From: Planctomycetaceae bacterium
Lineage (GTDB): Bacteria > Planctomycetota > Planctomycetia > Pirellulales > PNKZ01
Direction: 5' to 3'
NCBI GenBank assembly: GCA_016793115.1
Contig: JAEUIN010000043.1
Location: 1-64,000, forward strand
DNA length: 64,000 nt
Shown: positions 1 through 64,000 of the stretch, in pieces
Numbering within the stretch: the stretch's first letter is position 1
Layout: every line of letters starts with the position of its first letter
Position numbers and translations under genes: made by a program
Notes under the pieces: generated by a model
The model's database searches: none
What the model saw: only the letters and a program-made list of their open reading frames with translations
Told to the model about the DNA's origin: nothing

Positions 1-53
1 CGCAGCGAGGCCCACGCGGAATCAACTTGGCCCACCGCGTGGGCCTCGCTGCG
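1..53. repeat. REP-like perfect inverted repeat
   Basis: Bases 1-19 and 35-53 are perfect reverse complements (19 bp arms, 15-base loop), followed by a GC-rich tail ending in gacccaccctacc. No T-tract follows either arm, so it does not look like a classical intrinsic terminator. The arm sequence (agcgaggcccacgcgg) resembles short palindromic repeats found dispersed in intergenic DNA. It begins at the window edge, so it may continue to the left. Confidence 0.6.
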
Positions 54-81
54 CTCGACCCACCCTACCAGTCGTCGTCGC

Positions 82-369
82 CTACTCGAGCGGCGTCGCG
101 CCGGGAGGCGGCGTGCCGCCCCCGGCTTTGATGTACGAAGCGCGGAGCTTGGCGTAGTCGGCCGGCGTCGGATCGTCGGCGATTTCCGATTGTGCCGCGT
201 AGGCGTCGAACATTTTTTCAAGGTACTTGCGGCACCACCCGCAACCTGTCCCCGCGCCGAAGCACTCGCTCATCTGCGCGACGCGCCGCGGGCGCTCGAT
301 GCGCAGGAAGTTTTGCAGCTTGCGCTTCGTCACGTGAAAGCAGAGGCAGACTTCGTCGTCGAGTTGCAT
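82..369 (-). CDS. BFD-like [2Fe-2S]-binding protein
   Basis: A 95-residue protein with the bacterioferritin-associated ferredoxin (Fer2_BFD) pattern: C8-x-C10 near the N-terminus and C43-x2-C46 after a helical segment, with an extra C36. Family members bind one [2Fe-2S] cluster and pass electrons, for example to bacterioferritin, or act as a domain in larger reductases. The C-terminal 40 residues are Ala/Pro/Gly-rich and probably disordered. The gene lies 26 bases downstream of an M20 peptidase on the same strand and could be co-transcribed with it. No bacterioferritin gene is in view, so the electron partner is unknown. Confidence 0.8.
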   Translation of the reverse strand: MQLDDEVCLCFHVTKRKLQNFLRIERPRRVAQMSECFGAGTGCGWCRKYLEKMFDAYAAQSEIADDPTPADYAKLRASYIKAGGGTPPPGATPLE

Positions 370-395
370 GGACGTGGCTCGCGTGTTCGAGGCCG

Positions 396-1607
396 CTAGT
401 TTGCCGTCGCCAAGCGCAGGGCTACGGCGCAGGCATATTGAAACGCCTTAACGTCCAACTTCTCGGAAGTCGTGTGAACGTCGGACTGGCCGCAACCCAT
501 CGTCACCGTCGGGATGCCGCGGGCCGTCAGCCAATTGGCGTCGAGCCCGCCGTTGCTGATCGCACGCAGCGGCGTAAGCCCGACGGCGGCGACGGCGCGC
601 TCGGCTTCGACGACGCACGGTTCGTCGTCGGCCAACAGGAAAGAGTCATAGTCGAGGCGATGATCGATTTTGACTCGGCCCGTCTTGCCTGCCGCGTTTT
701 TCACTTCGCCGGCTGCGCGTTGGAAGGCGTCGGTGAAGGCGGCGAGAATGCGTTTGCGGAATTTGGGGTCGTGGCTGCGACATTCGGCCCGCAAGTCGAC
801 CCGATCCGTGACGACGTTCGTCGCGGCCCCGCCGTGGATGACGCCGACATTGCTCGTGCCGCGCATCCCATCTTTCAGGATTAGTCCGTGCCAGCCGTTG
901 CGCTGCAGATCGGCGACGGCGAGCGCGGCGATCGTGACCGCGCTGACGCCTTTCTCGGGCGCGCCGCCTGCGTGGCTCGCGAGGCCGCGAATCGAGATCG
1001 TCAGGCGATAGGCCCCGGTTGCGCCGACGGTCAGCTTTTCGGCCGGGCCGCCGTCCCAATTGAACGCGAGCTTCGGTTTGCCGAGCAGGCTCAAGTCGCC
1101 GTAGTGTGCGCCGAAGAGGCCGACCTCTTCCTGCACCGGCCAGTAAAAGGTGAGGGGCGGGTGCGGCAAATCGTTGCGGAGGATTTCCAAAGCCGCATTG
1201 AGAACGACGGCGCAGCCGGCCCGATCGTCGGCGCCGAGGCCCGTCGTCTTATCGGCGGATTTGACGAAGGCTCCGGTTCGAACCGGCCGGCTTCCGACGC
1301 AAAGCGGCACGGTGTCCATGTGCGCCATGAGCAAACGCCGCGGGCCGGCGCTCGTGCCGGGAAGCTTAAAGACCAAGCTGCCGGTTTCGCCGCCGAGGGG
1401 AGAGCGCTTCGGCGTATCGTCGACGGCGATCTGACGGACGTCGGCCCCGGCCTTTTTCAACTCGGCCGTGATGAGTTCGACGACTTGTCCCTCTTCACCG
1501 CTCTTGCCCGGCACGGCCATGAGCCGCATCACGAGATCGAGGGCGCGGTCGGAATCGCGCGGAGTCTTCGGTTTCGACGAGCGACGAGCTTCCGTTTTGG
1601 GCGGCAT
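396..1607 (-). CDS. M20-family metallopeptidase (peptidase T-like)
   Basis: A cytosolic zinc peptidase of the M20 family, about 403 residues. Visible motifs are LMAHMDTVP (first metal His/Asp), TTGLGADDRAGCAV (bridging Asp), PVQEEVGLFGA (catalytic Glu-Glu) and a C-terminal GCGQSDVHTTSEKL carrying the last His ligand. The middle segment with SHAGGAPEKGVSA corresponds to the dimerisation domain. The ORF opens 14 codons earlier, but the ATG at 1607 gives a more sensible start before a Lys/Arg-rich leader. The substrate is probably a small peptide or acylated amino acid; the sequence does not decide between peptidase T, carboxypeptidase and deacylase. Confidence 0.85.
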   Translation of the reverse strand: MPPKTEARRSSKPKTPRDSDRALDLVMRLMAVPGKSGEEGQVVELITAELKKAGADVRQIAVDDTPKRSPLGGETGSLVFKLPGTSAGPRRLLMAHMDTVPLCVGSRPVRTGAFVKSADKTTGLGADDRAGCAVVLNAALEILRNDLPHPPLTFYWPVQEEVGLFGAHYGDLSLLGKPKLAFNWDGGPAEKLTVGATGAYRLTISIRGLASHAGGAPEKGVSAVTIAALAVADLQRNGWHGLILKDGMRGTSNVGVIHGGAATNVVTDRVDLRAECRSHDPKFRKRILAAFTDAFQRAAGEVKNAAGKTGRVKIDHRLDYDSFLLADDEPCVVEAERAVAAVGLTPLRAISNGGLDANWLTARGIPTVTMGCGQSDVHTTSEKLDVKAFQYACAVALRLATAN

Positions 1608-1762
1608 GCGGCAAATCCCGGGCTGAAAAGATGACTTGGGGTGCCGCATTTTAGCTGATTTTCCCGCGTCGCAGGATCGCCCCTTGGATTTTCGCGGCTC
1701 CGTCCGACAATGAGATACTGCGCTCCTATTCGTTCCTATCGCTCTCCGGTTGAGCTGAAACT

Positions 1763-2839
1763 TTGCGTCACCTGCTTGATCTCTCGCTTGCCGAACTTCG
1801 CACGTGGCTCGCCGACAACGGCCTGCCGGCTTATCGCGCTGCGCAGATTCAGAAGTGGATCTACGAGAAGCGAGCCGCCTCGTTCGACGAGATGACCGAT
1901 TTGCCGCGCGACCTGCGCGAGCGGCTTGTCGGGGAGTTCCAGATTTTTACGAGTACGACCGTCGCTCATAAGATCGCCGACGACGGCACTGAAAAGCTCT
2001 TACTTCAGTGGCCCGACGGCCAGCGTATCGAGTGCGTGCTGATTCGCGAGGGGAAGCGGCGCACGATCTGCATCAGCACGCAGGTCGGCTGCGCGATGGG
2101 GTGCGTGTTTTGCGCCAGCGGCCTCGACGGAGTGGCTCGCAACCTGACGACGGGCGAGATACTCGAGCAGATGCTGCTGCTGAATCGGATTCAATCGACG
2201 GAGGAGCGGTTAAGTAATATCGTCGTGATGGGAATGGGCGAGCCGTTGGCGAATCTTGATCGGCTCCTGCCGGCGCTCGACCAAGCGGGCCGTCCCGACG
2301 GGCTCGGCATAGGCGGCCGGCATATCACGATTTCGACGGTCGGTCTGCCGCCTGCCATGGATCGGCTCACCGCGATGAAGACCAACTATCACTTGGCCGT
2401 GTCGCTCCATGCGCCGAACGATGAACTTCGCAATCAAATCGTCCCGGTCAATAAGAACATTCGTATTCCCGCGATCCTCGAGGCGGCCGATCGGTTTTTT
2501 GCCGATAACGGCCGCCGGCTCACGTTTGAATATGTGCTGCTCGGCGAACTGAACGATCGGCCGGAACATGCCCGCGAGTTGGTCGAATTGTTGCGGGGAC
2601 GAACGGCGTTGCTCAATGTGATTCCCTACAACGCCGTGGCCGGTTTGCCGTACAAGACCCCTTCGCACAAGGCTCAGGAACGGTTCTTGAACATCCTGGC
2701 CGAAGCGGGGGTCAATGTGCAGGTGCGGACGCGTAAGGGGGACAAAATCGACGCGGCGTGCGGTCAACTTCGCCGCAGTTTCCCGCAACCAACCGATGCG
2801 AGCGCGGCGGTGACGATTGAACCGCTCGCGACGAACTAA
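1763..2839 (+). CDS. rlmN: 23S rRNA/tRNA adenine-C2 methyltransferase RlmN
   Basis: Radical SAM enzyme that methylates C2 of A2503 in 23S rRNA (and A37 in some tRNAs). The 358-residue length is normal. The iron-sulfur site C110-x3-C114-x2-C117 (CAMGCVFC) is clear, followed by VVMGMGEPL and the SAM-contacting HITISTVGLPPAM region. A Cys in the C-terminal DKIDAACGQL is the expected methyl-transferring cysteine. In this frame the start is TTG at 1763, since no ATG lies upstream before an in-frame stop. It is convergent with the oxidase at 2854. Confidence 0.95.
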   Translation: MRHLLDLSLAELRTWLADNGLPAYRAAQIQKWIYEKRAASFDEMTDLPRDLRERLVGEFQIFTSTTVAHKIADDGTEKLLLQWPDGQRIECVLIREGKRRTICISTQVGCAMGCVFCASGLDGVARNLTTGEILEQMLLLNRIQSTEERLSNIVVMGMGEPLANLDRLLPALDQAGRPDGLGIGGRHITISTVGLPPAMDRLTAMKTNYHLAVSLHAPNDELRNQIVPVNKNIRIPAILEAADRFFADNGRRLTFEYVLLGELNDRPEHARELVELLRGRTALLNVIPYNAVAGLPYKTPSHKAQERFLNILAEAGVNVQVRTRKGDKIDAACGQLRRSFPQPTDASAAVTIEPLATN

Positions 2840-2853
2840 GTGCGCCGCGAACG

Positions 2854-4002
2854 CTAACTTTGAAAGCGTTTGAGGCCGAGAAAGCCGATCGGCAGCTCGG
2901 TTGAACCGGTTGTCGCTAAATCGGCCAAGGCTTCGCCGAGGACGCTCGTGAACTTGAAACCGTGTCCGGAAAGCCCGGCGGCGAAAACGACCTGATTGTG
3001 CCGCGGGTGCCGGTCGACGATGAAGTTTTCGTCGGGCGACATCGTATACATGCAAGCCGCATGATCGACGAGCGTGGTCGTCACTCCCGGTAGTGAGTTA
3101 TTCAGAAAGCCGCGAACTCGCCCCAGGTCGGCATCATCGACGTCGCGATTGAGGTTGAGCGGATCGGCCACGTCGCCGCCGCCGCTGTGCTCGGCGCACT
3201 TAAGCCCTTCGGGGCCGACGATGGGAAAGCCGTAGAACACGCCCGCGTCGCGACGTTGGGCGTCGCGGGTTTCGTAGAGAAACGCCGGGCAACCGCGATC
3301 GGCGCGATAGGACTCTGCGGCGGGTCCGAACCAATACTGAGGTTTACGACGGACGTGAAGTGCGATGTTTAGATCTTCGAGCAACGTTGCCGCCCACGGA
3401 CCGGCCGTGATGACGAGCTTGTTCGCCCGGTACTGCTCGCGGTCTGTCGTCACCACCACGCCCGAGCCCGTCGCGTTCCAATGCTGGACCGATTCCTCGC
3501 TTCGGATTACCGCCCCGGCCGCGCGGGCTTGGTCGAGGTGCGCGGCGATACATTGCTCGACGCGGAGATAGCCGGCACGGCGCTCGTAAGCGGCGATCAT
3601 TCCGTCGGCGACGACGAAGCCCGGGAAATTACGGCGAACGTCGTTTGCCGAGAGCTGCGACACATCCAGACCGTGGCGGGCGGCCGCCGCCATGACGCCG
3701 GGCACGACCGCGCCGTCGGGCGGGCCAATTTCGAGGAGTCCGGTTTCGTGATAGAGCTTCGTCGCGGCGGCTTGTTCCAGTTCGCTCCACAGGCGATAGG
3801 CGCGGAGCACCAAAGGAACATAGTCCGCGTGCTCGAAGTAGGCCTGACGGATCATCCGCGTTCGGCCGTGCGAGCTGCCGCGATCGTGCGGCGGCGTAAA
3901 GCGATCGAGGCCGACGACGCGCAGCCCCCGTCGCGCCAGATGCATGACCGCCGCCGAACCGACTCCGCCGCAGCCGACGACGACGACATCGCAGGTGATC
4001 AT
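2854..4002 (-). CDS. Sarcosine oxidase / N-methyltryptophan oxidase-like flavoprotein
   Basis: A 382-residue FAD-dependent amine oxidase of the monomeric sarcosine oxidase type. It opens with the dinucleotide-binding VVGCGGVGSAAV motif, then RGSSHGRTRMIRQAYF, which fits the flavin pocket. Near the C-terminus ACMYTMSPDENFIVDRHP matches the region carrying the covalently flavinylated Cys in the family. It oxidatively demethylates N-methyl amino acids such as sarcosine, releasing formaldehyde and hydrogen peroxide. The exact substrate cannot be read from the sequence. The gene stands between convergent rlmN and a small unknown gene. Confidence 0.88.
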   Translation of the reverse strand: MITCDVVVVGCGGVGSAAVMHLARRGLRVVGLDRFTPPHDRGSSHGRTRMIRQAYFEHADYVPLVLRAYRLWSELEQAAATKLYHETGLLEIGPPDGAVVPGVMAAAARHGLDVSQLSANDVRRNFPGFVVADGMIAAYERRAGYLRVEQCIAAHLDQARAAGAVIRSEESVQHWNATGSGVVVTTDREQYRANKLVITAGPWAATLLEDLNIALHVRRKPQYWFGPAAESYRADRGCPAFLYETRDAQRRDAGVFYGFPIVGPEGLKCAEHSGGGDVADPLNLNRDVDDADLGRVRGFLNNSLPGVTTTLVDHAACMYTMSPDENFIVDRHPRHNQVVFAAGLSGHGFKFTSVLGEALADLATTGSTELPIGFLGLKRFQS

Positions 4003-4045
4003 AGGAGGCTATGACGCAGGCCGGGATGAAGCGATAAGTGTCGGC

Positions 4046-4297
4046 CTAACGCCAATCTTCCCCTTCCGGCCCGCCGCCCCCTTCGTCGGCGCCGCCGCAC
4101 CAGGTTTCGAGCGCTTCCAGCATCCCGTCGCGTTCGTCCTTGTTGGCCCAGACCGATTCGCCGTCTTCGAGCCGAATCTCGTAATAGCCTTCGCGAACGC
4201 AGTCTTCCTCGCCGCAGTAGTGGGGGGTTTTCGCGATCCAAAGCACACGGTAGAGCGGGATAAACTTGTCGTCGACGACGAACATGTTTTCCGACAT
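4046..4297 (-). CDS. Small acidic protein of unknown function
   Basis: An 83-residue ORF starting MSENMFVVDDKFIPLYRVLW. It has two Cys in HYCGEEDC and an acidic, Gly-rich tail, with no signal peptide or membrane segment. I chose the internal ATG at 4297; upstream reading merely shadows the proC gene in another frame. The composed sequence (alternating hydrophobic strands, central WANKDERDGM) reads like a real folded domain. I do not recognise the family. It is in the same direction as proC and the oxidase and may form an operon with them. Confidence 0.65.
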   Translation of the reverse strand: MSENMFVVDDKFIPLYRVLWIAKTPHYCGEEDCVREGYYEIRLEDGESVWANKDERDGMLEALETWCGGADEGGGGPEGEDWR

Positions 4298-4428
4298 CGT
4301 CGGTAACCCTCGGGACAGGAAGCGGCCGATCAAACTCACGGTTGTATTGTACGCACTGCGGGGCGACAAGGCTTGACGCGGTTTTAGGACCGGCCGAGCG
4401 GCTTGAAACTGCGGAATTCCAGCCGTTT

Positions 4429-5238
4429 TCAGCACTTCCCTAATTCGATGGAGCGGAGCGTGGCCGCTTCCACGGCCGCGATGATATCGCCGCGAACCGC
4501 TCCGGCTTCGAGAGCCTGCAAGCCGGCGATCGTCGTGCCGCCGGGGCTGGTCACCTGATCTTTCAGTCGCCCCGGATGCTCGCCGGTTTGCAACACCATC
4601 GAAGCCGCGCCGCGCATCGTGGCGGCGGCCAAACCGAGAGCCGTTTCGCGCGGCAAGCCCATGCGAACGCCGCCGTCGCTCAGCGCTTCGATCATCAGAT
4701 AAACGAACGCCGGACCGGAGCCGGAGAGCCCGGTGACGGCGTCGAGCAATTTTTCGTCGACACGGTAGACGACCCCGACGGCGCGGAGCAGGCTCTCGAG
4801 GAGCGCCGCATCGGCGTCCGTCGCACCGGGGCCGAGAGCAAACGCGGAAGCGCCGTCGCCGACGAGGCAAGGAGTGTTCGGCATCACGCGAATCAGACGC
4901 GGACCGTCGCCGACGCCGGCGGCCAGAGTTTTGAGCGTGATGCCGGCCGCGACCGAGACAAGGAGTTTTCCGCCGGCGTGGCCGCGCAGCTCTTGCATCA
5001 CGGCGGCCATTTGCTGCGGCTTCACCGCGAGAAAGACGACGTCGGATTGGGCGGCGACTTCGCGATTGCCCGCGACTTTGCGACCGCCGGTCGCGGCGAC
5101 GAACGCATCGGCCGAGGCGGCGACGGGATCGTAGCCGACGATGCGATCGGCGGAAACGAGCCCGGCGCGGATGAATCCGGCGGCCAGCGCCGCAGCCATC
5201 TTGCCCGTCCCGACGAAGCCCAAGGTGTATGCCGGCAT
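4429..5238 (-). CDS. proC: Pyrroline-5-carboxylate reductase
   Basis: Final enzyme of proline synthesis, reducing pyrroline-5-carboxylate with NAD(P)H in the cytosol. The 269-residue protein starts MPAYTLGFVGTGKMAAAL, with the Rossmann GxGxM signature, and has the family LIRVMPNTPCLVGDGASA segment and the C-terminal TGLSGSGPAFVYLMIEAL and QVTSPGGTTIAGL blocks typical of ProC dimers. The ORF is open 12 codons further upstream, but the ATG at 5238 matches family N-termini. Neighbours do not include other proline genes. Confidence 0.95.
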   Translation of the reverse strand: MPAYTLGFVGTGKMAAALAAGFIRAGLVSADRIVGYDPVAASADAFVAATGGRKVAGNREVAAQSDVVFLAVKPQQMAAVMQELRGHAGGKLLVSVAAGITLKTLAAGVGDGPRLIRVMPNTPCLVGDGASAFALGPGATDADAALLESLLRAVGVVYRVDEKLLDAVTGLSGSGPAFVYLMIEALSDGGVRMGLPRETALGLAAATMRGAASMVLQTGEHPGRLKDQVTSPGGTTIAGLQALEAGAVRGDIIAAVEAATLRSIELGKC

Positions 5239-5429
5239 AGTTGTGCAGGCAGCGCTTTCGCCCGCCGCTTTCAAGATGAAGTGAGTTGGTTCGTTACCAT
5301 CTTAAAACGCCTGCCTGCGAACGCAAACCGCCCTAGGCGCGTCTGCGGCGATTTGGCAGACTCCGGCCCCTTCAGTTCGCGCATTTCGCAACAATTTCGC
5401 GTGGATTTTCTTCTTACGAGGAGAACGAC

Positions 5430-5885
5430 ATGCTCCGTCGATCGTCGCCGCTCTTATTGTTGGCCGCACTCGGCGTTTTCGTCTCGTTGGCTGTTTGCGG
5501 CGCCGCACCGGCGGCCGGCTGGAAGTTTTGGGAGAAAGAATCTTCCGAGTCGTCGTCGTCGGGAATCGGCGGCACGCCTTACGCATCGCGCGGCAAGCCT
5601 GCTCCGGCGTCGCCGCCGTTTAGCATGACTCGGATGGCGAAGGGGGCTTGGTCGACGACGACCTCGGTTTCGAAGAAGGCCGCACAAACCACGGTCGATC
5701 TGGTGACTCTCAAGCCGCTGCGGACGACGAAAAAGGCTCCGAGTCAGTTTCGGTTGGGGAGTCATCCCGACCAGCGAGCGATGAAGCCGAAGTCGAGCTT
5801 GTTCGGCTCGCTGTTTGCGCCGAAAACTGATTCCAGCGAGCCGCGCACGGCCAACGAGTTTTTTGCACAGGAGCGACCCCGATAG
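5430..5885 (+). CDS. Small exported basic protein, unknown function
   Basis: A 151-residue protein with a classical signal peptide (MLRRSSPLLLLAALGVFVSL then AAPAAG cleavage region). The mature part is Ser/Lys/Pro-rich and low in complexity, with a SESSSSGIGG stretch and repeated Lys-Pro-Ser motifs. The start is supported by a strong Shine-Dalgarno sequence (gaggag) about eight bases upstream of ATG 5430. It is followed after 67 bases by a small lipoprotein gene, which may be co-transcribed. No known domain is visible. Confidence 0.7.
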   Translation: MLRRSSPLLLLAALGVFVSLAVCGAAPAAGWKFWEKESSESSSSGIGGTPYASRGKPAPASPPFSMTRMAKGAWSTTTSVSKKAAQTTVDLVTLKPLRTTKKAPSQFRLGSHPDQRAMKPKSSLFGSLFAPKTDSSEPRTANEFFAQERPR

Positions 5886-5952
5886 TCGCACCGCCTTTCT
5901 CGCGCCGTTCAATCGAGCGTTCTACTATGATCCGTTCCCTCGCGGTGCTTCT

Positions 5953-6171
5953 ATGATCGCAGCCCGTCGAACTTTTGGGTGTTGGCTCGCGGTGGTCGTT
6001 TGCGGAACTGCGCTGCTCGGCTGCACAGCGGTTGGAGGTAATTCCGACTTCCGGCAGCAATTGACGAAAAAGCCCGACGCCGCGTTCATGAAGCGCGTGA
6101 ATAACGATCCGTTTCCGGCCGCGTCGGAGCAGGGGCTCGTGACCGGTGCCGGCGGCAAGCCGGCGAGATAA
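5953..6171 (+). CDS. Small putative lipoprotein
   Basis: A 72-residue protein with a hydrophobic leader and an LLGC lipobox around residues 21-24, predicting export and lipid attachment at C24. The mature part is about 48 residues, includes the motif KRVNNDPFPAASEQG, and shows no recognisable domain. The ORF is open much further upstream, but that part overlaps the preceding gene; ATG 5953 places the leader correctly. Short lipoproteins with this kind of NDPFP motif appear to be common in planctomycetes, but I cannot name the family. Confidence 0.7.
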   Translation: MIAARRTFGCWLAVVVCGTALLGCTAVGGNSDFRQQLTKKPDAAFMKRVNNDPFPAASEQGLVTGAGGKPAR

Positions 6172-6476
6172 TTTCAGCCCTGACGGCTCGGACGTTTGAC
6201 CGTATGAGCGGCGATTTCGGTGTGAATTCGCGAGAATTCTCCGCGGAAATGATTTGATTCTCGTCGGCCGTCATCGGTGTGCGATCGGTAGATCGCTATC
6301 TCCTTAGCCGATAAGACGTTGACGCAGATCCGGCCGCTAGATCGCCTAGAAAAGTCCAGCGAATCTATTGGAGTTAGATGTAAGGAGCCCCCGCGCATAG
6401 GGAGGTCAAACGAGTCGGGTTTCTTCCCTAAACCACCAAAAAGTGTAGGATAGGGGACTTGTTCAAGGCACCTGCT
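6172..6476. other. Intergenic spacer, no gene seen
   Basis: About 305 bases without a convincing ORF. I see no strong hairpin with a T-tract here. The segment just before 6477 (aagtgtaggataggggact) may carry the promoter of the exported protein gene that follows. Confidence 0.4.
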
Positions 6477-7271
6477 ATGCTCAATCCCCGCCAATTCGTT
6501 GCTATTCCGACTTGGCTGCGCTGCGCGGCGATATGCTCCGTCGTGATGTGCGTCGTCATGGACTCTGTCGATGCGGCACCGTTCGGTAGACGGATCCACC
6601 ACTGGGGTCGATTCCGTCCAGGAAGTTGGTCCGTCGTCCGCCAGGGAATTGAAACGGTCGACGACCGGGGTGAAGTCGTCGACAAGAGCACCAGCGAACT
6701 AAGGACGGAACTTGCGGCGGCGAGCGACGATGATTTCGTACTTCGTGTTCAATCCTCGCTTGAGTTTGCCGGCCGAAAATTGGAGAGCCCGCCGCAAGAG
6801 TTGCGGCAAGGCTTGCTAGGAGAGCGGGGCGATGCCGCCGCCGCAGTCGTCGAACTGCCGGAGGAAGACGTCGTCATCCAAGGCCGAGCGTATCGTTGCC
6901 AGGTAACGCAATCGGAAACGAACGTCGACGGTCGCAGGCAAGTCGTCAAGTCCTGGATTTCGGCCGACGTTTCGCCATACCTCTTGCGTAAGGTGACGAC
7001 GACCTACGACTCCGCTTCCAGCTTGGTCCTTGGAGAGTCGGTGTCGGAAGTTGTTTCCTTGGCGTCGCGGCAGCGCGTTTTGGCGCGCACTCGTCCGGTC
7101 GCCGAGGTTCGTACGATCCAGCGTCATCCTCGCGGCCAAACGATGTCGCACGCGGTTTGTTGCCCGGAAATCCCCGGCGGCGTCGTTTCGCAAACTTCTC
7201 AGGAGTTCGACGCCCAGGGCCAACTCGTGCGGCGCACGCGTATGGAACTCGTCGACTTCGAGACGAAATAG
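6477..7271 (+). CDS. Exported protein of unknown function
   Basis: A protein of 264 residues beginning MLNPRQFVAIPTWLRCAAIC, with a hydrophobic signal segment ending near VDAAPFG. The mature part is rich in beta-type alternation, and carries repeated short strands such as GRAYRCQVTQSETNVDGRRQ and SWISADVSPYLLRKVTTTYD, which is reminiscent of a lipoprotein-carrier-like or outer-surface beta fold. No catalytic motif is visible. A TTG start six codons upstream is possible, but ATG 6477 is preferred. It is convergent with the Dabb-domain gene at 7296. Confidence 0.7.
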   Translation: MLNPRQFVAIPTWLRCAAICSVVMCVVMDSVDAAPFGRRIHHWGRFRPGSWSVVRQGIETVDDRGEVVDKSTSELRTELAAASDDDFVLRVQSSLEFAGRKLESPPQELRQGLLGERGDAAAAVVELPEEDVVIQGRAYRCQVTQSETNVDGRRQVVKSWISADVSPYLLRKVTTTYDSASSLVLGESVSEVVSLASRQRVLARTRPVAEVRTIQRHPRGQTMSHAVCCPEIPGGVVSQTSQEFDAQGQLVRRTRMELVDFETK

Positions 7272-7295
7272 TTGCCGTCGCCCGCCCTTCGCCGG

Positions 7296-7706
7296 CTAGT
7301 TCCGTACGTGATAGTCGACGACGCAGACGTCGTCGAGCAACGGCTTGACGATCTCGACGAATTCTTTGTGGGCGGGATGCGGCAAGTAGGCGTCTCGTCC
7401 CTTCTCGTCGGCGAACGTCACGAAGAAGCAGTGGGTGAAACCTTTGGAAAGGTTCTCCACGCTCACGTCGGTACCCCATTCAAAGTCTTTGATCACGTCG
7501 ATCTTGCTCGGCAACGCGGCAAACGCATCCGTAACTTTCTTCAAGTCTGCGGGGGCGGTCCCGGCTTTGAACTTAAAGAACACGACGTGGCGCAGCGGCG
7601 CCGTTGCGCTTGACTCGTCGGCGGCGCCGACGCCTGCTTCGTTAAACAGCGCCATCGCGGCTCCTAAAACGCATATTGCGACGCAAAGTAGTCTCACGGC
7701 CGGCAT
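7296..7706 (-). CDS. Exported Dabb (stress-responsive A/B barrel) protein
   Basis: A 136-residue protein with an N-terminal signal peptide (residues 1 to about 28) followed by a complete Dabb domain: LRHVVFFKFKAGT, FAALPSKIDVIKDFEWGTDVS, HCFFVTFADEKGRDAYLPH and PAHKEFVEIV. The domain forms a dimeric ferredoxin-like barrel; functions in the family vary and are mostly unknown. Export of a Dabb domain is a recurrent feature in planctomycetes. The gene is monocistronic as far as can be seen. Confidence 0.88.
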   Translation of the reverse strand: MPAVRLLCVAICVLGAAMALFNEAGVGAADESSATAPLRHVVFFKFKAGTAPADLKKVTDAFAALPSKIDVIKDFEWGTDVSVENLSKGFTHCFFVTFADEKGRDAYLPHPAHKEFVEIVKPLLDDVCVVDYHVRN

Positions 7707-7844
7707 GTCGGGATCCTTCGTCGTTGCTAATGAAATCGCGGATGCGCGAGGTTAAACTGACATGCCTCGCGTCGCGACCTAGCTTAGCCGCTTTGCTCGC
7801 GCCCGCAAGCAATTCGTAAAAGCATGCTCCCAATGAGAAGTGTT

Positions 7845-8531
7845 ATGTCGAAAGCATTTGCCTGCCTGCTGGTCCTCGCGGCGTCGCAGGCCGCCTCGGC
7901 CGCCGAACCGAAGTGGATTGATCTTTTCGACGGCAAGACGCTCGACGGCTGGACGGTTCGCGGGGGCACTGCAACTTATGAAGTGCGCGACGGCGCGATC
8001 GTCGGCACCACTGTTGACGGCAGTCCAAATACGTTCCTCTGCCGCGGACCGTTCGGCGACTTCGAATTGGAGTTCGACGTCAAATGCGACAAGGCCTTGA
8101 ATTCGGGCGTTCAGATTCGTAGCCACGTTTATGAAAAGGACACGCCGCAAGAATCGAACCCGAAGCGAATTCGTAAGGCCGGAGAGGTTTACGGCTACCA
8201 GTGTGAAATCGATCGAGCCGAGGACGGCGTCGCCGGAAATTTCTGGGATGAAGGGCGTCGTACGAAGTGGCTAGATGATCTTTCGAACAAACCCGGGGCC
8301 GTCGCAGCCTTCAAGAACGACGATTGGAATCATTATCGCATCGTAGCCCAAGGAGACCGGATTCGTTCTTGGGTCAACGGAGTCGCCTGTGCGGACTTTC
8401 GCGACGCGACCGATGCCTCGGGATTCATCGGCTTGCAAGTTCACGGCATTAAGAAAGGAACCGGGCCGTACAAGGTGAGTTGGAAGAATATTCGACTCCG
8501 CGAACTCACGCCGGACGTGAAGGTGGACTAG
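7845..8531 (+). CDS. Exported DUF1080 protein (3-keto-disaccharide hydrolase family)
   Basis: About 228 residues: signal peptide (MSKAFACLLVLAASQAASAA) then a DUF1080 lectin-like jelly roll, recognised by WIDLFDGKTLDGWTVRGG, FELEFDVKCDKALNSGVQIRS, GYQCEIDRAEDG and a C-terminal GFIGLQVHG-YKVSWKNIRLREL. Family members hydrolyse 3-keto-glucosides or bind glycans, usually in the periplasm. An upstream ATG at 7824 is in frame; 7845 is preferred because it starts the signal peptide directly and has gagaag in front. Its stop overlaps the end of the convergent small HTH gene by four bases. Confidence 0.9.
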   Translation: MSKAFACLLVLAASQAASAAEPKWIDLFDGKTLDGWTVRGGTATYEVRDGAIVGTTVDGSPNTFLCRGPFGDFELEFDVKCDKALNSGVQIRSHVYEKDTPQESNPKRIRKAGEVYGYQCEIDRAEDGVAGNFWDEGRRTKWLDDLSNKPGAVAAFKNDDWNHYRIVAQGDRIRSWVNGVACADFRDATDASGFIGLQVHGIKKGTGPYKVSWKNIRLRELTPDVKVD

Positions 8532-8752
8532 GTTTGTCGTGAATCGATCGAATTGTTTTCCGCGCGCGGTCTTCGGCCGCGGCGCAACTCGAGCCCGTGC
8601 TCTCGGGCGAGCTTGAGCAGCGTCGGCAGCGACACGGGGATCTCGGAAAGATCGCGAGCGCGTCGCGCGCCGTGAATTTGGATCAGTTCGAGAAAGTACC
8701 GGCGTTCCGAATCGGTAAATGTCGGCGGTCTGCCGCGATTTTTTTCGCTCAC
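8528..8752 (-). CDS. Small HTH-like protein coupled to the efflux pump gene
   Basis: A 74-residue basic protein starting with GTG at 8752. The start overlaps the TGA of the CusA-type gene in a GTGA arrangement, which points to translational coupling. The sequence has RGRPPTFTDSERRYF, a helical ARDLSEIPVSLPTLLKLARE segment that reads as a helix-turn-helix, and a second RRGRRPRA basic patch; both ends resemble AT-hook-like minor-groove contacts. It could regulate the operon or another target. It is fairly short for a stand-alone regulator and no ligand or metal site is evident. The family is not known to me. Confidence 0.6.
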   Translation of the reverse strand: MSEKNRGRPPTFTDSERRYFLELIQIHGARRARDLSEIPVSLPTLLKLAREHGLELRRGRRPRAENNSIDSRQT

Positions 8753-11700
8753 AGCGCGGCCTCCGGTTCCGGAGTTTCGTCGAACCAGCGATAAATCGCC
8801 GGGATCACAAAGAGCGTCAGCAGCGTCGAAGTCACGAGGCCGCCGATGACCACGGTGGCGAGCGGCTTTTGAACTTCCGCGCCGGAGCCCGACGCCATGG
8901 CCATCGGTACGAACCCGAGCATGGCGACAAGAGCGGTCATCAGCACGGGACGCACGCGCGACAGCGCCGCTTCCGTGACCGCCTCGCCGATGGCCAATCC
9001 GCTGCGACGCCGCTCGATGATCGAGGTGACCAGCACGACGCCGTTGAGCACCGCGACCCCGAAAAGTGCGATAAACCCGACGCCTGCCGAGATCGAAAAC
9101 GGCATGTCGCGAAGCCATAAGGCACACACGCCTCCCGTGACGGCCATCGGCACGTTCAGGAAGATCAACGTGGCCGCCTTCACCGAATTGAACGTGAGAT
9201 GTAGAAGCGCGAAGATCATCAGCAAGGCCAATGGAACGGCGATCGCCAATCGGCCCGTGGCTTCTTGCAAGTTCTTGAATTGCCCGCCCCATTCGAGCGA
9301 ATAGCCTGCCGGAAGTTTCACTTCGCGTTCGACGGCGGCTTGAGCGTCGCGGACAAATCCTGCCAAGTCGCGATCGCGAACGTTGGCTTGCACGAGAATG
9401 CGACGACGCAGCGCTTGGCGACTAATCTGCGCCGGTCCGTCCTCCACCGTGAGGTCGGCCAACTGCTCAAGTGGGATTTGCCGACCTTGAGGATCGGCGA
9501 TTTTCAGGGAGCGGAGAGTTTCCACGTCGTGTCGCCACTGCGGCGCGAGGCGAATCTGCAGCGGAAAGCGTCGCTGCCCCTCGAAAACTTGATCGACGAC
9601 CGTTCCGCCGACGACGGCGACGGCGTCAAGAACGTCGCGGGCATTGATACCGTAGCGGGCGATGGCGTTGCGGCGAATTTGCACGCGCAGCGTCGGCAAG
9701 CCGGCCGTTTGCTCCGCCTGCACGTCGGCGGCGCCGGGGACGCGCGCGACGACGCGGGCGATTTCATCCGCCGTGGCTTTCAATTCGTCGAGATCGTCGC
9801 CATACAGGCTGATGCCGACGTCGCTGCGCACACCGGCGACGAGTTCCTGCACGCGCAGTTCAATCGGCTGGGTAAAGCTGAATGCGTTGCCGACCGTCGA
9901 CTCTTCCAGCGCTTTCTCCATGCGTCGGACCAATTCTTCCTTGCTGATCTGTTCCGGCCATTCGGCGTGTGGTTTGAGGCCGATATAGAGATCACTCAAG
10001 TTCACGGTCATCGGGTCGTTGGCGATTTCCGGCCGGCCCGTCTTGGAGACGACCGTCGTGACTTCGGGGAATCGCTTCAAGATCGATTCGGCGGTCGTCA
10101 GCATCTCGATCGACGCTTCCAGTGAAACGCTCGGCAGTCGTACGGCCTGAATCGCCAGCGACCCCTCGTCGAGTCGTGGAACGAACACCGCGCCGAGCGT
10201 GGCCGCTAGAATTCCGCTAACGGCCAGCGTAACGCCCGCGATCGACAGGACCGCGCCCGGATGCGCCATCGCCCGAGCGAGCAGGGGGCGATACAAGCGC
10301 TTGGCCCACCGGATCAGAAAGGTCTCGTCTTCCTTGACGTTGCGGCGAAGAAAGATCGAACCGAGCACCGGCATCAGCGTCAGCGCCAAGATCAGCGACG
10401 TGAGCAGCGCGAAGATGACGGTGAACGCCATCGGCCGGAACATCTTTCCTTCGAGCCCGCGGAGCGAGAGGATCGGCAGGTAGACGATGATGATGATGCC
10501 GACGCCGAAGACGACCGGTCGGGCCACTTCGTGGCAAGCCTTGCGAATGACGCTTTGCGGCACTTCTTCGTTCGGGTGATGATGCGAGTATTCTCCGGCC
10601 CGGCGTACGATGTTTTCGATGAGCACGACCGAGCCGTCGACGATGAGACCGAAGTCGATCGCGCCAAGACTCATCAAGTTGCCGGAGAAACCGGTGAGCA
10701 CCATGCCGATGAACGCTCCGAGCATCGATAACGGCACTGCGACGGCGACGATCAGGCCGGCCTTTAAACTGCCGAGCAGCAGCAGCAACACGATAATGAC
10801 CAGTGCGCCCCCCTCGGCGAGGCTCATCGCCACGGTGTGGATCGTCTTCCGCACGAGTTCGGTGCGATCGTAGAACGTATCGATTTCGATACCTTCAGGC
10901 AGCGTTTTCCGAATGTCCTCGATCTTGGCTTTGACACGATCCACGACGACACGAGCATTTTCGCCCATCAGCAGCATGACGATGCCGACCACACCTTCGC
11001 CCCGTCCGTCGCGCGTGACCGCGCCTTGGCGAAGCATCGGCGCCAGGCGCACTTCGCCGATATCGCGGATATAGATCGGGGTGCCGTCGGCTCGGCTCTC
11101 CAGGACGATGTCGGCCACGTCGTCGAGCGAACCGATCAGGCCTTCTCCGCGCACGACGCGCTGTTCTTGCTCGTGAACAAGGTAGCCGCCGCCCTCGTTC
11201 GCATTGTTGCGCCGGAGCGCTTCCAACACCTGGTCGACGGAGATTGCGAAGTTGACGAGCTTGTTCGGATCGAGCTGCACTTCGTAGGTCTTGAGCTGAC
11301 CGCCGAACGTGTTGACTTCGATGACGCCGGGAACGCTGCGTAGTTGATAAGCAATGTTCCAATCGAGCGCTTCGCGCAGTTGCATCAAAGTGTGTTCGTA
11401 TCCCGGCTTGGAGCGAACTTCGAATTGATAGATCTCGCCCAGGCCGGTGGAAATCGGCCCCATTTCCGGCTCGCCCATTCCCGAGGGAATGTTGGAGCGG
11501 GCGATCTGCAGACGCTCTCCGACTTGTTGCCGAGCCCAATAGATGTCGGTGCCTTCGTCGAACACGACGGTTATCGCCGACAGTCCGAATTGGCTTACGG
11601 AGCGGACTTCTTCGATTCGCGGAATTCCGCTCAGCGCGGATTCGACCGGGAACGTGATAAATTGCTCGACTTCGAGCGGACCGAGCGCGGGCGAGGTCGT

Positions 11701-11850
11701 AAGGATCTGCACCTGAACGTTCGTAACGTCGGGGACGGCGTCGATCGGCAGGTTGATCGTCGCCCAAAGGCCGACCGCGATCAGCAGCAAGGTGTTCAGA
11801 CCGACGACGAATCGATTGTCGAGAGCCCTATCGATAAGAGAACCGATCAT
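8749..11850 (-). CDS. Heavy-metal efflux RND pump (CusA/CzcA family)
   Basis: Inner-membrane proton antiporter of the HAE1/HME RND type, 1033 residues from ATG 11850 (MIGSLIDRALDNRFVVGLNT). It shows twelve predicted membrane helices in two halves, a large periplasmic loop after the first (LPIDAVPDVTNVQVQIL), the GAIDFGLIVDGSVVLIENI segment of TM4 with the proton-relay acidic residue, and FIALFGVAVLNGVVLVTSI in the second half. Together with the adaptor at 11906 it would pump monovalent or divalent metal ions out of the periplasm; the outer-membrane channel is not in the window. The stop overlaps the start of the HTH gene. Confidence 0.93.
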   Translation of the reverse strand: MIGSLIDRALDNRFVVGLNTLLLIAVGLWATINLPIDAVPDVTNVQVQILTTSPALGPLEVEQFITFPVESALSGIPRIEEVRSVSQFGLSAITVVFDEGTDIYWARQQVGERLQIARSNIPSGMGEPEMGPISTGLGEIYQFEVRSKPGYEHTLMQLREALDWNIAYQLRSVPGVIEVNTFGGQLKTYEVQLDPNKLVNFAISVDQVLEALRRNNANEGGGYLVHEQEQRVVRGEGLIGSLDDVADIVLESRADGTPIYIRDIGEVRLAPMLRQGAVTRDGRGEGVVGIVMLLMGENARVVVDRVKAKIEDIRKTLPEGIEIDTFYDRTELVRKTIHTVAMSLAEGGALVIIVLLLLLGSLKAGLIVAVAVPLSMLGAFIGMVLTGFSGNLMSLGAIDFGLIVDGSVVLIENIVRRAGEYSHHHPNEEVPQSVIRKACHEVARPVVFGVGIIIIVYLPILSLRGLEGKMFRPMAFTVIFALLTSLILALTLMPVLGSIFLRRNVKEDETFLIRWAKRLYRPLLARAMAHPGAVLSIAGVTLAVSGILAATLGAVFVPRLDEGSLAIQAVRLPSVSLEASIEMLTTAESILKRFPEVTTVVSKTGRPEIANDPMTVNLSDLYIGLKPHAEWPEQISKEELVRRMEKALEESTVGNAFSFTQPIELRVQELVAGVRSDVGISLYGDDLDELKATADEIARVVARVPGAADVQAEQTAGLPTLRVQIRRNAIARYGINARDVLDAVAVVGGTVVDQVFEGQRRFPLQIRLAPQWRHDVETLRSLKIADPQGRQIPLEQLADLTVEDGPAQISRQALRRRILVQANVRDRDLAGFVRDAQAAVEREVKLPAGYSLEWGGQFKNLQEATGRLAIAVPLALLMIFALLHLTFNSVKAATLIFLNVPMAVTGGVCALWLRDMPFSISAGVGFIALFGVAVLNGVVLVTSIIERRRSGLAIGEAVTEAALSRVRPVLMTALVAMLGFVPMAMASGSGAEVQKPLATVVIGGLVTSTLLTLFVIPAIYRWFDETPEPEAAL

Positions 11851-11905
11851 GTTGCGACTTCTAAAGGTGCGAGGTGTGTGCGACGCGAGGAGCGGACGCC
11901 TGCGC

Positions 11906-13390
11906 CTATTCGGCAAGTAATTCCTTGAGCAACTCGCTCTTCAGCGCGAAGGCGCCGGCTACGACGACGCGCTCGCCGTCACTGAGCCCCGACTCGATTT
12001 GTACGTGTTCGTCGACCGTGCGTCCGAGGCGAACGGACCTACGCTCGAACTCGGCGGGAGCCTTTTCCACGAAGACGTAAGCATCGGCGCCCGAGCCTAG
12101 CACCGCGGACGACGGAATGACGATCGTCGGCCGCTCGGCGGGGAGCGGGAGCAATACTTCGACGAACATGCCCGGGCGTAAGACGCGATCGGGATTCTCG
12201 GCCACGGCCACGACTCGAATCGCGCGGGTTTTTTCGTCGACGGCGCTGCCGGTATGAGCGATCTCGGCGGTGAATTCGCGGCCGGGATAGCCGGCGGCGT
12301 GGAACTTGACGCGCTTGTCGACGACGTGATCGAGGGTCGACAAATCCTTTTCAAAGACGTCGGCATTGAGCCATACACGAGAAAGATCCGCCAATTCGAA
12401 CAGTTGATGTTGGGGGCCGACCTGTTCGGAAAGCACGGCGTGCTTCGCGGTGATCGTGCCGTTGAAGGGCGCTTGAATCGAGTAGTGCGCGACGGCCGCG
12501 CCTTCGGATAGAGGGTCTAAGGCGTCGACGGCCTTTTCCGTATAGCCCAAGATCAGGAGCTGCGCGCGACTCATTCTTTCGCCGGTCAACGCCTCCTGCA
12601 GCTTTTGGTCGGCTTCGAGCAGCGATTGTTTGGTCGTGAATCGCAGTTGTTCGAGCAAGGCTTGGTAGGCGGCCGCCGCCGACTCGAAGTCGGCCTTGGC
12701 GCGAATGAAATCCTTCTCGACGCCTACGTTCTGTTCACGGAGAGTGTTGAGGCGGTTGTAGTCGGCTTGCGTCTTTTGCAGCGTCGCATAGGCGGCGACT
12801 AAGAGATGGCGATTGTCTCCCATCGGTTGACTACGAAAGCGATCCTCAAGCTCCGGCACCGGCGGGTTCTTCAATAGCTCCGCAATCATGGATTGGGTGT
12901 TTTTGTGTATCGTGTCGGCCCATTGGAAATTTGTTTTGGCAAATCCGACTTCCAGTCGACGGCGAGCGAGGTCGAGCTTGATTTGGCCGACCTCACGGCT
13001 GTCGACCAGTGCCAATTCTTGCCCCGCTTTGACGTCGTCGCCCAGCTTGACGTCGGCCTTGCGCAGAACACCCTCGACGATCGAATACACGTGCGCGAGC
13101 CGATCTTCATCGACCGCGATTTTTCCGGTGACGCGAATTGCATCATTCGACGTGCGCCGCAGCACGGGAGCGACGCGAACGCCGGCCGCCGCTTGTTTGG
13201 CCGAATCGAATTTGATCGTCGAGCTTGATGCGGAAGCAGCGGCAATCGCTTCCGGCGGAGCGGAACTCACCGCGTTTGCCGCCTGCTTATCCGTCGACTT
13301 CCGACCGAGCCAAGTCCCTGCGATCACTCCGGCGACCAGCACGAGGCTGAGCGGAATTCCGCTCCGAACCGAACGAGGTAGGCGAGGCAT
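11906..13390 (-). CDS. RND efflux periplasmic adaptor (CusB/CzcB family)
   Basis: Membrane-fusion protein of 494 residues: N-terminal membrane anchor (SGIPLSLVLVAGVIAGTWLG), two lipoyl half-domains (VEGVLRKADVKLGDDVKAGQ and SIQAPFNGTITAKHAVLSEQ) flanking a long helical hairpin, then beta-barrel and membrane-proximal domains. A helical-hairpin length of about 170 residues fits metal-efflux adaptors. It stands 55 bases upstream of the pump gene and forms the tripartite system with it. No N-terminal Met-rich metal-binding site like that of E. coli CusB is evident. Confidence 0.92.
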   Translation of the reverse strand: MPRLPRSVRSGIPLSLVLVAGVIAGTWLGRKSTDKQAANAVSSAPPEAIAAASASSSTIKFDSAKQAAAGVRVAPVLRRTSNDAIRVTGKIAVDEDRLAHVYSIVEGVLRKADVKLGDDVKAGQELALVDSREVGQIKLDLARRRLEVGFAKTNFQWADTIHKNTQSMIAELLKNPPVPELEDRFRSQPMGDNRHLLVAAYATLQKTQADYNRLNTLREQNVGVEKDFIRAKADFESAAAAYQALLEQLRFTTKQSLLEADQKLQEALTGERMSRAQLLILGYTEKAVDALDPLSEGAAVAHYSIQAPFNGTITAKHAVLSEQVGPQHQLFELADLSRVWLNADVFEKDLSTLDHVVDKRVKFHAAGYPGREFTAEIAHTGSAVDEKTRAIRVVAVAENPDRVLRPGMFVEVLLPLPAERPTIVIPSSAVLGSGADAYVFVEKAPAEFERRSVRLGRTVDEHVQIESGLSDGERVVVAGAFALKSELLKELLAE

Positions 13391-13558
13391 GATGTGGATT
13401 CCTTGGCACTAAAGCGGGGTCGCACGCGAGTGATGAAGCGTGCGCGGCGATCGATCGGCAACGTCGGTAGGATGCCGGAACTCAAACGACGTCGCCGAGC
13501 GCAAAAACTACGACGGCGACTTGCAACGCGGCGAGAATGCGCCGAAAAATGCGAAGCG

Positions 13559-13972
13559 CTAGATTAGGAGCACGCAATGCCGGGTAAGAAGCGCGCGCTG
13601 CGTCGTTTCGCTCCAAGAGAGATCGCGTGCGCGACGCCGGCTCGCCGCAGCGCAGCCGATGTTGGGACAGGGACGATCAAAACTCGCCAAGCCGAGGAGA
13701 TCGCATAGTTTTTCTTCAGCCGAAGTGGAGTCGCCGGCGACTTCGGAACGGCGGTCTTCCGGCGAATCGCCGACGATTGCATCGAGGCATTGTCCATGCG
13801 TATGCCAGTCGTGCGGCGGAATCTGCTCGTCGGCGTCGCGATGCGAAAGTCGCAAGTGAACGGCGAGTTGCTGCGGCGAAAGTTCGTCGTGCCGATGTGC
13901 GCAGACGGGGGCGGCTTGAGCGAAGGTCGCGCTCAAGAGCACGGCTACGAGTGTGCGAACGGAGTTCAACAT
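13559..13972 (-). CDS. His/Cys-containing exported protein of the metal-efflux operon
   Basis: A 137-residue protein from ATG 13972 with a signal peptide (MLNSVRTLVAVLLSATFAQA) and a mature N-terminus PVCAHRHDELSPQQ, followed by HLRLSHRDADEQIPPHDWHTHG. The six or more His residues close to Cys could bind a soft metal in the periplasm. It sits 168 bases upstream of the adaptor gene on the same strand, so it probably belongs to the efflux operon as a sensor, chaperone or buffer. Reading further upstream would only translate the tRNA gene. The C-terminal third is Arg-rich without a clear domain. Confidence 0.6.
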   Translation of the reverse strand: MLNSVRTLVAVLLSATFAQAAPVCAHRHDELSPQQLAVHLRLSHRDADEQIPPHDWHTHGQCLDAIVGDSPEDRRSEVAGDSTSAEEKLCDLLGLASFDRPCPNIGCAAASRRRARDLSWSETTQRALLTRHCVLLI

Positions 13973-13998
13973 TCGCCGTCGATTCCGGAAGGGACAGA

Positions 13999-14070
13999 GC
14001 GGGCGAAGGGATTCGAACCCTCGACAACAGCGTTGGGAACGCTGCACTCTACCAACTGAGTTACGCCCGC
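13999..14070 (-). tRNA. tRNA-Gly (anticodon CCC)
   Basis: A complete 72-base cloverleaf on the minus strand. The acceptor stem is GCGGGCG paired with CGCCCGC, the D-arm ACTC/GAGT, the anticodon stem CAGCG/CGCTG with loop TTCCCAA (anticodon CCC, codon GGG), and the T-arm GAGGG-TTCGAAT-CCCTT. The CCA end is not encoded. It lies between the efflux operon and the repeat protein gene at 14132. Confidence 0.96.
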
Positions 14071-14131
14071 AGGAGTGAGTACCCAGTATAGTGTGGCGCA
14101 CGGTCAAAGCCAACGGGCGGAATGCCGCGCG

Positions 14132-15823
14132 TTATCGATCGCGATAGTCGCGGCCCGTGGCTTGGTAGCCGTAAATCGGTAGGTAGCGGTAATACACCTC
14201 TAAAGTCAGCACTGCCATGGCCGTGTTGTAAAGCCGGCCGCCTTGATCGCCGTGCTTGTCGGGGAAGTACCAACTGCCGGATTGGTGCCCGGTGGTGTCT
14301 TGCGTTCTGATGAGATGTTCTCTCAATTCAAGATTCCATGCGACCCACTCCGGCCCGCCGTAGTGGCGCATCACTTGCGTGGCGTAGTAGTCGTAGTAGA
14401 GATCGGTTTGCGACGGGCCTTTCTTACTGAGCATTCGTATCCCGCGTTCCAGGGCCGGTTGCGATCGCGGCCAACCGGCATACATCCGGCAGAGCAGGCC
14501 GATCGCCGTCATCGTGTAGTCTTGCTTGCTCGGGGCCTGGTATCCGTAGCATGCGCCGCCGTCGTCTTGAACGCCGTCGAGAAAGCGCTGTGCGGCGGGA
14601 AGCACGCCTGCGGAAATCGGCATATAGGTGAGTTGACCGCTCTTGAGTGCCATCAGCATCCAGCCGGTCACGGTGGTATCGCCAAGTTGTCCTGGAAAGT
14701 AGCGCCATCCGCCCCCCTTCTTGTCTTGGGCGTAGTCGATGAAGCGAATCGCCTCGCGACAGGGATTCATAAGCTCCGGATCGCGCGTGAGCGCATAGGC
14801 TTCGCACATTGCCAGCGTAGCGATACCTTGGGCGTACATGTTCGAGCCGTCTTGGAGGTCGCCCCCGGCGGCCGTGACAAGCATGCGGCTTTTGAGGAAG
14901 TCCAGCCCGCGACGCACGACATCTTGGTATTCGCCGCGCTTATGGGTATGACCTGCGCCGAGAAACGGCAGGAGCGCTAAACCGGTTGCGGCGGTCGTCG
15001 AGCCGTGATTTCCGGGGTTGAGACAATACTTGCACGAGCCGCCTTGCAAATGATTGAAATGCCAACTGCCGTCGTCGCGCTGATGCGCCGCCAGCCAACG
15101 CAGGCCGCGGGCGACGGCCTGTTCGCTGGCCTCGCTGGCTCCGTCGCCGAGCAATCCTTGTTTGAGTTCGCCGTCGCGACCGTCGAGCATGCCGTGGAGA
15201 TCGCCCCCGACCGGCGTCAGCAGATCGCTCATGCCTAGATTGCCGGGGTCCATGATCGACGGCGTCGCAAGTCGACGATCTCGTGCGCCGCGCTTGCCGA
15301 TGTTGGGGCTTTGGACAAGTGCGGCGGCCGACGCTTGCAACTGCCGGGATTGAATCGCGAGGCCGACGTGATTTGGTTTCGCCGCGGGGGCGACGTCGAG
15401 CTTGTCGAACGTTCGCGGCACGGCGCGATTCGCACTCGCCTCCAAGATGATGGCGGACGGTTCACGCCGTTCGTTGACGAGCAACGCTAAGACGATGACC
15501 AGCGCGAAATGAAAGATGAAGCTTGCCAGGCCGGAAACGACGAACTTTCTTCTCCCTTGTAAGTAGTCGCGCTGAGCGCGTCGCCGGGAGGAGGGCGTCC
15601 GCGCGGTCTTGGGCTGCGGCAGCGCGCGTGCCTGCGGAATCGGATGGGCTTGAAGAACCGGTTGCGCGACGAGCGGCCGGCTGCGCGACTGCGGCGGCGA
15701 TTGGGGCTGAGAAATCGGCGAGAGCGGCGGCAGCGGAACCCGAGAACCTTCTTGCGCAGCGCCGAACGGAACTCCGTTGGAATCGGAAGTCGGCGGCAGC
15801 GGCGATGAAGAATCGGCCGGCAT
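14132..15823 (-). CDS. Prenyltransferase/squalene-oxidase-repeat membrane protein
   Basis: About 563 residues from ATG 15823. It has a Pro/Ser/Gln-rich N-terminus of about 100 residues, one membrane segment (VSGLASFIFHFALVIVLALL), a linker, then an alpha/alpha-toroid with QW-like repeats (LAAHQRDDGSWHFNHLQGG, TGLALLPFLGAG, AQGIATLAMCEAYALTRDP, GWMLMALKSGQ, TAMAVLTLEVYYRYLP). There is no DxDD or DCTAE motif of squalene-hopene cyclases, so terpene cyclase activity is unlikely. The layout is typical of planctomycete secreted repeat proteins of unknown role. It is the last gene before the tRNA. Confidence 0.82.
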   Translation of the reverse strand: MPADSSSPLPPTSDSNGVPFGAAQEGSRVPLPPLSPISQPQSPPQSRSRPLVAQPVLQAHPIPQARALPQPKTARTPSSRRRAQRDYLQGRRKFVVSGLASFIFHFALVIVLALLVNERREPSAIILEASANRAVPRTFDKLDVAPAAKPNHVGLAIQSRQLQASAAALVQSPNIGKRGARDRRLATPSIMDPGNLGMSDLLTPVGGDLHGMLDGRDGELKQGLLGDGASEASEQAVARGLRWLAAHQRDDGSWHFNHLQGGSCKYCLNPGNHGSTTAATGLALLPFLGAGHTHKRGEYQDVVRRGLDFLKSRMLVTAAGGDLQDGSNMYAQGIATLAMCEAYALTRDPELMNPCREAIRFIDYAQDKKGGGWRYFPGQLGDTTVTGWMLMALKSGQLTYMPISAGVLPAAQRFLDGVQDDGGACYGYQAPSKQDYTMTAIGLLCRMYAGWPRSQPALERGIRMLSKKGPSQTDLYYDYYATQVMRHYGGPEWVAWNLELREHLIRTQDTTGHQSGSWYFPDKHGDQGGRLYNTAMAVLTLEVYYRYLPIYGYQATGRDYRDR

Positions 15824-15936
15824 GGTTCGCAGTGCGTAGATCGAAATCTCGACCGTTTCGGGCGACGAAAGCAACGTGGCGCGTGGCAACGACTGCGACG
15901 CTGCGGAACTATAGCTCGCTTATTCGCGCGGTCCCA

Positions 15937-15955
15937 TTACGACCGTTACGACCGG
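15937..15955. promoter_or_regulatory. Tandem 9-mer TTACGACCG upstream of the repeat protein gene
   Basis: Two exact head-to-tail copies of TTACGACCG lie about 114 bases upstream of the minus-strand start at 15823. A third copy occurs upstream of the PQQ protein gene at 17623. The surrounding 334-base spacer (15824-16157) has no convincing gene. The repeats may be a regulator site, but this is inferred only from position and recurrence. Confidence 0.3.
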
Positions 15956-16157
15956 ACGAAACCGGCCATTCCGCAAAAAGCGTCGGGCCGGAAATCGCCG
16001 ACGCGGTGCGTTCCGATTGACGAACTTAATTCGCTGCCGAGACGGACGACCGGGGCGACGGTTCGTCGGTGGTAGTGAGAATATCGAGCGGCACCGAAGC
16101 TCCGCCTCGACGGCATCTAGGCGACTGCGGCATTGCCCCGCAAGTTATGTCCGGGGG

Positions 16158-17456
16158 TTAAGGAGCGGCAGCCGCGCGATCGGCCGACTTCGCAGTTTTC
16201 TCTAAGCGATAAATCGCCGAGTCGGTTCGGACGAAGAGGGCATGGTCCACCGCGGCAGGAGTCGCCAAGATGCGGCCGTCGAGCGTGTTCTCGTGGAGAA
16301 GTCGATAGCTGCGGCCGGGGGCGAGAATATAAGAACGTCCATCTTCGCCGAAGAGGTAGATCTTGCCGTCCGCGTAAAGCGGCGACGCCGAAAAGTTTCC
16401 GCCGAGTCGCTCCGTCCAGATTTCCTCGCCGGTCAAAGCGTCCACGCAAGTGAGGATTCCCTTGTCGCTAATGAGATAAAGTTCTTTGCCCACGACCAGC
16501 GTCGAGGGGCTGGCCGGGACTTGTTTTTTCAGCTTCCAGGCAACATGCGACTCGGTAATGTCGCCGCTGCCGCCCGTTCGCACCGCCCACAGTTCCGGGC
16601 GGGCGAACGCCGTCGTGATGAAGAGTAAGTCGTGCGCTAGGACCGGGCGCGGCACGTTCGAGAATCCTTTATATTCGACCTTCCACAACTCCTTGCCGCT
16701 TGCCGGGTCATAGGCAACCACTCGATTGGCGCCCGGACTGACGACCTGCTGCCGCCCGGCCACGTCGATAATCAGCGGGGTCGAATAGGCTTTGCGGTGA
16801 TCGGGATTGTCGGCCGGCGGGCCGGATCGATCGGTCTTCCAGCGTAGTTGCCCAGAAGCTTTGTCCAACGCTGCGACGAACTGCACGTCCATGCCGTCGC
16901 AATTGATAATCAGCAAATCATTCCACAACACCGGCGAACTCCCCGGGCCTTCTTTGTGGTCGAGTTGCAACAGCTCGTTTTTCCAAAGAATCCTTCCGTC
17001 GGCTTGGGACAAGCAAGCGGTTCCTTGCGTACCGAAGTGCACATAGACGTGCGTGTTGTCGAGCACCGGCGTGGGGGAAGCGAAGCTGTTTTTGGTGTTT
17101 TTCGGAATCGGTTCGGTACGACGAAAAACTTCCACGTCGCGCAGCAGCTTGCCGCTTTCAGCGTCCACGGCCAGGACATGAAGCGAGAGCCCGTCGTGCG
17201 ACGCCGCCGTCATCCAAATCCGGCCGTTGGCCACGACGGGGGACGACCATCCTTCGCCCGGAAGCGGTGTTTTCCAGGCGACGTTCTCCGTTTCGCTCCA
17301 GACCGTCGGCAGGTCGCGTGCGGCGGCATGTCCTTGACCGGTCGGCCCGCGGAACTGCGGCCAAGGTAAATCACCGCCCGCAGAGAGGAACGGGCAGGCC
17401 GACAACAGCGCAAAACCGAAAAAGCCTAGCCACCGCTGCATGCAAGGGAACTTCAT
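16158..17456 (-). CDS. Exported PQQ-like beta-propeller protein
   Basis: About 432 residues from ATG 17456, with a signal peptide (QRWLGFFGFALLSACPFLSA). The mature protein begins PWPQFRGPTGQGHA and carries repeated W-motif blades such as GSSPVLWNDLLIINCDG, ELWKVEYKGFSNVPRPVL and EEIWTERLGGNFSASPLYAD, the PQQ-2 repeat pattern. Planctomycete proteins of this type seldom keep the dehydrogenase catalytic residues and probably act as scaffolds. It is co-oriented with the prenyltransferase-repeat gene but 334 bases away. ATG 17441 is an alternative start. Confidence 0.85.
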   Translation of the reverse strand: MKFPCMQRWLGFFGFALLSACPFLSAGGDLPWPQFRGPTGQGHAAARDLPTVWSETENVAWKTPLPGEGWSSPVVANGRIWMTAASHDGLSLHVLAVDAESGKLLRDVEVFRRTEPIPKNTKNSFASPTPVLDNTHVYVHFGTQGTACLSQADGRILWKNELLQLDHKEGPGSSPVLWNDLLIINCDGMDVQFVAALDKASGQLRWKTDRSGPPADNPDHRKAYSTPLIIDVAGRQQVVSPGANRVVAYDPASGKELWKVEYKGFSNVPRPVLAHDLLFITTAFARPELWAVRTGGSGDITESHVAWKLKKQVPASPSTLVVGKELYLISDKGILTCVDALTGEEIWTERLGGNFSASPLYADGKIYLFGEDGRSYILAPGRSYRLLHENTLDGRILATPAAVDHALFVRTDSAIYRLEKTAKSADRAAAAP

Positions 17457-17620
17457 AAGTGCTGACATTCGGAAAATGTTGCGGATATGTCCCGGTCTAC
17501 GGCGCTTCACTTGGAGAGCGGCTGTAATGGCGACGCCGTTCGACCCTAACGGTAAAGCAAGTCGGCGTCAAATGTTCGGAGTTTGGTGCGACGAGTGTGC
17601 GGTTTTCGTACGGTACCGAT

Positions 17621-17632
17621 CGTTACGACCGG
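17621..17632. promoter_or_regulatory. Shared 12-mer CGTTACGACCGG upstream of the PQQ gene
   Basis: This exact 12-mer also occurs at 15944-15955 and lies about 165 bases upstream of the minus-strand start at 17456. The spacer 17457-17794 separates this gene from a divergent small-protein/receiver pair, so the site could serve either direction. No -10/-35 pair can be assigned with confidence. Confidence 0.3.
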
Positions 17633-17794
17633 CACACATTATCTCAAGGCCCGAACTGCGTTTTTCCGAAACCGATAGGGCGATCTCCGAATCGCGAAAT
17701 CGTCCGCAATCGTCAAGGTCGCGTCGGAAAGAAAGCTAGAGTTTGCCGGGGCGTTCGATTCGTCGTTTTGCATGAGCGGAGTGGAAAACCCACG

Positions 17795-17980
17795 ATGAAC
17801 AGCATGCTGCAGGCCGACGTAGTAGAAGAAGAACGAGACATCGATCGGAGTCGGCCGCACGTCGCCAATCGCCTGGCCAATCTGCTGGAAATTGTTCGGC
17901 GCGAGCAATCTTTGCTGAAGGGCGAACAAGCGGCGTGCAGCGAATTGCCGCCGACGCCGATTGATGCGGCGAACCGCTAA
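17795..17980 (+). CDS. Small 61-residue protein before a receiver-domain gene
   Basis: Starts MNSMLQADVVEEERDIDRSR at 17795. It is mostly helical and amphipathic (HVANRLANLLEIVRREQSLL), with no signal peptide or membrane segment. It ends 31 bases before the receiver-domain gene, suggesting an operon. The function is unknown; a short helix that binds a partner is plausible. The ORF is open further upstream, but the Asp/Glu-rich start at this ATG is more protein-like. Confidence 0.5.
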   Translation: MNSMLQADVVEEERDIDRSRPHVANRLANLLEIVRREQSLLKGEQAACSELPPTPIDAANR

Positions 17981-18011
17981 GGTCGCATCAAACGAAGCCG
18001 AAGGAGCCGAC

Positions 18012-18407
18012 ATGCAATCGCATAAGTTAATCGTGGCCGATTTCGACGTCGAACTAGTCGAAAACATCGCGAGCCACTTCCGCAAGCTCGGTTGCGAAGT
18101 GAAAACGGCCTACGACGCTCTGACGATTTTGAAACTAGCGCACCTGGATACGCCCGACGCGTTCGTTTTGGGCGCCGATCTCAAGTGCGACAACGGCGTT
18201 TGCGTTTGCGAATTTTTGGCGTCCGAGCGCATGTTCTCGCATTTCCCGACGGTCCTCTTGGTCGATGACGCCCGCGATCAATATCGGCACGACTGCCACG
18301 GCTTGCGCGCGTTCTACGTGCTTAAGGGGGAGCGACTTCCCAAGCGAATCGAAAACGTGCTTGCGGCTGGAGCTACTCGGTTGCCGCCGGCATTCGCCGA
18401 GATTTAG
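18012..18407 (+). CDS. Stand-alone response-regulator receiver domain
   Basis: A 131-residue single-domain CheY-like protein preceded by aaggag eight bases from ATG 18012. The acidic pair D10/D12 region (VADFDVEL), a candidate phospho-acceptor D56 in FVLGADLKC and K105 in FYVLKGERL match receiver positions, but the usual DxxMP is replaced by Cys-rich DLKCDNGVCVCEF and the Thr/Ser switch position reads LLVDDARD. It may therefore be phosphorylated weakly or be an adaptor. No output domain or histidine kinase is nearby. Confidence 0.72.
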   Translation: MQSHKLIVADFDVELVENIASHFRKLGCEVKTAYDALTILKLAHLDTPDAFVLGADLKCDNGVCVCEFLASERMFSHFPTVLLVDDARDQYRHDCHGLRAFYVLKGERLPKRIENVLAAGATRLPPAFAEI

Positions 18408-18760
18408 TTCGCATTGCATCCGGGCCAAGTCCGCAAGACGCTCTCCCGTGCGCCGTTGCGCAATCGATCAATTTTCGCTCACCGCCGTACGCGGGCCGCA
18501 TACCGGGGTTTTAAAAAATCTTTGTTGGAGGACGCGGAAAAACGTTGACGTCGCCGTTGGAGAATGTTAACCAATTAAGTAGTGACGCTCATCGAGCGTC
18601 GTGCGTCGAGCGAGATTGAACGTGTCGCCGACCAAGTGATGCGACCGCCGTTCAGCGGTGATTCGCTTCGCCCACTGGGTCGCGCCGCTCGCGATGGACG
18701 CGAATGTGCGGTGTTTGTCGTTGCAGATCCCGAGAACTTCGTAGTTTTGGGAGGGCCGAC
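18408..18760. other. Spacer with possible structured RNA, no clear gene
   Basis: No convincing coding sequence. It contains several short hairpins, for example gacgctc/gagcgtc around 18585-18601 and ccgccg/cggtg around 18646-18660, and leads into the strong terminator at 18788. A small RNA ending there is possible. I recognise none of the standard RNA signatures (6S, SRP, RNase P, tmRNA). Confidence 0.3.
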
Positions 18761-18829
18761 ATGGAAGATCCGCCGGGTTGGTATGTGCGAGGGGCGATCC
18801 AATCAAAGTCGCCCCTCGTTGTTTCTTAG
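18761..18829 (+). CDS. Very short ORF, possible GYF-like fragment
   Basis: Twenty-two codons (MEDPPGWYVRGAIQSKSPLV...) with a very good Shine-Dalgarno sequence, gggagg, about eight bases upstream of ATG 18761. The WYVRG motif resembles the opening of GYF_2 domains, which are common in planctomycetes. The ORF runs through a perfect 10-bp terminator stem, so it may be a leader peptide, or the 5' stub of a lost gene. No longer frame continues from it. Confidence 0.3.
   Translation: MEDPPGWYVRGAIQSKSPLVVS
18788..18827 (+). terminator. Intrinsic terminator
   Basis: Perfect 10-bp stem CGAGGGGCGA / TCGCCCCTCG (18788-18797 and 18809-18818) with an 11-base loop, followed by ttgtttctt. It ends transcripts from the receiver-domain gene or from the spacer. 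Confidence 0.75.
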
Positions 18830-18884
18830 GGCTTTCGACGCTCCTCGAAAGCATTACACCTTCTCGTTCCCATCGATCAACGCA

Positions 18885-18925
18885 AAAGCCCGTCCTGCGG
18901 ACTAGCAGGGCGGGCTTTCCGTTTT
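18885..18925 (-). terminator. Terminator of msrB, possibly bidirectional
   Basis: A 14-bp stem (AAAGCCCGTCCTGC with GCAGGGCGGGCTTT, one G-T pair) and a six-base loop, 42 bases downstream of the msrB stop. On the minus strand it is followed by GCTTTTGCG; on the plus strand by ttccgtttt. Confidence 0.8.
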
Positions 18926-18966
18926 CCGGGAGACATCCGCGAACCGGTCGCAATAGTATCGAACGG

Positions 18967-19584
18967 CTACTTCGGAGGTGCGGCAGGTTTCTCTTCGCTC
19001 GGCGGAGACTTCGGCTCGAGCTTCAGCGAAGCCGAGTTGATGCAATACCGCAGCCCGGTCGGCGTCTGGGGGCTGTCGTCGAACACATGCCCCAAATGGG
19101 CCCCGCACTTGCGGCAAGTCACTTCGATTCGGACCATGCCGTGGCTCGTGTCGTGGTGCTCTTGGATGCGTTTGTCCTTAACGCCGTCGATGGGCTGATA
19201 GAAACTCGGCCAGCCGCAATGCGAATCGAACTTTGCGTCCGAGGTAAACAGCGGCTCGCCGCAACAGATGCACTTGTAGGTGCCCGGCGTCTTGGTGTTC
19301 CAATACTCTCCGGTGAAGGCCCGCTCCGTTCCCTTCTGACGCGTCACATAATACTGCGCATCGGTAAGCACCTTGCGCCAGTCGGCGTCGGTCATGGTTT
19401 TGGTGTCCGATGAGGCCTGCGGCGCGTTTCGATCGTTCGACATATTCGACTCCTGAGCAGGTTTCGGCTTCGTGTCTTCGTCGGCGGCGGCGCGTCGAAG
19501 CTGTTCGCCGACATACCACCCGGCGGTGCCGATCACCAATGCCGCGGCGAGCGCTACGGCGGCCGAACGTTGCAGCCAACTCAT
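18967..19584 (-). CDS. msrB: Exported methionine-R-sulfoxide reductase
   Basis: A 205-residue protein with an N-terminal membrane anchor or signal ([20 protein letters not shown]), a 30-residue linker, then a complete MsrB domain. Structural zinc Cys are in [10 protein letters not shown] (C105, C108) and CRKCGAHLG (C157, C160); the catalytic Cys is C181 in RYCINSASL. It repairs R-sulfoxides of methionine, here probably in the periplasm with thioredoxin-like reductants. The ATG at 19584 places the hydrophobic segment at the N-terminus. It is followed by a strong terminator. Confidence 0.94.
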
Positions 19585-19800
19585 GACCGGTTCCTCCTGG
19601 TTCGTCCGGAGACCAAGCAAAGGCTATGTGTAATGCACGTCTCTTTTCATTCTACTTCGGCCGCCGTCTTCGTACACCACGGTTCGGCACCCGCGAGCGC
19701 CTCCGCACTGCGGATATAGATGCGTGGCCCGACGCGGGGTTACGCCGCAAGACTCAAAAATCCGCGATTATTCGCGGCGGCTGCGGATAAGGGCCGCCCG

Positions 19801-20334
19801 CTATTGTCCGAACGGCAGTCGGTAGTCGGCGGCGCTGACGATCCAAATGCCGTCCTTCTTGATCATGTCCACCTCAAACCGAAAGACGAGTCGATCGCGC
19901 GGCACTCGCCCCGGTTTGAGGCTAATAGCTCCGATGAAGCTGACGTCGGCAAACGTGGACGACTCATTGAACTTGATGTCTTCATCGCGCAAGTCGGTGA
20001 TCGTCGCCTCCGTCACCGTGATTTGCGTCAAATCGTTCTGCACCTGATTGCGTAGTCTTGCCGCATCGGGATTGGAGTCGATGCGTTTCAGCAAGCCTTG
20101 CCGATCGTTCGTCTCGACGAGCAGTCGGATTTCCTCAAGGGCCGCTTTCACTTCTTCGCGCGGCGTGATGATCATCCGCTCCAGGATCACGATGCCGATC
20201 ACGGCCGCGGCCAAGCCGAGCATCGCCCACAAGAAGGCTCGCTTGCCCGTGCGGAACAACGCGACGACCAGCATCGCTTCGACGACGATGCCGATCAGCA
20301 CGGGGGGCAGCGGATTCTCGGTGAACCAAGTCAT
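19801..20334 (-). CDS. Membrane protein with C-terminal NTF2-like region
   Basis: A 177-residue protein with two N-terminal membrane helices (PPVLIGIVVEAMLVVALF and AFLWAMLGLAAAVIGIVIL), then a soluble domain. The latter has helix REEVKAALEEIRLLVETND followed by beta strands (RLVFRFEVDMIKKDGIWIVSAADYRLPF), which resembles the SnoaL/DUF4440 NTF2-like fold. No catalytic residues can be assigned. It follows another small membrane protein gene at 20356 on the same strand with a 21-base gap, so both likely belong to the enolase transcript or to one of their own. Confidence 0.75.
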   Translation of the reverse strand: MTWFTENPLPPVLIGIVVEAMLVVALFRTGKRAFLWAMLGLAAAVIGIVILERMIITPREEVKAALEEIRLLVETNDRQGLLKRIDSNPDAARLRNQVQNDLTQITVTEATITDLRDEDIKFNESSTFADVSFIGAISLKPGRVPRDRLVFRFEVDMIKKDGIWIVSAADYRLPFGQ

Positions 20335-20355
20335 GAGTCGATCGCAAACGGAGAG

Positions 20356-20748
20356 CTAGGTCGAAGTTGGGTTGGAGTTTCGAACCGAGCGATGCCTCGT
20401 CAGCAGCAAGCCGCCGACGCCGACGCTCATTAAAAGCATCATGAGTCCGAGTAGCCAAAGCAAACGCCTGGGCGGACCGAAATCGGCATCGACATACGGC
20501 TCTTTCGGCGGGCGCTCGTCGACTGCCATCGGATTCGACCGCGAGGTTGCGGCGGGCCTCAAGTCCGCGGTCGCTCGTTCGATCGCGATTCGCTCCCGCG
20601 TTTGCTGCATCCGCTCGACGCGGGCGACGCGGGCCGTGTATTTCGGGCCGATGACGACGACTGCGAGAATGCCCATGCCGCCGAACAGCGAAAGCCAAAA
20701 CCACGGGCTTTCGGCGAGGCTTCCGCGACCTGTCGACTCGTTCGCCAT
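20356..20748 (-). CDS. Small two-helix membrane protein, unknown function
   Basis: A 130-residue protein with a membrane segment at residues 15-34 (PWFWLSLFGGMGILAVVVIG), a basic helical linker (ARVERMQQTRERIAIERATA) and a second segment near residues 93-113 (RRLLWLLGLMMLLMSVGVGG). No known domain. It precedes the NTF2-like membrane gene in the same orientation. Confidence 0.65.
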   Translation of the reverse strand: MANESTGRGSLAESPWFWLSLFGGMGILAVVVIGPKYTARVARVERMQQTRERIAIERATADLRPAATSRSNPMAVDERPPKEPYVDADFGPPRRLLWLLGLMMLLMSVGVGGLLLTRHRSVRNSNPTST

Positions 20749-20776
20749 GGATCAACAGTCCGAAGCCTGCGACGAG

Positions 20777-20805
20777 CCGAGACTCGGCAGGTTGCCGAGT
20801 CTCGG
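20777..20805 (-). terminator. Hairpin downstream of enolase
   Basis: Perfect 13-bp stem CCGAGACTCGGCA / TGCCGAGTCTCGG with a three-base loop, 18 bases after the enolase stop. There is no T-tract on either strand, so it may be a processing or stability element rather than a true intrinsic terminator. Confidence 0.5.
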
Positions 20806-20823
20806 AGTTCGTCGCGACGATGA

Positions 20824-22215
<1,392 letters not shown>

Positions 22216-22372
22216 TCACTATGGCGGCGTCGGCGGGCAAGTGCGAACCGCATATTGTGCCGAATCGGCAGCGAGTTGACCATGGGCTCGCGAACGCGTG
22301 TTCGGCAAAAATCTGCGGCCGAGGTTCGGCATGTCTCGGCTCCCGCCCGGTGCGCAACTATTCGGGCGATAC

Positions 22373-22429
22373 ATGCGCACCCCTATTGTGTTACTTAAAT
22401 GTGCGCATCTAACGGCAAAATAGATGCGC
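22373..22429. promoter_or_regulatory. Overlapping inverted repeats in the eno-psd spacer
   Basis: ATGCGCAC (22373-22380) pairs with GTGCGCAT (22401-22408), and GCGCATCTA (22403-22411) pairs with TAGATGCGC (22421-22429). The two stems share 22403-22408, so they exclude each other, as in attenuator-like RNA switches or overlapping operators. Each is 240-300 bases from a start codon (eno at 22134, psd at 22671). The rest of the spacer (22135-22670) shows no convincing gene. Confidence 0.35.
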
Positions 22430-22670
22430 GGTTTGCGCAACTCTCGGCGCGGCGTTTTGTAGGCCGTTTTGACTGTCGGCTCGTCGAACCTGCGGTGGAA
22501 CGCTCATTCGCTTTCGCACCCCGTAGGGTATCCCGGCCGGCGGTCGTTTTCCAACCAACGATTTGGCCGGCCCGCGTGAGCGCCAAAGCGGCCCGCGAAG
22601 CCCGCGTTTGAGGCATCGTGGCGGACCAGTTACGATAGGTCATTTCCCGTTACCGAAGATTTCTGAATCT

Positions 22671-23684
22671 ATGTCGATCGATTCCCCCGGTGTCGCCGCT
22701 CGCTCGTCCTCCGGCTCCGTTGCCGCATCGGAGCCGATGCCGGAAAACATCCGCAGCGTGCAACCCGGCGGCGGATTTGTTTATTCGATCGAAATGGCGT
22801 GGGGTTATGTTCGTCGCGGTTATTTGAAGACGCTACGCCGCGGCTATGTTCGCAACATGGCGGCCCTGCGAACCGGCGACGCCTCGGGTGCGCCGCACGA
22901 AATTCTTGATCCTCGCGACTTGAAGTTTTGCCGTAATCTCTGCACGGCGCGGTGGGCCGACGAGGACGACGCGTTTCTCTGGCGCGAGCACGTGCCGTTT
23001 GCGCGCTGGGGGCTGGCCGAGTTGCTGCTCATGTCGGCGCCGCTGGTGCTGCTCTGTTGGGCGTTTTGGATCACGCCGCTGTGGTGGCTCGCGTTCGGGC
23101 CGGCAGTAGTCCTCGGTTTGGTCGTTTGGTTCTTTCGAGATCCGCATCGATTGGTGCCGCGCGAGCCTGGCCAAGTCGTGTCGCCGGCCGACGGCGTGGT
23201 CGCCGAGATCGCGCCGCTGGAAACTCACGACTTCGTCGGCGAGCCCGCCGTGCGGATCGGCATTTTTCTGTCGATCTTCAATGTTCACATCAATCGCGCT
23301 CCCGTCGCCGGGCGGATCGTTCGCCTCCGCTATCACCCGGGTAAGTTTCTCAACGCGTTGAATCCCGAGAGCGCGATCCTCAATGAAAACATGGTCGTCG
23401 GCCTGCAGGAGACTTCAGCGCCGTACCGGAAAATGGTCGTCCGTCAGATCGCCGGCCTGTTTGCCCGCAAGATCGTGTGCGATTTGAAGCCGGGGCAAGA
23501 TGTCCGTCGCGGCGAGAAGTTCGGTATGATTAAGCTGGGATCGCGCACGGAACTCATCCTGCCCGCGGCCGGCCTCGACGTCGCCGTGAAAGTCGGCCAG
23601 AAGGTGAAGGCCGGGAGCACGGTGATGGCTCGCTATGCGGTCGCCCCGCCGAACGTCACCGCTTCGGAAGCGTCGGCGTCGTAG
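22671..23684 (+). CDS. psd: Phosphatidylserine decarboxylase
   Basis: Makes phosphatidylethanolamine from phosphatidylserine at the inner membrane. The 337-residue protein has an N-terminal extension, two membrane helices (residues about 112-155) and the PSD-A type C-terminal domain with VVSPADGVVAEI, FLSIFNVHINRAPVAG and the self-cleavage site IKLGS291RTEL, whose Ser becomes the pyruvoyl group. The extra N-terminal 110 residues with GGGFVYSIEMAWGYVRRGYL are longer than in E. coli PSD. The ATG at 22671 is preferred over the upstream open frame. pssA follows 65 bases later. Confidence 0.93.
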   Translation: MSIDSPGVAARSSSGSVAASEPMPENIRSVQPGGGFVYSIEMAWGYVRRGYLKTLRRGYVRNMAALRTGDASGAPHEILDPRDLKFCRNLCTARWADEDDAFLWREHVPFARWGLAELLLMSAPLVLLCWAFWITPLWWLAFGPAVVLGLVVWFFRDPHRLVPREPGQVVSPADGVVAEIAPLETHDFVGEPAVRIGIFLSIFNVHINRAPVAGRIVRLRYHPGKFLNALNPESAILNENMVVGLQETSAPYRKMVVRQIAGLFARKIVCDLKPGQDVRRGEKFGMIKLGSRTELILPAAGLDVAVKVGQKVKAGSTVMARYAVAPPNVTASEASAS

Positions 23685-23749
23685 ATGTTGAGACCGCGTC
23701 CGCGGGGCCCGTCCCTGGAAGACGCAACAATCCCCCGAGCGCACATAGT

Positions 23750-24622
23750 ATGCATCGTTTACCGGCCGTCGCCGTCTTGCCGACGTTGTTCACGTTGGGA
23801 AATCTGATTTGCGGATTCTTTGCGATCGTCGCCGCGTCGCGCGTCGGCGCGCCCACGTCGGCCGCCGTGCCCACGACCGTGGCGATTCAGGCCAACGTGC
23901 CGACAGGGATGTTCAACATCTTCGATAAGACCGATCCGGTGCATAACTGCATGCTCGCCGGCTCGCTGATTTTTCTGGCTATGATTTTCGACGCACTCGA
24001 CGGCCACGTGGCCCGACTGGCGAAGTCGTCGAGCAATTTCGGAGCGGAACTCGACAGCCTCTGCGATCTCGTGACGTTCGGCGTCGCCCCGGCGTTTTTA
24101 CTGGTGAAGATGTGCCCGGGATTCACGTTCAACCATAGCAAGCTCGTTTGGATCATCGCCGCGGCGTATGCCTGCTGTGCGGCGCTTCGCTTGGCGCGGT
24201 TCAACGTCGAGACGGACGATGACGACGACCACTTAAATTTCAGCGGGCTACCTTCGCCGGCGGCGGCGTCGGTGCCGGCGAGCTTCGCGATTTTGTTCTA
24301 TGCGCTGCGCGTCGACACCAACACATACGACTACGCCGAAACGTTCGACAACATCGTGCAGACCGTATTGCCGTTTTTAGTCTTCGTCGTCGCGCTGTTG
24401 ATGGTATCGCGAATTCCATTTCCGCATGTCGTGAATCAATTCTTTCGCGGGCAGCGGAGCTTCGGCCACTTGGTCGGCGTGGTTTTCGCGCTGGCGGCCG
24501 TGATGGTGGTGCCGGGGTATGTGCTGCCGTTGTTGTGCGTCGGCTTCGCGTTGAGCGGCCCGATTCGTTACGCGTGGCAAGAATGGTTTCAACGTCGGCC
24601 GCACGACGAACCGTTGTTCTAG
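23750..24622 (+). CDS. pssA: CDP-diacylglycerol-serine O-phosphatidyltransferase
   Basis: Integral membrane enzyme that makes phosphatidylserine, the substrate of Psd. The CDP-alcohol phosphotransferase signature is complete (DG-x2-AR-x8-G-x3-D-x3-D, seen in DGHVARLAKSSSNFG and AELDSLCDL). The 290-residue protein has several membrane helices and a HVVNQFFRGQRSFGHL segment in a cytosolic loop. Together with psd it forms a phosphatidylethanolamine operon, and the 65-base gap suggests co-transcription. A proline/serine-rich insert after TM1 is unusual. Confidence 0.93.
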   Translation: MHRLPAVAVLPTLFTLGNLICGFFAIVAASRVGAPTSAAVPTTVAIQANVPTGMFNIFDKTDPVHNCMLAGSLIFLAMIFDALDGHVARLAKSSSNFGAELDSLCDLVTFGVAPAFLLVKMCPGFTFNHSKLVWIIAAAYACCAALRLARFNVETDDDDDHLNFSGLPSPAAASVPASFAILFYALRVDTNTYDYAETFDNIVQTVLPFLVFVVALLMVSRIPFPHVVNQFFRGQRSFGHLVGVVFALAAVMVVPGYVLPLLCVGFALSGPIRYAWQEWFQRRPHDEPLF

Positions 24623-24783
24623 CTCGCCCATCGCGTCGCAAGCAGCGCCGGCGACGGCGTTGCCGGCGAACGCCCCGGTTCCCGTCTTCTTCAATTGCCG
24701 GCGATGCCTTAGAATTCCGACCCACGTGACGATCACGGAAGATCGTCGCTTCAGTGATCGCCCTAAAAACTCGATAGGCTTCT

Positions 24784-27648
24784 ATGTCGGCGGAACGGAT
24801 GCCGTCGGAGCGCGATCAGTCGCTCCCTGCGCAATTCATGACGGGCCTCTTGCGGCTCATTCTGCGCTTCCCTGTATTGGTCGTCGTCGCCGCTCTCGCG
24901 CTGACGGCGGGCACCGGTTACTATTCCTGGAAGCACCTCGGCTACAAGACGAGTCGCCATGACTTAGTGAACTCGAACAACGAATACGGCCGGCTCTGGA
25001 ATGAATATATCAAGGAGTTCGGCGAAGAAGACGACGCCGTCGTCGTCGTCGAAGGCGAGAGCCGCGCGCAGGTCGTGCCGGTGCTGCGCGAACTGGCGAC
25101 GGCGCTGGCCGGAGAAAACAAGCATTTTCACGCGGTGTTGCATGGCGTGAACCTCGAGAAAATTCGCTCAAAGGGGCTGCATTATCTGCCGGTCGAAGAC
25201 CTGCAAAACGTCGAGAAGTTCCTCGATGAAGCGGGCGCGGTCGTGCATGGAGCGTGGAATCGCCTCTCGGTCGGCGGCATGGTGCAGGGGATGACCATGC
25301 GCATGCAATACGAGCAGGCGGGCGCCGAACCCGCGAAGCCGTCGAGCGCCGAGCCGCAGGCCTCGGAACTCACGGCGGGCCTCAACGTGCCCGCGGAAAC
25401 GCAACTGGCTCGCCTTGGTGAAAGCCTTTACGCGGCTTTCTCGCAGCAGGGCGGTTATCACTCGCCGTGGCCGGAAATGCCTTCGACGTTCGCCGTGTTG
25501 AGCGAATTGAACTCCGAATACTTACTGACGAAAGAGGGCCGGCTCGGGTTCGTGCTTCTGCGGTTGGCGCAGTCGGACGACGACGGTTTTGCGCGGGGCG
25601 CCGGAGCCGTGGAAGCGCTCCGCACGTTGCTCGCCAAATTGCGCTTGAAGCATCCCGAAGTGCAGATCGGCCTAACCGGAATTCCGGTGCTTGAGTTCGA
25701 CGAAATGGCGACGAGCCAATCGTCGATGACTTGGGCGAGCATGTTGTCGCTTGTCGGCGTCGCGTTGTTGTTCATCGCCGGGTTCGGCGGCATGCGGCAT
25801 GCGTTGTTGGCGAATCTCGTGCTGCTCGTCGGGATGGCCTGGACGTTCGGGTACGTGACCTACACGGTCGGCCACTTGAACATCTTAAGCGTGTCGTTCG
25901 CGGCCACGTTGATCGGCATCGGTATCGATTACGGCATCCACTTCGTCGCCCGCTATCTCAAACTCCGTGAGCAGAATTCTTCGACGGAAGCCGCATTAAC
26001 GGCGTCGATGAACGGCGTCGGACCGGCGATCGCGACCGGCGCGGTGACGACGGCGATTTCTTTTTTTGCCGCAGGACTTACGAATTTCACCGGCGTCGCC
26101 GAATTGGGAATCATCGCAGGCGGCGGGATCTTAATTTGCGCCGTCGCGGAACTGTTCGTGCTGCCGCCGATCATCCTGTTGGTCGACAAAAACGGCTCGG
26201 CGTTTCGTCGGCCCGATCCGCTGCCGGTGCATGAATGGATTGCGCCGCTGATGGCGCAGCCCGGCAAAATCCTCGTCGTGACGACGATCTTCACGGTCGT
26301 CGTCGGGGCGGGCATGTCGAAATTGTGGTACGACCACAATCTCTTGAACATGCAGGCCGACGGCTTGGAGAGCGTCGAACTCGAGCGCAAGTTGCTCAGT
26401 GAGTGCAGCCAAAGCATGTGGTTCGCGGTGTCGATGGCCGACAGCCGCGAAGAACTGTTGGCCCGCAAAGAGAAACTTCTCAAGCTCGGCTCCGTCGAGC
26501 GCACCGAAGAAATCGTCTCACTCCTGCCGGTCGATCACGAACGGAAGCAACCGATCATCGAGCGGATTCAATCGAAACTCGCCGGGCTACCCGAGCGGCC
26601 GCCGCTCGTGCCGGTCGACAAGCCGGACGATCTGGGGCAACTTCTCGCGGGGGCCCAGCAAGCGCTGACGACCCGTCATCAGGTGCGATCGGCGCGCACG
26701 TTTGAACAAGTTCGCGATTCGCTTCGTCGGTTGCCGATCGCCGAATGCACGGCGTTGCTTTCGCAGTTTCAGCAGCAAATGGCCGGCGACTTATTGAGCC
26801 GGTTGCACGCCTTACGAACGATGGCGAACCCGGAGCCTCCGCAATTGACCGATTTGCCCGAAAGCCTAGTACACCGTTTCGTCGGCATGAACAACCGGCA
26901 CCTGTTGAAGATCTACGGCCGCGGCAACATCTGGGACATGGACGCGTTAACGAAGTTCGTGAAAGACGTGCGCTCCGTCGACGCAAAGGCGACCGGCAAT
27001 CCGTTGCAAGCGTACGAAGCTTCGTTGGAGATGAAAGGAAGCTACGAGCAGTCGGCATTGTTGGCGCTGGCGGTGATCTTGTCGGTTTTGTGGTTCAACT
27101 TTCGCAGCGTGCGCTACGCGTTGGTGGCGGCTCTGCCGCTGGGAGTCGGCGTTTTGCAGACGTTCGGCATCTTGGGCATTCTGAACTTGCCTCTGAATCC
27201 CGCAAATATGATCGCCCTGCCGCTCATGCTCGGGCTAGGCGTCGACTACGGCATCCATATCGTGCACGACTACTTGGAACAGAAAGGGCCGTACCGGATG
27301 TCGCCGTCGACGGCCGTGGCGGTGCTCGTCGATTCGCTCACGACCATCGTCGGCTTCGGAGCGCTGATGATCGCCAGCCATCAAGGGTTGCAGAGCTTGG
27401 GACGCGTGCTCACGATCGGCGTCAGCGCGTGCTTGTTTACATCCATGATCATGCTTCCCGCGCTGTTGACATGGTTGAGCGCCGGACGCAAGGAGCCGAC
27501 GGAAGTGATCGAACGGGTTGAATCGGACGAAATGAACGAGTTGCCGGCGACGATCATCGTACGCCGCGACGAACCCCATGCCGGCGGCGAACAACGCTCC
27601 TTGCAGTCGCCGCAACGGCGAGCCGATCGCAATCCGTCGCCCGTTTAA
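24784..27648 (+). CDS. MMPL/RND-family transporter (HpnN-like)
   Basis: A 954-residue inner-membrane protein with two RND halves of six helices, each with a large periplasmic domain. Motifs include SFAATLIGIGIDYGIHFVA in the first half and ALPLMLGLGVDYGIHIVHDY in the second, the GxxxDY signature of TM4 that carries the proton path. The periplasmic loop NSNNEYGRLWNEYIKEFGEE resembles hopanoid exporters of the HpnN type. It probably moves lipids or other hydrophobic molecules outward. It follows pssA by 162 bases and overlaps the convergent gene at 27645 by four bases. Confidence 0.85.
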   Translation: MSAERMPSERDQSLPAQFMTGLLRLILRFPVLVVVAALALTAGTGYYSWKHLGYKTSRHDLVNSNNEYGRLWNEYIKEFGEEDDAVVVVEGESRAQVVPVLRELATALAGENKHFHAVLHGVNLEKIRSKGLHYLPVEDLQNVEKFLDEAGAVVHGAWNRLSVGGMVQGMTMRMQYEQAGAEPAKPSSAEPQASELTAGLNVPAETQLARLGESLYAAFSQQGGYHSPWPEMPSTFAVLSELNSEYLLTKEGRLGFVLLRLAQSDDDGFARGAGAVEALRTLLAKLRLKHPEVQIGLTGIPVLEFDEMATSQSSMTWASMLSLVGVALLFIAGFGGMRHALLANLVLLVGMAWTFGYVTYTVGHLNILSVSFAATLIGIGIDYGIHFVARYLKLREQNSSTEAALTASMNGVGPAIATGAVTTAISFFAAGLTNFTGVAELGIIAGGGILICAVAELFVLPPIILLVDKNGSAFRRPDPLPVHEWIAPLMAQPGKILVVTTIFTVVVGAGMSKLWYDHNLLNMQADGLESVELERKLLSECSQSMWFAVSMADSREELLARKEKLLKLGSVERTEEIVSLLPVDHERKQPIIERIQSKLAGLPERPPLVPVDKPDDLGQLLAGAQQALTTRHQVRSARTFEQVRDSLRRLPIAECTALLSQFQQQMAGDLLSRLHALRTMANPEPPQLTDLPESLVHRFVGMNNRHLLKIYGRGNIWDMDALTKFVKDVRSVDAKATGNPLQAYEASLEMKGSYEQSALLALAVILSVLWFNFRSVRYALVAALPLGVGVLQTFGILGILNLPLNPANMIALPLMLGLGVDYGIHIVHDYLEQKGPYRMSPSTAVAVLVDSLTTIVGFGALMIASHQGLQSLGRVLTIGVSACLFTSMIMLPALLTWLSAGRKEPTEVIERVESDEMNELPATIIVRRDEPHAGGEQRSLQSPQRRADRNPSPV

Positions 27649-28796
27649 TCCGCGCGTAGCGATGCGCGATCGGGGGCTTCCAATAGCCCGGCGAGCCGTT
27701 CTGGATCGACATCGACGCCGAGACCGGGCCGGTCAGGCGCTAAAATCTGGTCGCCCGCCGTCCTCGGCGGGTCGCGAAGAATGCTGCCGCGGAGGAATTG
27801 CGGTCCGTTCAACGCCGCGGGAAGTTGCAGTCCGCCCGCGGCGAACACCTGCAGCGAGGCGGCCAGCGAAAGATCCGGGTCGGTGAGCCCGCTGGCATAA
27901 AACAGGGAATCGGTTTCCTGCAGCCGCTTGATCAAGCGAAGCGACTCGGTAATGCCTCCCATCCGCGAAACTTTGACGGCGACGCCGTCGAGTAGGCCAA
28001 GTCGGTGGAATTCGTCGAAATCGGCCGCAGACACGATCGATTCATCCATGAGGATCGGCAACGCTCCCTGTGTTCGCAGCCGGCGATAGCCAGCTAGCTG
28101 GTTTGCCGCCAGCGGTTGCTCGAGCGCCGAAACGCCCAGTCCGGCGAACTTCGGCGCGACGGACAGCGCCGACTCAAGATCGTAGCCGCCGTTGGCGTCG
28201 ACCCACAGGATCGCGGCCGGAGCGAATTGTCGGAGCAACCGGACGGCGGACAGGTCGAACTCCGGGTCCGGCGCCACTTTGAGATTGAAATGCCGATAGC
28301 CGCGGGCGTGGGCCTCGGCGACGGCCACCTCGATTTCTTCGAGCCGCTGGGGATTGAGAGTCCAACTCAGCGTGATCGCTTCCGGCGCGGCGGAGCTTCC
28401 GGCGAGTTGCGCGACGGATTTACCGTCGCGCCGGCCCCATAGATCCCAGAGGGCCAGATCGATCGCCGCTTTGGCGATCGGCTGCCCGACAGAGAACCCG
28501 GCGGCGATTTCCGAGTTCAGGCGACGGCGGATTTCGGCCGCGTCGTCGATATCGACTCCGATCAGCGCCGGTCCAAGATAGAAGTCGAGCGTCGAGCGAA
28601 CCGACTCCGGTGTTTCGTAACTCCAACGCGGCGACGGCACCGCTTGTCCCCAGCCGACGGCACCGTCGTCGGTCGTGAGGCGAACAACTACCGTTCGGCG
28701 TCCGTTAGGCCGACCGGGAGGCGACTGGAAGAATTTGAAACGGCCGAGAAACGGGTAGGCGACGGCAAACGATTGGATTGTGGAGATTGTCGACAT
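27645..28796 (-). CDS. Mandelate racemase/muconate-lactonising enzyme-like protein
   Basis: Enolase-superfamily enzyme of 383 residues with an N-terminal capping domain and a C-terminal TIM barrel. Likely catalytic and metal residues are in FNLKVAPDPEF (Lys), LWVDANGGYDL (metal Asp), SALEQPLAANQ (metal Glu), LMDESIVSA (metal Asp) and VAVKVSRMGGI (Lys). Muconate cycloisomerase and dipeptide epimerase subgroups carry this Lys pair. The physiological substrate is unknown. It shares only its last four bases with the convergent MMPL gene. Confidence 0.85.
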   Translation of the reverse strand: MSTISTIQSFAVAYPFLGRFKFFQSPPGRPNGRRTVVVRLTTDDGAVGWGQAVPSPRWSYETPESVRSTLDFYLGPALIGVDIDDAAEIRRRLNSEIAAGFSVGQPIAKAAIDLALWDLWGRRDGKSVAQLAGSSAAPEAITLSWTLNPQRLEEIEVAVAEAHARGYRHFNLKVAPDPEFDLSAVRLLRQFAPAAILWVDANGGYDLESALSVAPKFAGLGVSALEQPLAANQLAGYRRLRTQGALPILMDESIVSAADFDEFHRLGLLDGVAVKVSRMGGITESLRLIKRLQETDSLFYASGLTDPDLSLAASLQVFAAGGLQLPAALNGPQFLRGSILRDPPRTAGDQILAPDRPGLGVDVDPERLAGLLEAPDRASLRAD

Positions 28797-28857
28797 CTTT
28801 AAGTCGCGAACGTGGTCGGATTGGTGTCGCCGGCGTGTTCAAGAAGAACACACCAAG

Positions 28858-28889
28858 CAAGCCGGCGGGTTTGCCGCCGGCCTTGTTTT
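28858..28889 (+). terminator. Intrinsic terminator without obvious upstream gene
   Basis: Stem CAAGCCGGCGG / CCGCCGGCCTTG (11 bp with one bulged C), loop GTTTG, then TTTTC. A smaller hairpin GTGTTC-AAGAA-GAACAC precedes it (28835-28851). On the plus strand the nearest gene end is 1.2 kb upstream, so this may end an antisense transcript or an unrecognised RNA. Confidence 0.6.
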
Positions 28890-29704
28890 CTGGCGAGCGA
28901 GCCGCATTCTTCGGAAAAAGTTTCTAGCGGCATATCAACTGCTTAGCTGTGACCACCCCAGCTTCGGCGGAAACAAAGTAGTGCCGGCAATGTAACGCCG
29001 GCGTCGGAATTTCGCTCAGATTTCTGCGGGAAGTGGTCGATAGTTGGGGCATCCTCGAGTCAGTTTGTCGGAGTGACGACGTTTATGAGCCGGACGCCAA
29101 GTGCGATCAAGTCTCGCTCCGCCGACGGCAATCATGTCGCGAAGGATAAGCGATCGGTGAGTATTCGACGGTTCGACGCCGCCGAAAACGCCGTTTCCGA
29201 TTCGCCGGCGGCACAGGAAAACTGCCCTGTGATCCGTGCCAACAAGATTCTCTTTGCCGGTTCTCGGTCCGGTCGAACGCGCATCGTTTTCTTCTAAATG
29301 AAGTCGCCGATTTCGAACCTCCGACTTGTCGCCGCATAAACCGAGGGTTGCTCCCTGCGAAGTTTTGCGACTGCGGCGCTTCCGACCATGTAAGTGAATG
29401 ACCGGCGGCTCGTCGTATGAACCTCATTTAATTCACATTGTCACGCCGCGACCTTACCCCGCTACGGTGTGGAAATGCCCGGCAACGGGCGGCAACTGCG
29501 CGGCTTCCCCTGGATTCTTCGCCCACCGATGTCGTAATCGTTTCCGAACCGCGTGGAAGGAAACACGACTGTTGCCGGTGTGTTGAGAGGAGTCGGGAGC
29601 GGCAAAAGTCGCCACATACGCTCGGGGGGAGACGCTTGCGTATTGCGCCGGCAGAGGTAGTGTAGTGCTATTACTCAGATGTTTACTTTTCTAAGGTGCA
29701 TGAC
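28890..29704. other. Long spacer, no gene recognised
   Basis: About 815 bases with only short, unconvincing frames (for example 29073-29297). It includes a small GCCGGC-x8-GCCGGC palindrome near 28985. The final segment up to 29700 probably carries the promoter and the aaggtg ribosome site of the next gene. Confidence 0.4.
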
Positions 29705-30058
29705 ATGGCTAAGGCCGGCGCGGCGGTGAAAAAGGGGCGAGCGAAAGACGGCATTAACAAGGCACAACTGATTCGCGACGCGCTGAAGAAGCACGGCCTC
29801 GACGCTCCGGCGAAAGACATTCAAACCGAATGCGAAGCCCAAGGCGCCTCGGTTGCCGCGGCGCAGATCAGTAACATCCGCACGAAGCTTAAGGGCGGAA
29901 AGCCCGGACGCAAAGCTAAGAAGGCGGCTTCGAACGGCGCCGCAGGCGGCGTTACCGCCGATGAACTGATTCAGGCTCGTGTGATGGCCGACAAAGTCGG
30001 CGGCGTGGCCCGTGCAAAAGAGTTGCTCGATATTTTGAATCGCTTGCTCAATAAGTAG
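29705..30058 (+). CDS. Small basic Lys/Ala-rich protein, possibly nucleic-acid binding
   Basis: A 117-residue protein with aaggtg upstream of ATG 29705. The N-terminal KAQLIRDALKKHGLDAPAKD and ASVAAAQISNIRTKLKGG segments read as a winged-helix-like or HTH fold, followed by a basic hinge (GRKAKKAASNG) and an amphipathic C-terminal helix (RAKELLDILNRLLNK). High Lys content suggests DNA or RNA binding. It is flanked by long non-coding DNA and followed by a strong terminator, so it is probably a monocistronic, well-expressed gene. The family is widespread in planctomycetes as far as I can tell, but has no assigned role. Confidence 0.72.
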   Translation: MAKAGAAVKKGRAKDGINKAQLIRDALKKHGLDAPAKDIQTECEAQGASVAAAQISNIRTKLKGGKPGRKAKKAASNGAAGGVTADELIQARVMADKVGGVARAKELLDILNRLLNK

Positions 30059-30138
30059 TAAGCAGTTCTCGTCGAGCCTGCGCCGATGCAAAGGCCCCGG
30101 CTTCGTTTGGGCTCGACGAATCGCATCAAGTGAATTTT

Positions 30139-30178
30139 CGACGGCGGCGGTCGTATTTCGACCGCCGTCGTTTTTTTG
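30139..30178 (+). terminator. Strong intrinsic terminator
   Basis: Stem CGGCGGTCG / CGACCGCCG with a five-base loop and seven consecutive T. It ends the transcript of the small basic protein, about 85 bases after its stop. Confidence 0.88.
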
Positions 30179-30936
30179 CGATCGGCTCTCCATCCAACGG
30201 CGTAACTCCAAAGACGTCGTACTTCATCGGGAGGCGCGGGAACCGCGAGCGAGTCGCTGCGCGGCTTCACTCGTTCTTTAATGTTTACACCTTCGTGCCG
30301 CGCTTTCGGCGCGAATCACCGTGTGCGGCGCCATTGAGCGTCCTATCACGGGAGCTGGGAAGCTGCCGCCGAGAGCGGAACAGCGGCTTTTCGGGAATCA
30401 CTCGTATTGAGACCGATCGCCCGGTGCTCCGATCGTGGGCGGCGGGTTCGTAGCCTGAGTTCGCCTCCACCACTTACGCGATCGGCAAAACGAGCGATGA
30501 GATCGCCGCCTGGATCAAGCAAGGATCGGCGGCGAATGAGTGTTCGTGGATCAGGTTCAGCGGTCGTGCAGACGTCTGCGTCAGCTGATCCTCGTCAGAT
30601 TTGAGGCCGTAACTTGCGAGAAGGAGCGGCAGAATCTCGCTGAGTCGGCAGAGAGTGCCGTAGTCGGACCGCTCGCTCGAATTCTGCGTCAGCGCGCATC
30701 GAGTCATGGCCGCACCTTGGGAATCGATTCGACATGTATCTACGCAACCGATTTTAACGAATGGTGTACATGTGTCAACTAGTTCTTGCGGGGGCGTAAA
30801 AATTGGAGGGCTGTGACGATCGCATCGCGCCGGTTCGAAGCATTGCAAGGATCTTGCTTGGGGGGCCGATGAAGTCCAACGCACCGGCCCTACTTGTTGT
30901 CAAGTCGCAAGCGGCGGGTCGCACAGGGAAGATGCG
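30179..30936. other. Spacer, no gene recognised
   Basis: About 758 bases without a convincing coding frame on either strand. A small hairpin gcaag-gat-cttgc lies near 30844-30856. The upstream part of the 90-residue gene at 30937 (agggaag) supplies its ribosome site. Confidence 0.4.
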
Positions 30937-31209
30937 ATGCTCTCGAAAATCACACCGACGGAAGTTCGCCAAGTCGTCGTCGAATACATGTCGCGCTTCG
31001 CCGCCGAGGCGACGGACGATGCGGTTATTGAAACGTTGCTTGTTCGCGACGGTCGCTACTACGGACGCTCCTATCGCGTTGCGGGTTTGATGGCGATGTG
31101 GATGATCGAGATCGGCCTCATTCAGATTTATTCGGCCGACGGCGATATGCTTGCCACGTTGAGCACGCTCGAACCGGCGGACGCCCCGCGCTTCGGCAAA
31201 GCCGCGTAA
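30937..31209 (+). CDS. Conserved-looking 90-residue protein, unknown
   Basis: Starts MLSKITPTEVRQVVVEYMSR, continues with a helix-strand pattern (VIETLLVRDGRYYGRSYRVA) and GLMAMWMIEIGLIQIYSADGDML. No signal peptide; the sequence alternates like a compact alpha/beta domain. The start is preceded by agggaag. It is convergent with the CHAT-domain gene. I do not recognise the family. Confidence 0.65.
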   Translation: MLSKITPTEVRQVVVEYMSRFAAEATDDAVIETLLVRDGRYYGRSYRVAGLMAMWMIEIGLIQIYSADGDMLATLSTLEPADAPRFGKAA

Positions 31210-31263
31210 CAAGGCCTCGGTACGACTGCGCGTGTATCGCTTGGATTCGCCGCCGGCGGCGTG

Positions 31264-34200
31264 CTATTCGGCACCGGGCGGAACAACTTGCGGCGTCGTC
31301 TTGTCCGCCTCGCCGGTTGGTTTCGGCACGACTTTGATGACTTCTTTCGCCGCATCCGCGGCGGCGACCGCCGGCTCGGTTCCCGTGTCGACGACCATAT
31401 AGCCGCTCCAGAAAAACGGGTGCTCCGGCCGCGGCGCCGATTCGACGCCGTCGAGTCGCAAACGCGGTTCTTCCGTCGGGCTGATCGGATTCTGCATAGC
31501 GACGAATACGCTCCGCTGCCAAGCTTGCGCCGCGGAGGAAAAAGGCAACTCCTGCATGAACTCGCGGACGAGATCGTAAGAGGTTCGGCCGCCCGTGCGC
31601 CAGCGACTGATCAGTACCGTTCGCGCTCCCGAAGCCATCAGGCTCATCGTCGTTTGAAAGAGTTCGTTCCCCATTTCCGCGGGCGTCACCTTCTTCATGC
31701 CGTTTTCGGCGGCCGAGTGAAAACCGGGCAAGGCGATTTGTTCCGGGCCGTGCCACGGTAGCCGCACCCAATCTTGCAGAGCGGCGCCGGGCGAGGCCGC
31801 CTTTTCGCCGCGCAATGGCGACGCGCTGAGCGGGCCTTGCGCACCGGGAACAATTTCGGTGAAGGCGATCAAGCGGTCCGCGAGCGCGGCGTAAGTCGCT
31901 TGTGACGTCGGCAGCTTGTGCTTCAGCTTCAATTGCTCGGATTGCGGCAGGGCCCGATGAAGCTCCGCGAAGCCGCGCTCGGCGATTTCGTCGGAATCGG
32001 TCGGAAAGAGTTTGCCGGTGCTCACCAGAGCCTTGCCTTTATCCAATCGAGGCAGCGCGTCGCCGACGGCGAGTGCGAGAGTCGGCGCGTAGCGAATACG
32101 CACTTGCTGCAGGAGCGGCCGCGGCGCACCCTCTTGGGGCGAAGTATGGAGCATCTCGAACGGGATGTACCAAATCGCGCCGTCCGGCACGATCGTTAGT
32201 TCGTTGAAACCGTACGGAATCGCCGCCTTGGAATCTTTGGTCAACAGGTCGAACAACTCACGCGAGGTCTCCTTCCAACTCGTCTGCTGCAAGTCGGCGG
32301 CGGTGAGGACTTTGTTTTCTTCGTAATTGCCGATTCCTTGGAGGACGTCGATTAGTTTCTTCTGAGCGTCCGTCGTGGCGGTAATCGGCCAATAACCGAA
32401 TTTGTCGTGGGTCATCAGGAAACCGAACGTGCTGCGTGCGCCGGTAAAGAACGCCAAGACCGCGTGCTTTTCGGGAAGAAGTTTCTGCACTTCTTCGACC
32501 GTGCGAGTCGGCGGAAAGGCGATGTCCGTGGGCAGCCGACGTACGGCCATCACCTTAAGCATGATTTCCTGATTGCGCGTGGTCTGCTCCCACTCGGCGA
32601 ACTTGGCCGCCTGGAGTTTGGCCGCTTCCGGATCATCAATTACGATGGGCATCTGCCCAAGTTCGTTGCGAATGTCGCGTGAGCGCTGCGAGAGCTTTTC
32701 GTAGTCAGGGAACTGCGTGAGGAGCGCTTGGCGTTGCAGAGCCGTCTGCTTCGGCAAGGCTTCCGCCGGACTCTCCAGAATCCACCGTAGTGCAAGCAAT
32801 CTGCCGCCGAGTTCTTGTGTGCAAAGAAACTTGTGGCGCTTGGCCAGATCGGTGATTTCCAGCCCTCGCCGGCCGTCGAGTTCTTTCCGTTCCATGGCTA
32901 CTTCAAACCAACGCTCGAAGTAAAGCGGATGCGGGTGGACGAGCACCGCAAGCGATTCCAGCGGATCTTGGATCCAACGCGCCGGTAGCGGGTCGCGGAG
33001 CAAGAGGTCGAACACTTCCGCAGCGCCGCGCGTCGTCAGCGTACGATCGCCGACCATTCGATCGGTGAGACCCATACGGAACAGTTGCAAGGATCCGGTT
33101 TTGGCGAAGCCGAGGGCTGCGTTCACGGCAATGTCGCCGGCGGCGACGTTGCCGAGTTGATAGCTCACGTGAGCCTGCGTGAAGTTCAGCTGCGCACCGA
33201 CGCGCGACTGCAGCATGCTGCGCCGGCCGACGACCGCGCGGGCATTGTCGAGAGTGGTTTGGGCGACCTTGGCGTTTTCCAGAAGACACTGGTTCTCGGC
33301 GATGAGAACCAGCATCTGCGTTTGCATCTGGCGGAAGTCTAATTGACGAGCCCAGGCGGCCGCCGTCGTCAACGGCTGATAAGGCCCGGCGCGGTTGGCC
33401 AAGAAGTGGGTGATGGCACCCATCCGAAAGCTGTCTTCGACGACGATCGGATCGCTGAAGTAATAAGCCGAGTTGGCGGCCTCCTGAAAGTACTTTGAGG
33501 CTAGGTCGTAATCGCCCGCATCGAGCACGATGCGGCCAAGTTCGTGCAGTGCGATGCAGGTCATCGGGTGATCGAAGGTGCCGCCGGCGAGCAACGACCG
33601 CTCGAGCAGCGGCTTGGCCTGCGCATCTTTGCCGATCGCGGCATTCGCGACGCCGAGCATGGCGTCGAGCCACGATTCGGTCCAGTGATTCGGCTGCACC
33701 GGACGCTTGTTGAGCACCGCAATGAGCTGGCCGGCGAGCGCGTCGGCGGGAGCGAGCGGTCCGAGGATTTCGCGTCGACGACGGAGAGCGTGGCAGACGC
33801 AGCGCACGATTTCCTGCGGGTTGATTGATCGTTGGGTCGCCTGCTGGATGACGCCGCCGCCGCGGGCGATCGTCTGCGTGTGATCGATTTGTCCCTGCTG
33901 AATCAGGACGGAATCGGGATAAGCGCCGATCATCATTTGCCGTTGCGAGGCTCCCCACGGCAACGGGCGAATCGAGGACTGCGTCAGCGGACGAATCGCC
34001 GGGTTGAATTTCACCGGGATCATCCAGTCGGAAAACGCGATTTGCAGTTGCAGCGCTTTGTTAAACTGCTCGACGGCCGGGCCGTATTGCCCCATCTGAA
34101 ACAACGTTTCGCCGGCCATCGTGTGATAGCAGATCGAGTCGATCCAGAAGCTCGTCGGCGATTTGATCGCGCTGCGTTGGCATGATTGGAAGCCGCCCAG

Positions 34201-34419
34201 TGCTTGCGTGTAATCGCCGTCGTAGAGCAGGGCAAGCGTCAGAAAGTACTGATCGGTCGGGACGGTTTGACGAAAGCCCGTTCCCGCGCCCGTGTTCGGA
34301 TTTGCGACGACGGCCGGCACTTGGGCCGAAGCGATATTGCAATGAATCAATAGTACGACGCCCAGCCAAGCCGTCTTGGAGATGATTCGCCGCCCCAATT
34401 GGTTTGCCAGACTTAGCAT
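31264..34419 (-). CDS. Exported TPR-CHAT protein, probably catalytically inactive
   Basis: About 1051 residues from ATG 34419 with a signal peptide (TAWLGVVLLIHCNIASAQ). The N-terminal 500 residues are TPR-like helical repeats (YTQALGGFQSCQRSAIK, GPAVEQFNKALQLQIAF, DYDLASKYFQEAANSAYYF). The C-terminal third has the CHAT layout: VPDGAIWYIPFEMLHT, then GNELFQTTMSLMASGARTVL, ISRWRTGG and HPFFWSGYMVV. The usual catalytic ATHG His and SAC Cys positions read FTEIVPG and HSAAENG (near residues 890-905), so both active-site residues appear lost. A structural or sensory role is likely. Confidence 0.82.
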   Translation of the reverse strand: MLSLANQLGRRIISKTAWLGVVLLIHCNIASAQVPAVVANPNTGAGTGFRQTVPTDQYFLTLALLYDGDYTQALGGFQSCQRSAIKSPTSFWIDSICYHTMAGETLFQMGQYGPAVEQFNKALQLQIAFSDWMIPVKFNPAIRPLTQSSIRPLPWGASQRQMMIGAYPDSVLIQQGQIDHTQTIARGGGVIQQATQRSINPQEIVRCVCHALRRRREILGPLAPADALAGQLIAVLNKRPVQPNHWTESWLDAMLGVANAAIGKDAQAKPLLERSLLAGGTFDHPMTCIALHELGRIVLDAGDYDLASKYFQEAANSAYYFSDPIVVEDSFRMGAITHFLANRAGPYQPLTTAAAWARQLDFRQMQTQMLVLIAENQCLLENAKVAQTTLDNARAVVGRRSMLQSRVGAQLNFTQAHVSYQLGNVAAGDIAVNAALGFAKTGSLQLFRMGLTDRMVGDRTLTTRGAAEVFDLLLRDPLPARWIQDPLESLAVLVHPHPLYFERWFEVAMERKELDGRRGLEITDLAKRHKFLCTQELGGRLLALRWILESPAEALPKQTALQRQALLTQFPDYEKLSQRSRDIRNELGQMPIVIDDPEAAKLQAAKFAEWEQTTRNQEIMLKVMAVRRLPTDIAFPPTRTVEEVQKLLPEKHAVLAFFTGARSTFGFLMTHDKFGYWPITATTDAQKKLIDVLQGIGNYEENKVLTAADLQQTSWKETSRELFDLLTKDSKAAIPYGFNELTIVPDGAIWYIPFEMLHTSPQEGAPRPLLQQVRIRYAPTLALAVGDALPRLDKGKALVSTGKLFPTDSDEIAERGFAELHRALPQSEQLKLKHKLPTSQATYAALADRLIAFTEIVPGAQGPLSASPLRGEKAASPGAALQDWVRLPWHGPEQIALPGFHSAAENGMKKVTPAEMGNELFQTTMSLMASGARTVLISRWRTGGRTSYDLVREFMQELPFSSAAQAWQRSVFVAMQNPISPTEEPRLRLDGVESAPRPEHPFFWSGYMVVDTGTEPAVAAADAAKEVIKVVPKPTGEADKTTPQVVPPGAE

Positions 34420-34835
34420 GTATCGCTCCGCATCGCAGGCTGCGCCGACCCGCAATCGCCGACTTAGAAAGTCGCGTTGCCGTCAAACAGGTCGTGTGAA
34501 CGATCGATCGGCGTTGGGCCGGCGACCGGGCGTCAAACTCTCGACAATGCGCGCAAAGGTCGTGCGCGGCTTGTCTTATCAACATACCGCCGGACCTGCG
34601 ACCGGGCAAAAAAGTGATCGCCGGCAAGGCGATGCCGGCTCCGCTGTGACGATCGGCAACGCGTGTTGCGGCGAAAACCGCAACATTCCCGCAAGATCGA
34701 CGGAAGTTGCCGCATGCGGCTGCCGATAACGATTGTGCCGATTCTTCCGGTTGCATCGGTCGAGGTGTGTTTGTGGGCTTCCGCCCTCCCTCCCGCGGCC
34801 GGACGAGTCGAGCGAAGACAATCGGAGCCTTGGGC
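34420..34835. other. Divergent spacer
   Basis: A 416-base spacer between the minus-strand CHAT gene and the plus-strand lipoprotein gene. It holds a short hairpin GCCGGCA-aggcga-TGCCGGC near 34620-34640 and presumably promoters for both genes. No convincing ORF is seen. Confidence 0.4.
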
Positions 34836-35162
34836 ATGAAGAAGTTCGTCCAAACACGGAAGCAGATGAGCGCCGTCGCGGCGCTGGGTCTGTTGGCTCT
34901 TTCGGGCCTCACCGGCTGCCAAGTCGACGTCAGCGGTCAAACGCTGCCGAGCCCGTATTGGCTTTCCGACGACGTCCAATACTTCCCGGCCGGTACCGAG
35001 TTCAAACTCTCGCGTGAAGCGGCGGCCATGCAGGCCGAAGCGGCCGCTGCGGCCACGGCGAGCGGACCAATGGGCGGACCGGCCCCGGTGCCGGCGGCCC
35101 CGGCCGCCCCAATTCCGCAACCGCCCGCTGCCGTGCCAATCGACGCGGCCCCGGCTCCCTAA
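34836..35162 (+). CDS. Lipoprotein with Ala/Pro-rich tail
   Basis: A 108-residue protein from ATG 34836. A basic N-terminus (MKKFVQTRKQ) and a hydrophobic core end in LSGLTGC, a lipobox with the modified Cys near residue 28. The mature part starts QVDVSGQTLPSPYWLSDDVQ and YFPAGTEFKLSREAAAM, followed by about 50 residues of Ala/Pro/Gly low-complexity sequence. Probably anchored in the envelope, with the tail spanning or contacting other layers. No domain is recognised. Confidence 0.75.
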   Translation: MKKFVQTRKQMSAVAALGLLALSGLTGCQVDVSGQTLPSPYWLSDDVQYFPAGTEFKLSREAAAMQAEAAAAATASGPMGGPAPVPAAPAAPIPQPPAAVPIDAAPAP

Positions 35163-35252
35163 GCTACGCCCCGCGGCAGTCGGAAACTTACATTTTCGCA
35201 GGCCGCCCGGAGATTGGTTACTTCTTTGCCGATAGTGACAGAAGTGACGCTG

Positions 35253-35285
35253 CGCTCGCGGCCGTCCAATATTGGACCGCGAGCG
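35253..35285. promoter_or_regulatory. Composite inverted repeat with a 14-bp palindrome
   Basis: CGCTCGCG (35253-35260) and CGCGAGCG (35278-35285) flank the perfect palindrome GTCCAATATTGGAC (35264-35277). There is no T-tract. It sits between the lipoprotein stop (35162) and the GlsB-like start (35314), so it could be an operator or an RNA stem. Confidence 0.4.
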
Positions 35286-35313
35286 TACTTCTTTACCGGT
35301 CTCGGGTGGCGCT

Positions 35314-35709
35314 ATGCTCGACAGCCCTGAATTTCTCAAAGCGTTCGAGCAGACGGTCAACGACATTCTTGTGTGGGTCGGCTTCGGCACATTAGCCGGC
35401 CTGTTGGCCAAGGCGATCATGCCGGGGCGCGACCCGGGCGGCACCGTGGCCACGCTGATGATGGGCATCGGCGGAACCGTGATCGGTTCCGGCGTGCTCA
35501 TGTTTTTTACCGGCGGCAAGCGAATCACGCCGATTAGCCCGTTAGGGTTTGTCGTCGCCACGGCCGGGGCGTTTATTATTTTGGCGTTTTACCGCATCCT
35601 CGCCGGATACTATTTCCGCGAAGGTACGACGGCGCCGCCGCCCCCGCAATACGTGAAACGGGTCAAGCGATCGTCGCGCCGCGGCCAAACCGTTTACATC
35701 GAAGAGTAA
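35314..35709 (+). CDS. GlsB/YeaQ/YmgE-family membrane protein
   Basis: A 131-residue protein with three membrane helices: ILVWVGFGTLAGLLAKAIMP, VATLMMGIGGTVIGSGVLMF and LGFVVATAGAFIILAFYRIL. The GLLAKAIMPGRDPGG-type pattern is the family mark (transglycosylase-associated or stress-response membrane proteins), whose biochemical role is unknown. A basic C-terminal tail (VKRVKRSSRRGQTVYIEE) is longer than in E. coli homologues. ATG 35314 is preferred to the upstream GTG region. Confidence 0.85.
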   Translation: MLDSPEFLKAFEQTVNDILVWVGFGTLAGLLAKAIMPGRDPGGTVATLMMGIGGTVIGSGVLMFFTGGKRITPISPLGFVVATAGAFIILAFYRILAGYYFREGTTAPPPPQYVKRVKRSSRRGQTVYIEE

Positions 35710-35758
35710 GTCTTGAGGCGGGGTTCCCTATTGGGGGACAGGGTATCGTTCACCGACC

Positions 35759-35784
35759 CTACTTAATTCCGCCCTGTTAAGTAG
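35759..35784. promoter_or_regulatory. Inverted repeat next to the ygiQ-like start
   Basis: CTACTTAA (35759-35766) and TTAAGTAG (35777-35784) form an 8-bp perfect inverted repeat ending immediately before the ribosome-binding region (atgggg) of ATG 35794. It could be an operator or a stem that affects translation initiation. Confidence 0.4.
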
Positions 35785-35793
35785 AATGGGGCG

Positions 35794-37901
<2,108 letters not shown>

Positions 37902-37902
<1 letters not shown>

Positions 37903-38711
37903 TGTCCGCACCGTTGATCACGAGCTTGCAAAATCAGCGCGTCAAGGATGCGGCGAAGCTGCGCGATCGCCGGCAGCGTGAAAAGCAAAATCGCTTTCTT
38001 ATCGACGGCACTCGGGAACTCGAGCGAGCGCTCGACGCGGGCGTGGAGCTTGGCGAAGTGTTCGTATGCCCGCAATTGTGCGCGACGGACGGTGCGCGGC
38101 ATCTCTTGGTCCGGCTTAATCGTGAGTGCGGCGAACGGGTCCAGCATGTTACGCCGGAAGTCTTTGAGAAACTGGCTTTCGGCGAGCGAGCCGAAGGCAT
38201 TATCGCCGCCGCGCCGACGCCTCGGCCGACGCTCGACGAACTAAAACTGCCCGAGAATCCGCTCGTGTGCGTGCTAGAGTGCGTCGAGAAGCCGGGGAAC
38301 GTCGGGGCAATTCTGCGCAGCGCCGACGCCGCCGGCATCTCGGCGGTGATCACGGCCGATGAGCGGACCGACTTGTTCAACCCCAACACGGTGCGAGCCT
38401 CGCTCGGCACGATCTTCCATGTGCCGACTGCGATCGCCGACGCTCCGACGACGCTCGCCTGGCTCCGAGAACGCGGGTTTGCGATGTGGGCCGCACGCGT
38501 CGGCAGCGGGCCGCTCTATAGCGAGGTCGACTATCGCGGTCCGACGGCGATCGTGCTCGGCAGCGAAGCGGAAGGCTTATCGGCTCGCTGGTGGGCCGAC
38601 GACATTCGGCCGGTGCATCTGCCGATGCTCGGCCGCGCCGACAGCTTGAACGTGTCGGTCGCGGCGGCCGTGATGTTCTATGAGGCGTTACGGCAACGCG
38701 GTGCGAAATAG
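37902..38711 (+). CDS. TrmH-family RNA 2'-O-methyltransferase
   Basis: SpoU/TrmH-type SAM-dependent methyltransferase of 269 residues that methylates ribose in tRNA or rRNA. An N-terminal substrate-binding domain (SLQNQRVKDAAKLRDRRQRE, FLIDGTRELERAL) precedes the knotted SPOUT domain, with motif 1 VEKPGNVGAILRSADAAG, motif 2 AIVLGSEAEGLSARWW and motif 3 LNVSVAAAVMFYEAL. The exact target nucleotide is not readable from sequence. It starts at the stop codon of the ygiQ-like gene and is followed by a terminator. Confidence 0.92.
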
Positions 38712-38764
38712 CAACATGTCGGATGGGGCGACGGGCACCGCGTTGAAGCGGTGATCGGCGAAGC

Positions 38765-38793
38765 CCTCGCGGCAAAACCGCGAAGATTTTTTG
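38765..38793 (+). terminator. Terminator after the TrmH-family gene
   Basis: Stem TCGCGG / CCGCGA, loop CAAAA, then agatttttt. A further hairpin CACCGC / GCGGTG sits just upstream (38736-38753). It closes the ygiQ-trmH transcript. The following bases to 39046 hold no clear gene. Confidence 0.7.
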
Positions 38794-39046
38794 CTCGGCC
38801 TAAGAATGCAAGCTATGGTTCAGATGTGCCTTGAACGACACGGCATGTCGAACTCGAGCGACGTGACGCGTTCTTCCGGGCCTAGTCCGTCCCGCCGCGG
38901 TCGTACTCCCCGACCGCAAAACTCCTGCTCGCCGTCCGCCACATCTCGCCGGTTCACACCGCCACGTCCGCCCCGCATGTTCGCCTCCGTGCCTCGCACG
39001 GCGTCCGTACACACATCGAAGATCTGCAGCTTGAAAGGGTCGCCTG

Positions 39047-39139
39047 ATGCGTTTTCAAAATCTCTTTGTGAAGGCATTCGCCTTCGTCGGCATGGTTTAC
39101 TTCTTCGGCTCGCTCGTCCCGGCCATAGCCGCCGGCTGA
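39047..39139 (+). CDS. Putative 30-residue hydrophobic peptide
   Basis: ATG 39047 opens a 30-codon frame: MRFQNLFVKAFAFVGMVYFF, then GSLVPAIAAG. A short basic N-terminus and one hydrophobic helix give either a tiny membrane protein or a signal-like peptide. A gaaaggg sequence lies about nine bases upstream, and a perfect terminator follows at 39252. No neighbouring plus-strand gene shares the transcript after the terminator at 38765, so the peptide would be encoded on its own small RNA. Confidence 0.45.
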   Translation: MRFQNLFVKAFAFVGMVYFFGSLVPAIAAG

Positions 39140-39251
39140 CGTCGCTTGCCCCGCCGATCGGTCGTCGCTTGATGTGCGCATTCCGCCACGATTGCGGAAG
39201 CGAACGACGACGCAGTTTCCCGACCTCGTCGCCTCTTTTGCGACGCACACG

Positions 39252-39284
39252 GCCTCCGGCATTTCGCCGGAGGCTTTCGTGTTT
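39252..39284 (+). terminator. Intrinsic terminator after the short ORF
   Basis: Perfect 9-bp stem GCCTCCGGC / GCCGGAGGC with loop ATTTC, followed by tttcgtgttt. On the minus strand there is no T-tract, so it ends plus-strand transcription. Confidence 0.75.
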
Positions 39285-39369
39285 GAGGGCCAAGAAGGCG
39301 AACCAAGCAATGCGAGCCGCGCGGTGCAACGATGTCGATTGTGCGTGGGCGTCGCCCACTCGACCCGCT

Positions 39370-40371
39370 CTAAGCTTCCGCCATCTCGCGCGCGTGGTAG
39401 CTGGAGCGAACGAAGGGCCCGCTCGCGACCGACGTGAAGCCCATCGCCTTCGCGGCCGCGCCGTATTCGTCGAACTCGGCCGGCGGCACGTAGCGAACGA
39501 CCGGCAAGTGTTCCGGCGTCGGTTGCAGATATTGACCGAGCGTCAGCATATCACAGCCGACGTCGCGGAGATCGGCCAGAGTGTCGAAGAGTTCTTCGCG
39601 GGTTTCGCCCAGGCCGAGCATAAGCCCGCTCTTGGTCTTGATGGCCGGATTGAGTTCTTTTACCCGCTTGAGCAGGCCGAGCGTCCAGGAATATTGGCTC
39701 TTGCGACCGCGGACTTCGCGATAAAGCCGAGGCACGGTTTCCGTGTTGTGGTTAAACACCTCGGGCGCCGATTCGACGACTCTCTCCAGCGCGCCCGGCT
39801 TGCCGAGGAAATCCGGCGTCAGCACTTCGACGGCCGCGCCGGTGCGTTCTCGTACTGCCAGCACCGAGCGAAAGAAATGCTCCGCGCCGCCGTCGGGCAG
39901 GTCGTCGCGTGTGACGCTCGTGATCACGACGTGTTGTAGTCCCAGGCGAGCGGCCGCTTCCGCGACTCGTTCCGGCTCGTCGACTTCCAAGGCTTCCGTC
40001 TTCCCTTTGTTGACGGAGCAGAATCCGCAAGGCCGCGTGCAGACGCTGCCGAGGATCATGAACGTCGCGGTGCGCTGCGACCAGCACTCCATACGGTTCG
40101 GGCATTTCGCCTCTTCGCAAACCGTCGTCAGGCGCAGTTCGTCGAGCACGCGATCGGTGAAGTGGTTGGCGTTTCCCTTGGGCACGTTGCGCTTCAGCCA
40201 GCGCGGAAGCCGGCGTAGTTCGTCGGTCGCCTTCGACGACATGCCGCTGATGCCGATCGTGACGCCGTGCGCGTTGTCGTCGTGCGTACCGACCGTACCG
40301 CCGCCGCAACATCCGCCGCCGCTGGAACAGCTTCCGCTCGAACAACCGTCTGACGACTGAGCGGGAGCCAT
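39370..40371 (-). CDS. lipA: Lipoyl synthase with Cys-rich N-terminal tail
   Basis: Radical SAM enzyme inserting two sulfurs into octanoyl groups on E2 and H proteins. From ATG 40371 the protein has 333 residues. Both clusters are intact: auxiliary CEEAKCPNRMEC and radical SAM CTRPCGFC (C-x3-C-x2-C), with VVITSVTRDDLPDGGA and the C-terminal ASGPFVRSSYHA. An unusual N-terminal tail with CSSGSCSSGGGCCGGG, rich in Cys and Gly, is absent from typical LipA. An ATG at 40428 is also in frame and would overlap lipB. It follows the LipB homologue on the same strand. Confidence 0.94.
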   Translation of the reverse strand: MAPAQSSDGCSSGSCSSGGGCCGGGTVGTHDDNAHGVTIGISGMSSKATDELRRLPRWLKRNVPKGNANHFTDRVLDELRLTTVCEEAKCPNRMECWSQRTATFMILGSVCTRPCGFCSVNKGKTEALEVDEPERVAEAAARLGLQHVVITSVTRDDLPDGGAEHFFRSVLAVRERTGAAVEVLTPDFLGKPGALERVVESAPEVFNHNTETVPRLYREVRGRKSQYSWTLGLLKRVKELNPAIKTKSGLMLGLGETREELFDTLADLRDVGCDMLTLGQYLQPTPEHLPVVRYVPPAEFDEYGAAAKAMGFTSVASGPFVRSSYHAREMAEA

Positions 40372-40390
40372 CGGCAACGATATCGGAAAG

Positions 40391-41149
40391 CTATCCGGCA
40401 CGGGCGGAATCCTTCGGTGGAAGACCATTGCGGGGCGAAATCAGGGTGCGGGTCAACAGCGGGTGACCCGTGAACAAATGATACCGCTCGCACCCTAGGG
40501 CCGTCGACAGGTGGGTGACGACGCTTTGACGCACGGCCGGCATCCGAACCGGCCGGCGGAGCACGGCGGCTAGCGAACTCGCTTCCGCGCCGTCGATCGT
40601 ATCGCCGGCAACGGCATGTAAGTGCCTTTCGGCGGGATCGACGTTGAGGTACGCCCCGAAGTAGCTAACCCAACTCCGCACGGCCGAAGCGAGAAACATC
40701 ACCTGCCCGTTACGGCTCCAAATGCCGCGGCGTCCGGGGTGCGGCGTGCGCACCAGATGGAGATCGTCGGCCACGGCCTCGAGACCGGTTTGAAAGCGTC
40801 GCAAATATTCGCCGACCGAAAAATGGAAACTCTCCAACGGCAGCACCACGTATACCGCTAGCTGCCCGCGGGAGTGCAGCAGCGTCCCGCCGCCTCGATT
40901 GAGCCAGCGGACTCGAACTTGCTCGCGGTCCAACGTCTCGTCGCTCCACCGCACGTCGCAGCGGGAGCCTTGCCGGCCGATCGTGATCTCCGACGGATGC
41001 TCGCACAGGAGGAGCGTCGCGAGCCGCTCGTTGCGGCCCGACGCTTCGTAGACTAATCGCTGTTGCAGCGCCAGCACGTCGTCGAGTGGTTGCGTGCCAA
41101 GCAGATGAATCTGCGCAACGGCATCGGCGATCGGAGCGGCTTGCGACAT
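40391..41149 (-). CDS. LipB-like octanoyltransferase, catalytic residues apparently replaced
   Basis: A 252-residue protein of the biotin/lipoyl-ligase fold, immediately upstream of lipA. The LipB motif RWLNRGGGTLLHSRGQLAVY (canonical RGG-x2-TYHGPGQ) and SYFGAYLNVDP are clear. However, where LipB has the conserved Lys (GAKIA) this protein reads NGQVMFLAS near residue 150, and where it has Cys (NPCG) it reads AVAGD near residue 181. Either another mechanism operates, or the protein only binds the acyl group. Alignment is by eye, so the exact columns are uncertain. Confidence 0.8.
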   Translation of the reverse strand: MSQAAPIADAVAQIHLLGTQPLDDVLALQQRLVYEASGRNERLATLLLCEHPSEITIGRQGSRCDVRWSDETLDREQVRVRWLNRGGGTLLHSRGQLAVYVVLPLESFHFSVGEYLRRFQTGLEAVADDLHLVRTPHPGRRGIWSRNGQVMFLASAVRSWVSYFGAYLNVDPAERHLHAVAGDTIDGAEASSLAAVLRRPVRMPAVRQSVVTHLSTALGCERYHLFTGHPLLTRTLISPRNGLPPKDSARAG

Positions 41150-41307
41150 GCGGGTGGTGAGACGGCGCGAGAGACGGTAGATTGGCGAGTCGGTTCAGAG
41201 TTCCTCGTTCACGGTTGAATCTTGCCGGCCAATCGCCGCCGACCGCAAAACGCTGAGCCCCTAACCCGGAACGACTTAAACTAACACGCAATGCAGGTTC
41301 TCGACAG

Positions 41308-41802
41308 GTGAGCGCGAAGAAGTCCCAGCCCGAGCGAAAAAAGGGGGACGACGAGAATGAGCGATTGATCGCTCAGAATCGTCGCGCGCGCCATGAGTAT
41401 GAAGTGCTCGACACGCTTGAGTGCGGCATCGTACTCAAGGGAAGTGAGGTCAAATCGCTGCGCAACGGCAAGGTGTCGCTTGAAGAGGCGTTCGCTCACG
41501 TGAAAGGGGGTGAACTCTGGCTGCTCAATTGCGACATTCCGGAGTATGTCGAAGCCAATCAATTCAACCACGAGCCGAAGCGCCAGCGGAAGTTGCTCCT
41601 GCACAAGAGCGAGTTGGCTAAGTTCGCGAGCCGCGCGTTTGAAAAAGGATTGACGCTCGTACCGCTCAAATTGTACTTCAAGAACGGTAAGGCGAAGGTG
41701 CTCCTGGGAATGGCCCGCGGCCGCCAATTGCACGATAAGCGTGAAAAGATGAAAAAGGAATCGATGAACCGCGATATTCAGCGGGCGATGCGGCGCGATT
41801 AG
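41308..41802 (+). CDS. smpB: SsrA-binding protein
   Basis: Binds tmRNA and brings it to stalled ribosomes in trans-translation. The 164-residue protein (GTG start at 41308) has IAQNRRARHEYEVLDTLECG, IVLKGSEVKSLRNGKVSLEE and AFEKGLTLVPLKLYFKNGK, ending with GRQLHDKREKMKKE, the conserved tail that folds on the ribosome. The N-terminus is a short basic extension. The tmRNA gene itself was not found in the window. Confidence 0.95.
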   Translation: MSAKKSQPERKKGDDENERLIAQNRRARHEYEVLDTLECGIVLKGSEVKSLRNGKVSLEEAFAHVKGGELWLLNCDIPEYVEANQFNHEPKRQRKLLLHKSELAKFASRAFEKGLTLVPLKLYFKNGKAKVLLGMARGRQLHDKREKMKKESMNRDIQRAMRRD

Positions 41803-41885
41803 TCGCAGCCGCGGGGACGAATGAATCGTCCGCGAGATAGGAAGCCCCGGATCGTTTATCTCACTAACGGAGTTGCGAGAGTTCT

Positions 41886-42731
41886 ATGCTCGATTTGCAC
41901 GACAAGATGGAAGAAGCCGCGGCATTCATTACTGCCCGCGGAGCCTGCAAGCCACGAGTAGGAATCATTCTCGGCACGGGGTTGGGGAACTTCGCTCGGG
42001 AAGTCAAAGAAGAAGTCGTAATTCCGTATTGCGAGATCCCGCATTTCCCGACCTCGACGGCGATCGGGCACAAGGGCCAACTGGTTTGCGGCACGTGCAA
42101 CGGAGTGCCGGTCGCGACGATGGAAGGTCGCTTCCATAGCTACGAAGGCTATTCGTTGCAGCAAGTCACGCTGCCGGTTCGCGTCATGCGGAAGTTGGGT
42201 ATCGAATTGTTGATCGTGTCGAACGCGGCCGGCGGGATGAACCCGCACTTTCGCGTCGGCGACGTGATGATCATTGAAGATCACATCAATCTGATGGGGG
42301 ACAACCCGCTATTGGGTTACAACGACGAGCGCCTCGGCCCGCGATTCCCGGATATGAGCGAGGTGTACGATCGGAAGCTAATCGATCGAGCGATGGAGAT
42401 CGCCCGCTTGGCGAACTTCGCCGCGCATCGCGGAGTCTATGTCGGCCTGAAAGGGCCGAATTTCGAAACACGGGCCGAATATCGCTTTCTGCGGCTGGTC
42501 GGGGCGGATGCGGTCGGCATGTCGACCGTACCGGAGGTGATCGTCGCGGCCCATATGGGAATGCCGGTGCTGGCCATTTCGACGATCACCAACGTCTGCT
42601 TGCCGGACGTTCTGGAGAAGGCCGACGCCAATGAAGTCGTGCAAGCAGGGAAGAAGGCGGAACCGAAAATGCGCAGGATCGTCCTGGAGATTCTTGGCGA
42701 CCTAGCGAGTGACGGTGCGAACGTTCGTTGA
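41886..42731 (+). CDS. Purine nucleoside phosphorylase
   Basis: Family 2 (trimeric) PNP that cleaves purine nucleosides with phosphate for salvage. Its 281 residues include the phosphate loop GIILGTGLGNFA, HFPTSTAIGHKGQLVCG with the phosphate-binding His, MEGRFHSYEGYSL, VSNAAGGMNP, KGPNFETRAEY and a base site VGMSTVPEVIVA, and TITNVC with the key Asn. It begins 83 bases after smpB and may share its transcript. Whether it prefers guanosine/inosine or adenosine cannot be decided reliably. Confidence 0.92.
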   Translation: MLDLHDKMEEAAAFITARGACKPRVGIILGTGLGNFAREVKEEVVIPYCEIPHFPTSTAIGHKGQLVCGTCNGVPVATMEGRFHSYEGYSLQQVTLPVRVMRKLGIELLIVSNAAGGMNPHFRVGDVMIIEDHINLMGDNPLLGYNDERLGPRFPDMSEVYDRKLIDRAMEIARLANFAAHRGVYVGLKGPNFETRAEYRFLRLVGADAVGMSTVPEVIVAAHMGMPVLAISTITNVCLPDVLEKADANEVVQAGKKAEPKMRRIVLEILGDLASDGANVR

Positions 42732-43164
42732 CCCGTCGTGTGATCTGTCGGCCGGCAATCGTTTCGATGCCGAGCGCGACTTGTCGCTTTTCGGTGCGAA
42801 GACTGCCTTAGGCTTGAGCCGCGCCTAGTTGGTTTCAGCAAATAGTCGAACGATTTTGATCGAATTCGTCGTCGCGACTTATCGCCCGCTCGAGTTTGGC
42901 ACGATAAATGTATTTATTGCTCCGACGAAAACGAGGCGCGCTTCGTGAGAAGCCGCATTGACCTCGGCGCGAGTTTTCGATACTGAAATCGCGTTTGAGT
43001 CGAGCAGCGTCTGTCGCAGAGTTTGTGTTGGAACGAGTTCCGTTCGCGCGCTCAGGATGAGCGCTGACCGCGGCCGTACACCACACGATGCACGCCTCTG
43101 AGTATCGGTCGCAACCGAAACCGACCACGTCGGCCGGTTCGGTCTACCGACAGGAGGCGGTGCC
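42732..43164. other. Spacer, probable promoter region
   Basis: A 433-base spacer between PNP and the SGNH-like gene. No convincing ORF is present. It is relatively AT-rich around 42890-42920 (cgataaatgtatttattgc), which may be a promoter for 43165. An acaggaggcgg Shine-Dalgarno precedes ATG 43165. Confidence 0.4.
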
Positions 43165-44256
43165 ATGGCAACGGTCTCATGGGGCTCATCTTCGTCCGTG
43201 CGAAGGATTCGCACCCGACGAACATCTCTCGCCGAGCTTTTCGCTCGGCTAATAAAGTTCGCCAAATCGAAACTCCATTCACCGCGCACAAGAGCACTTG
43301 TCGCGGTTGTTTTGTTGTTTTTAGGCTTAGAGTGCGTCGTGCGCGTCGTCGAATACGGCGCCGGCTCGACCATTTCCGAATCGCGCAGCGTGGCCGCTTG
43401 CAAATTGCCGAGCGGTTCGCCTTGGCGCGGCCTTCACGTAAATAGTTGGGGATATTGGGACTCCGATTTCACGACGGAGGCGCCGGAAGTCGGCATCCGG
43501 CGCGTGGCCTTGCTCGGCGATTCCTCCCTCATGGCAGGCGACGCCGAGACGAACGTCGCCGCACGGTTGGAGCGGGGTATTGACCGCTTGGAAGTCGATC
43601 ATTTTGCATTGCCTGGAATGGGCCCTCGCGAATTCACGGCGCAGTTTTCCGCCGACGTCGTTCGCCGGCATCCGGAAGCGGCCTTCGTTTGTTTGGCGAT
43701 GACCCCCGAGACGGAGAATAACCCGTCGGCTCGGCCCTGGATCGAGTGGCATACGCTCGAACTATTCTCCTCGTTTGCCGGTCCGGCGGCGGCTCACGCG
43801 GAAGCCGGCACGCCGCCGCTGCAGCTTGAGGAGGCCGTGCTCGATTACGATGAATTTGTGCGTGTGCGCTCGCCGATCATCGCCGCTTGCCGGCACGGCC
43901 AGCCTGCGGCGGAGTTCGACCGGCGTCGCGGGGAACAAGTTGCCGTGGAACGCTTGGCCGGCGAATGCCGCTCGGCCGGAGTACGGCTCGTTCTAGTTCT
44001 CGTTCCGGGCGAATTCCAACTGAGCCCTCAATTGACGGCAGCTTACTGCCGACGCCAGGAATGCGAGCCCGCGGCGCTGGAAATCGACCTGCCGCAGCGC
44101 CGTTGGCGGGCATTTGCCGAGCACCTCGGCATCCCCACGATCGATCTCTTGCCCGCGCTGCGAGAATCCGGGGAGGTTGTCTATCTGACTAACTCGCCAC
44201 AGTGGAACGAGCGCGGGCTGGAAGTCGTCGCCGCGACGATCGGCCGTGGGATTTAA
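43165..44256 (+). CDS. Membrane-anchored SGNH/GDSL-like protein with altered catalytic His
   Basis: A 363-residue protein with a basic N-terminus, one membrane helix (RALVAVVLLFLGLECVVRVV) and an extracytoplasmic SGNH-hydrolase-like domain. The Ser block is VALLGDSSLMAGD near residue 120, and LPGMGPREFTAQF fits the second block. The C-terminal Asp-His block reads IPTIDLLPALRESGEVV with YLTNSPQWNERGLEVVA, so the usual H(W/L)N-x2-G is QWNERG and the catalytic His is replaced by Gln near residue 346. It may bind rather than cleave. A strong ribosome site (aggagg) supports the start. Confidence 0.75.
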   Translation: MATVSWGSSSSVRRIRTRRTSLAELFARLIKFAKSKLHSPRTRALVAVVLLFLGLECVVRVVEYGAGSTISESRSVAACKLPSGSPWRGLHVNSWGYWDSDFTTEAPEVGIRRVALLGDSSLMAGDAETNVAARLERGIDRLEVDHFALPGMGPREFTAQFSADVVRRHPEAAFVCLAMTPETENNPSARPWIEWHTLELFSSFAGPAAAHAEAGTPPLQLEEAVLDYDEFVRVRSPIIAACRHGQPAAEFDRRRGEQVAVERLAGECRSAGVRLVLVLVPGEFQLSPQLTAAYCRRQECEPAALEIDLPQRRWRAFAEHLGIPTIDLLPALRESGEVVYLTNSPQWNERGLEVVAATIGRGI

Positions 44257-44266
44257 CTTCGCAACG

Positions 44267-47200
44267 CTACTTGACGGTCAGCGACTTCGACGGCGCGCGG
44301 CTCATCAAGTATGCGAACAGGTCGCGGAGTTGCTCATCGCTGAAATCATTGAGTTGATTCTCCGGCATGAGCGAAATCGGCAACGCTTGCAGTTCTTCAA
44401 TATCGTCGCGGTTTAAGAGCACCGGACGATTATCGGCGCCGCGCATCGTCACCGTACGCGTGTTCTGATCCGTGAGCAGGCCGGTCAGGGTACGCCCGTC
44501 GGTGGTGGTGATCGCGAAATTGGTGAACTCTTCCCGAATCGCGGCGCTGGGATCGACGACCGCGGTGAGTAAGAAGTCGAGATTCGTGCGTTCGTAACCG
44601 GTGAGGTCGGGGCCGGTCTGGCCTCCTTCGCCGAAAAGCGTATGGCAAACGCCGCACTTCTTTGTGAAGAGCGCGTGACCATCCGCTGGACTACCGCCCC
44701 CTTTCTTGATCAGACCGAGCAGCTTCACGATCTGTTGTTGCTTTTCCGCCGGAGTTGCGCGAATGCGACCGTAGTGCTTCGCCATCAGCTTCTTTACGGC
44801 TTCATCCGCAAAGAGCGACATCGTCTGCACGGAATCTTGGGGGACGTCGCTTTTGGCGATCAGTCCGTCGTCGATTTGCTGCAGCATAAGCAGCGCCCAA
44901 TTCGGGCGCGAGGCCAAGAGCTTTTGCGCCGAGGCCCGCACGCCTTGTTCGTTGGGGAGCGCGCCGTGGTAGAGGCGAATAACCGTCTCGCCGATCTTGG
45001 CGTCGTCGTAGTTCATTAACGCTTCGAGAATCGTGCGTTTCAACGAGTGCGACGGCGTGCTGCCGAGAGTTTTGAGCAACACGTCGACCGCTCTCGGCTG
45101 CTTGATTTGGCCGAGGATCTCGACGTAGGCGAGCCGCTGCGGCTTCGCCGCCTTTTCATCGGCTACGATCTTCAAGGCCGCGTCGATCGCATCCTGCTTG
45201 CCGAGCCGGAGCCCCAAGGCCAGGTCGCTCTTGCCGAGCTGCGATTGGTAGTCGTCGAGAGCTTTGGCGAGTTCGGTCGGGAGTCCTTCGATGCGCCGCC
45301 CGCGGAAGGCCTCCAGCAAGCCGGCGATGAGACGATTTTTGCGTTCGGCGTCGGGTGCGAGTGCGAGCAGCTTGGCGCAAGTTTCGAGATCGGCCCTTTC
45401 ACCGGTCATCGAATAGCGCTGCATAACGCGCTCGACGATCGTCTTGTCGACGATCGGCAAGGACCAGAACTGCTTGTCGTTGAACAGCGATATTACCGCT
45501 TCGCGATCGCTCGCGGCCTTGGCTTCGATGGCCCACCAGATGAGGAGCGGCAGATGGAGATCGCCGGCGTCTTCGCTGCGAGCGGCGAGCGCCCGAGCGA
45601 TCGGCAAACCGACCACGGCGTTAAAACGCTTCGCCGAGCAGGCCAACTGCGAGCGAACTTGCACGTCGGGCTCGGTCGCCGCGAGTTTGGCCATTTCGGC
45701 TGCGGCCGACGGCGGCGCTTGGCGGTCGTCGCCCATCAGCCGCACCGTCCAGCGGCGGACGTGCGGGTTCTTGTGCCGCAGGCCGGCTAACGCGAGGCTT
45801 TCATCCAGACCGCCCAGGCGATATGCCACCCAGAGAGCTTCCAGTGCCCGCTGGTCGTCGGCGTCGATCATTTCGCGCAGCGTCGGCAGCAACGCCTTAT
45901 CGCCTCGCTCGCTCAGCAGTCGCACGGCTTGCTGGCGAAACCACTTGTTGTCATGTCCGAGAGTCTTGAGAAGATCCTCGCTGGACGCCTTCGCCAAATC
46001 GAACGGTGCGAGCGGTTTGGCTCCTTTGGTTTGCAGGCGATAGAGTCGGCCGCTCCCCTTGTGCCAATTGTCGCGCGGGTCGACGTGCGTCAGCCGACTG
46101 TCGTACCAATCCGCGACATAGAGTGCGCCGTCGGGGCCGACTTCGACGTCGACCGGACGAAACCAGTGATCGGCGGTGACGCAAAGCATCGGCATATCGA
46201 CCGTGCGATAAGTCGACGTGTCGGGCAGCATCTCACTGGCCCAAATGCGATTGTGCAGCGCGTTTCCGGCGATCACCGCATGGTCGAATTGCTTGGGAAA
46301 CTGTCCCCCTTCATAGACGACGAACGTTTGCGGAAAGCGAACGGCGTCGCCTTCGTGGCGCATGTGCTCAAACCAACCGAAAGCGTAGGGGTTCGTCAAT
46401 GGGCCGTGCTTGCCCCAGTTCTTCGAGCCGTAGGAACCTTGAGGGTAATACATGCCGCGCGTGCCGCCGCCGTTGGTGCCGGAGAACACGCGGCCGGCCT
46501 TATCGATGTCGAGGCTGAATGTATTACCGCCTCCTTCGGCGTAGATTTCGAAGACCCTTGTCGTCGGGTGGTAGCGCCAAATCATCTGCCCTTGAAAGGC
46601 GACGTTTTTCGTGACGTCGGAATTGATTACGCCGGTCGTCGTGCTGCCGTTGGCGCCGTAGAGCCAGCCGTCGGGGCCCCATTTCAAGCTGTTGGCCACG
46701 GAGTGCGTGTCTTCTAGGCCGAAGCCGCTCAGGCGCACTTCCGGGTCACCGTCCGGAACATCGTCGCCGTCGGCGTCGGGATAAAAAAGCAGATAGGGCG
46801 GATTCAAAACCCAAATGCCGCCGTGGCCGACGGCGACGCTCACGGCGATATTCAACCCGGTGATTACGTCTTTGGACGAATCGAATTTGCCGTCGCCGTC
46901 CGTGTCTTCGAAGACCGTGATCTTGTCGGCTCCCTTTTCGCCGTGCGGCGGCGGAGCGGGAACTTTATCGAACACGGCGCGGAGGTACTGGTCGTATTTG
47001 ACGACTTTCAGTCCCGCTGGGAACGGATACTGCCGATACTGCACGAGCCAGAGCCGGCCGCGAGCGTCCCAAGACATGTAGATCGGCTGAGCGACGATCG
47101 GCTCATGCGCGAGCAACTGCATTTCAAAGCCGTCTTGCACCTGAAACATCTTCTGGGCTTCTTCCGGCGGCGTCGGCAGAGAGTCGTCGCCGACTTCTCC

Positions 47201-48118
47201 CTTACCGGCGAAGTTTTTCATCACGCGGGCGACATCTTCGTTGCCGGCCAAATCTTCTTTGAACTTGTCGCGCGAATCGCCCGCCGCAGAATGTTGATCG
47301 AGCGCGGCCGGCGGCTGCCGGTTAACGCCCCAATAAATGGCATTGATGAGCAAACGATTGAAGGCCGGAACTTGGAAATCTTCTTCGTGCCCGAGCGAAG
47401 TGTAGAACACTCGCGATTTGCCGAATTGACTTGTCCAGGCGACAGGATGGGTAACCGGCTTCCCTTTGTCGGTCGCGACGCCGTTGAGCAGCACAGTTTG
47501 TCCGCGGCCGTTGACGGTGCATTTGTAAAGCGTCCCGCCGGAGTGAAACGAAGCTTGGCGAATCCCCTTCATGATCGGATGGGTCTGCGCGTGCGAAGCC
47601 ATCGCGACGTCGGTCCCCGTCTTATTGGAATAGTGGTTTTCGTACTTGCCGCCGAGCACTTCGGTGTCGAATGCCGGCCATTGCTCAAGCCCCTCCGGCC
47701 GTGGTTGGTTCGCTCGAACGGCGAAGGCATGGCTCGCCGTGCGAATGCCGATTAGCGGTTTTCCCGTGTTCAAGTAGTCGCGTATTTGATCGAGTTCGGT
47801 TTTCGGCAACGGCCGGCGTCGAACGGAAACAAAGAGCAAATCGGCGTCGGCGATCTTCTCGATGCCGGGGAAATGATTGAGGTTTTTCGGGTCGGCGAGA
47901 ATTACCGTTGATTTGATGCCGAGCGGCTTGAGTTCGCGCTCGATGAACGCCGGCAACGTGACTTCGGTCTTATATTCGTCCTCGCCGATCAAAAACGCGA
48001 CATGCGGCGGCGCGTCCTCCGCGGAGGCGGCGTCTCCTAGGAAGACTCCGCTGAGCGCCAGGCTAACGAGCGCAACGCGATAAGGAATCGACGACAATCG
48101 AACGCGTCGCGCAGACAT
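44267..48118 (-). CDS. PVC-type ThuA/propeller/HEAT/cytochrome c protein
   Basis: A 1283-residue exported protein. After a signal peptide (residues 1 to about 32) come a ThuA-like domain (PPHVAFLIGEDEYKTEVTLP, GKPLIGIRTASHAFAVRANQ, residues 35-270), a PVC membrane-bound dehydrogenase-type propeller (EPIVAQPIYMSWDARGRLWL, FEDTDGDGKFDSS, VEVGPDGALYVADWYDSRL, about 330-700), HEAT-like helical repeats, and a C-terminal c-type heme site C1155GVCH with an axial-Met candidate in SLMPENQL. Such proteins are typical of planctomycetes and probably take part in periplasmic carbohydrate oxidation. It is convergent with the SGNH-like gene. Confidence 0.93.
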   Translation of the reverse strand: MSARRVRLSSIPYRVALVSLALSGVFLGDAASAEDAPPHVAFLIGEDEYKTEVTLPAFIERELKPLGIKSTVILADPKNLNHFPGIEKIADADLLFVSVRRRPLPKTELDQIRDYLNTGKPLIGIRTASHAFAVRANQPRPEGLEQWPAFDTEVLGGKYENHYSNKTGTDVAMASHAQTHPIMKGIRQASFHSGGTLYKCTVNGRGQTVLLNGVATDKGKPVTHPVAWTSQFGKSRVFYTSLGHEEDFQVPAFNRLLINAIYWGVNRQPPAALDQHSAAGDSRDKFKEDLAGNEDVARVMKNFAGKGEVGDDSLPTPPEEAQKMFQVQDGFEMQLLAHEPIVAQPIYMSWDARGRLWLVQYRQYPFPAGLKVVKYDQYLRAVFDKVPAPPPHGEKGADKITVFEDTDGDGKFDSSKDVITGLNIAVSVAVGHGGIWVLNPPYLLFYPDADGDDVPDGDPEVRLSGFGLEDTHSVANSLKWGPDGWLYGANGSTTTGVINSDVTKNVAFQGQMIWRYHPTTRVFEIYAEGGGNTFSLDIDKAGRVFSGTNGGGTRGMYYPQGSYGSKNWGKHGPLTNPYAFGWFEHMRHEGDAVRFPQTFVVYEGGQFPKQFDHAVIAGNALHNRIWASEMLPDTSTYRTVDMPMLCVTADHWFRPVDVEVGPDGALYVADWYDSRLTHVDPRDNWHKGSGRLYRLQTKGAKPLAPFDLAKASSEDLLKTLGHDNKWFRQQAVRLLSERGDKALLPTLREMIDADDQRALEALWVAYRLGGLDESLALAGLRHKNPHVRRWTVRLMGDDRQAPPSAAAEMAKLAATEPDVQVRSQLACSAKRFNAVVGLPIARALAARSEDAGDLHLPLLIWWAIEAKAASDREAVISLFNDKQFWSLPIVDKTIVERVMQRYSMTGERADLETCAKLLALAPDAERKNRLIAGLLEAFRGRRIEGLPTELAKALDDYQSQLGKSDLALGLRLGKQDAIDAALKIVADEKAAKPQRLAYVEILGQIKQPRAVDVLLKTLGSTPSHSLKRTILEALMNYDDAKIGETVIRLYHGALPNEQGVRASAQKLLASRPNWALLMLQQIDDGLIAKSDVPQDSVQTMSLFADEAVKKLMAKHYGRIRATPAEKQQQIVKLLGLIKKGGGSPADGHALFTKKCGVCHTLFGEGGQTGPDLTGYERTNLDFLLTAVVDPSAAIREEFTNFAITTTDGRTLTGLLTDQNTRTVTMRGADNRPVLLNRDDIEELQALPISLMPENQLNDFSDEQLRDLFAYLMSRAPSKSLTVK

Positions 48119-48285
48119 GACTAGCTCCGACAGGCGGGTATTAAGGCGGGATAAAGGCCGAGGCGGGAACCGCGCAGCATCTCAATGCTAATGCCTGACA
48201 TCTGGGCGGCAAAAGTGAATTCAGATTATAATCGGCTTCATTCACCAAAGACAAGTTGCTAGGTCCGGTATATCCCGGTTATCGA

Positions 48286-49041
48286 ATGCGTATTCTGCCA
48301 GTTCTGGACCTGCAAGACGGCTTCGTCGTACGCGGCGTTGCCGGCCGGCGAAAAGAGTATCGGCCGATTGCGAGTTTGTTGTGCGACGACCCTTCGGCCG
48401 CCTCCGTCGCCCGGGGCCTCCGCAATGCTTTTGGCTTCGATTCTTGCTATCTGGCGGATCTAGACGCCATCGCCGGCCATGCCCCCAACATCCGCCTGTA
48501 TGACGAGGCCGCCGCGGCAGGACTTGAACTTTGGATCGATTCCGGCGCTGGCTCGGTTGAGAGTTGCCTACTTCCAACTCGGTACTTCGCCGAACGACAG
48601 GCAGTTGGGAGGGTGATCCTTGGGTTGGAATTGTTGCCCAGTGTGGAGACGCTGACAGAAGCTTTTCAAGCCGGACTGAATCCACTTGAAGCCGTTTTTA
48701 GCCTCGATTTGCTCGAAGGGCGGCCATTGTCGAAGGTCGACGCGTGGGCCGGCTTGGGCCCGCTGGAGATTGCGGAGCAAGTGCTCGGCCTGGGGGTTCC
48801 TAGTTTGATTGTGCTCGACATGGCCGGCGTCGGTGTCGGGCAAGGCGTGCCGACTTTGCAACTTTGCCGCGAGTTGCGCCACCGTTACCCGTATCTCGAA
48901 ATCATTTCCGGCGGCGGAGTGCGCGACGTCGACGACCTGTTTGCCCTGGAAGATGCCGGATGCGACGCCGCACTTGTCGCTTCGGCTTTGCACGACGGAC
49001 GCATCACACGCGAGCACCTGGAAAACTTCGCGCATCAATAG
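48286..49041 (+). CDS. HisA/HisF-like TIM-barrel protein
   Basis: A 251-residue protein starting MRILPVLDLQDGFVVRGVAG, the beta-1 signature of ProFAR-isomerase-like barrels. The second phosphate-binding half SGGGVRDVDDLFALEDAGCD and AALVASALHDGRI is conserved, but the catalytic Asp of HisA at the middle strand is not obvious. No other his gene is nearby. A HisA-related family of this type occurs in organisms with tetrahydromethanopterin-linked C1 metabolism; this assignment is a possibility, not shown here. ATG 48286 is preferred to an upstream ATG at 48256. Confidence 0.78.
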   Translation: MRILPVLDLQDGFVVRGVAGRRKEYRPIASLLCDDPSAASVARGLRNAFGFDSCYLADLDAIAGHAPNIRLYDEAAAAGLELWIDSGAGSVESCLLPTRYFAERQAVGRVILGLELLPSVETLTEAFQAGLNPLEAVFSLDLLEGRPLSKVDAWAGLGPLEIAEQVLGLGVPSLIVLDMAGVGVGQGVPTLQLCRELRHRYPYLEIISGGGVRDVDDLFALEDAGCDAALVASALHDGRITREHLENFAHQ

Positions 49042-49154
49042 TGAACAGGGCGGAGGCCGCCACCTGCCCATGTTCGGCGTTAATTGATAGATTAGGAAAC
49101 GCCCGCGATTGGCCGCCGACGCTGACTCCGAATCTTGAACGCTGAAACAGTCCC

Positions 49155-49754
49155 ATGTTTACCGGACTTGTCGAACTCAAAGCTCCGGTACTCGAATTGC
49201 GCGACGAACCGCCCGGCAAGCGTTTAAGAATCGCCGCGCCGCAACTCGCGGCGGAAGCGACGCTCGGCGAGAGCGTGTGCGTGAGCGGATGCTGTCTTAC
49301 GGTCGTAAATTTCGACGACGGCGTTTTGGAATTTGAGGCCGGTCCCGAGACGTTGGCACGAACTAGCTTGGGAAGGCTGCAAAACGGCACTTTCGTGAAT
49401 TTGGAACGCTCGCTCCGCCTAAGCGATCGGCTTGGCGGGCATCTCGTAACCGGCCATGTCGACTGCACCGGCACGCTCTTGGAGCGAAAAAATCTCGGCC
49501 CCTGGTCCGAGATGTGGTTCGGCTATCCTAGGCAGTATGCCGGCCATCTCGTGGAGAAGGGGTCGATCACGGTCGCGGGCGTGAGCCTGACCGTGGTCGG
49601 GGCGGAATCGGATCGCTTCAGCGTGCAATTGATTCCGCATACACTCGAAGTCACGACGCTCGGCGAGTTGAAGCCCGGCGACGTCGTCAACTTAGAAACT
49701 GACCTACTCGCGAAATATGTGGAGCGGCAGCTCGCTCTCGGTCCTCGGCAATGA
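49155..49754 (+). CDS. ribE: Riboflavin synthase alpha subunit
   Basis: Dismutates two 6,7-dimethyl-8-ribityllumazine molecules into riboflavin. The 199-residue protein starts with the invariant MFTGLVE and contains two lumazine-binding barrels with matching cores: GESVCVSGCCLTVVNFDDG and KGSITVAGVSLTVVGAESD, plus LGGHLVTGHVDCTGTLL. The gene overlaps nothing and is closely followed by xseB. In many bacteria ribE clusters with other rib genes; here it stands with isoprenoid genes. Confidence 0.95.
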   Translation: MFTGLVELKAPVLELRDEPPGKRLRIAAPQLAAEATLGESVCVSGCCLTVVNFDDGVLEFEAGPETLARTSLGRLQNGTFVNLERSLRLSDRLGGHLVTGHVDCTGTLLERKNLGPWSEMWFGYPRQYAGHLVEKGSITVAGVSLTVVGAESDRFSVQLIPHTLEVTTLGELKPGDVVNLETDLLAKYVERQLALGPRQ

Positions 49755-49785
49755 CCCTCAGTTTCCAACCATCCGGATCGCGAAC

Positions 49786-50181
49786 GTGACTGAATCGTTG
49801 AACCCGCGAGATCAACAAACTCCGCCGACTTTTGAGCAAGCGCTGGCACGGCTGGAGCAAATCGTGCAACAGTTGGAGGACGGGCGAACGGACTTGGCGT
49901 CGTCGCTCGCCGGCTACGAAGAAGGCGTGAAATTGTTGCGTCAGTGTCACGGCTTGCTAGAGCGCGCGGAACGGCGCATCGAGCTCTTGAGCGGCGTCGA
50001 TGCCGAGGGAAAGTCCGTTCTGGAGGACTTTGACGACGCTTCGACGATTTCCTTGGAAGAGAAAGCACAAAACCGCTCGAAACGCCGTAGTAGCAAAAAG
50101 ACGGCGGAAAAGGCCGTCGGCGAGAGTCAAGCGACCGGTTCGAGCGGCGATAGCGTGGACGAGCCGGGGTCGCTTTTTTAA
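49786..50181 (+). CDS. xseB: Exodeoxyribonuclease VII small subunit
   Basis: Small subunit of exonuclease VII, which degrades single-stranded DNA with XseA. The core FEQALARLEQIVQQLEDGRT and LASSLAGYEEGVKLLRQCHG matches XseB, whose helices bundle around XseA. The C-terminal 55 residues are Ser/Lys-rich and disordered, giving 131 residues, longer than the usual 70-80. GTG 49786 is the best start; earlier codons lie in ribE. No xseA is in the window. The order xseB-ispA-dxs matches the Proteobacterial operon. Confidence 0.9.
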   Translation: MTESLNPRDQQTPPTFEQALARLEQIVQQLEDGRTDLASSLAGYEEGVKLLRQCHGLLERAERRIELLSGVDAEGKSVLEDFDDASTISLEEKAQNRSKRRSSKKTAEKAVGESQATGSSGDSVDEPGSLF

Positions 50182-50279
50182 GATAAGGTTAGCGGGTTTT
50201 CGCCTGTCTCTTCCATCGGGGAGGCGGCGCGCGAAGGTCCGAATCGCCCGGCCGTTCGCACCCCGAGTGACATGATTTG

Positions 50280-51254
50280 ATGGTTCCGTCGTCGTTAGCC
50301 GCCGCCCAGGCATCTTCGCGCGGTTCGACCAAAGCGGATTCGGCGCTCGACGCTTTCACTGCGGAGTGGCGCCCGAAGATCGAAGCGGCGCTCGTCGGCT
50401 GTTTGCCCGACGGCGACGGCTGCCCGCCGATTCTCGCGGAAGCGATGCGTTACAGCTTGCTCGCCCCCGGCAAGCGATTGCGTCCGCTCTTGGTATTGGC
50501 GGGAGCGAGGGCGTGCGGGGGCGACTTGACCGCGGCAATGCCTGCCGCCTGCGCGGTCGAGATGATCCATTGCTATTCGTTGATTCACGACGACCTGCCG
50601 GCGATGGACGACGACGATCTGCGCCGCGGTAATCCGACGAGTCATAAAGTGTTCGGCGAGGGCATTGCGATTCTCGCCGGTGACGCGTTGCTGACGCTCG
50701 CTTTTGAAACGTTGGCCAAGAGGATTCAACCGGCGTCGTCCGCCGCGGCATGTTGCGCCGAACTCGGCCGAGCCGCCGGAGCCTGCGAACTCGTCGGGGG
50801 CCAGGCCGACGATTTGGCGGAAGAAGGCAAAGTGCCCGGAGTCGCCGAGGTGAGTGCCCGGACCAACGCCGAGAGCCTCGCGCATTTAGAAGCGATTCAT
50901 CGCCGTAAAACGGGAGCGATGATTCTTGTTTCGCTGCGGTTGGGAGCGATTGCCGTCGGGGCCGACGTGAAACAATTGAAGGCGCTCGAAGAATACGGTC
51001 GTCGCCTGGGACTCACGTTCCAGATTATGGACGACCTGCTCGACGTGCAGGGTTCGGAAACGACGATGGGTAAACGCGTCGGCAAAGACGCCGCTCGCGG
51101 CAAATTGACTTTCCCGGTATTGCTGGGGGCGGAGGAAAGCCTGCGGCGAGCACAAACGCTTACCGCGGAAGCGATCGCCGCGCTCGCGCCTTTGGGGTCC
51201 GACGTCGAGGTTCTGGAAGACCTCGCACGCTATGTTGTGGAAAGGAACCACTAA
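50280..51254 (+). CDS. ispA: Polyprenyl synthetase (FPP/GGPP synthase)
   Basis: Condenses isopentenyl diphosphate with allylic diphosphates. The 324-residue protein (ATG 50280) has the first Asp-rich motif DDLPAMDDDD with the FARM-adjacent LIHDDLPAM, GKRLRPLLVLAG for phosphate binding, and the second motif QIMDDLLDVQG. The length and the Tyr/Phe pattern before the first motif (EMIHCYSL) fit a farnesyl or geranylgeranyl diphosphate synthase; chain length is not decided. dxs starts two bases after its stop. Confidence 0.92.
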   Translation: MVPSSLAAAQASSRGSTKADSALDAFTAEWRPKIEAALVGCLPDGDGCPPILAEAMRYSLLAPGKRLRPLLVLAGARACGGDLTAAMPAACAVEMIHCYSLIHDDLPAMDDDDLRRGNPTSHKVFGEGIAILAGDALLTLAFETLAKRIQPASSAAACCAELGRAAGACELVGGQADDLAEEGKVPGVAEVSARTNAESLAHLEAIHRRKTGAMILVSLRLGAIAVGADVKQLKALEEYGRRLGLTFQIMDDLLDVQGSETTMGKRVGKDAARGKLTFPVLLGAEESLRRAQTLTAEAIAALAPLGSDVEVLEDLARYVVERNH

Positions 51255-51256
51255 AG

Positions 51257-53197
51257 ATGGCCGCTTCGCTGCTTCCCACGATCAACTCGCCCGACGACCT
51301 GCGTCCGCTTACGTTGACGCAACTCGAGCAACTGGCCGCCGAGATGCGCGAAGCTCTCTGCAACGTCGTGGCGAATCGCACGGCGCACTTCGCATCGAAC
51401 CTCGGAGTCGTCGAACTGTGCTTGGCCTTGCACACGACGTTCGACTTCCGTCGCGACCGCTTGATTTGGGACACCGGGCATCAGATTTACCCGCATAAGC
51501 TCATTACCGGTCGCTTTCGCGATTTCAGCTCGATTCGCACCAAAGGCGGACTCATGGGGTATCCCAATCCCGCCGAAAGCGAATTCGATCTGTTCGTGAC
51601 CGGACACGCCGGCTCGAGCGTTTCGACCGTGCTCGGGCTCAAGAGCGGCGACGATTTGCTGCCCGGCCAAGATGATCGTGCGGCCGTGGCGGTGATCGGC
51701 GACGGAGCTTTTCCTTCCGGCATCGTGTTCGAAGCGCTCAACAACGCCGCCGGATTGAAGAAGAAAATGATCGTCGTCTTGAACGACAACAAGATGTCGA
51801 TTTGCCCGCGCGTCGGCGGAGTGGCCGATTTCTTGGATCGACTGCGAATGAATTCGCTCTACGTCGGCCTTAAGAAGGAAGCGGTCAAGGCGCTGACGAA
51901 GGTGCCGCTGATCGGCGACGACATCGAGCGGATGATGAAGAAGACGAAGAACGCCGTGAAAGCCGGCCTGCACGGCGGCATGTTCTTCGAAGAACTCGGC
52001 ATTCGCTACGTCGGCCCGATCGACGGTCACAATCTGTCGCTACTCAAGCAATATCTGGAAATGTGCAAAGAGTCGGAAGAACCGGTCTTATTGCACATCG
52101 TCACGCAAAAGGGGCACGGGTTCGGTCCGGCGGAAGACGATCCTGTGACGTTTCACACGCCGGCGCCGTTCGAGCGCGAAGGTCGCCGAGTCATCTCGAT
52201 CAAGAAGAGTTCGACGAAGGCCTACACGAATATCGCCAGCGAGGCGATTCACGCTCAGATGGCCGTGAATCCGAAGGTCACCGTGATGACCGCGGCCATG
52301 TGCCAGGGGACGAACCTGGAACGCGTGCGCGACGACTACCCCGCGCGGTTCTTCGATGTCGGCATTTGCGAGTCGCATGCCGTCGCATTTGCCGCCGGCC
52401 AGGCCAAGGCCGGCCTTCGGCCCATCGTCGATATCTACAGCACGTTTTTGCAGCGCAGCTTCGACCAGATTTTCCAAGAGGTCTCGTTGCAGAACCTACC
52501 TGTGACGTTTCTGCTCGATCGCGGCGGACTGACCGGGCCCGACGGACCGACGCACCACGGCGTGTTCGACATCGGCTACATGCGGATGTTCCCGAACATG
52601 GTCGTCATGGCGCCGGGCGACGCCGCCGATTTGACGGCGATGCTCGACTTTGCTTTACAGCACGATGCGCCGACCTCGATCCGCTATCCCAAAGCGGCGG
52701 CGGAAACTCTCGACCGCGCATTTGCGCCGGTTGAACTGGGGCGTGCCGAAGTGCTGGAATGGGGTGCCGACGGCATGATCGTCGCCTGCGGCACCTTGCT
52801 TGGCGCTTGCGAGAAAGCCGCGGCCGAACTTCGCAACGAAGGGCTCGACGTCGGCGTGATTAACGCCCGCTTCATCAAGCCGCTCGATACGGAAACGATC
52901 TTAAAGGCCGTGGCCGGCTGTCCTTTCGTCGTCACGGTGGAAGAAGGGCAATTGATGACCGGCTTCGGTGCCGCCGTCCTGGAAGCGGCCAACGAAGCAG
53001 GCTTGCCGACGGTGAACATCCATCGCCTCGGCCTGCCGGATAGCTACGTCGAACACGGCGAGCGGGCCGAACTCTTGGCCGACCTGGGGCTCGACGTCGC
53101 CGGAATCGCCGCGAAATGCCGGGAGTTGGCCGCAGCCGCCGTGCCTCACGACGATAACTCGGCGGCGACGAAGGCCGCCGTGCGCCGCCGCGGGTAA
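51257..53197 (+). CDS. dxs: 1-deoxy-D-xylulose-5-phosphate synthase
   Basis: First enzyme of the MEP isoprenoid pathway, a thiamine diphosphate enzyme joining pyruvate and glyceraldehyde 3-phosphate. The 646-residue protein has WDTGHQIYPHKLITGR, TGHAGSSVSTVLGL, the ThDP motif VIGDGAFPSGIVFEALNNA with NDNKMSI, and in the second domain RFFDVGICESHAVAFAAGQA, DRGGLTGPDGPTHHGVFD and VTVEEGQLMTGFG. It starts immediately after ispA and is probably co-transcribed with xseB-ispA. The stop is followed by an ECF sigma gene 160 bases downstream. Confidence 0.95.
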   Translation: MAASLLPTINSPDDLRPLTLTQLEQLAAEMREALCNVVANRTAHFASNLGVVELCLALHTTFDFRRDRLIWDTGHQIYPHKLITGRFRDFSSIRTKGGLMGYPNPAESEFDLFVTGHAGSSVSTVLGLKSGDDLLPGQDDRAAVAVIGDGAFPSGIVFEALNNAAGLKKKMIVVLNDNKMSICPRVGGVADFLDRLRMNSLYVGLKKEAVKALTKVPLIGDDIERMMKKTKNAVKAGLHGGMFFEELGIRYVGPIDGHNLSLLKQYLEMCKESEEPVLLHIVTQKGHGFGPAEDDPVTFHTPAPFEREGRRVISIKKSSTKAYTNIASEAIHAQMAVNPKVTVMTAAMCQGTNLERVRDDYPARFFDVGICESHAVAFAAGQAKAGLRPIVDIYSTFLQRSFDQIFQEVSLQNLPVTFLLDRGGLTGPDGPTHHGVFDIGYMRMFPNMVVMAPGDAADLTAMLDFALQHDAPTSIRYPKAAAETLDRAFAPVELGRAEVLEWGADGMIVACGTLLGACEKAAAELRNEGLDVGVINARFIKPLDTETILKAVAGCPFVVTVEEGQLMTGFGAAVLEAANEAGLPTVNIHRLGLPDSYVEHGERAELLADLGLDVAGIAAKCRELAAAAVPHDDNSAATKAAVRRRG

Positions 53198-53360
53198 TGC
53201 CTCGGCGGCGGTTGCGACCAGGCGATTTCTTTTTTGGGATTTTCTTCCGGAATACCGTGGCCGGTCGGCGACTGAGCGGCGTCACCTCTTTTGGGACGAT
53301 CGAATCGACCGGCCGCACGCCGCTACGAAGCGAACCGCGGTCGCAGGCGTGACGCAAGCG

Positions 53361-53936
53361 ATGACGGAAGCACACTTTGACGCCGCGGCTTGCGTGGCGC
53401 AAGTGCTTGCCGGCGACGACGACGCCTTCCGGCATCTGGTCGATCGAACCTACCCGCTGGTCGCGAAAATCGTGAGGGCGTATCTGCCGCCGTCGCACGA
53501 CCGTGCCGCGGCCGAGCAAGAAGCGTACCTGCGGTGCTATGAGCGTCTCGGGCAGTACCGACACGATGCCCCCTTGGAGCATTGGCTATCCCGCATCGCG
53601 GTTTCGGTTTGTCTTGACGCACTGCGAAAGCGGGGACGACGGCGAGAGTTGCGGTATGCGGATTTGTCGGAGGCCGAGTCGGCGGCTCTCGATGCGGCCT
53701 TGGCAGGCACGGATCGCCGTCCGGATGCCGTCGCAGCTCGGGAATTGTTGACGCACGTCTTAGAGCAATTGCCGCCCGAAGATGCGTTATTGATCAAGAT
53801 GCACGAGTTGGAGCAGCGAACGCTGGCCGAAACGGCGGAACTGATGGGGTGGCGTCTGTCGTGGACGAAGCTGAAGCTTTCGCGCGCCCGCGGGCGGCTG
53901 AAAGCGGCGTTGGAACGATTACGGGAGCGGTCGTGA
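53361..53936 (+). CDS. ECF-type RNA polymerase sigma factor
   Basis: A sigma-70 family factor of about 191 residues. Region 2 is visible in DDAFRHLVDRTYPLVAKIVR and AAAEQEAYLRCYERLGQYRH with APLEHWLSRIAVSVCLDALRKR, and region 4 in LLTHVLEQLPPEDALLIKMH with RTLAETAELMGWRLSWTKLK, a helix-turn-helix for the -35 element. A GTG at 53349 is an alternative start. It is followed by a membrane protein gene starting one base after its stop, the usual place for an anti-sigma factor. Confidence 0.88.
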   Translation: MTEAHFDAAACVAQVLAGDDDAFRHLVDRTYPLVAKIVRAYLPPSHDRAAAEQEAYLRCYERLGQYRHDAPLEHWLSRIAVSVCLDALRKRGRRRELRYADLSEAESAALDAALAGTDRRPDAVAARELLTHVLEQLPPEDALLIKMHELEQRTLAETAELMGWRLSWTKLKLSRARGRLKAALERLRERS

Positions 53937-53937
53937 A

Positions 53938-54243
53938 ATGAGTTCGAAGGGAAAATCGGATTTCGACGGCCTCGGGCGGCACTTGATTGCCGCCGCCCGC
54001 CAAGCGCCGCCCGAGGCCCTCCCGGCCGGTCCTGGCGACTTGGCCGAGCGGGTTCTGACATGCCGCTCGCGCCGCCTACCGAGCTTGGCTTCCGCCGAGG
54101 GGCCGATGTTGACCGTGGCCGCGGCGTTCGCGTTGGCCGCTTCCATCCTCCTCGTCGTCGCGAACTGGAGTTCGCTGGTCGAAGTCGTCGCGCCGCGACC
54201 GGCCCTGTTTGACGAACTGGTCGCTTGGGAGACTTTGCCGTGA
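53938..54243 (+). CDS. Small membrane protein, candidate anti-sigma factor
   Basis: A 101-residue protein with a soluble N-terminus of about 55 residues (SDFDGLGRHLIAAARQAPPE, GDLAERVLTCRSRRLPS) and one membrane helix (LTVAAAFALAASILLVVANW). It directly follows the sigma factor gene, one base after its stop, and its own stop overlaps the next start (GTGA). The lack of a zinc-finger HxxxCxxC motif argues against a ZAS-type anti-sigma, but position suggests it binds the sigma factor. Function is inferred only from context. Confidence 0.65.
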   Translation: MSSKGKSDFDGLGRHLIAAARQAPPEALPAGPGDLAERVLTCRSRRLPSLASAEGPMLTVAAAFALAASILLVVANWSSLVEVVAPRPALFDELVAWETLP

Positions 54244-54638
54244 GTTTATTGCGATATTGGCGGGCCCTGCTCGCCTTGAGCGTCGTCTTCGTCGCCGGCA
54301 TCGTCGTCGGCGGAGTGGGGACGGTGCGTTATATCCAGCGCGAGTATCGGGCCAAGCTCGACGATTCGACCTGGGCGCCGCGCACGCTCGATTGGCTGCG
54401 GACGGCCGCCGCTCTGACGCCCGAGCAAGAGCGGCAAATTGAGCCGATCGTTCACGACGCCATCGAGCAAATGAAAGAGCTCCGCGATTCGAGCGAGGCC
54501 CAGCGGCGCGGCGTCGTCAAAGAACTGCTCACGGCCGTCGCCGTTTCCCTGCCCGACGAGCAGCGGGCCAAGCTCGTCCAGGCCGCGAAGGAGGCCGAGG
54601 CCAAATCCCAGCGGGCGAAGCGAAGTTCCGCAGGCTGA
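54240..54638 (+). CDS. Membrane-anchored Spy/CpxP-like helical protein
   Basis: A 132-residue protein with GTG start at 54240, overlapping the TGA of the preceding gene. It has one membrane helix (LALSVVFVAGIVVGGVGTVR) and a periplasmic helical part LTPEQERQIEPIVHDAIEQM and SLPDEQRAKLVQAAKEAEAK, with the L-TPEQ-x2-Q spacing of Spy/CpxP/CnrX-type LTxxQ proteins. Such proteins sense metals or misfolded proteins and could relay envelope stress to the sigma factor. No metal-binding His cluster is seen. Confidence 0.7.
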   Translation: MSLLRYWRALLALSVVFVAGIVVGGVGTVRYIQREYRAKLDDSTWAPRTLDWLRTAAALTPEQERQIEPIVHDAIEQMKELRDSSEAQRRGVVKELLTAVAVSLPDEQRAKLVQAAKEAEAKSQRAKRSSAG

Positions 54639-54688
54639 ACGGCAAAACTCGTCTAGCGGTGTCCTCCGATCTAATCAGCGATAATCCC

Positions 54689-56569
54689 ATGAAATACGCA
54701 CTTTTCGTCGTTTCGCTGCTAGCCTCTACGCAACTTTTTGCAGAGGCCTCCGAGCGGCCGCCGGTCGTGGACTTGGTCGACAGCGACCTTCGGGTTGTCT
54801 GGGGTAAATATGGAATTTCGCCCGCCCCGCCGGTCGACGACGCCGGCTTTCTCCGCCGCCTCACGCTCGATCTCACCGGCCGCCTGCCGCAGCCGCAGGC
54901 CGTCGAAGAATTCCTCGACGACGCCTCGCCCGACAAACGGGCCCGCGCCGTCGATCGCTTGCTCGCCTCGCCCGAATATGCCGAGCATTGGGCCACGTAC
55001 TGGGACAACCTCTTGATGGGCAGGCTCACGCGCGAGGCGTTCCTCGATCGCGCGGCTTTCAAGCAGTGGCTCCGCGCCGAGTTCGCCGCCAACACTTCGT
55101 GGGACCAAGTGGTCCGCAAGCTGATCACCGCCGAAGGCTACAACACCAATCGCCGGCCGGCGCGCGGCGGCAGCGCCGATCCCAAAGACCTCGACGAGCG
55201 CTTCAATCCCGCCGCCAATTGGTTCCTCCGCTACTCGCGGGCCTTGCCCGATATGGCCTCGGCCACGTCGAAGCTGTTTCTCGGCGTGCAGATTCAATGC
55301 GCCCAATGCCATGACCACAAGTCGGAGAAGTGGAAGCAAGACGACTTCAAGCAGTTCGCCGCCTGCTTCGCCAAAACCTGGCCGACGTACGTCGACAGCC
55401 CGCAAACGCTCACGCGGCAAGTCGGCCTTTATCGCATGGAGCTGAAAGATCGGTTGATCGTCCCTCCGGTCGCGAAGTACGAGAGCGTGTTCGGTTCCTA
55501 CAAAGACTACATCGACGTCGCCCCCAAACTGCTCGACGGCACCGAAGTGCGCACTTGGGGGAGCCGGCGGAAGATCGTCGCCGACTGGGTGACGAACGAC
55601 ACGAATCCGTGGTTCGCGCAAGCGATCGTCAATCGGTTGTGGGGCAAGTTGCTCGGCCGCGGCTTCGTCGAACCGATCGACGATTTCCGCCCCGGCAATC
55701 CGGCCCTGCTGCCGGCGACGCTCGACGCCCTGGCCACGGACTTTCGCGCGCACCGCTACGACCTGCGGCATCTCTTGCGCGCGATCTGTCTCACCGAGGC
55801 CTACGGGCGGGCCTGCGTCGATCTCGAGCTTTCCGCCGGGGCGCCGTCCTACTGGGCCGCGTACCCCGTGAAGGCGCTCGACGTCGAAGAGTTGTTCGAC
55901 GCCGTCACGCAAGCGACCGACGGCGAAGCGGCGCTCAATCGCATCTCGAAAAACAACTACGAGCTGATCCGGGGAGCCTTCGTGCAGGAACTCGTCACGC
56001 AGATGGGGACCGACGATATGGCCGAAGTGACCGAACTCGACGAGACGATCCCGCGGTCGCTGCTGCTGATTAACGGCGCCCTCGTTTGCGGCACGACGCG
56101 GCATTCGCTCCCCGATCAAGGCCTCGCGCCGCTGTTGGCTCAAGGCGACGAACAGGCGATCGAGCAGCTTTATCTGCGCACGCTTTCCCGCCGGCCGACG
56201 GCGGCGGAGCTATCGCGCTGGTTGGAGTTTACGGCGAAGCCGCGCACGGTCGTCGTCACGAAGCCGCCCGTCAAAGCGTCGCCGCCGCTGATCGGCGTGA
56301 CCAAGGAAATCGCCGAAGCGGCCGAAGGAACCGACTTCACCGAACTCTTGAAGCATGCCCAGACCGCGGCCGATTTCGCGGCTCTCCGCGGCAAGATGGA
56401 AAACAACGCCGACGCGGCGCTGTACGCCAAAGCTTTCCGCACCTACGTCGCCGAGACGCCGTTCAACATCTTGGCCGCGCTGCCGGGGGGCAAGACCGCG
56501 AAGCAACAAGCGTTCGAAGACTTGTATTGGGCGCTCTTGAACTCGACCGAGTTTCTCACCAACCACTAA
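54689..56569 (+). CDS. Exported DUF1549/DUF1553 protein
   Basis: A 626-residue protein with a signal peptide (MKYALFVVSLLASTQLFAEA). The N-terminal DUF1549 contains RRLTLDLTGRLPQPQAVEEF, DRLLASPEYAEHWATYWDN and the conserved IQCAQCHDHKSEKWKQDDF. The C-terminal DUF1553 contains PWFAQAIVNRLWGKLLGRGF, VEPIDDFRPGNP and ALLNSTEFLTNH. In planctomycetes this family is nearly always next to a DUF1501 gene, as here. The CxxCH in DUF1549 is conserved but its heme status is unproven. Its end is part of a tandem duplication. No clear enzymatic role is established. Confidence 0.93.
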   Translation: MKYALFVVSLLASTQLFAEASERPPVVDLVDSDLRVVWGKYGISPAPPVDDAGFLRRLTLDLTGRLPQPQAVEEFLDDASPDKRARAVDRLLASPEYAEHWATYWDNLLMGRLTREAFLDRAAFKQWLRAEFAANTSWDQVVRKLITAEGYNTNRRPARGGSADPKDLDERFNPAANWFLRYSRALPDMASATSKLFLGVQIQCAQCHDHKSEKWKQDDFKQFAACFAKTWPTYVDSPQTLTRQVGLYRMELKDRLIVPPVAKYESVFGSYKDYIDVAPKLLDGTEVRTWGSRRKIVADWVTNDTNPWFAQAIVNRLWGKLLGRGFVEPIDDFRPGNPALLPATLDALATDFRAHRYDLRHLLRAICLTEAYGRACVDLELSAGAPSYWAAYPVKALDVEELFDAVTQATDGEAALNRISKNNYELIRGAFVQELVTQMGTDDMAEVTELDETIPRSLLLINGALVCGTTRHSLPDQGLAPLLAQGDEQAIEQLYLRTLSRRPTAAELSRWLEFTAKPRTVVVTKPPVKASPPLIGVTKEIAEAAEGTDFTELLKHAQTAADFAALRGKMENNADAALYAKAFRTYVAETPFNILAALPGGKTAKQQAFEDLYWALLNSTEFLTNH

Positions 56570-56589
56570 GTTTCTCACCAACCACTGAG
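56552..56589 (+). repeat. Tandem 19-bp duplication at the DUF1549 stop codon
   Basis: The unit TTTCTCACCAACCACTAAG (56552-56570) is repeated immediately as TTTCTCACCAACCACTGAG (56571-56589), one base different. The first copy holds the TAA stop, the second a TGA in the same phrase. It looks like a recent local duplication of the gene's end. Confidence 0.85.
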
Positions 56590-56614
56590 CGATGTCGATT
56601 GACTGGGCGGGTGC

Positions 56615-56676
56615 CTGGGGCCGGAGCCGCAGGCGAAGCCCCAGTTTGCCGGGGCAGCACTTCGTTTTGCCCCGGC
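56615..56676 (+). repeat. Two intercistronic hairpins
   Basis: CTGGGGC (56615-56621) pairs with GCCCCAG (56638-56644), and GCCGGGGCA (56648-56656) pairs with TGCCCCGGC (56668-56676), followed by tccttt. They lie between the DUF1549 and DUF1501 genes and may attenuate or stabilise the transcript. Confidence 0.5.
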
Positions 56677-56727
56677 TCCTTTGATGCGGCAATAACTCAC
56701 TTCCACTTTTCATTGGACCGCCGGACC

Positions 56728-58035
56728 ATGTCGTACGAACATCATCACGAACAAGCCGAACGCCGCTGCACCGGTCCGCTCGCCCCGAGTCGCCGGGCGT
56801 TTCTCGGCGGAGGGCTCGGCGGATTGTTGAGCCTGGCGATTCCCCAATGGCAAGCGCGGGCCGCGCTCGCGGCCGCCGCGGGTGATCCTCAAGCGAAGCC
56901 CAAGTCGTGCATTCTGCTGTGGATGAACGGCGGGCCAAGCCAGCTCGATACGTTCGACCCCAAGCCGGGTTCCGCGAACGGCGGGCCGTTTAAGTCGATC
57001 AAGACTTCGGCAAGCGGCGTGCGGATTTGCGAGCATCTGCCGCAAGTTGCCGAGCAGGCGAAGCATCTGGCGATCGTGCGTTCGATGACGAGCAAAGAAG
57101 GCAACCACGATCGCGGGCAGTACCTCATGCACACCGGCTACGCGCCGAGCGGAACGCTGAAGCATCCGAGCCTCGGCGCTTGGGTGAGCCGCGAACTCGG
57201 CGATCCGCAGTTCGACTTGCCCAACTTCGTGAGCATCCGCGGGCCGTCGGTCGGCGCGAGCTTTCTCGGCGTCGAGCACAATCCGTTCACCGTGCAGAAT
57301 CCGAGCCAAGGCGTGCGCAATCTGGCGTACCCGAAAGACGTCGATCGCACACGGTTCGCCGCGCGGCTCGAGGCGTTGAAGATGCTTCAACAAGACTTTC
57401 GCACGGCGACGCGGACCGCGGCGGCGACCAATCACGACGAGGTTTATCAGAAGGCCGCGCGGATGATGCATTCGCCGCTCGTCAAAGCGTTCGAAACGGC
57501 CGACGAACCGGAGGCGGTGCAAAAAGCGTACGGCGACAGCGATTTCGGCCGCGGCTGCTTGATGGCGCGTCGCCTCATCGAAGCGGGCGTGCGGTTCGTC
57601 GAGGTCACGCTCGACGGCTGGGACACGCACATCGACAACTTCACGAAGACGAAGCTCTTGATGAACGATCTCGATCCGGCGCTGGCGACGCTCCTGCGCG
57701 AGCTGACCGAGCGCGATCGGCTCGACGATACGCTCGTCGTCTGGATGGGAGAGTTCGGACGGACGCCGAAGATCGGCGCCGCCGACGGCCGCGATCACTT
57801 TCCCACGGCCTGGACGACGGTGCTCGCCGGCGGCGGCGTGCGCGGCGGGCAAGCCTATGGAGCGACCGACGACGACGGGCTCAAGGTCGCGCGCGACCCG
57901 GTGACCGTGCCGGATTACTTCGCGACCTTGGCGACGGCGCTGGGGATGGACCCGACGAAAGAAGCGATGAGCCCCGTCGGCCGGCCGATCGCGATCTCGG
58001 AAAACGGCGCGCCAGTCGCGGGATTGTTACGTTGA
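56728..58035 (+). CDS. Exported DUF1501 protein with Tat-like signal
   Basis: A 435-residue protein with a twin-arginine-type leader (SRRAFLGGGLGGLLSLAIPQ), indicating folded export. The DUF1501 domain, related to the alkaline-phosphatase/sulfatase fold, has CILLWMNGGPSQLDTFDPKP, VRSMTSKEGNHDRGQYLMHT, EVTLDGWDTHIDNF and MGEFGRTPKIGAADGRDHFP, which provide metal-site candidates. ATG 56728 is the correct start; the frame continues far upstream only as a shadow of the preceding gene. It pairs with the DUF1549 gene. The last nine bases overlap the convergent glycosyltransferase gene. Confidence 0.93.
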   Translation: MSYEHHHEQAERRCTGPLAPSRRAFLGGGLGGLLSLAIPQWQARAALAAAAGDPQAKPKSCILLWMNGGPSQLDTFDPKPGSANGGPFKSIKTSASGVRICEHLPQVAEQAKHLAIVRSMTSKEGNHDRGQYLMHTGYAPSGTLKHPSLGAWVSRELGDPQFDLPNFVSIRGPSVGASFLGVEHNPFTVQNPSQGVRNLAYPKDVDRTRFAARLEALKMLQQDFRTATRTAAATNHDEVYQKAARMMHSPLVKAFETADEPEAVQKAYGDSDFGRGCLMARRLIEAGVRFVEVTLDGWDTHIDNFTKTKLLMNDLDPALATLLRELTERDRLDDTLVVWMGEFGRTPKIGAADGRDHFPTAWTTVLAGGGVRGGQAYGATDDDGLKVARDPVTVPDYFATLATALGMDPTKEAMSPVGRPIAISENGAPVAGLLR

Positions 58036-59364
58036 ACCGAACGGGTTGATCCCCGCCGTCCGGATTCGCTCAGACGGCGGGGATAAACCCCGGCCGCTCG
58101 CAAGACCTTCCAAGAGCTTCGCAGCGTCGTCGAGCGATGAGCGGTCGGTGAGTTTCGCGGCGACCGTGCGGCACGACTCGGCAACTTGCGGCGACGACAG
58201 CAACTGCCGCAACGCCGCGGCCAGACGGCGGCCGGTGAACTTTCTCGGCGGCAGGCCGCGGCCGACGCCGAGCTTTTCCAAGCGCTCGACGTTGTCGTGC
58301 TGATCGTGGGCCATAGGCATGACGACTTGCGGCAGGCCGGCGGCCAAGGCTTGCGACATCGTTCCCATGCCGCCGTGGTGCACAAGCGCGGCGCAGTGCG
58401 GCAGGAGCTTCGTGAACGGCACATAAGCGAAGTGCCGCACGGTCGGCGGCAGCGATTTCGGCAACTGTTCCGGGTGACGCGTGAGCAAGATGCCGCGGCG
58501 GCCGAGTTGTTCGCAGGCCGCGACGGCCGCGCGGAAGAACTCTTGGCCGAACGTCATCGCCGAGCCCGGCGTGAAGGCGATCGGCGGCGTGCCCGCCGCG
58601 AGGAACTCCGTCACGGCGGCGTCGAGCGGCGTCACATCGTGTTCGTCGTAGAGCGGAAAGCCGGTGAGCCGCACCTGCGGCGGCCAGTCGGCTTGCGGCG
58701 GCGCGAACCAGTCGGGGAACAATCCGATCGTCAACTGCGGCGCGTGCAGCCGATCGCCGAACACGCGCGTCACCGGCGGCAGCCCCAGCTCGCGGCGAAA
58801 CGCATTGAGCTCCGGTCCGATCAGGCGATCGATGACCAAACGGTCGGCCAGCCAATACTGGGCGGCGATCACGGAGCGCGGCAGCCAAGCGGCCGTGGCC
58901 ATTCCGGCGAGCTTGGGCGGTTTCGCGAGGCTGCGGATCATCACCGGCTGCAGGTGAATGGTCGCCGTCGGAATGCCGAGTTTTTCCTGCGCGACGAGCG
59001 CTCCCAGCGACAATGTCGACGCGCCGACGATCGTGCGTCCCGCCTCGTGCAATTCGGCGATCTTGGCGTAGGCCCGTCGAATCATCGGCGCGATGCCGAG
59101 TTGCATGACTTTCGCCGGCCCGCGAAACGAGTGCCAAATATCCGGGTCGTTGAGCATCCGCACATAGTCTTCGGCGGGAAACAGCTCGGCGAACTCGAGC
59201 CCGGCGGCGCGGACGAGCGGTTCGAAATAGCCGCCGGTGACGAGCGTGACGCGGTGCCCGCGACGAAGGAGCGCCTGGCCGAGGCCGACGAACGGATGCA
59301 CGTCGCCGGAGCTGCCGATCGTCAGCAAGAGCACATGGAGCGGAGCGGGCACGGTCGAGGTCAT
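58027..59364 (-). CDS. Family-1 (MGT-type) glycosyltransferase
   Basis: A 445-residue GT-B enzyme from ATG 59364. The N-domain begins LHVLLLTIGSSGDVHPFVGL, typical of macrolide/rhamnosyl-type transferases, and the C-domain has the UDPGT signature VHHGGMGTMSQALAAGLPQV and VMPMAHDQHDNVERLEKLGV. It probably transfers a sugar to a lipid-like acceptor. It is the last gene of the ketosynthase-ACP-desaturase operon and begins seven bases after fabI, which strongly suggests that the pathway product is glycosylated. Confidence 0.9.
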   Translation of the reverse strand: MTSTVPAPLHVLLLTIGSSGDVHPFVGLGQALLRRGHRVTLVTGGYFEPLVRAAGLEFAELFPAEDYVRMLNDPDIWHSFRGPAKVMQLGIAPMIRRAYAKIAELHEAGRTIVGASTLSLGALVAQEKLGIPTATIHLQPVMIRSLAKPPKLAGMATAAWLPRSVIAAQYWLADRLVIDRLIGPELNAFRRELGLPPVTRVFGDRLHAPQLTIGLFPDWFAPPQADWPPQVRLTGFPLYDEHDVTPLDAAVTEFLAAGTPPIAFTPGSAMTFGQEFFRAAVAACEQLGRRGILLTRHPEQLPKSLPPTVRHFAYVPFTKLLPHCAALVHHGGMGTMSQALAAGLPQVVMPMAHDQHDNVERLEKLGVGRGLPPRKFTGRRLAAALRQLLSSPQVAESCRTVAAKLTDRSSLDDAAKLLEGLASGRGLSPPSERIRTAGINPFGST

Positions 59365-59371
59365 CGTGCGG

Positions 59372-60181
59372 CTACTCTCCGTTGAGGGCCCGCCGCACCA
59401 AGTCGCGATCGAAGTAGTTCGTCTCCATGCCGGCATCGACGACGATCGTCTGCGCGTTGATTCCCGACGAGCGGGGGCTCAAGAGGAAGGCCGCGGTGTT
59501 CGCCACTTCCGTCGTTTGCACGGCCTGCTTGCGAAGCGTGGCCTGCTCGGCGAAGAGATAGGCGTCGACGTAGCCGGGAATGCCGGCCGAGGCCGAGGTT
59601 TTCAACAGGCCTGCGCCGACGGCGTTGAACCGCACGCGCGAGAACTTGCTGAAAGACTTGGCGAGAAACGCCAGCGACGAATCGAGCGCCGCCTTCACCG
59701 GGGCCATGAAGCCGTAGCTTTCCGCGGCCATGCGGGTCGTCGAAATCGAAATGGTGCAGACCGACGCGTCGGTTGCGAAAACTTTCTCGAAGGCCCCGGC
59801 CAGAGCGATGAACGAGAAGCAGGAGACGTCGACCGAGCGGAGAAACGCCGCGCGTCCCGTCTTGTGAAACGGCTGCGGCTCATCCGCGTAGTCGGCGAAG
59901 GCGATCGAGTGGAGCAAGCCGTGCAGCACGGGATGCTTGGCGGCGACGTCGTCGCGGAGGCGATCGATGTCGGCCTGCTGCTCGACGTCGCAGACGAAGA
60001 TGTCGCAGCCGGGAACGAGCGGCGCGAGCTGTTCGCGGCGGGCTTCGGTGCGAACGGCGTACACAACGGTCGCGCCGGCCTCGTGCAACACGCGGGCCGT
60101 GTGCCAGGCGACGCTCTTCTTGTTGGCGACCCCGCACACGAGGATCGTCTTGCCGGCGAGTTGCAGGAAGTCGGCGACCAT
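59372..60181 (-). CDS. fabI: Enoyl-ACP reductase (FabI type)
   Basis: NAD(P)H-dependent SDR enzyme of 269 residues that reduces enoyl-ACP. The FabI N-terminus [20 protein letters not shown] and the Y156-x6-K163 catalytic pair in [20 protein letters not shown] are present, with [18 protein letters not shown] in the substrate loop. It is located between fabZ and the glycosyltransferase, six bases after fabZ. Possession of a second FabI-like enzyme in a desaturase-containing operon suggests it acts on a specialised acyl chain rather than on bulk fatty acid synthesis, though it might be the sole copy. Confidence 0.92.
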
Positions 60182-60187
60182 GGCGGG

Positions 60188-60619
60188 TTAGGTTTGGGGC
60201 TCCGCCAGCGTGCAGGCGAATTCGAAGCGGGCGGCGACTTGTCCGCCGCAGGAAACTTTCGCTTTCATAAAGAACGCGTCGGCCAGGCGTTCGACGAGTT
60301 CGACTTCGATGTCGATCACGTCGCCGGGGCGGACCATGCGCTTGAAGCGGACGGAGTCGATCCGCGTGGCGACCGGAACTTTGCCGGGCGTCGCCGCCGT
60401 TTGCTTCGAGAGCAGCACCGCGCCGGCTTGCATGCCGGCTTCGCAGAGCAGCACGCCGGGCGTGATGGGGTAGGCGGGGTAGTGGCCGCGATAGAAGTAT
60501 TCGTCGCCGGTAAACGTCTTGCGGCAATGAATCGTACGCTCGTCTTGGGCGACGATCTCGTCGACGAGCAGAAAAGGATCGCGATGCGGGATCGCGGCTT
60601 GAACGGCTTCGAGCGACAT
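60188..60619 (-). CDS. fabZ: 3-hydroxyacyl-ACP dehydratase (FabZ type)
   Basis: Hot-dog-fold dehydratase of 143 residues. The leading IPHRDPFLLVD and the catalytic block RGHYPAYPITPGVLLCEAGM give His46 and Glu60, matching FabZ. RIDSVRFKRMVRPGDVIDIE follows. It removes water from 3-hydroxyacyl-ACP. It sits in the operon between the first CrtI-like gene (23-base gap) and fabI (six-base gap). Confidence 0.92.
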   Translation of the reverse strand: MSLEAVQAAIPHRDPFLLVDEIVAQDERTIHCRKTFTGDEYFYRGHYPAYPITPGVLLCEAGMQAGAVLLSKQTAATPGKVPVATRIDSVRFKRMVRPGDVIDIEVELVERLADAFFMKAKVSCGGQVAARFEFACTLAEPQT

Positions 60620-60642
60620 GGCGATGCGTCCGCGTTGAGAGG

Positions 60643-62088
<1,446 letters not shown>

Positions 62089-62114
62089 CGCCGCTCGAAG
62101 TCGATCCGCGGGCC

Positions 62115-63500
62115 CTAGACGGGAGCGGCCTGCAACACGTGCCGGTTGGCCATGGCGATGCCGCTGACGAGCGAGCCGATGACGCCGACGTAGCCTTGAT
62201 CCGTGCCGCAAAGGAACAAATTGGATAAGAAGGTGCCGCCATCGTACCGCTTTTTGGGAGCGCCGTAAATCGCCCCGTTTTCGTGGCCGGTGTAGCGCAC
62301 GACGGTCGTCGGCGTGAACATATCGGTGTCGACGACGTGCTTGCGGAAGTCGGGAACGAAGCGGACGGCGACTTCGGCGAGCTTGTCGAACCAGGTTTGC
62401 TTCGCGGCGCGATAGTCGGGTTCGGCGAGCGCGCGCCAGCGATCGAAATCGGCCAGCGCCGTGACGCGCACGAGATCGCTTTCGGCGTCGGCCGGGAAAT
62501 CGAAGTTGCCCGGCACGCAGATGACGCCGCTCCGCAGATCGACGAAGTCGGCGGGGCGCTCCCAGGTGAATTGGTCTTCGGTGTTGAAGAAGACGATCGT
62601 GCGATCGCAGCCGAGTTCGCGGGGCGGGCGATCGAGGACCGACATGGTTTCGACGAACGCCAGCCGGCCGGCTTCGTCGCGCGTCGCGGAATCGGTGCGG
62701 TCGCAGAGCTTCATCGTCTCGACGTAGCCTGCGCTGGACAGCACGTGGCGACACTCGAGCTGCGTGCCGTCGTCGAGCTCGACGCCGATCGCTTTGCCGG
62801 AGTCGTGCACGATGCGGCGCACGCCGGCGCGGAGCTTGAGCTCGCCGCCGAGCTCCTTGAAGCGGCGGACGAGGAGCTTCAAGATCGGACGAATGCCGGC
62901 GGCGGGGCGCGCGAACCCTTCGCAGAAAATGCTGCGAAACATGATGAAAAACTGGGCGAGATCCATATCGCCCTCGCGGGCGCTGCCGTAGTACATCAGC
63001 GGGCAGAAGATCATTTCGACCAAGAGCGGATCGGCGATGTGCGCGGCGACGAACTCGCGGGCCGAAGCGTCGGCCGTTTCCGGGGCGATATCGTCGTAGT
63101 CGGGGACGGCGGCGACGAGGCGGTCGAAGCCGTCGACGGAGTCGGGGAAGGCGCGGGCGACCTCGGAGCGGAGGAGTTCGAAGTCGTTCGAGAAATCGAG
63201 CCGCTCACGCAAGAAGTCGACGCGCGAGCCGAGCTGCGGCTTCAAGGCCAGATCGTCCCACGAGAAGCGGAGTTGGCGGAGCAGCCGGGCCAAGGGGCCG
63301 CGCTTCGCACCCTTCGGGGTGAAGTTCGTAACGGCGTGCAGTCCGACGTCGTAGTTGCGACCGTTAAGCCGGTAGAACGAATTGAGGCCGCCGATCGTGG
63401 TGTGGCGCTCGAGGATGCAGACTTTGCGTTCGTAGTGCGCGAGACGAATCCCCGCGGCCAAGCCCGACATGCCTGCGCCGATGATGATCGCGTCGTACAT
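62115..63500 (-). CDS. Phytoene-desaturase-like flavoprotein 2
   Basis: A second CrtI-like FAD oxidoreductase, 461 residues, starting [40 protein letters not shown] follows the FAD fold, and the C-terminus reads [20 protein letters not shown]. It is only distantly similar to its neighbour, which suggests two successive redox or isomerisation steps rather than a duplicate. It is 26 bases upstream of the other copy, and 84 bases downstream of the acyl carrier gene. Confidence 0.87.
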
Positions 63501-63584
63501 GGCGGGCGGTTCGGCCGGCGAGGCTAAGAACGATGAACGCCGCCGGACGCTGCCGACGGCGGCACAAGGGGCGAAGTCGGCGAG

Positions 63585-63845
63585 TTAGGCCTTTTGCAGG
63601 TCGCGCATCCGCGGTTCGAGGTAGGCCACGGTGGAACTCATGCTGCGCAAGTGCAGGTAGTCTTCCTCCGGGATCTGTACGCGGTAGCGCTTGCGGAGTT
63701 CCATGACGATGTCGAGGAAGTCCATGCTGTCGAGCTGGAGTTGTTCGCGGAAGGGAACGTCGTCGCGCAGGGCGCCGAGATCGTCGTCGGGAGCGATGTC
63801 CGAGAGAATGTCGAGAATCGTTTCCTTGATCTCTTCGTTGGTCAT
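63585..63845 (-). CDS. Dedicated acyl carrier protein
   Basis: An 86-residue acidic protein with the phosphopantetheine site QLDSMDFLDIVMEL, Ser40 being the attachment residue. The helical layout (EEIKETILDILSDIAPDDDL) is that of type II ACPs, but the surrounding sequence differs from the housekeeping ACP (DSLD), indicating a pathway-specific carrier. It precedes the desaturase genes and follows the ketosynthase gene in the operon. Confidence 0.9.
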   Translation of the reverse strand: MTNEEIKETILDILSDIAPDDDLGALRDDVPFREQLQLDSMDFLDIVMELRKRYRVQIPEEDYLHLRSMSSTVAYLEPRMRDLQKA

Positions 63846-63908
63846 TTCGTGCAGATTCCTAATCGCGGCGAAAAACGGAGACGTGACGATGAAAGCGGCG
63901 GTCCGGAC

Positions 63909-64000
63909 TTAGATTCGTTGGACGATCACGGCGGAGTTGATTCCCAACATGCCGAAGGAATTATTGAGAATCACATTGATTTGAACACCCTCTTGCGGCT
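63909..64000 (-). CDS. Beta-ketoacyl-ACP synthase, C-terminal end only
   Basis: The window ends inside this gene; only about 30 C-terminal codons are present. They read VQINVILNNSFGMLGINSAV followed by IVQRI and stop. The NNSFG-x-G-x-N-x-AV pattern is the conserved C-terminal block of KAS I/II (FabB/FabF-type) enzymes. It is the upstream gene of the operon, 63 bases before the ACP. Its active-site Cys and two His lie outside the window. Confidence 0.8.
   Translation of the reverse strand, partial: PQEGVQINVILNNSFGMLGINSAVIVQRI

Follow-up and report, generated by a model that had tools for sequence, protein, structure and literature searches.

A lipA-linked LipB homologue without the Lys/Cys dyad in Planctomycetia: a probable binding partner, or a transferase with a different mechanism, in place of an octanoyltransferase

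LipB uses a Lys/Cys pair for octanoyl transfer, which raises the question of what a LipB homologue that lacks both residues does beside lipA, the gene for lipoyl synthase. Such a gene is present in the genome of a Planctomycetaceae bacterium of the order Pirellulales (assembly GCA_016793115.1); the window refers to the whole stretch of DNA that was analysed, i.e. 64,000 nucleotides of contig JAEUIN010000043.1. A sequence-only reading had described the gene product as a lipA-coupled LipB homologue with the fold motifs kept and the catalytic Lys and Cys missing, and had proposed that it works by another mechanism, binds the lipoyl group only, or is helped by a separate ligase. The two genes are:

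40391..41149, (-) strand: dyad-less LipB-like protein of 252 aa; ORF with a Pfam LplA-B_cat match (79.3 bits) and a predicted LipB fold
39370..40428, (-) strand: lipA, lipoyl synthase; TIGR00510, 373.8 bits (cut-off 310.25)

The LipB-like ORF starts with ATG and ends with TAG, and the Pfam match identifies an LplA/B catalytic domain. The NCBIfam LipB models match the protein with scores under their cut-offs, e.g. 47.3 bits for TIGR00214 (equivalog cut-off 83.55 bits); two of 45 relatives match this model at E 1.2e-23, approximately the cut-off, and one of them (L036) scores 84.4 bits. The structure predicted with AlphaFold2 from the protein and 45 relatives (pLDDT 92.8) gave Z values of 28.0 to the Thermus thermophilus LipB (2QHS) and 25.6 to the Mycobacterium tuberculosis LipB (1W66) with VIA-align, and Foldseek TM scores by target of 0.90 and 0.82, respectively. 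Both programs rank these two LipBs first, and LipBs are also the closest proteins of solved structure. The fold is also shared, more weakly, with LplA-type proteins (Z approximately 17-21) and biotin protein ligases (Z approximately 14), but the window protein lacks the LplA accessory domain as well as the ligase Lys (see below). LipM and LipL are members of this superfamily too, and the genome also codes for a LipM-like protein. The LipM-like proteins, however, do not align with the window protein, which aligns with LipB, has neither the LCF nor the GSAQ motif, and is not matched by the LipL-type model NF053589 up to E 1. By descent and fold the window protein is a LipB, as the first reading had it; it lacks the two defining catalytic residues and is therefore not classed as an octanoyltransferase.

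The dyad columns were set by alignment to the LipBs of E. coli (L102), T. thermophilus and M. tuberculosis, and were read in 111 relatives, 84 loci from Pirellulales (the order) and 27 from elsewhere in Planctomycetia (the class):

40703..40705, (-) strand: codon of Gln149, column of LipB Lys135; clade Q56 L37 M8 R3 V2 K1 A1 H1 T1 I1, canonical LipBs K in 37/37
40601..40603, (-) strand: codon of Asp183, column of LipB Cys169 (alignment-dependent); Cys in 1/111 of the clade and in 37/37 canonical LipBs

These residues lie in GQVMF (residues 148-152) and AVAGD (residues 179-183). Which residue falls in the Cys169 column depends on the alignment, with Asp183 there in the large one and a Gly or an Ala in those of smaller size, since the Cys loop aligns poorly and varies in length, and the window protein has no Cys within two columns of it. 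PMC9307952 equates E. coli LplA Lys133 with LipB Lys135; this column is Gln149 in the window protein, so the ligase Lys is absent too. Shifted catalytic residues, which the first reading had named as grounds for refutation, were looked for and do not rescue the dyad: no column carries Lys in more than 17 of the 84 order proteins, and the sole widely shared Cys, Cys49 (85/111), occupies a different part of the fold and was lost more than once. A sequencing error or one-off mutation is ruled out by the 111 relatives without the full dyad. None of them has both residues (0/111), one has the Lys (L062) and one a Cys in the column, while both are present in 37/37 canonical LipBs and in 40/40 more, so that the reported absence of Lys and Cys holds well beyond the window.

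The gene was detected in 84 of 196 order genomes. A profile built from 45 of these gave 87 matches, i.e. the same 84, a canonical LipB in G015 and two weak matches; the 84 order loci were read from 83 genomes, with G190 contributing two copies and a partial copy in G033 left out. In the phylum sample, 37 of 40 class genomes had a match and 28 loci were read, one of which (G082) was already in the order set. Outside the class the LipBs of the phylum keep the dyad in 73/73 loci, taken from the higher-scoring of the matches listed for 277 genomes with a match, and in one phylum listing dyad-less proteins scored at least 190 bits and canonical ones at most 182 bits. The window genome (assembly 99.11% complete) has two PF21948 matches only, and no canonical LipB was found elsewhere in it; a plasmid search returned distant LipBs only. 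In G015, of the same order, the canonical LipB with Lys and Cys (L103, 3326..4162, (+) strand) is not beside lipA; this genome has neither the dyad-less gene nor a LipM-like match, and its LipB is possibly a replacement. Full-text literature searches on planctomycete LipB, planctomycete lipoyl/octanoyl metabolism and LipB pseudoenzymes yielded no report of the dyad-less form.

The dyad loss is class-wide and has a single origin: in a midpoint-rooted tree built from all 37 canonical sequences and 79 of the 111 dyad-less ones (116 rows), a single branch with support 100/100 separates the dyad-less sequences from the canonical ones, the bootstrap being not fully settled. The genes are under purifying selection, with dN/dS ratios of 0.04-0.24 in 20 chosen pairs (rough for several of these, because dS is near or above 1), and the reading frames are open in nearly all loci of the clade. 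The dyad has been lost, yet the gene is kept by selection; therefore the protein probably either serves as a binding partner or transfers by a different mechanism, and is probably not the octanoyltransferase that it resembles.

What has been retained besides the frame can be read from the following segments:

40862..40897, (-) strand: RGGGTLLHSRGQ, residues 85-96, retained acyl-pocket loop; R85 in 107/111, G87 in 111/111, H92 in 110/111, G95 and Q96 in 111/111
40637..40657, (-) strand: GAYLNVD, residues 165-171; G165 retained in 111/111 and N169 in 105/111 of the clade
41003..41005, (-) strand: codon of Cys49, at the acyl-pocket position of E. coli LipB Val41 (position after PMC9307952); Cys in 85/111 of the clade and in 2/37 and 10/40 canonical LipBs

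The fold motifs said to be kept are thus present. Across the clade the pocket loop R85-Q96 is of constant length and retains RGG, H92, G95 and Q96; the window protein itself reads HSRGQ at the HxPGQ motif and departs from its own clade at Ser93-Arg94. With canonical LipB the window protein shares the whole-domain fold, the RGG and HxxGQ motifs, the Asn and the lipA linkage, but it has neither Lys nor Cys, nor the pocket Thr found at window position 90 in every canonical LipB and lost in 111/111 of the clade. The Cys loop is of free length in the clade, the N169-S192 segment that includes the former Cys loop being 21 to 45 residues long compared to 23-25 in canonical LipB. Moreover, S62, G88, R118, R146-x-G148, R207 and a C-terminal Pro, P230, among others, are conserved in the clade and not so in canonical LipB, with a basic residue at position 146 in 104/111. 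On the tree at least nine changes of Cys49 fall inside the clade, and its equivalent is present in 12 of 77 canonical LipBs; as a clean novelty of the clade it is weakened by the 10 of 40 further canonical LipBs that carry Cys there.

At its 3' end the LipB-like gene shares 38 bases with the longest lipA ORF. Within the stretch fetched for each locus, lipA was present in 79/84 order loci and 28/28 class loci; among the other five order loci, two (L060, L063) are truncated where the contig stops, lipA lies approximately 1.8 kb further in G028, and it is absent from 12 and 9 kb of sequence in G148 and G017, respectively. Hence lipA adjoins the gene in nearly every testable case, and the suggested coupling extends to the clade. 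Among the 196 order genomes lipA was found in 173, i.e. in 82/84 gene carriers and 91/112 non-carriers, and the non-carrier loci that were read had no detectable remnant near lipA. G190 has two separate pairs of lipA and LipB-like gene (L099, L117). The first 70 aa of the LipA encoded at 39370..40428, (-) strand, form an N-terminal extension rich in Gly, Ser and Cys (CSSGSCSSGGGCCGGG); similar Cys-rich extensions were seen in three genomes of the same genus (L033-L035) and none in L036, L041 and L047. The window neighbours are ordinary genes:

35794..38711 and 41308..42731, (+) strand: radical SAM protein with DUF3362, SpoU methylase, SmpB and purine nucleoside phosphorylase family protein

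A count of further family members, as the earlier reading had suggested, revealed another candidate for the transfer. The window genome has two LplA/LipB-family genes only, two GcvH matches and three E2-type genes; the second family gene is LipM-like, has its own Cys and Lys, and follows gcvPB in a gcv operon, and its contig carries a gcvH match as well. A LipM-like gene is present in 40/40 class genomes sampled and 173/196 order genomes, co-occurring with the dyad-less gene in 82 of its 84 order carriers (no match in G017 and G135) and being present in 91 of the 112 order genomes without it, and 35 of 36 LipM-like loci read have the LCF and GSAQ motifs and a Lys. A third, LplA-like member with GPGCLMY was found in 175/196 order genomes and not in the window genome; in this member (L003 to L020) an invariant Cys in GPGCL replaces the Gln of HGPGQ. 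The LipM-like, LplA-like and gcvPB labels and the motif reading were assigned here, the NCBIfam matches of the former two being sub-threshold. Across the phylum canonical LipB and LipM were not seen to exclude each other strictly: outside the class the LipM profile matched in 132/352 and the LipB profile in 277/352 genomes, both counts being differences of tallies and the former profile matches with motifs unread. Judged by its sequence, the LipM-like protein probably does the octanoyl transfer in the window genome. According to PMC10332631, GcvH is the target of LipM in B. subtilis and the group is then handed on by LipL; for LipM/LipA bacteria without LipL the same paper proposes amidotransferases yet to be found.

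All this is most simply read as a takeover of the transfer by LipM, with LipB losing its chemistry a single time and its pocket staying on as a binding site beside LipA. In the class ancestor octanoyl transfer would have passed to the LipM-like enzyme of the glycine-cleavage operon; the lipA-linked LipB would then have lost Cys and Lys once and been kept as a non-transferring partner of LipA, its retained RGG/HxxGQ/Asn pocket probably holding the octanoyl chain and presenting it to LipA, with octanoyl-GcvH, an E2 lipoyl domain or ACP as the carrier that may be bound. We infer, according to this scheme, that the LipM-like protein transfers, that the dyad-less protein does not, and that the latter works with LipA. 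The likeliest of the readings, which we put at about even odds, is that the window protein is a partner of LipA that binds acyl groups or lipoyl domains and does not transfer. Binding by such a protein has a precedent: the E. coli LipB double mutant K135A/C169A, in which both dyad residues are absent as in the clade, is described as catalytically inactive and binds C8-ACP with a KD of 36.4 μM (PMC9307952), and therefore a dyad-less LipB can still bind an octanoyl donor. The clade differs from the mutant in that its dyad-less state is natural, old and under selection, while the binding was measured for the mutant alone. Counting against a partner of LipA are the 112/196 order genomes without a full match to the gene; 91 of these have lipA, so any help to LipA is dispensable. 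The carriers G148 and G017, which have no lipA beside the gene, and G017 and G135, which have no LipM-like match, count against the scheme as well. Likewise, a new active site could include Cys49 and the conserved Arg146, both of which would face the pocket if they match the homologous positions named in PMC9307952, and this counts against a pseudo-transferase. Among the three options proposed at the outset, help by a separate enzyme stands, by sequence a transferase rather than a ligase, binding only fits best, and another mechanism is less favoured.

Such another mechanism, the main rival although we regard it as unlikely, would be a remodelled amidotransferase in LipL's place. The LipM-like enzyme would load GcvH, and the window protein would take the octanoyl or lipoyl group from there to the lipoyl domains of E2 proteins using a new active site, e.g. 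pocket Cys49 with His51 and conserved Arg146. The GcvH matches and three E2-type genes of the window genome agree with this, as does its small set of family genes, for the E2 proteins need a further enzyme if LipM does not have a broad range; the amidotransferases proposed in PMC10332631, the frequency of Cys49 at the Val41 position, which PMC9307952 lists among those matching lipoyl contacts of LplA, and the basic residue at 146 point the same way. Against it, Cys49 is changeable in the clade, occurs in canonical LipBs and is absent from most of one family despite gene retention, many order genomes have lipA and the LipM-like gene without the dyad-less gene, and the LplA-like member could do the job, though it is absent from the window genome. 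Slightly more doubtful is the claim that the clade is a new type of LplA/LipB-superfamily transferase without a Cys-Lys dyad and the missing GcvH-to-E2 amidotransferase of LipM/LipA bacteria.

It is decidedly improbable that the protein is still an octanoyltransferase, acting with no covalent enzyme intermediate, where the Arg85/His92 pocket would place octanoyl-ACP so that the lysine of the lipoyl domain could attack it directly. The near invariance of Arg85, Gly87, His92, Gly95, Gln96 and Asn169 and the retention of the gene beside lipA are compatible with such an enzyme, but the inactivity given for K135A/C169A in PMC9307952, the loss of the pocket Thr and the LipM-like enzyme with Cys and Lys in the same genomes all speak against it. 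Least probable is a functionless, decaying remnant, which would suit the patchy absence in the order with no remnant near lipA in the non-carrier loci read and the departure of the window protein at Ser93-Arg94, but not the purifying selection, the invariant pocket residues, the retention across the class, the frames open in nearly all loci or the clade-specific conservation of S62, R118, R146, G148, R207 and P230.

The dyad-less clade represents a natural counterpart of the laboratory E. coli LipB K135A/C169A, and with it a dedicated acyl or lipoyl-domain partner for LipA becomes testable. It also bears on how E2 proteins are modified in LipM/LipA bacteria without LipL, a question raised by PMC10332631, and for these genes a LipB label given by similarity alone can mislead.
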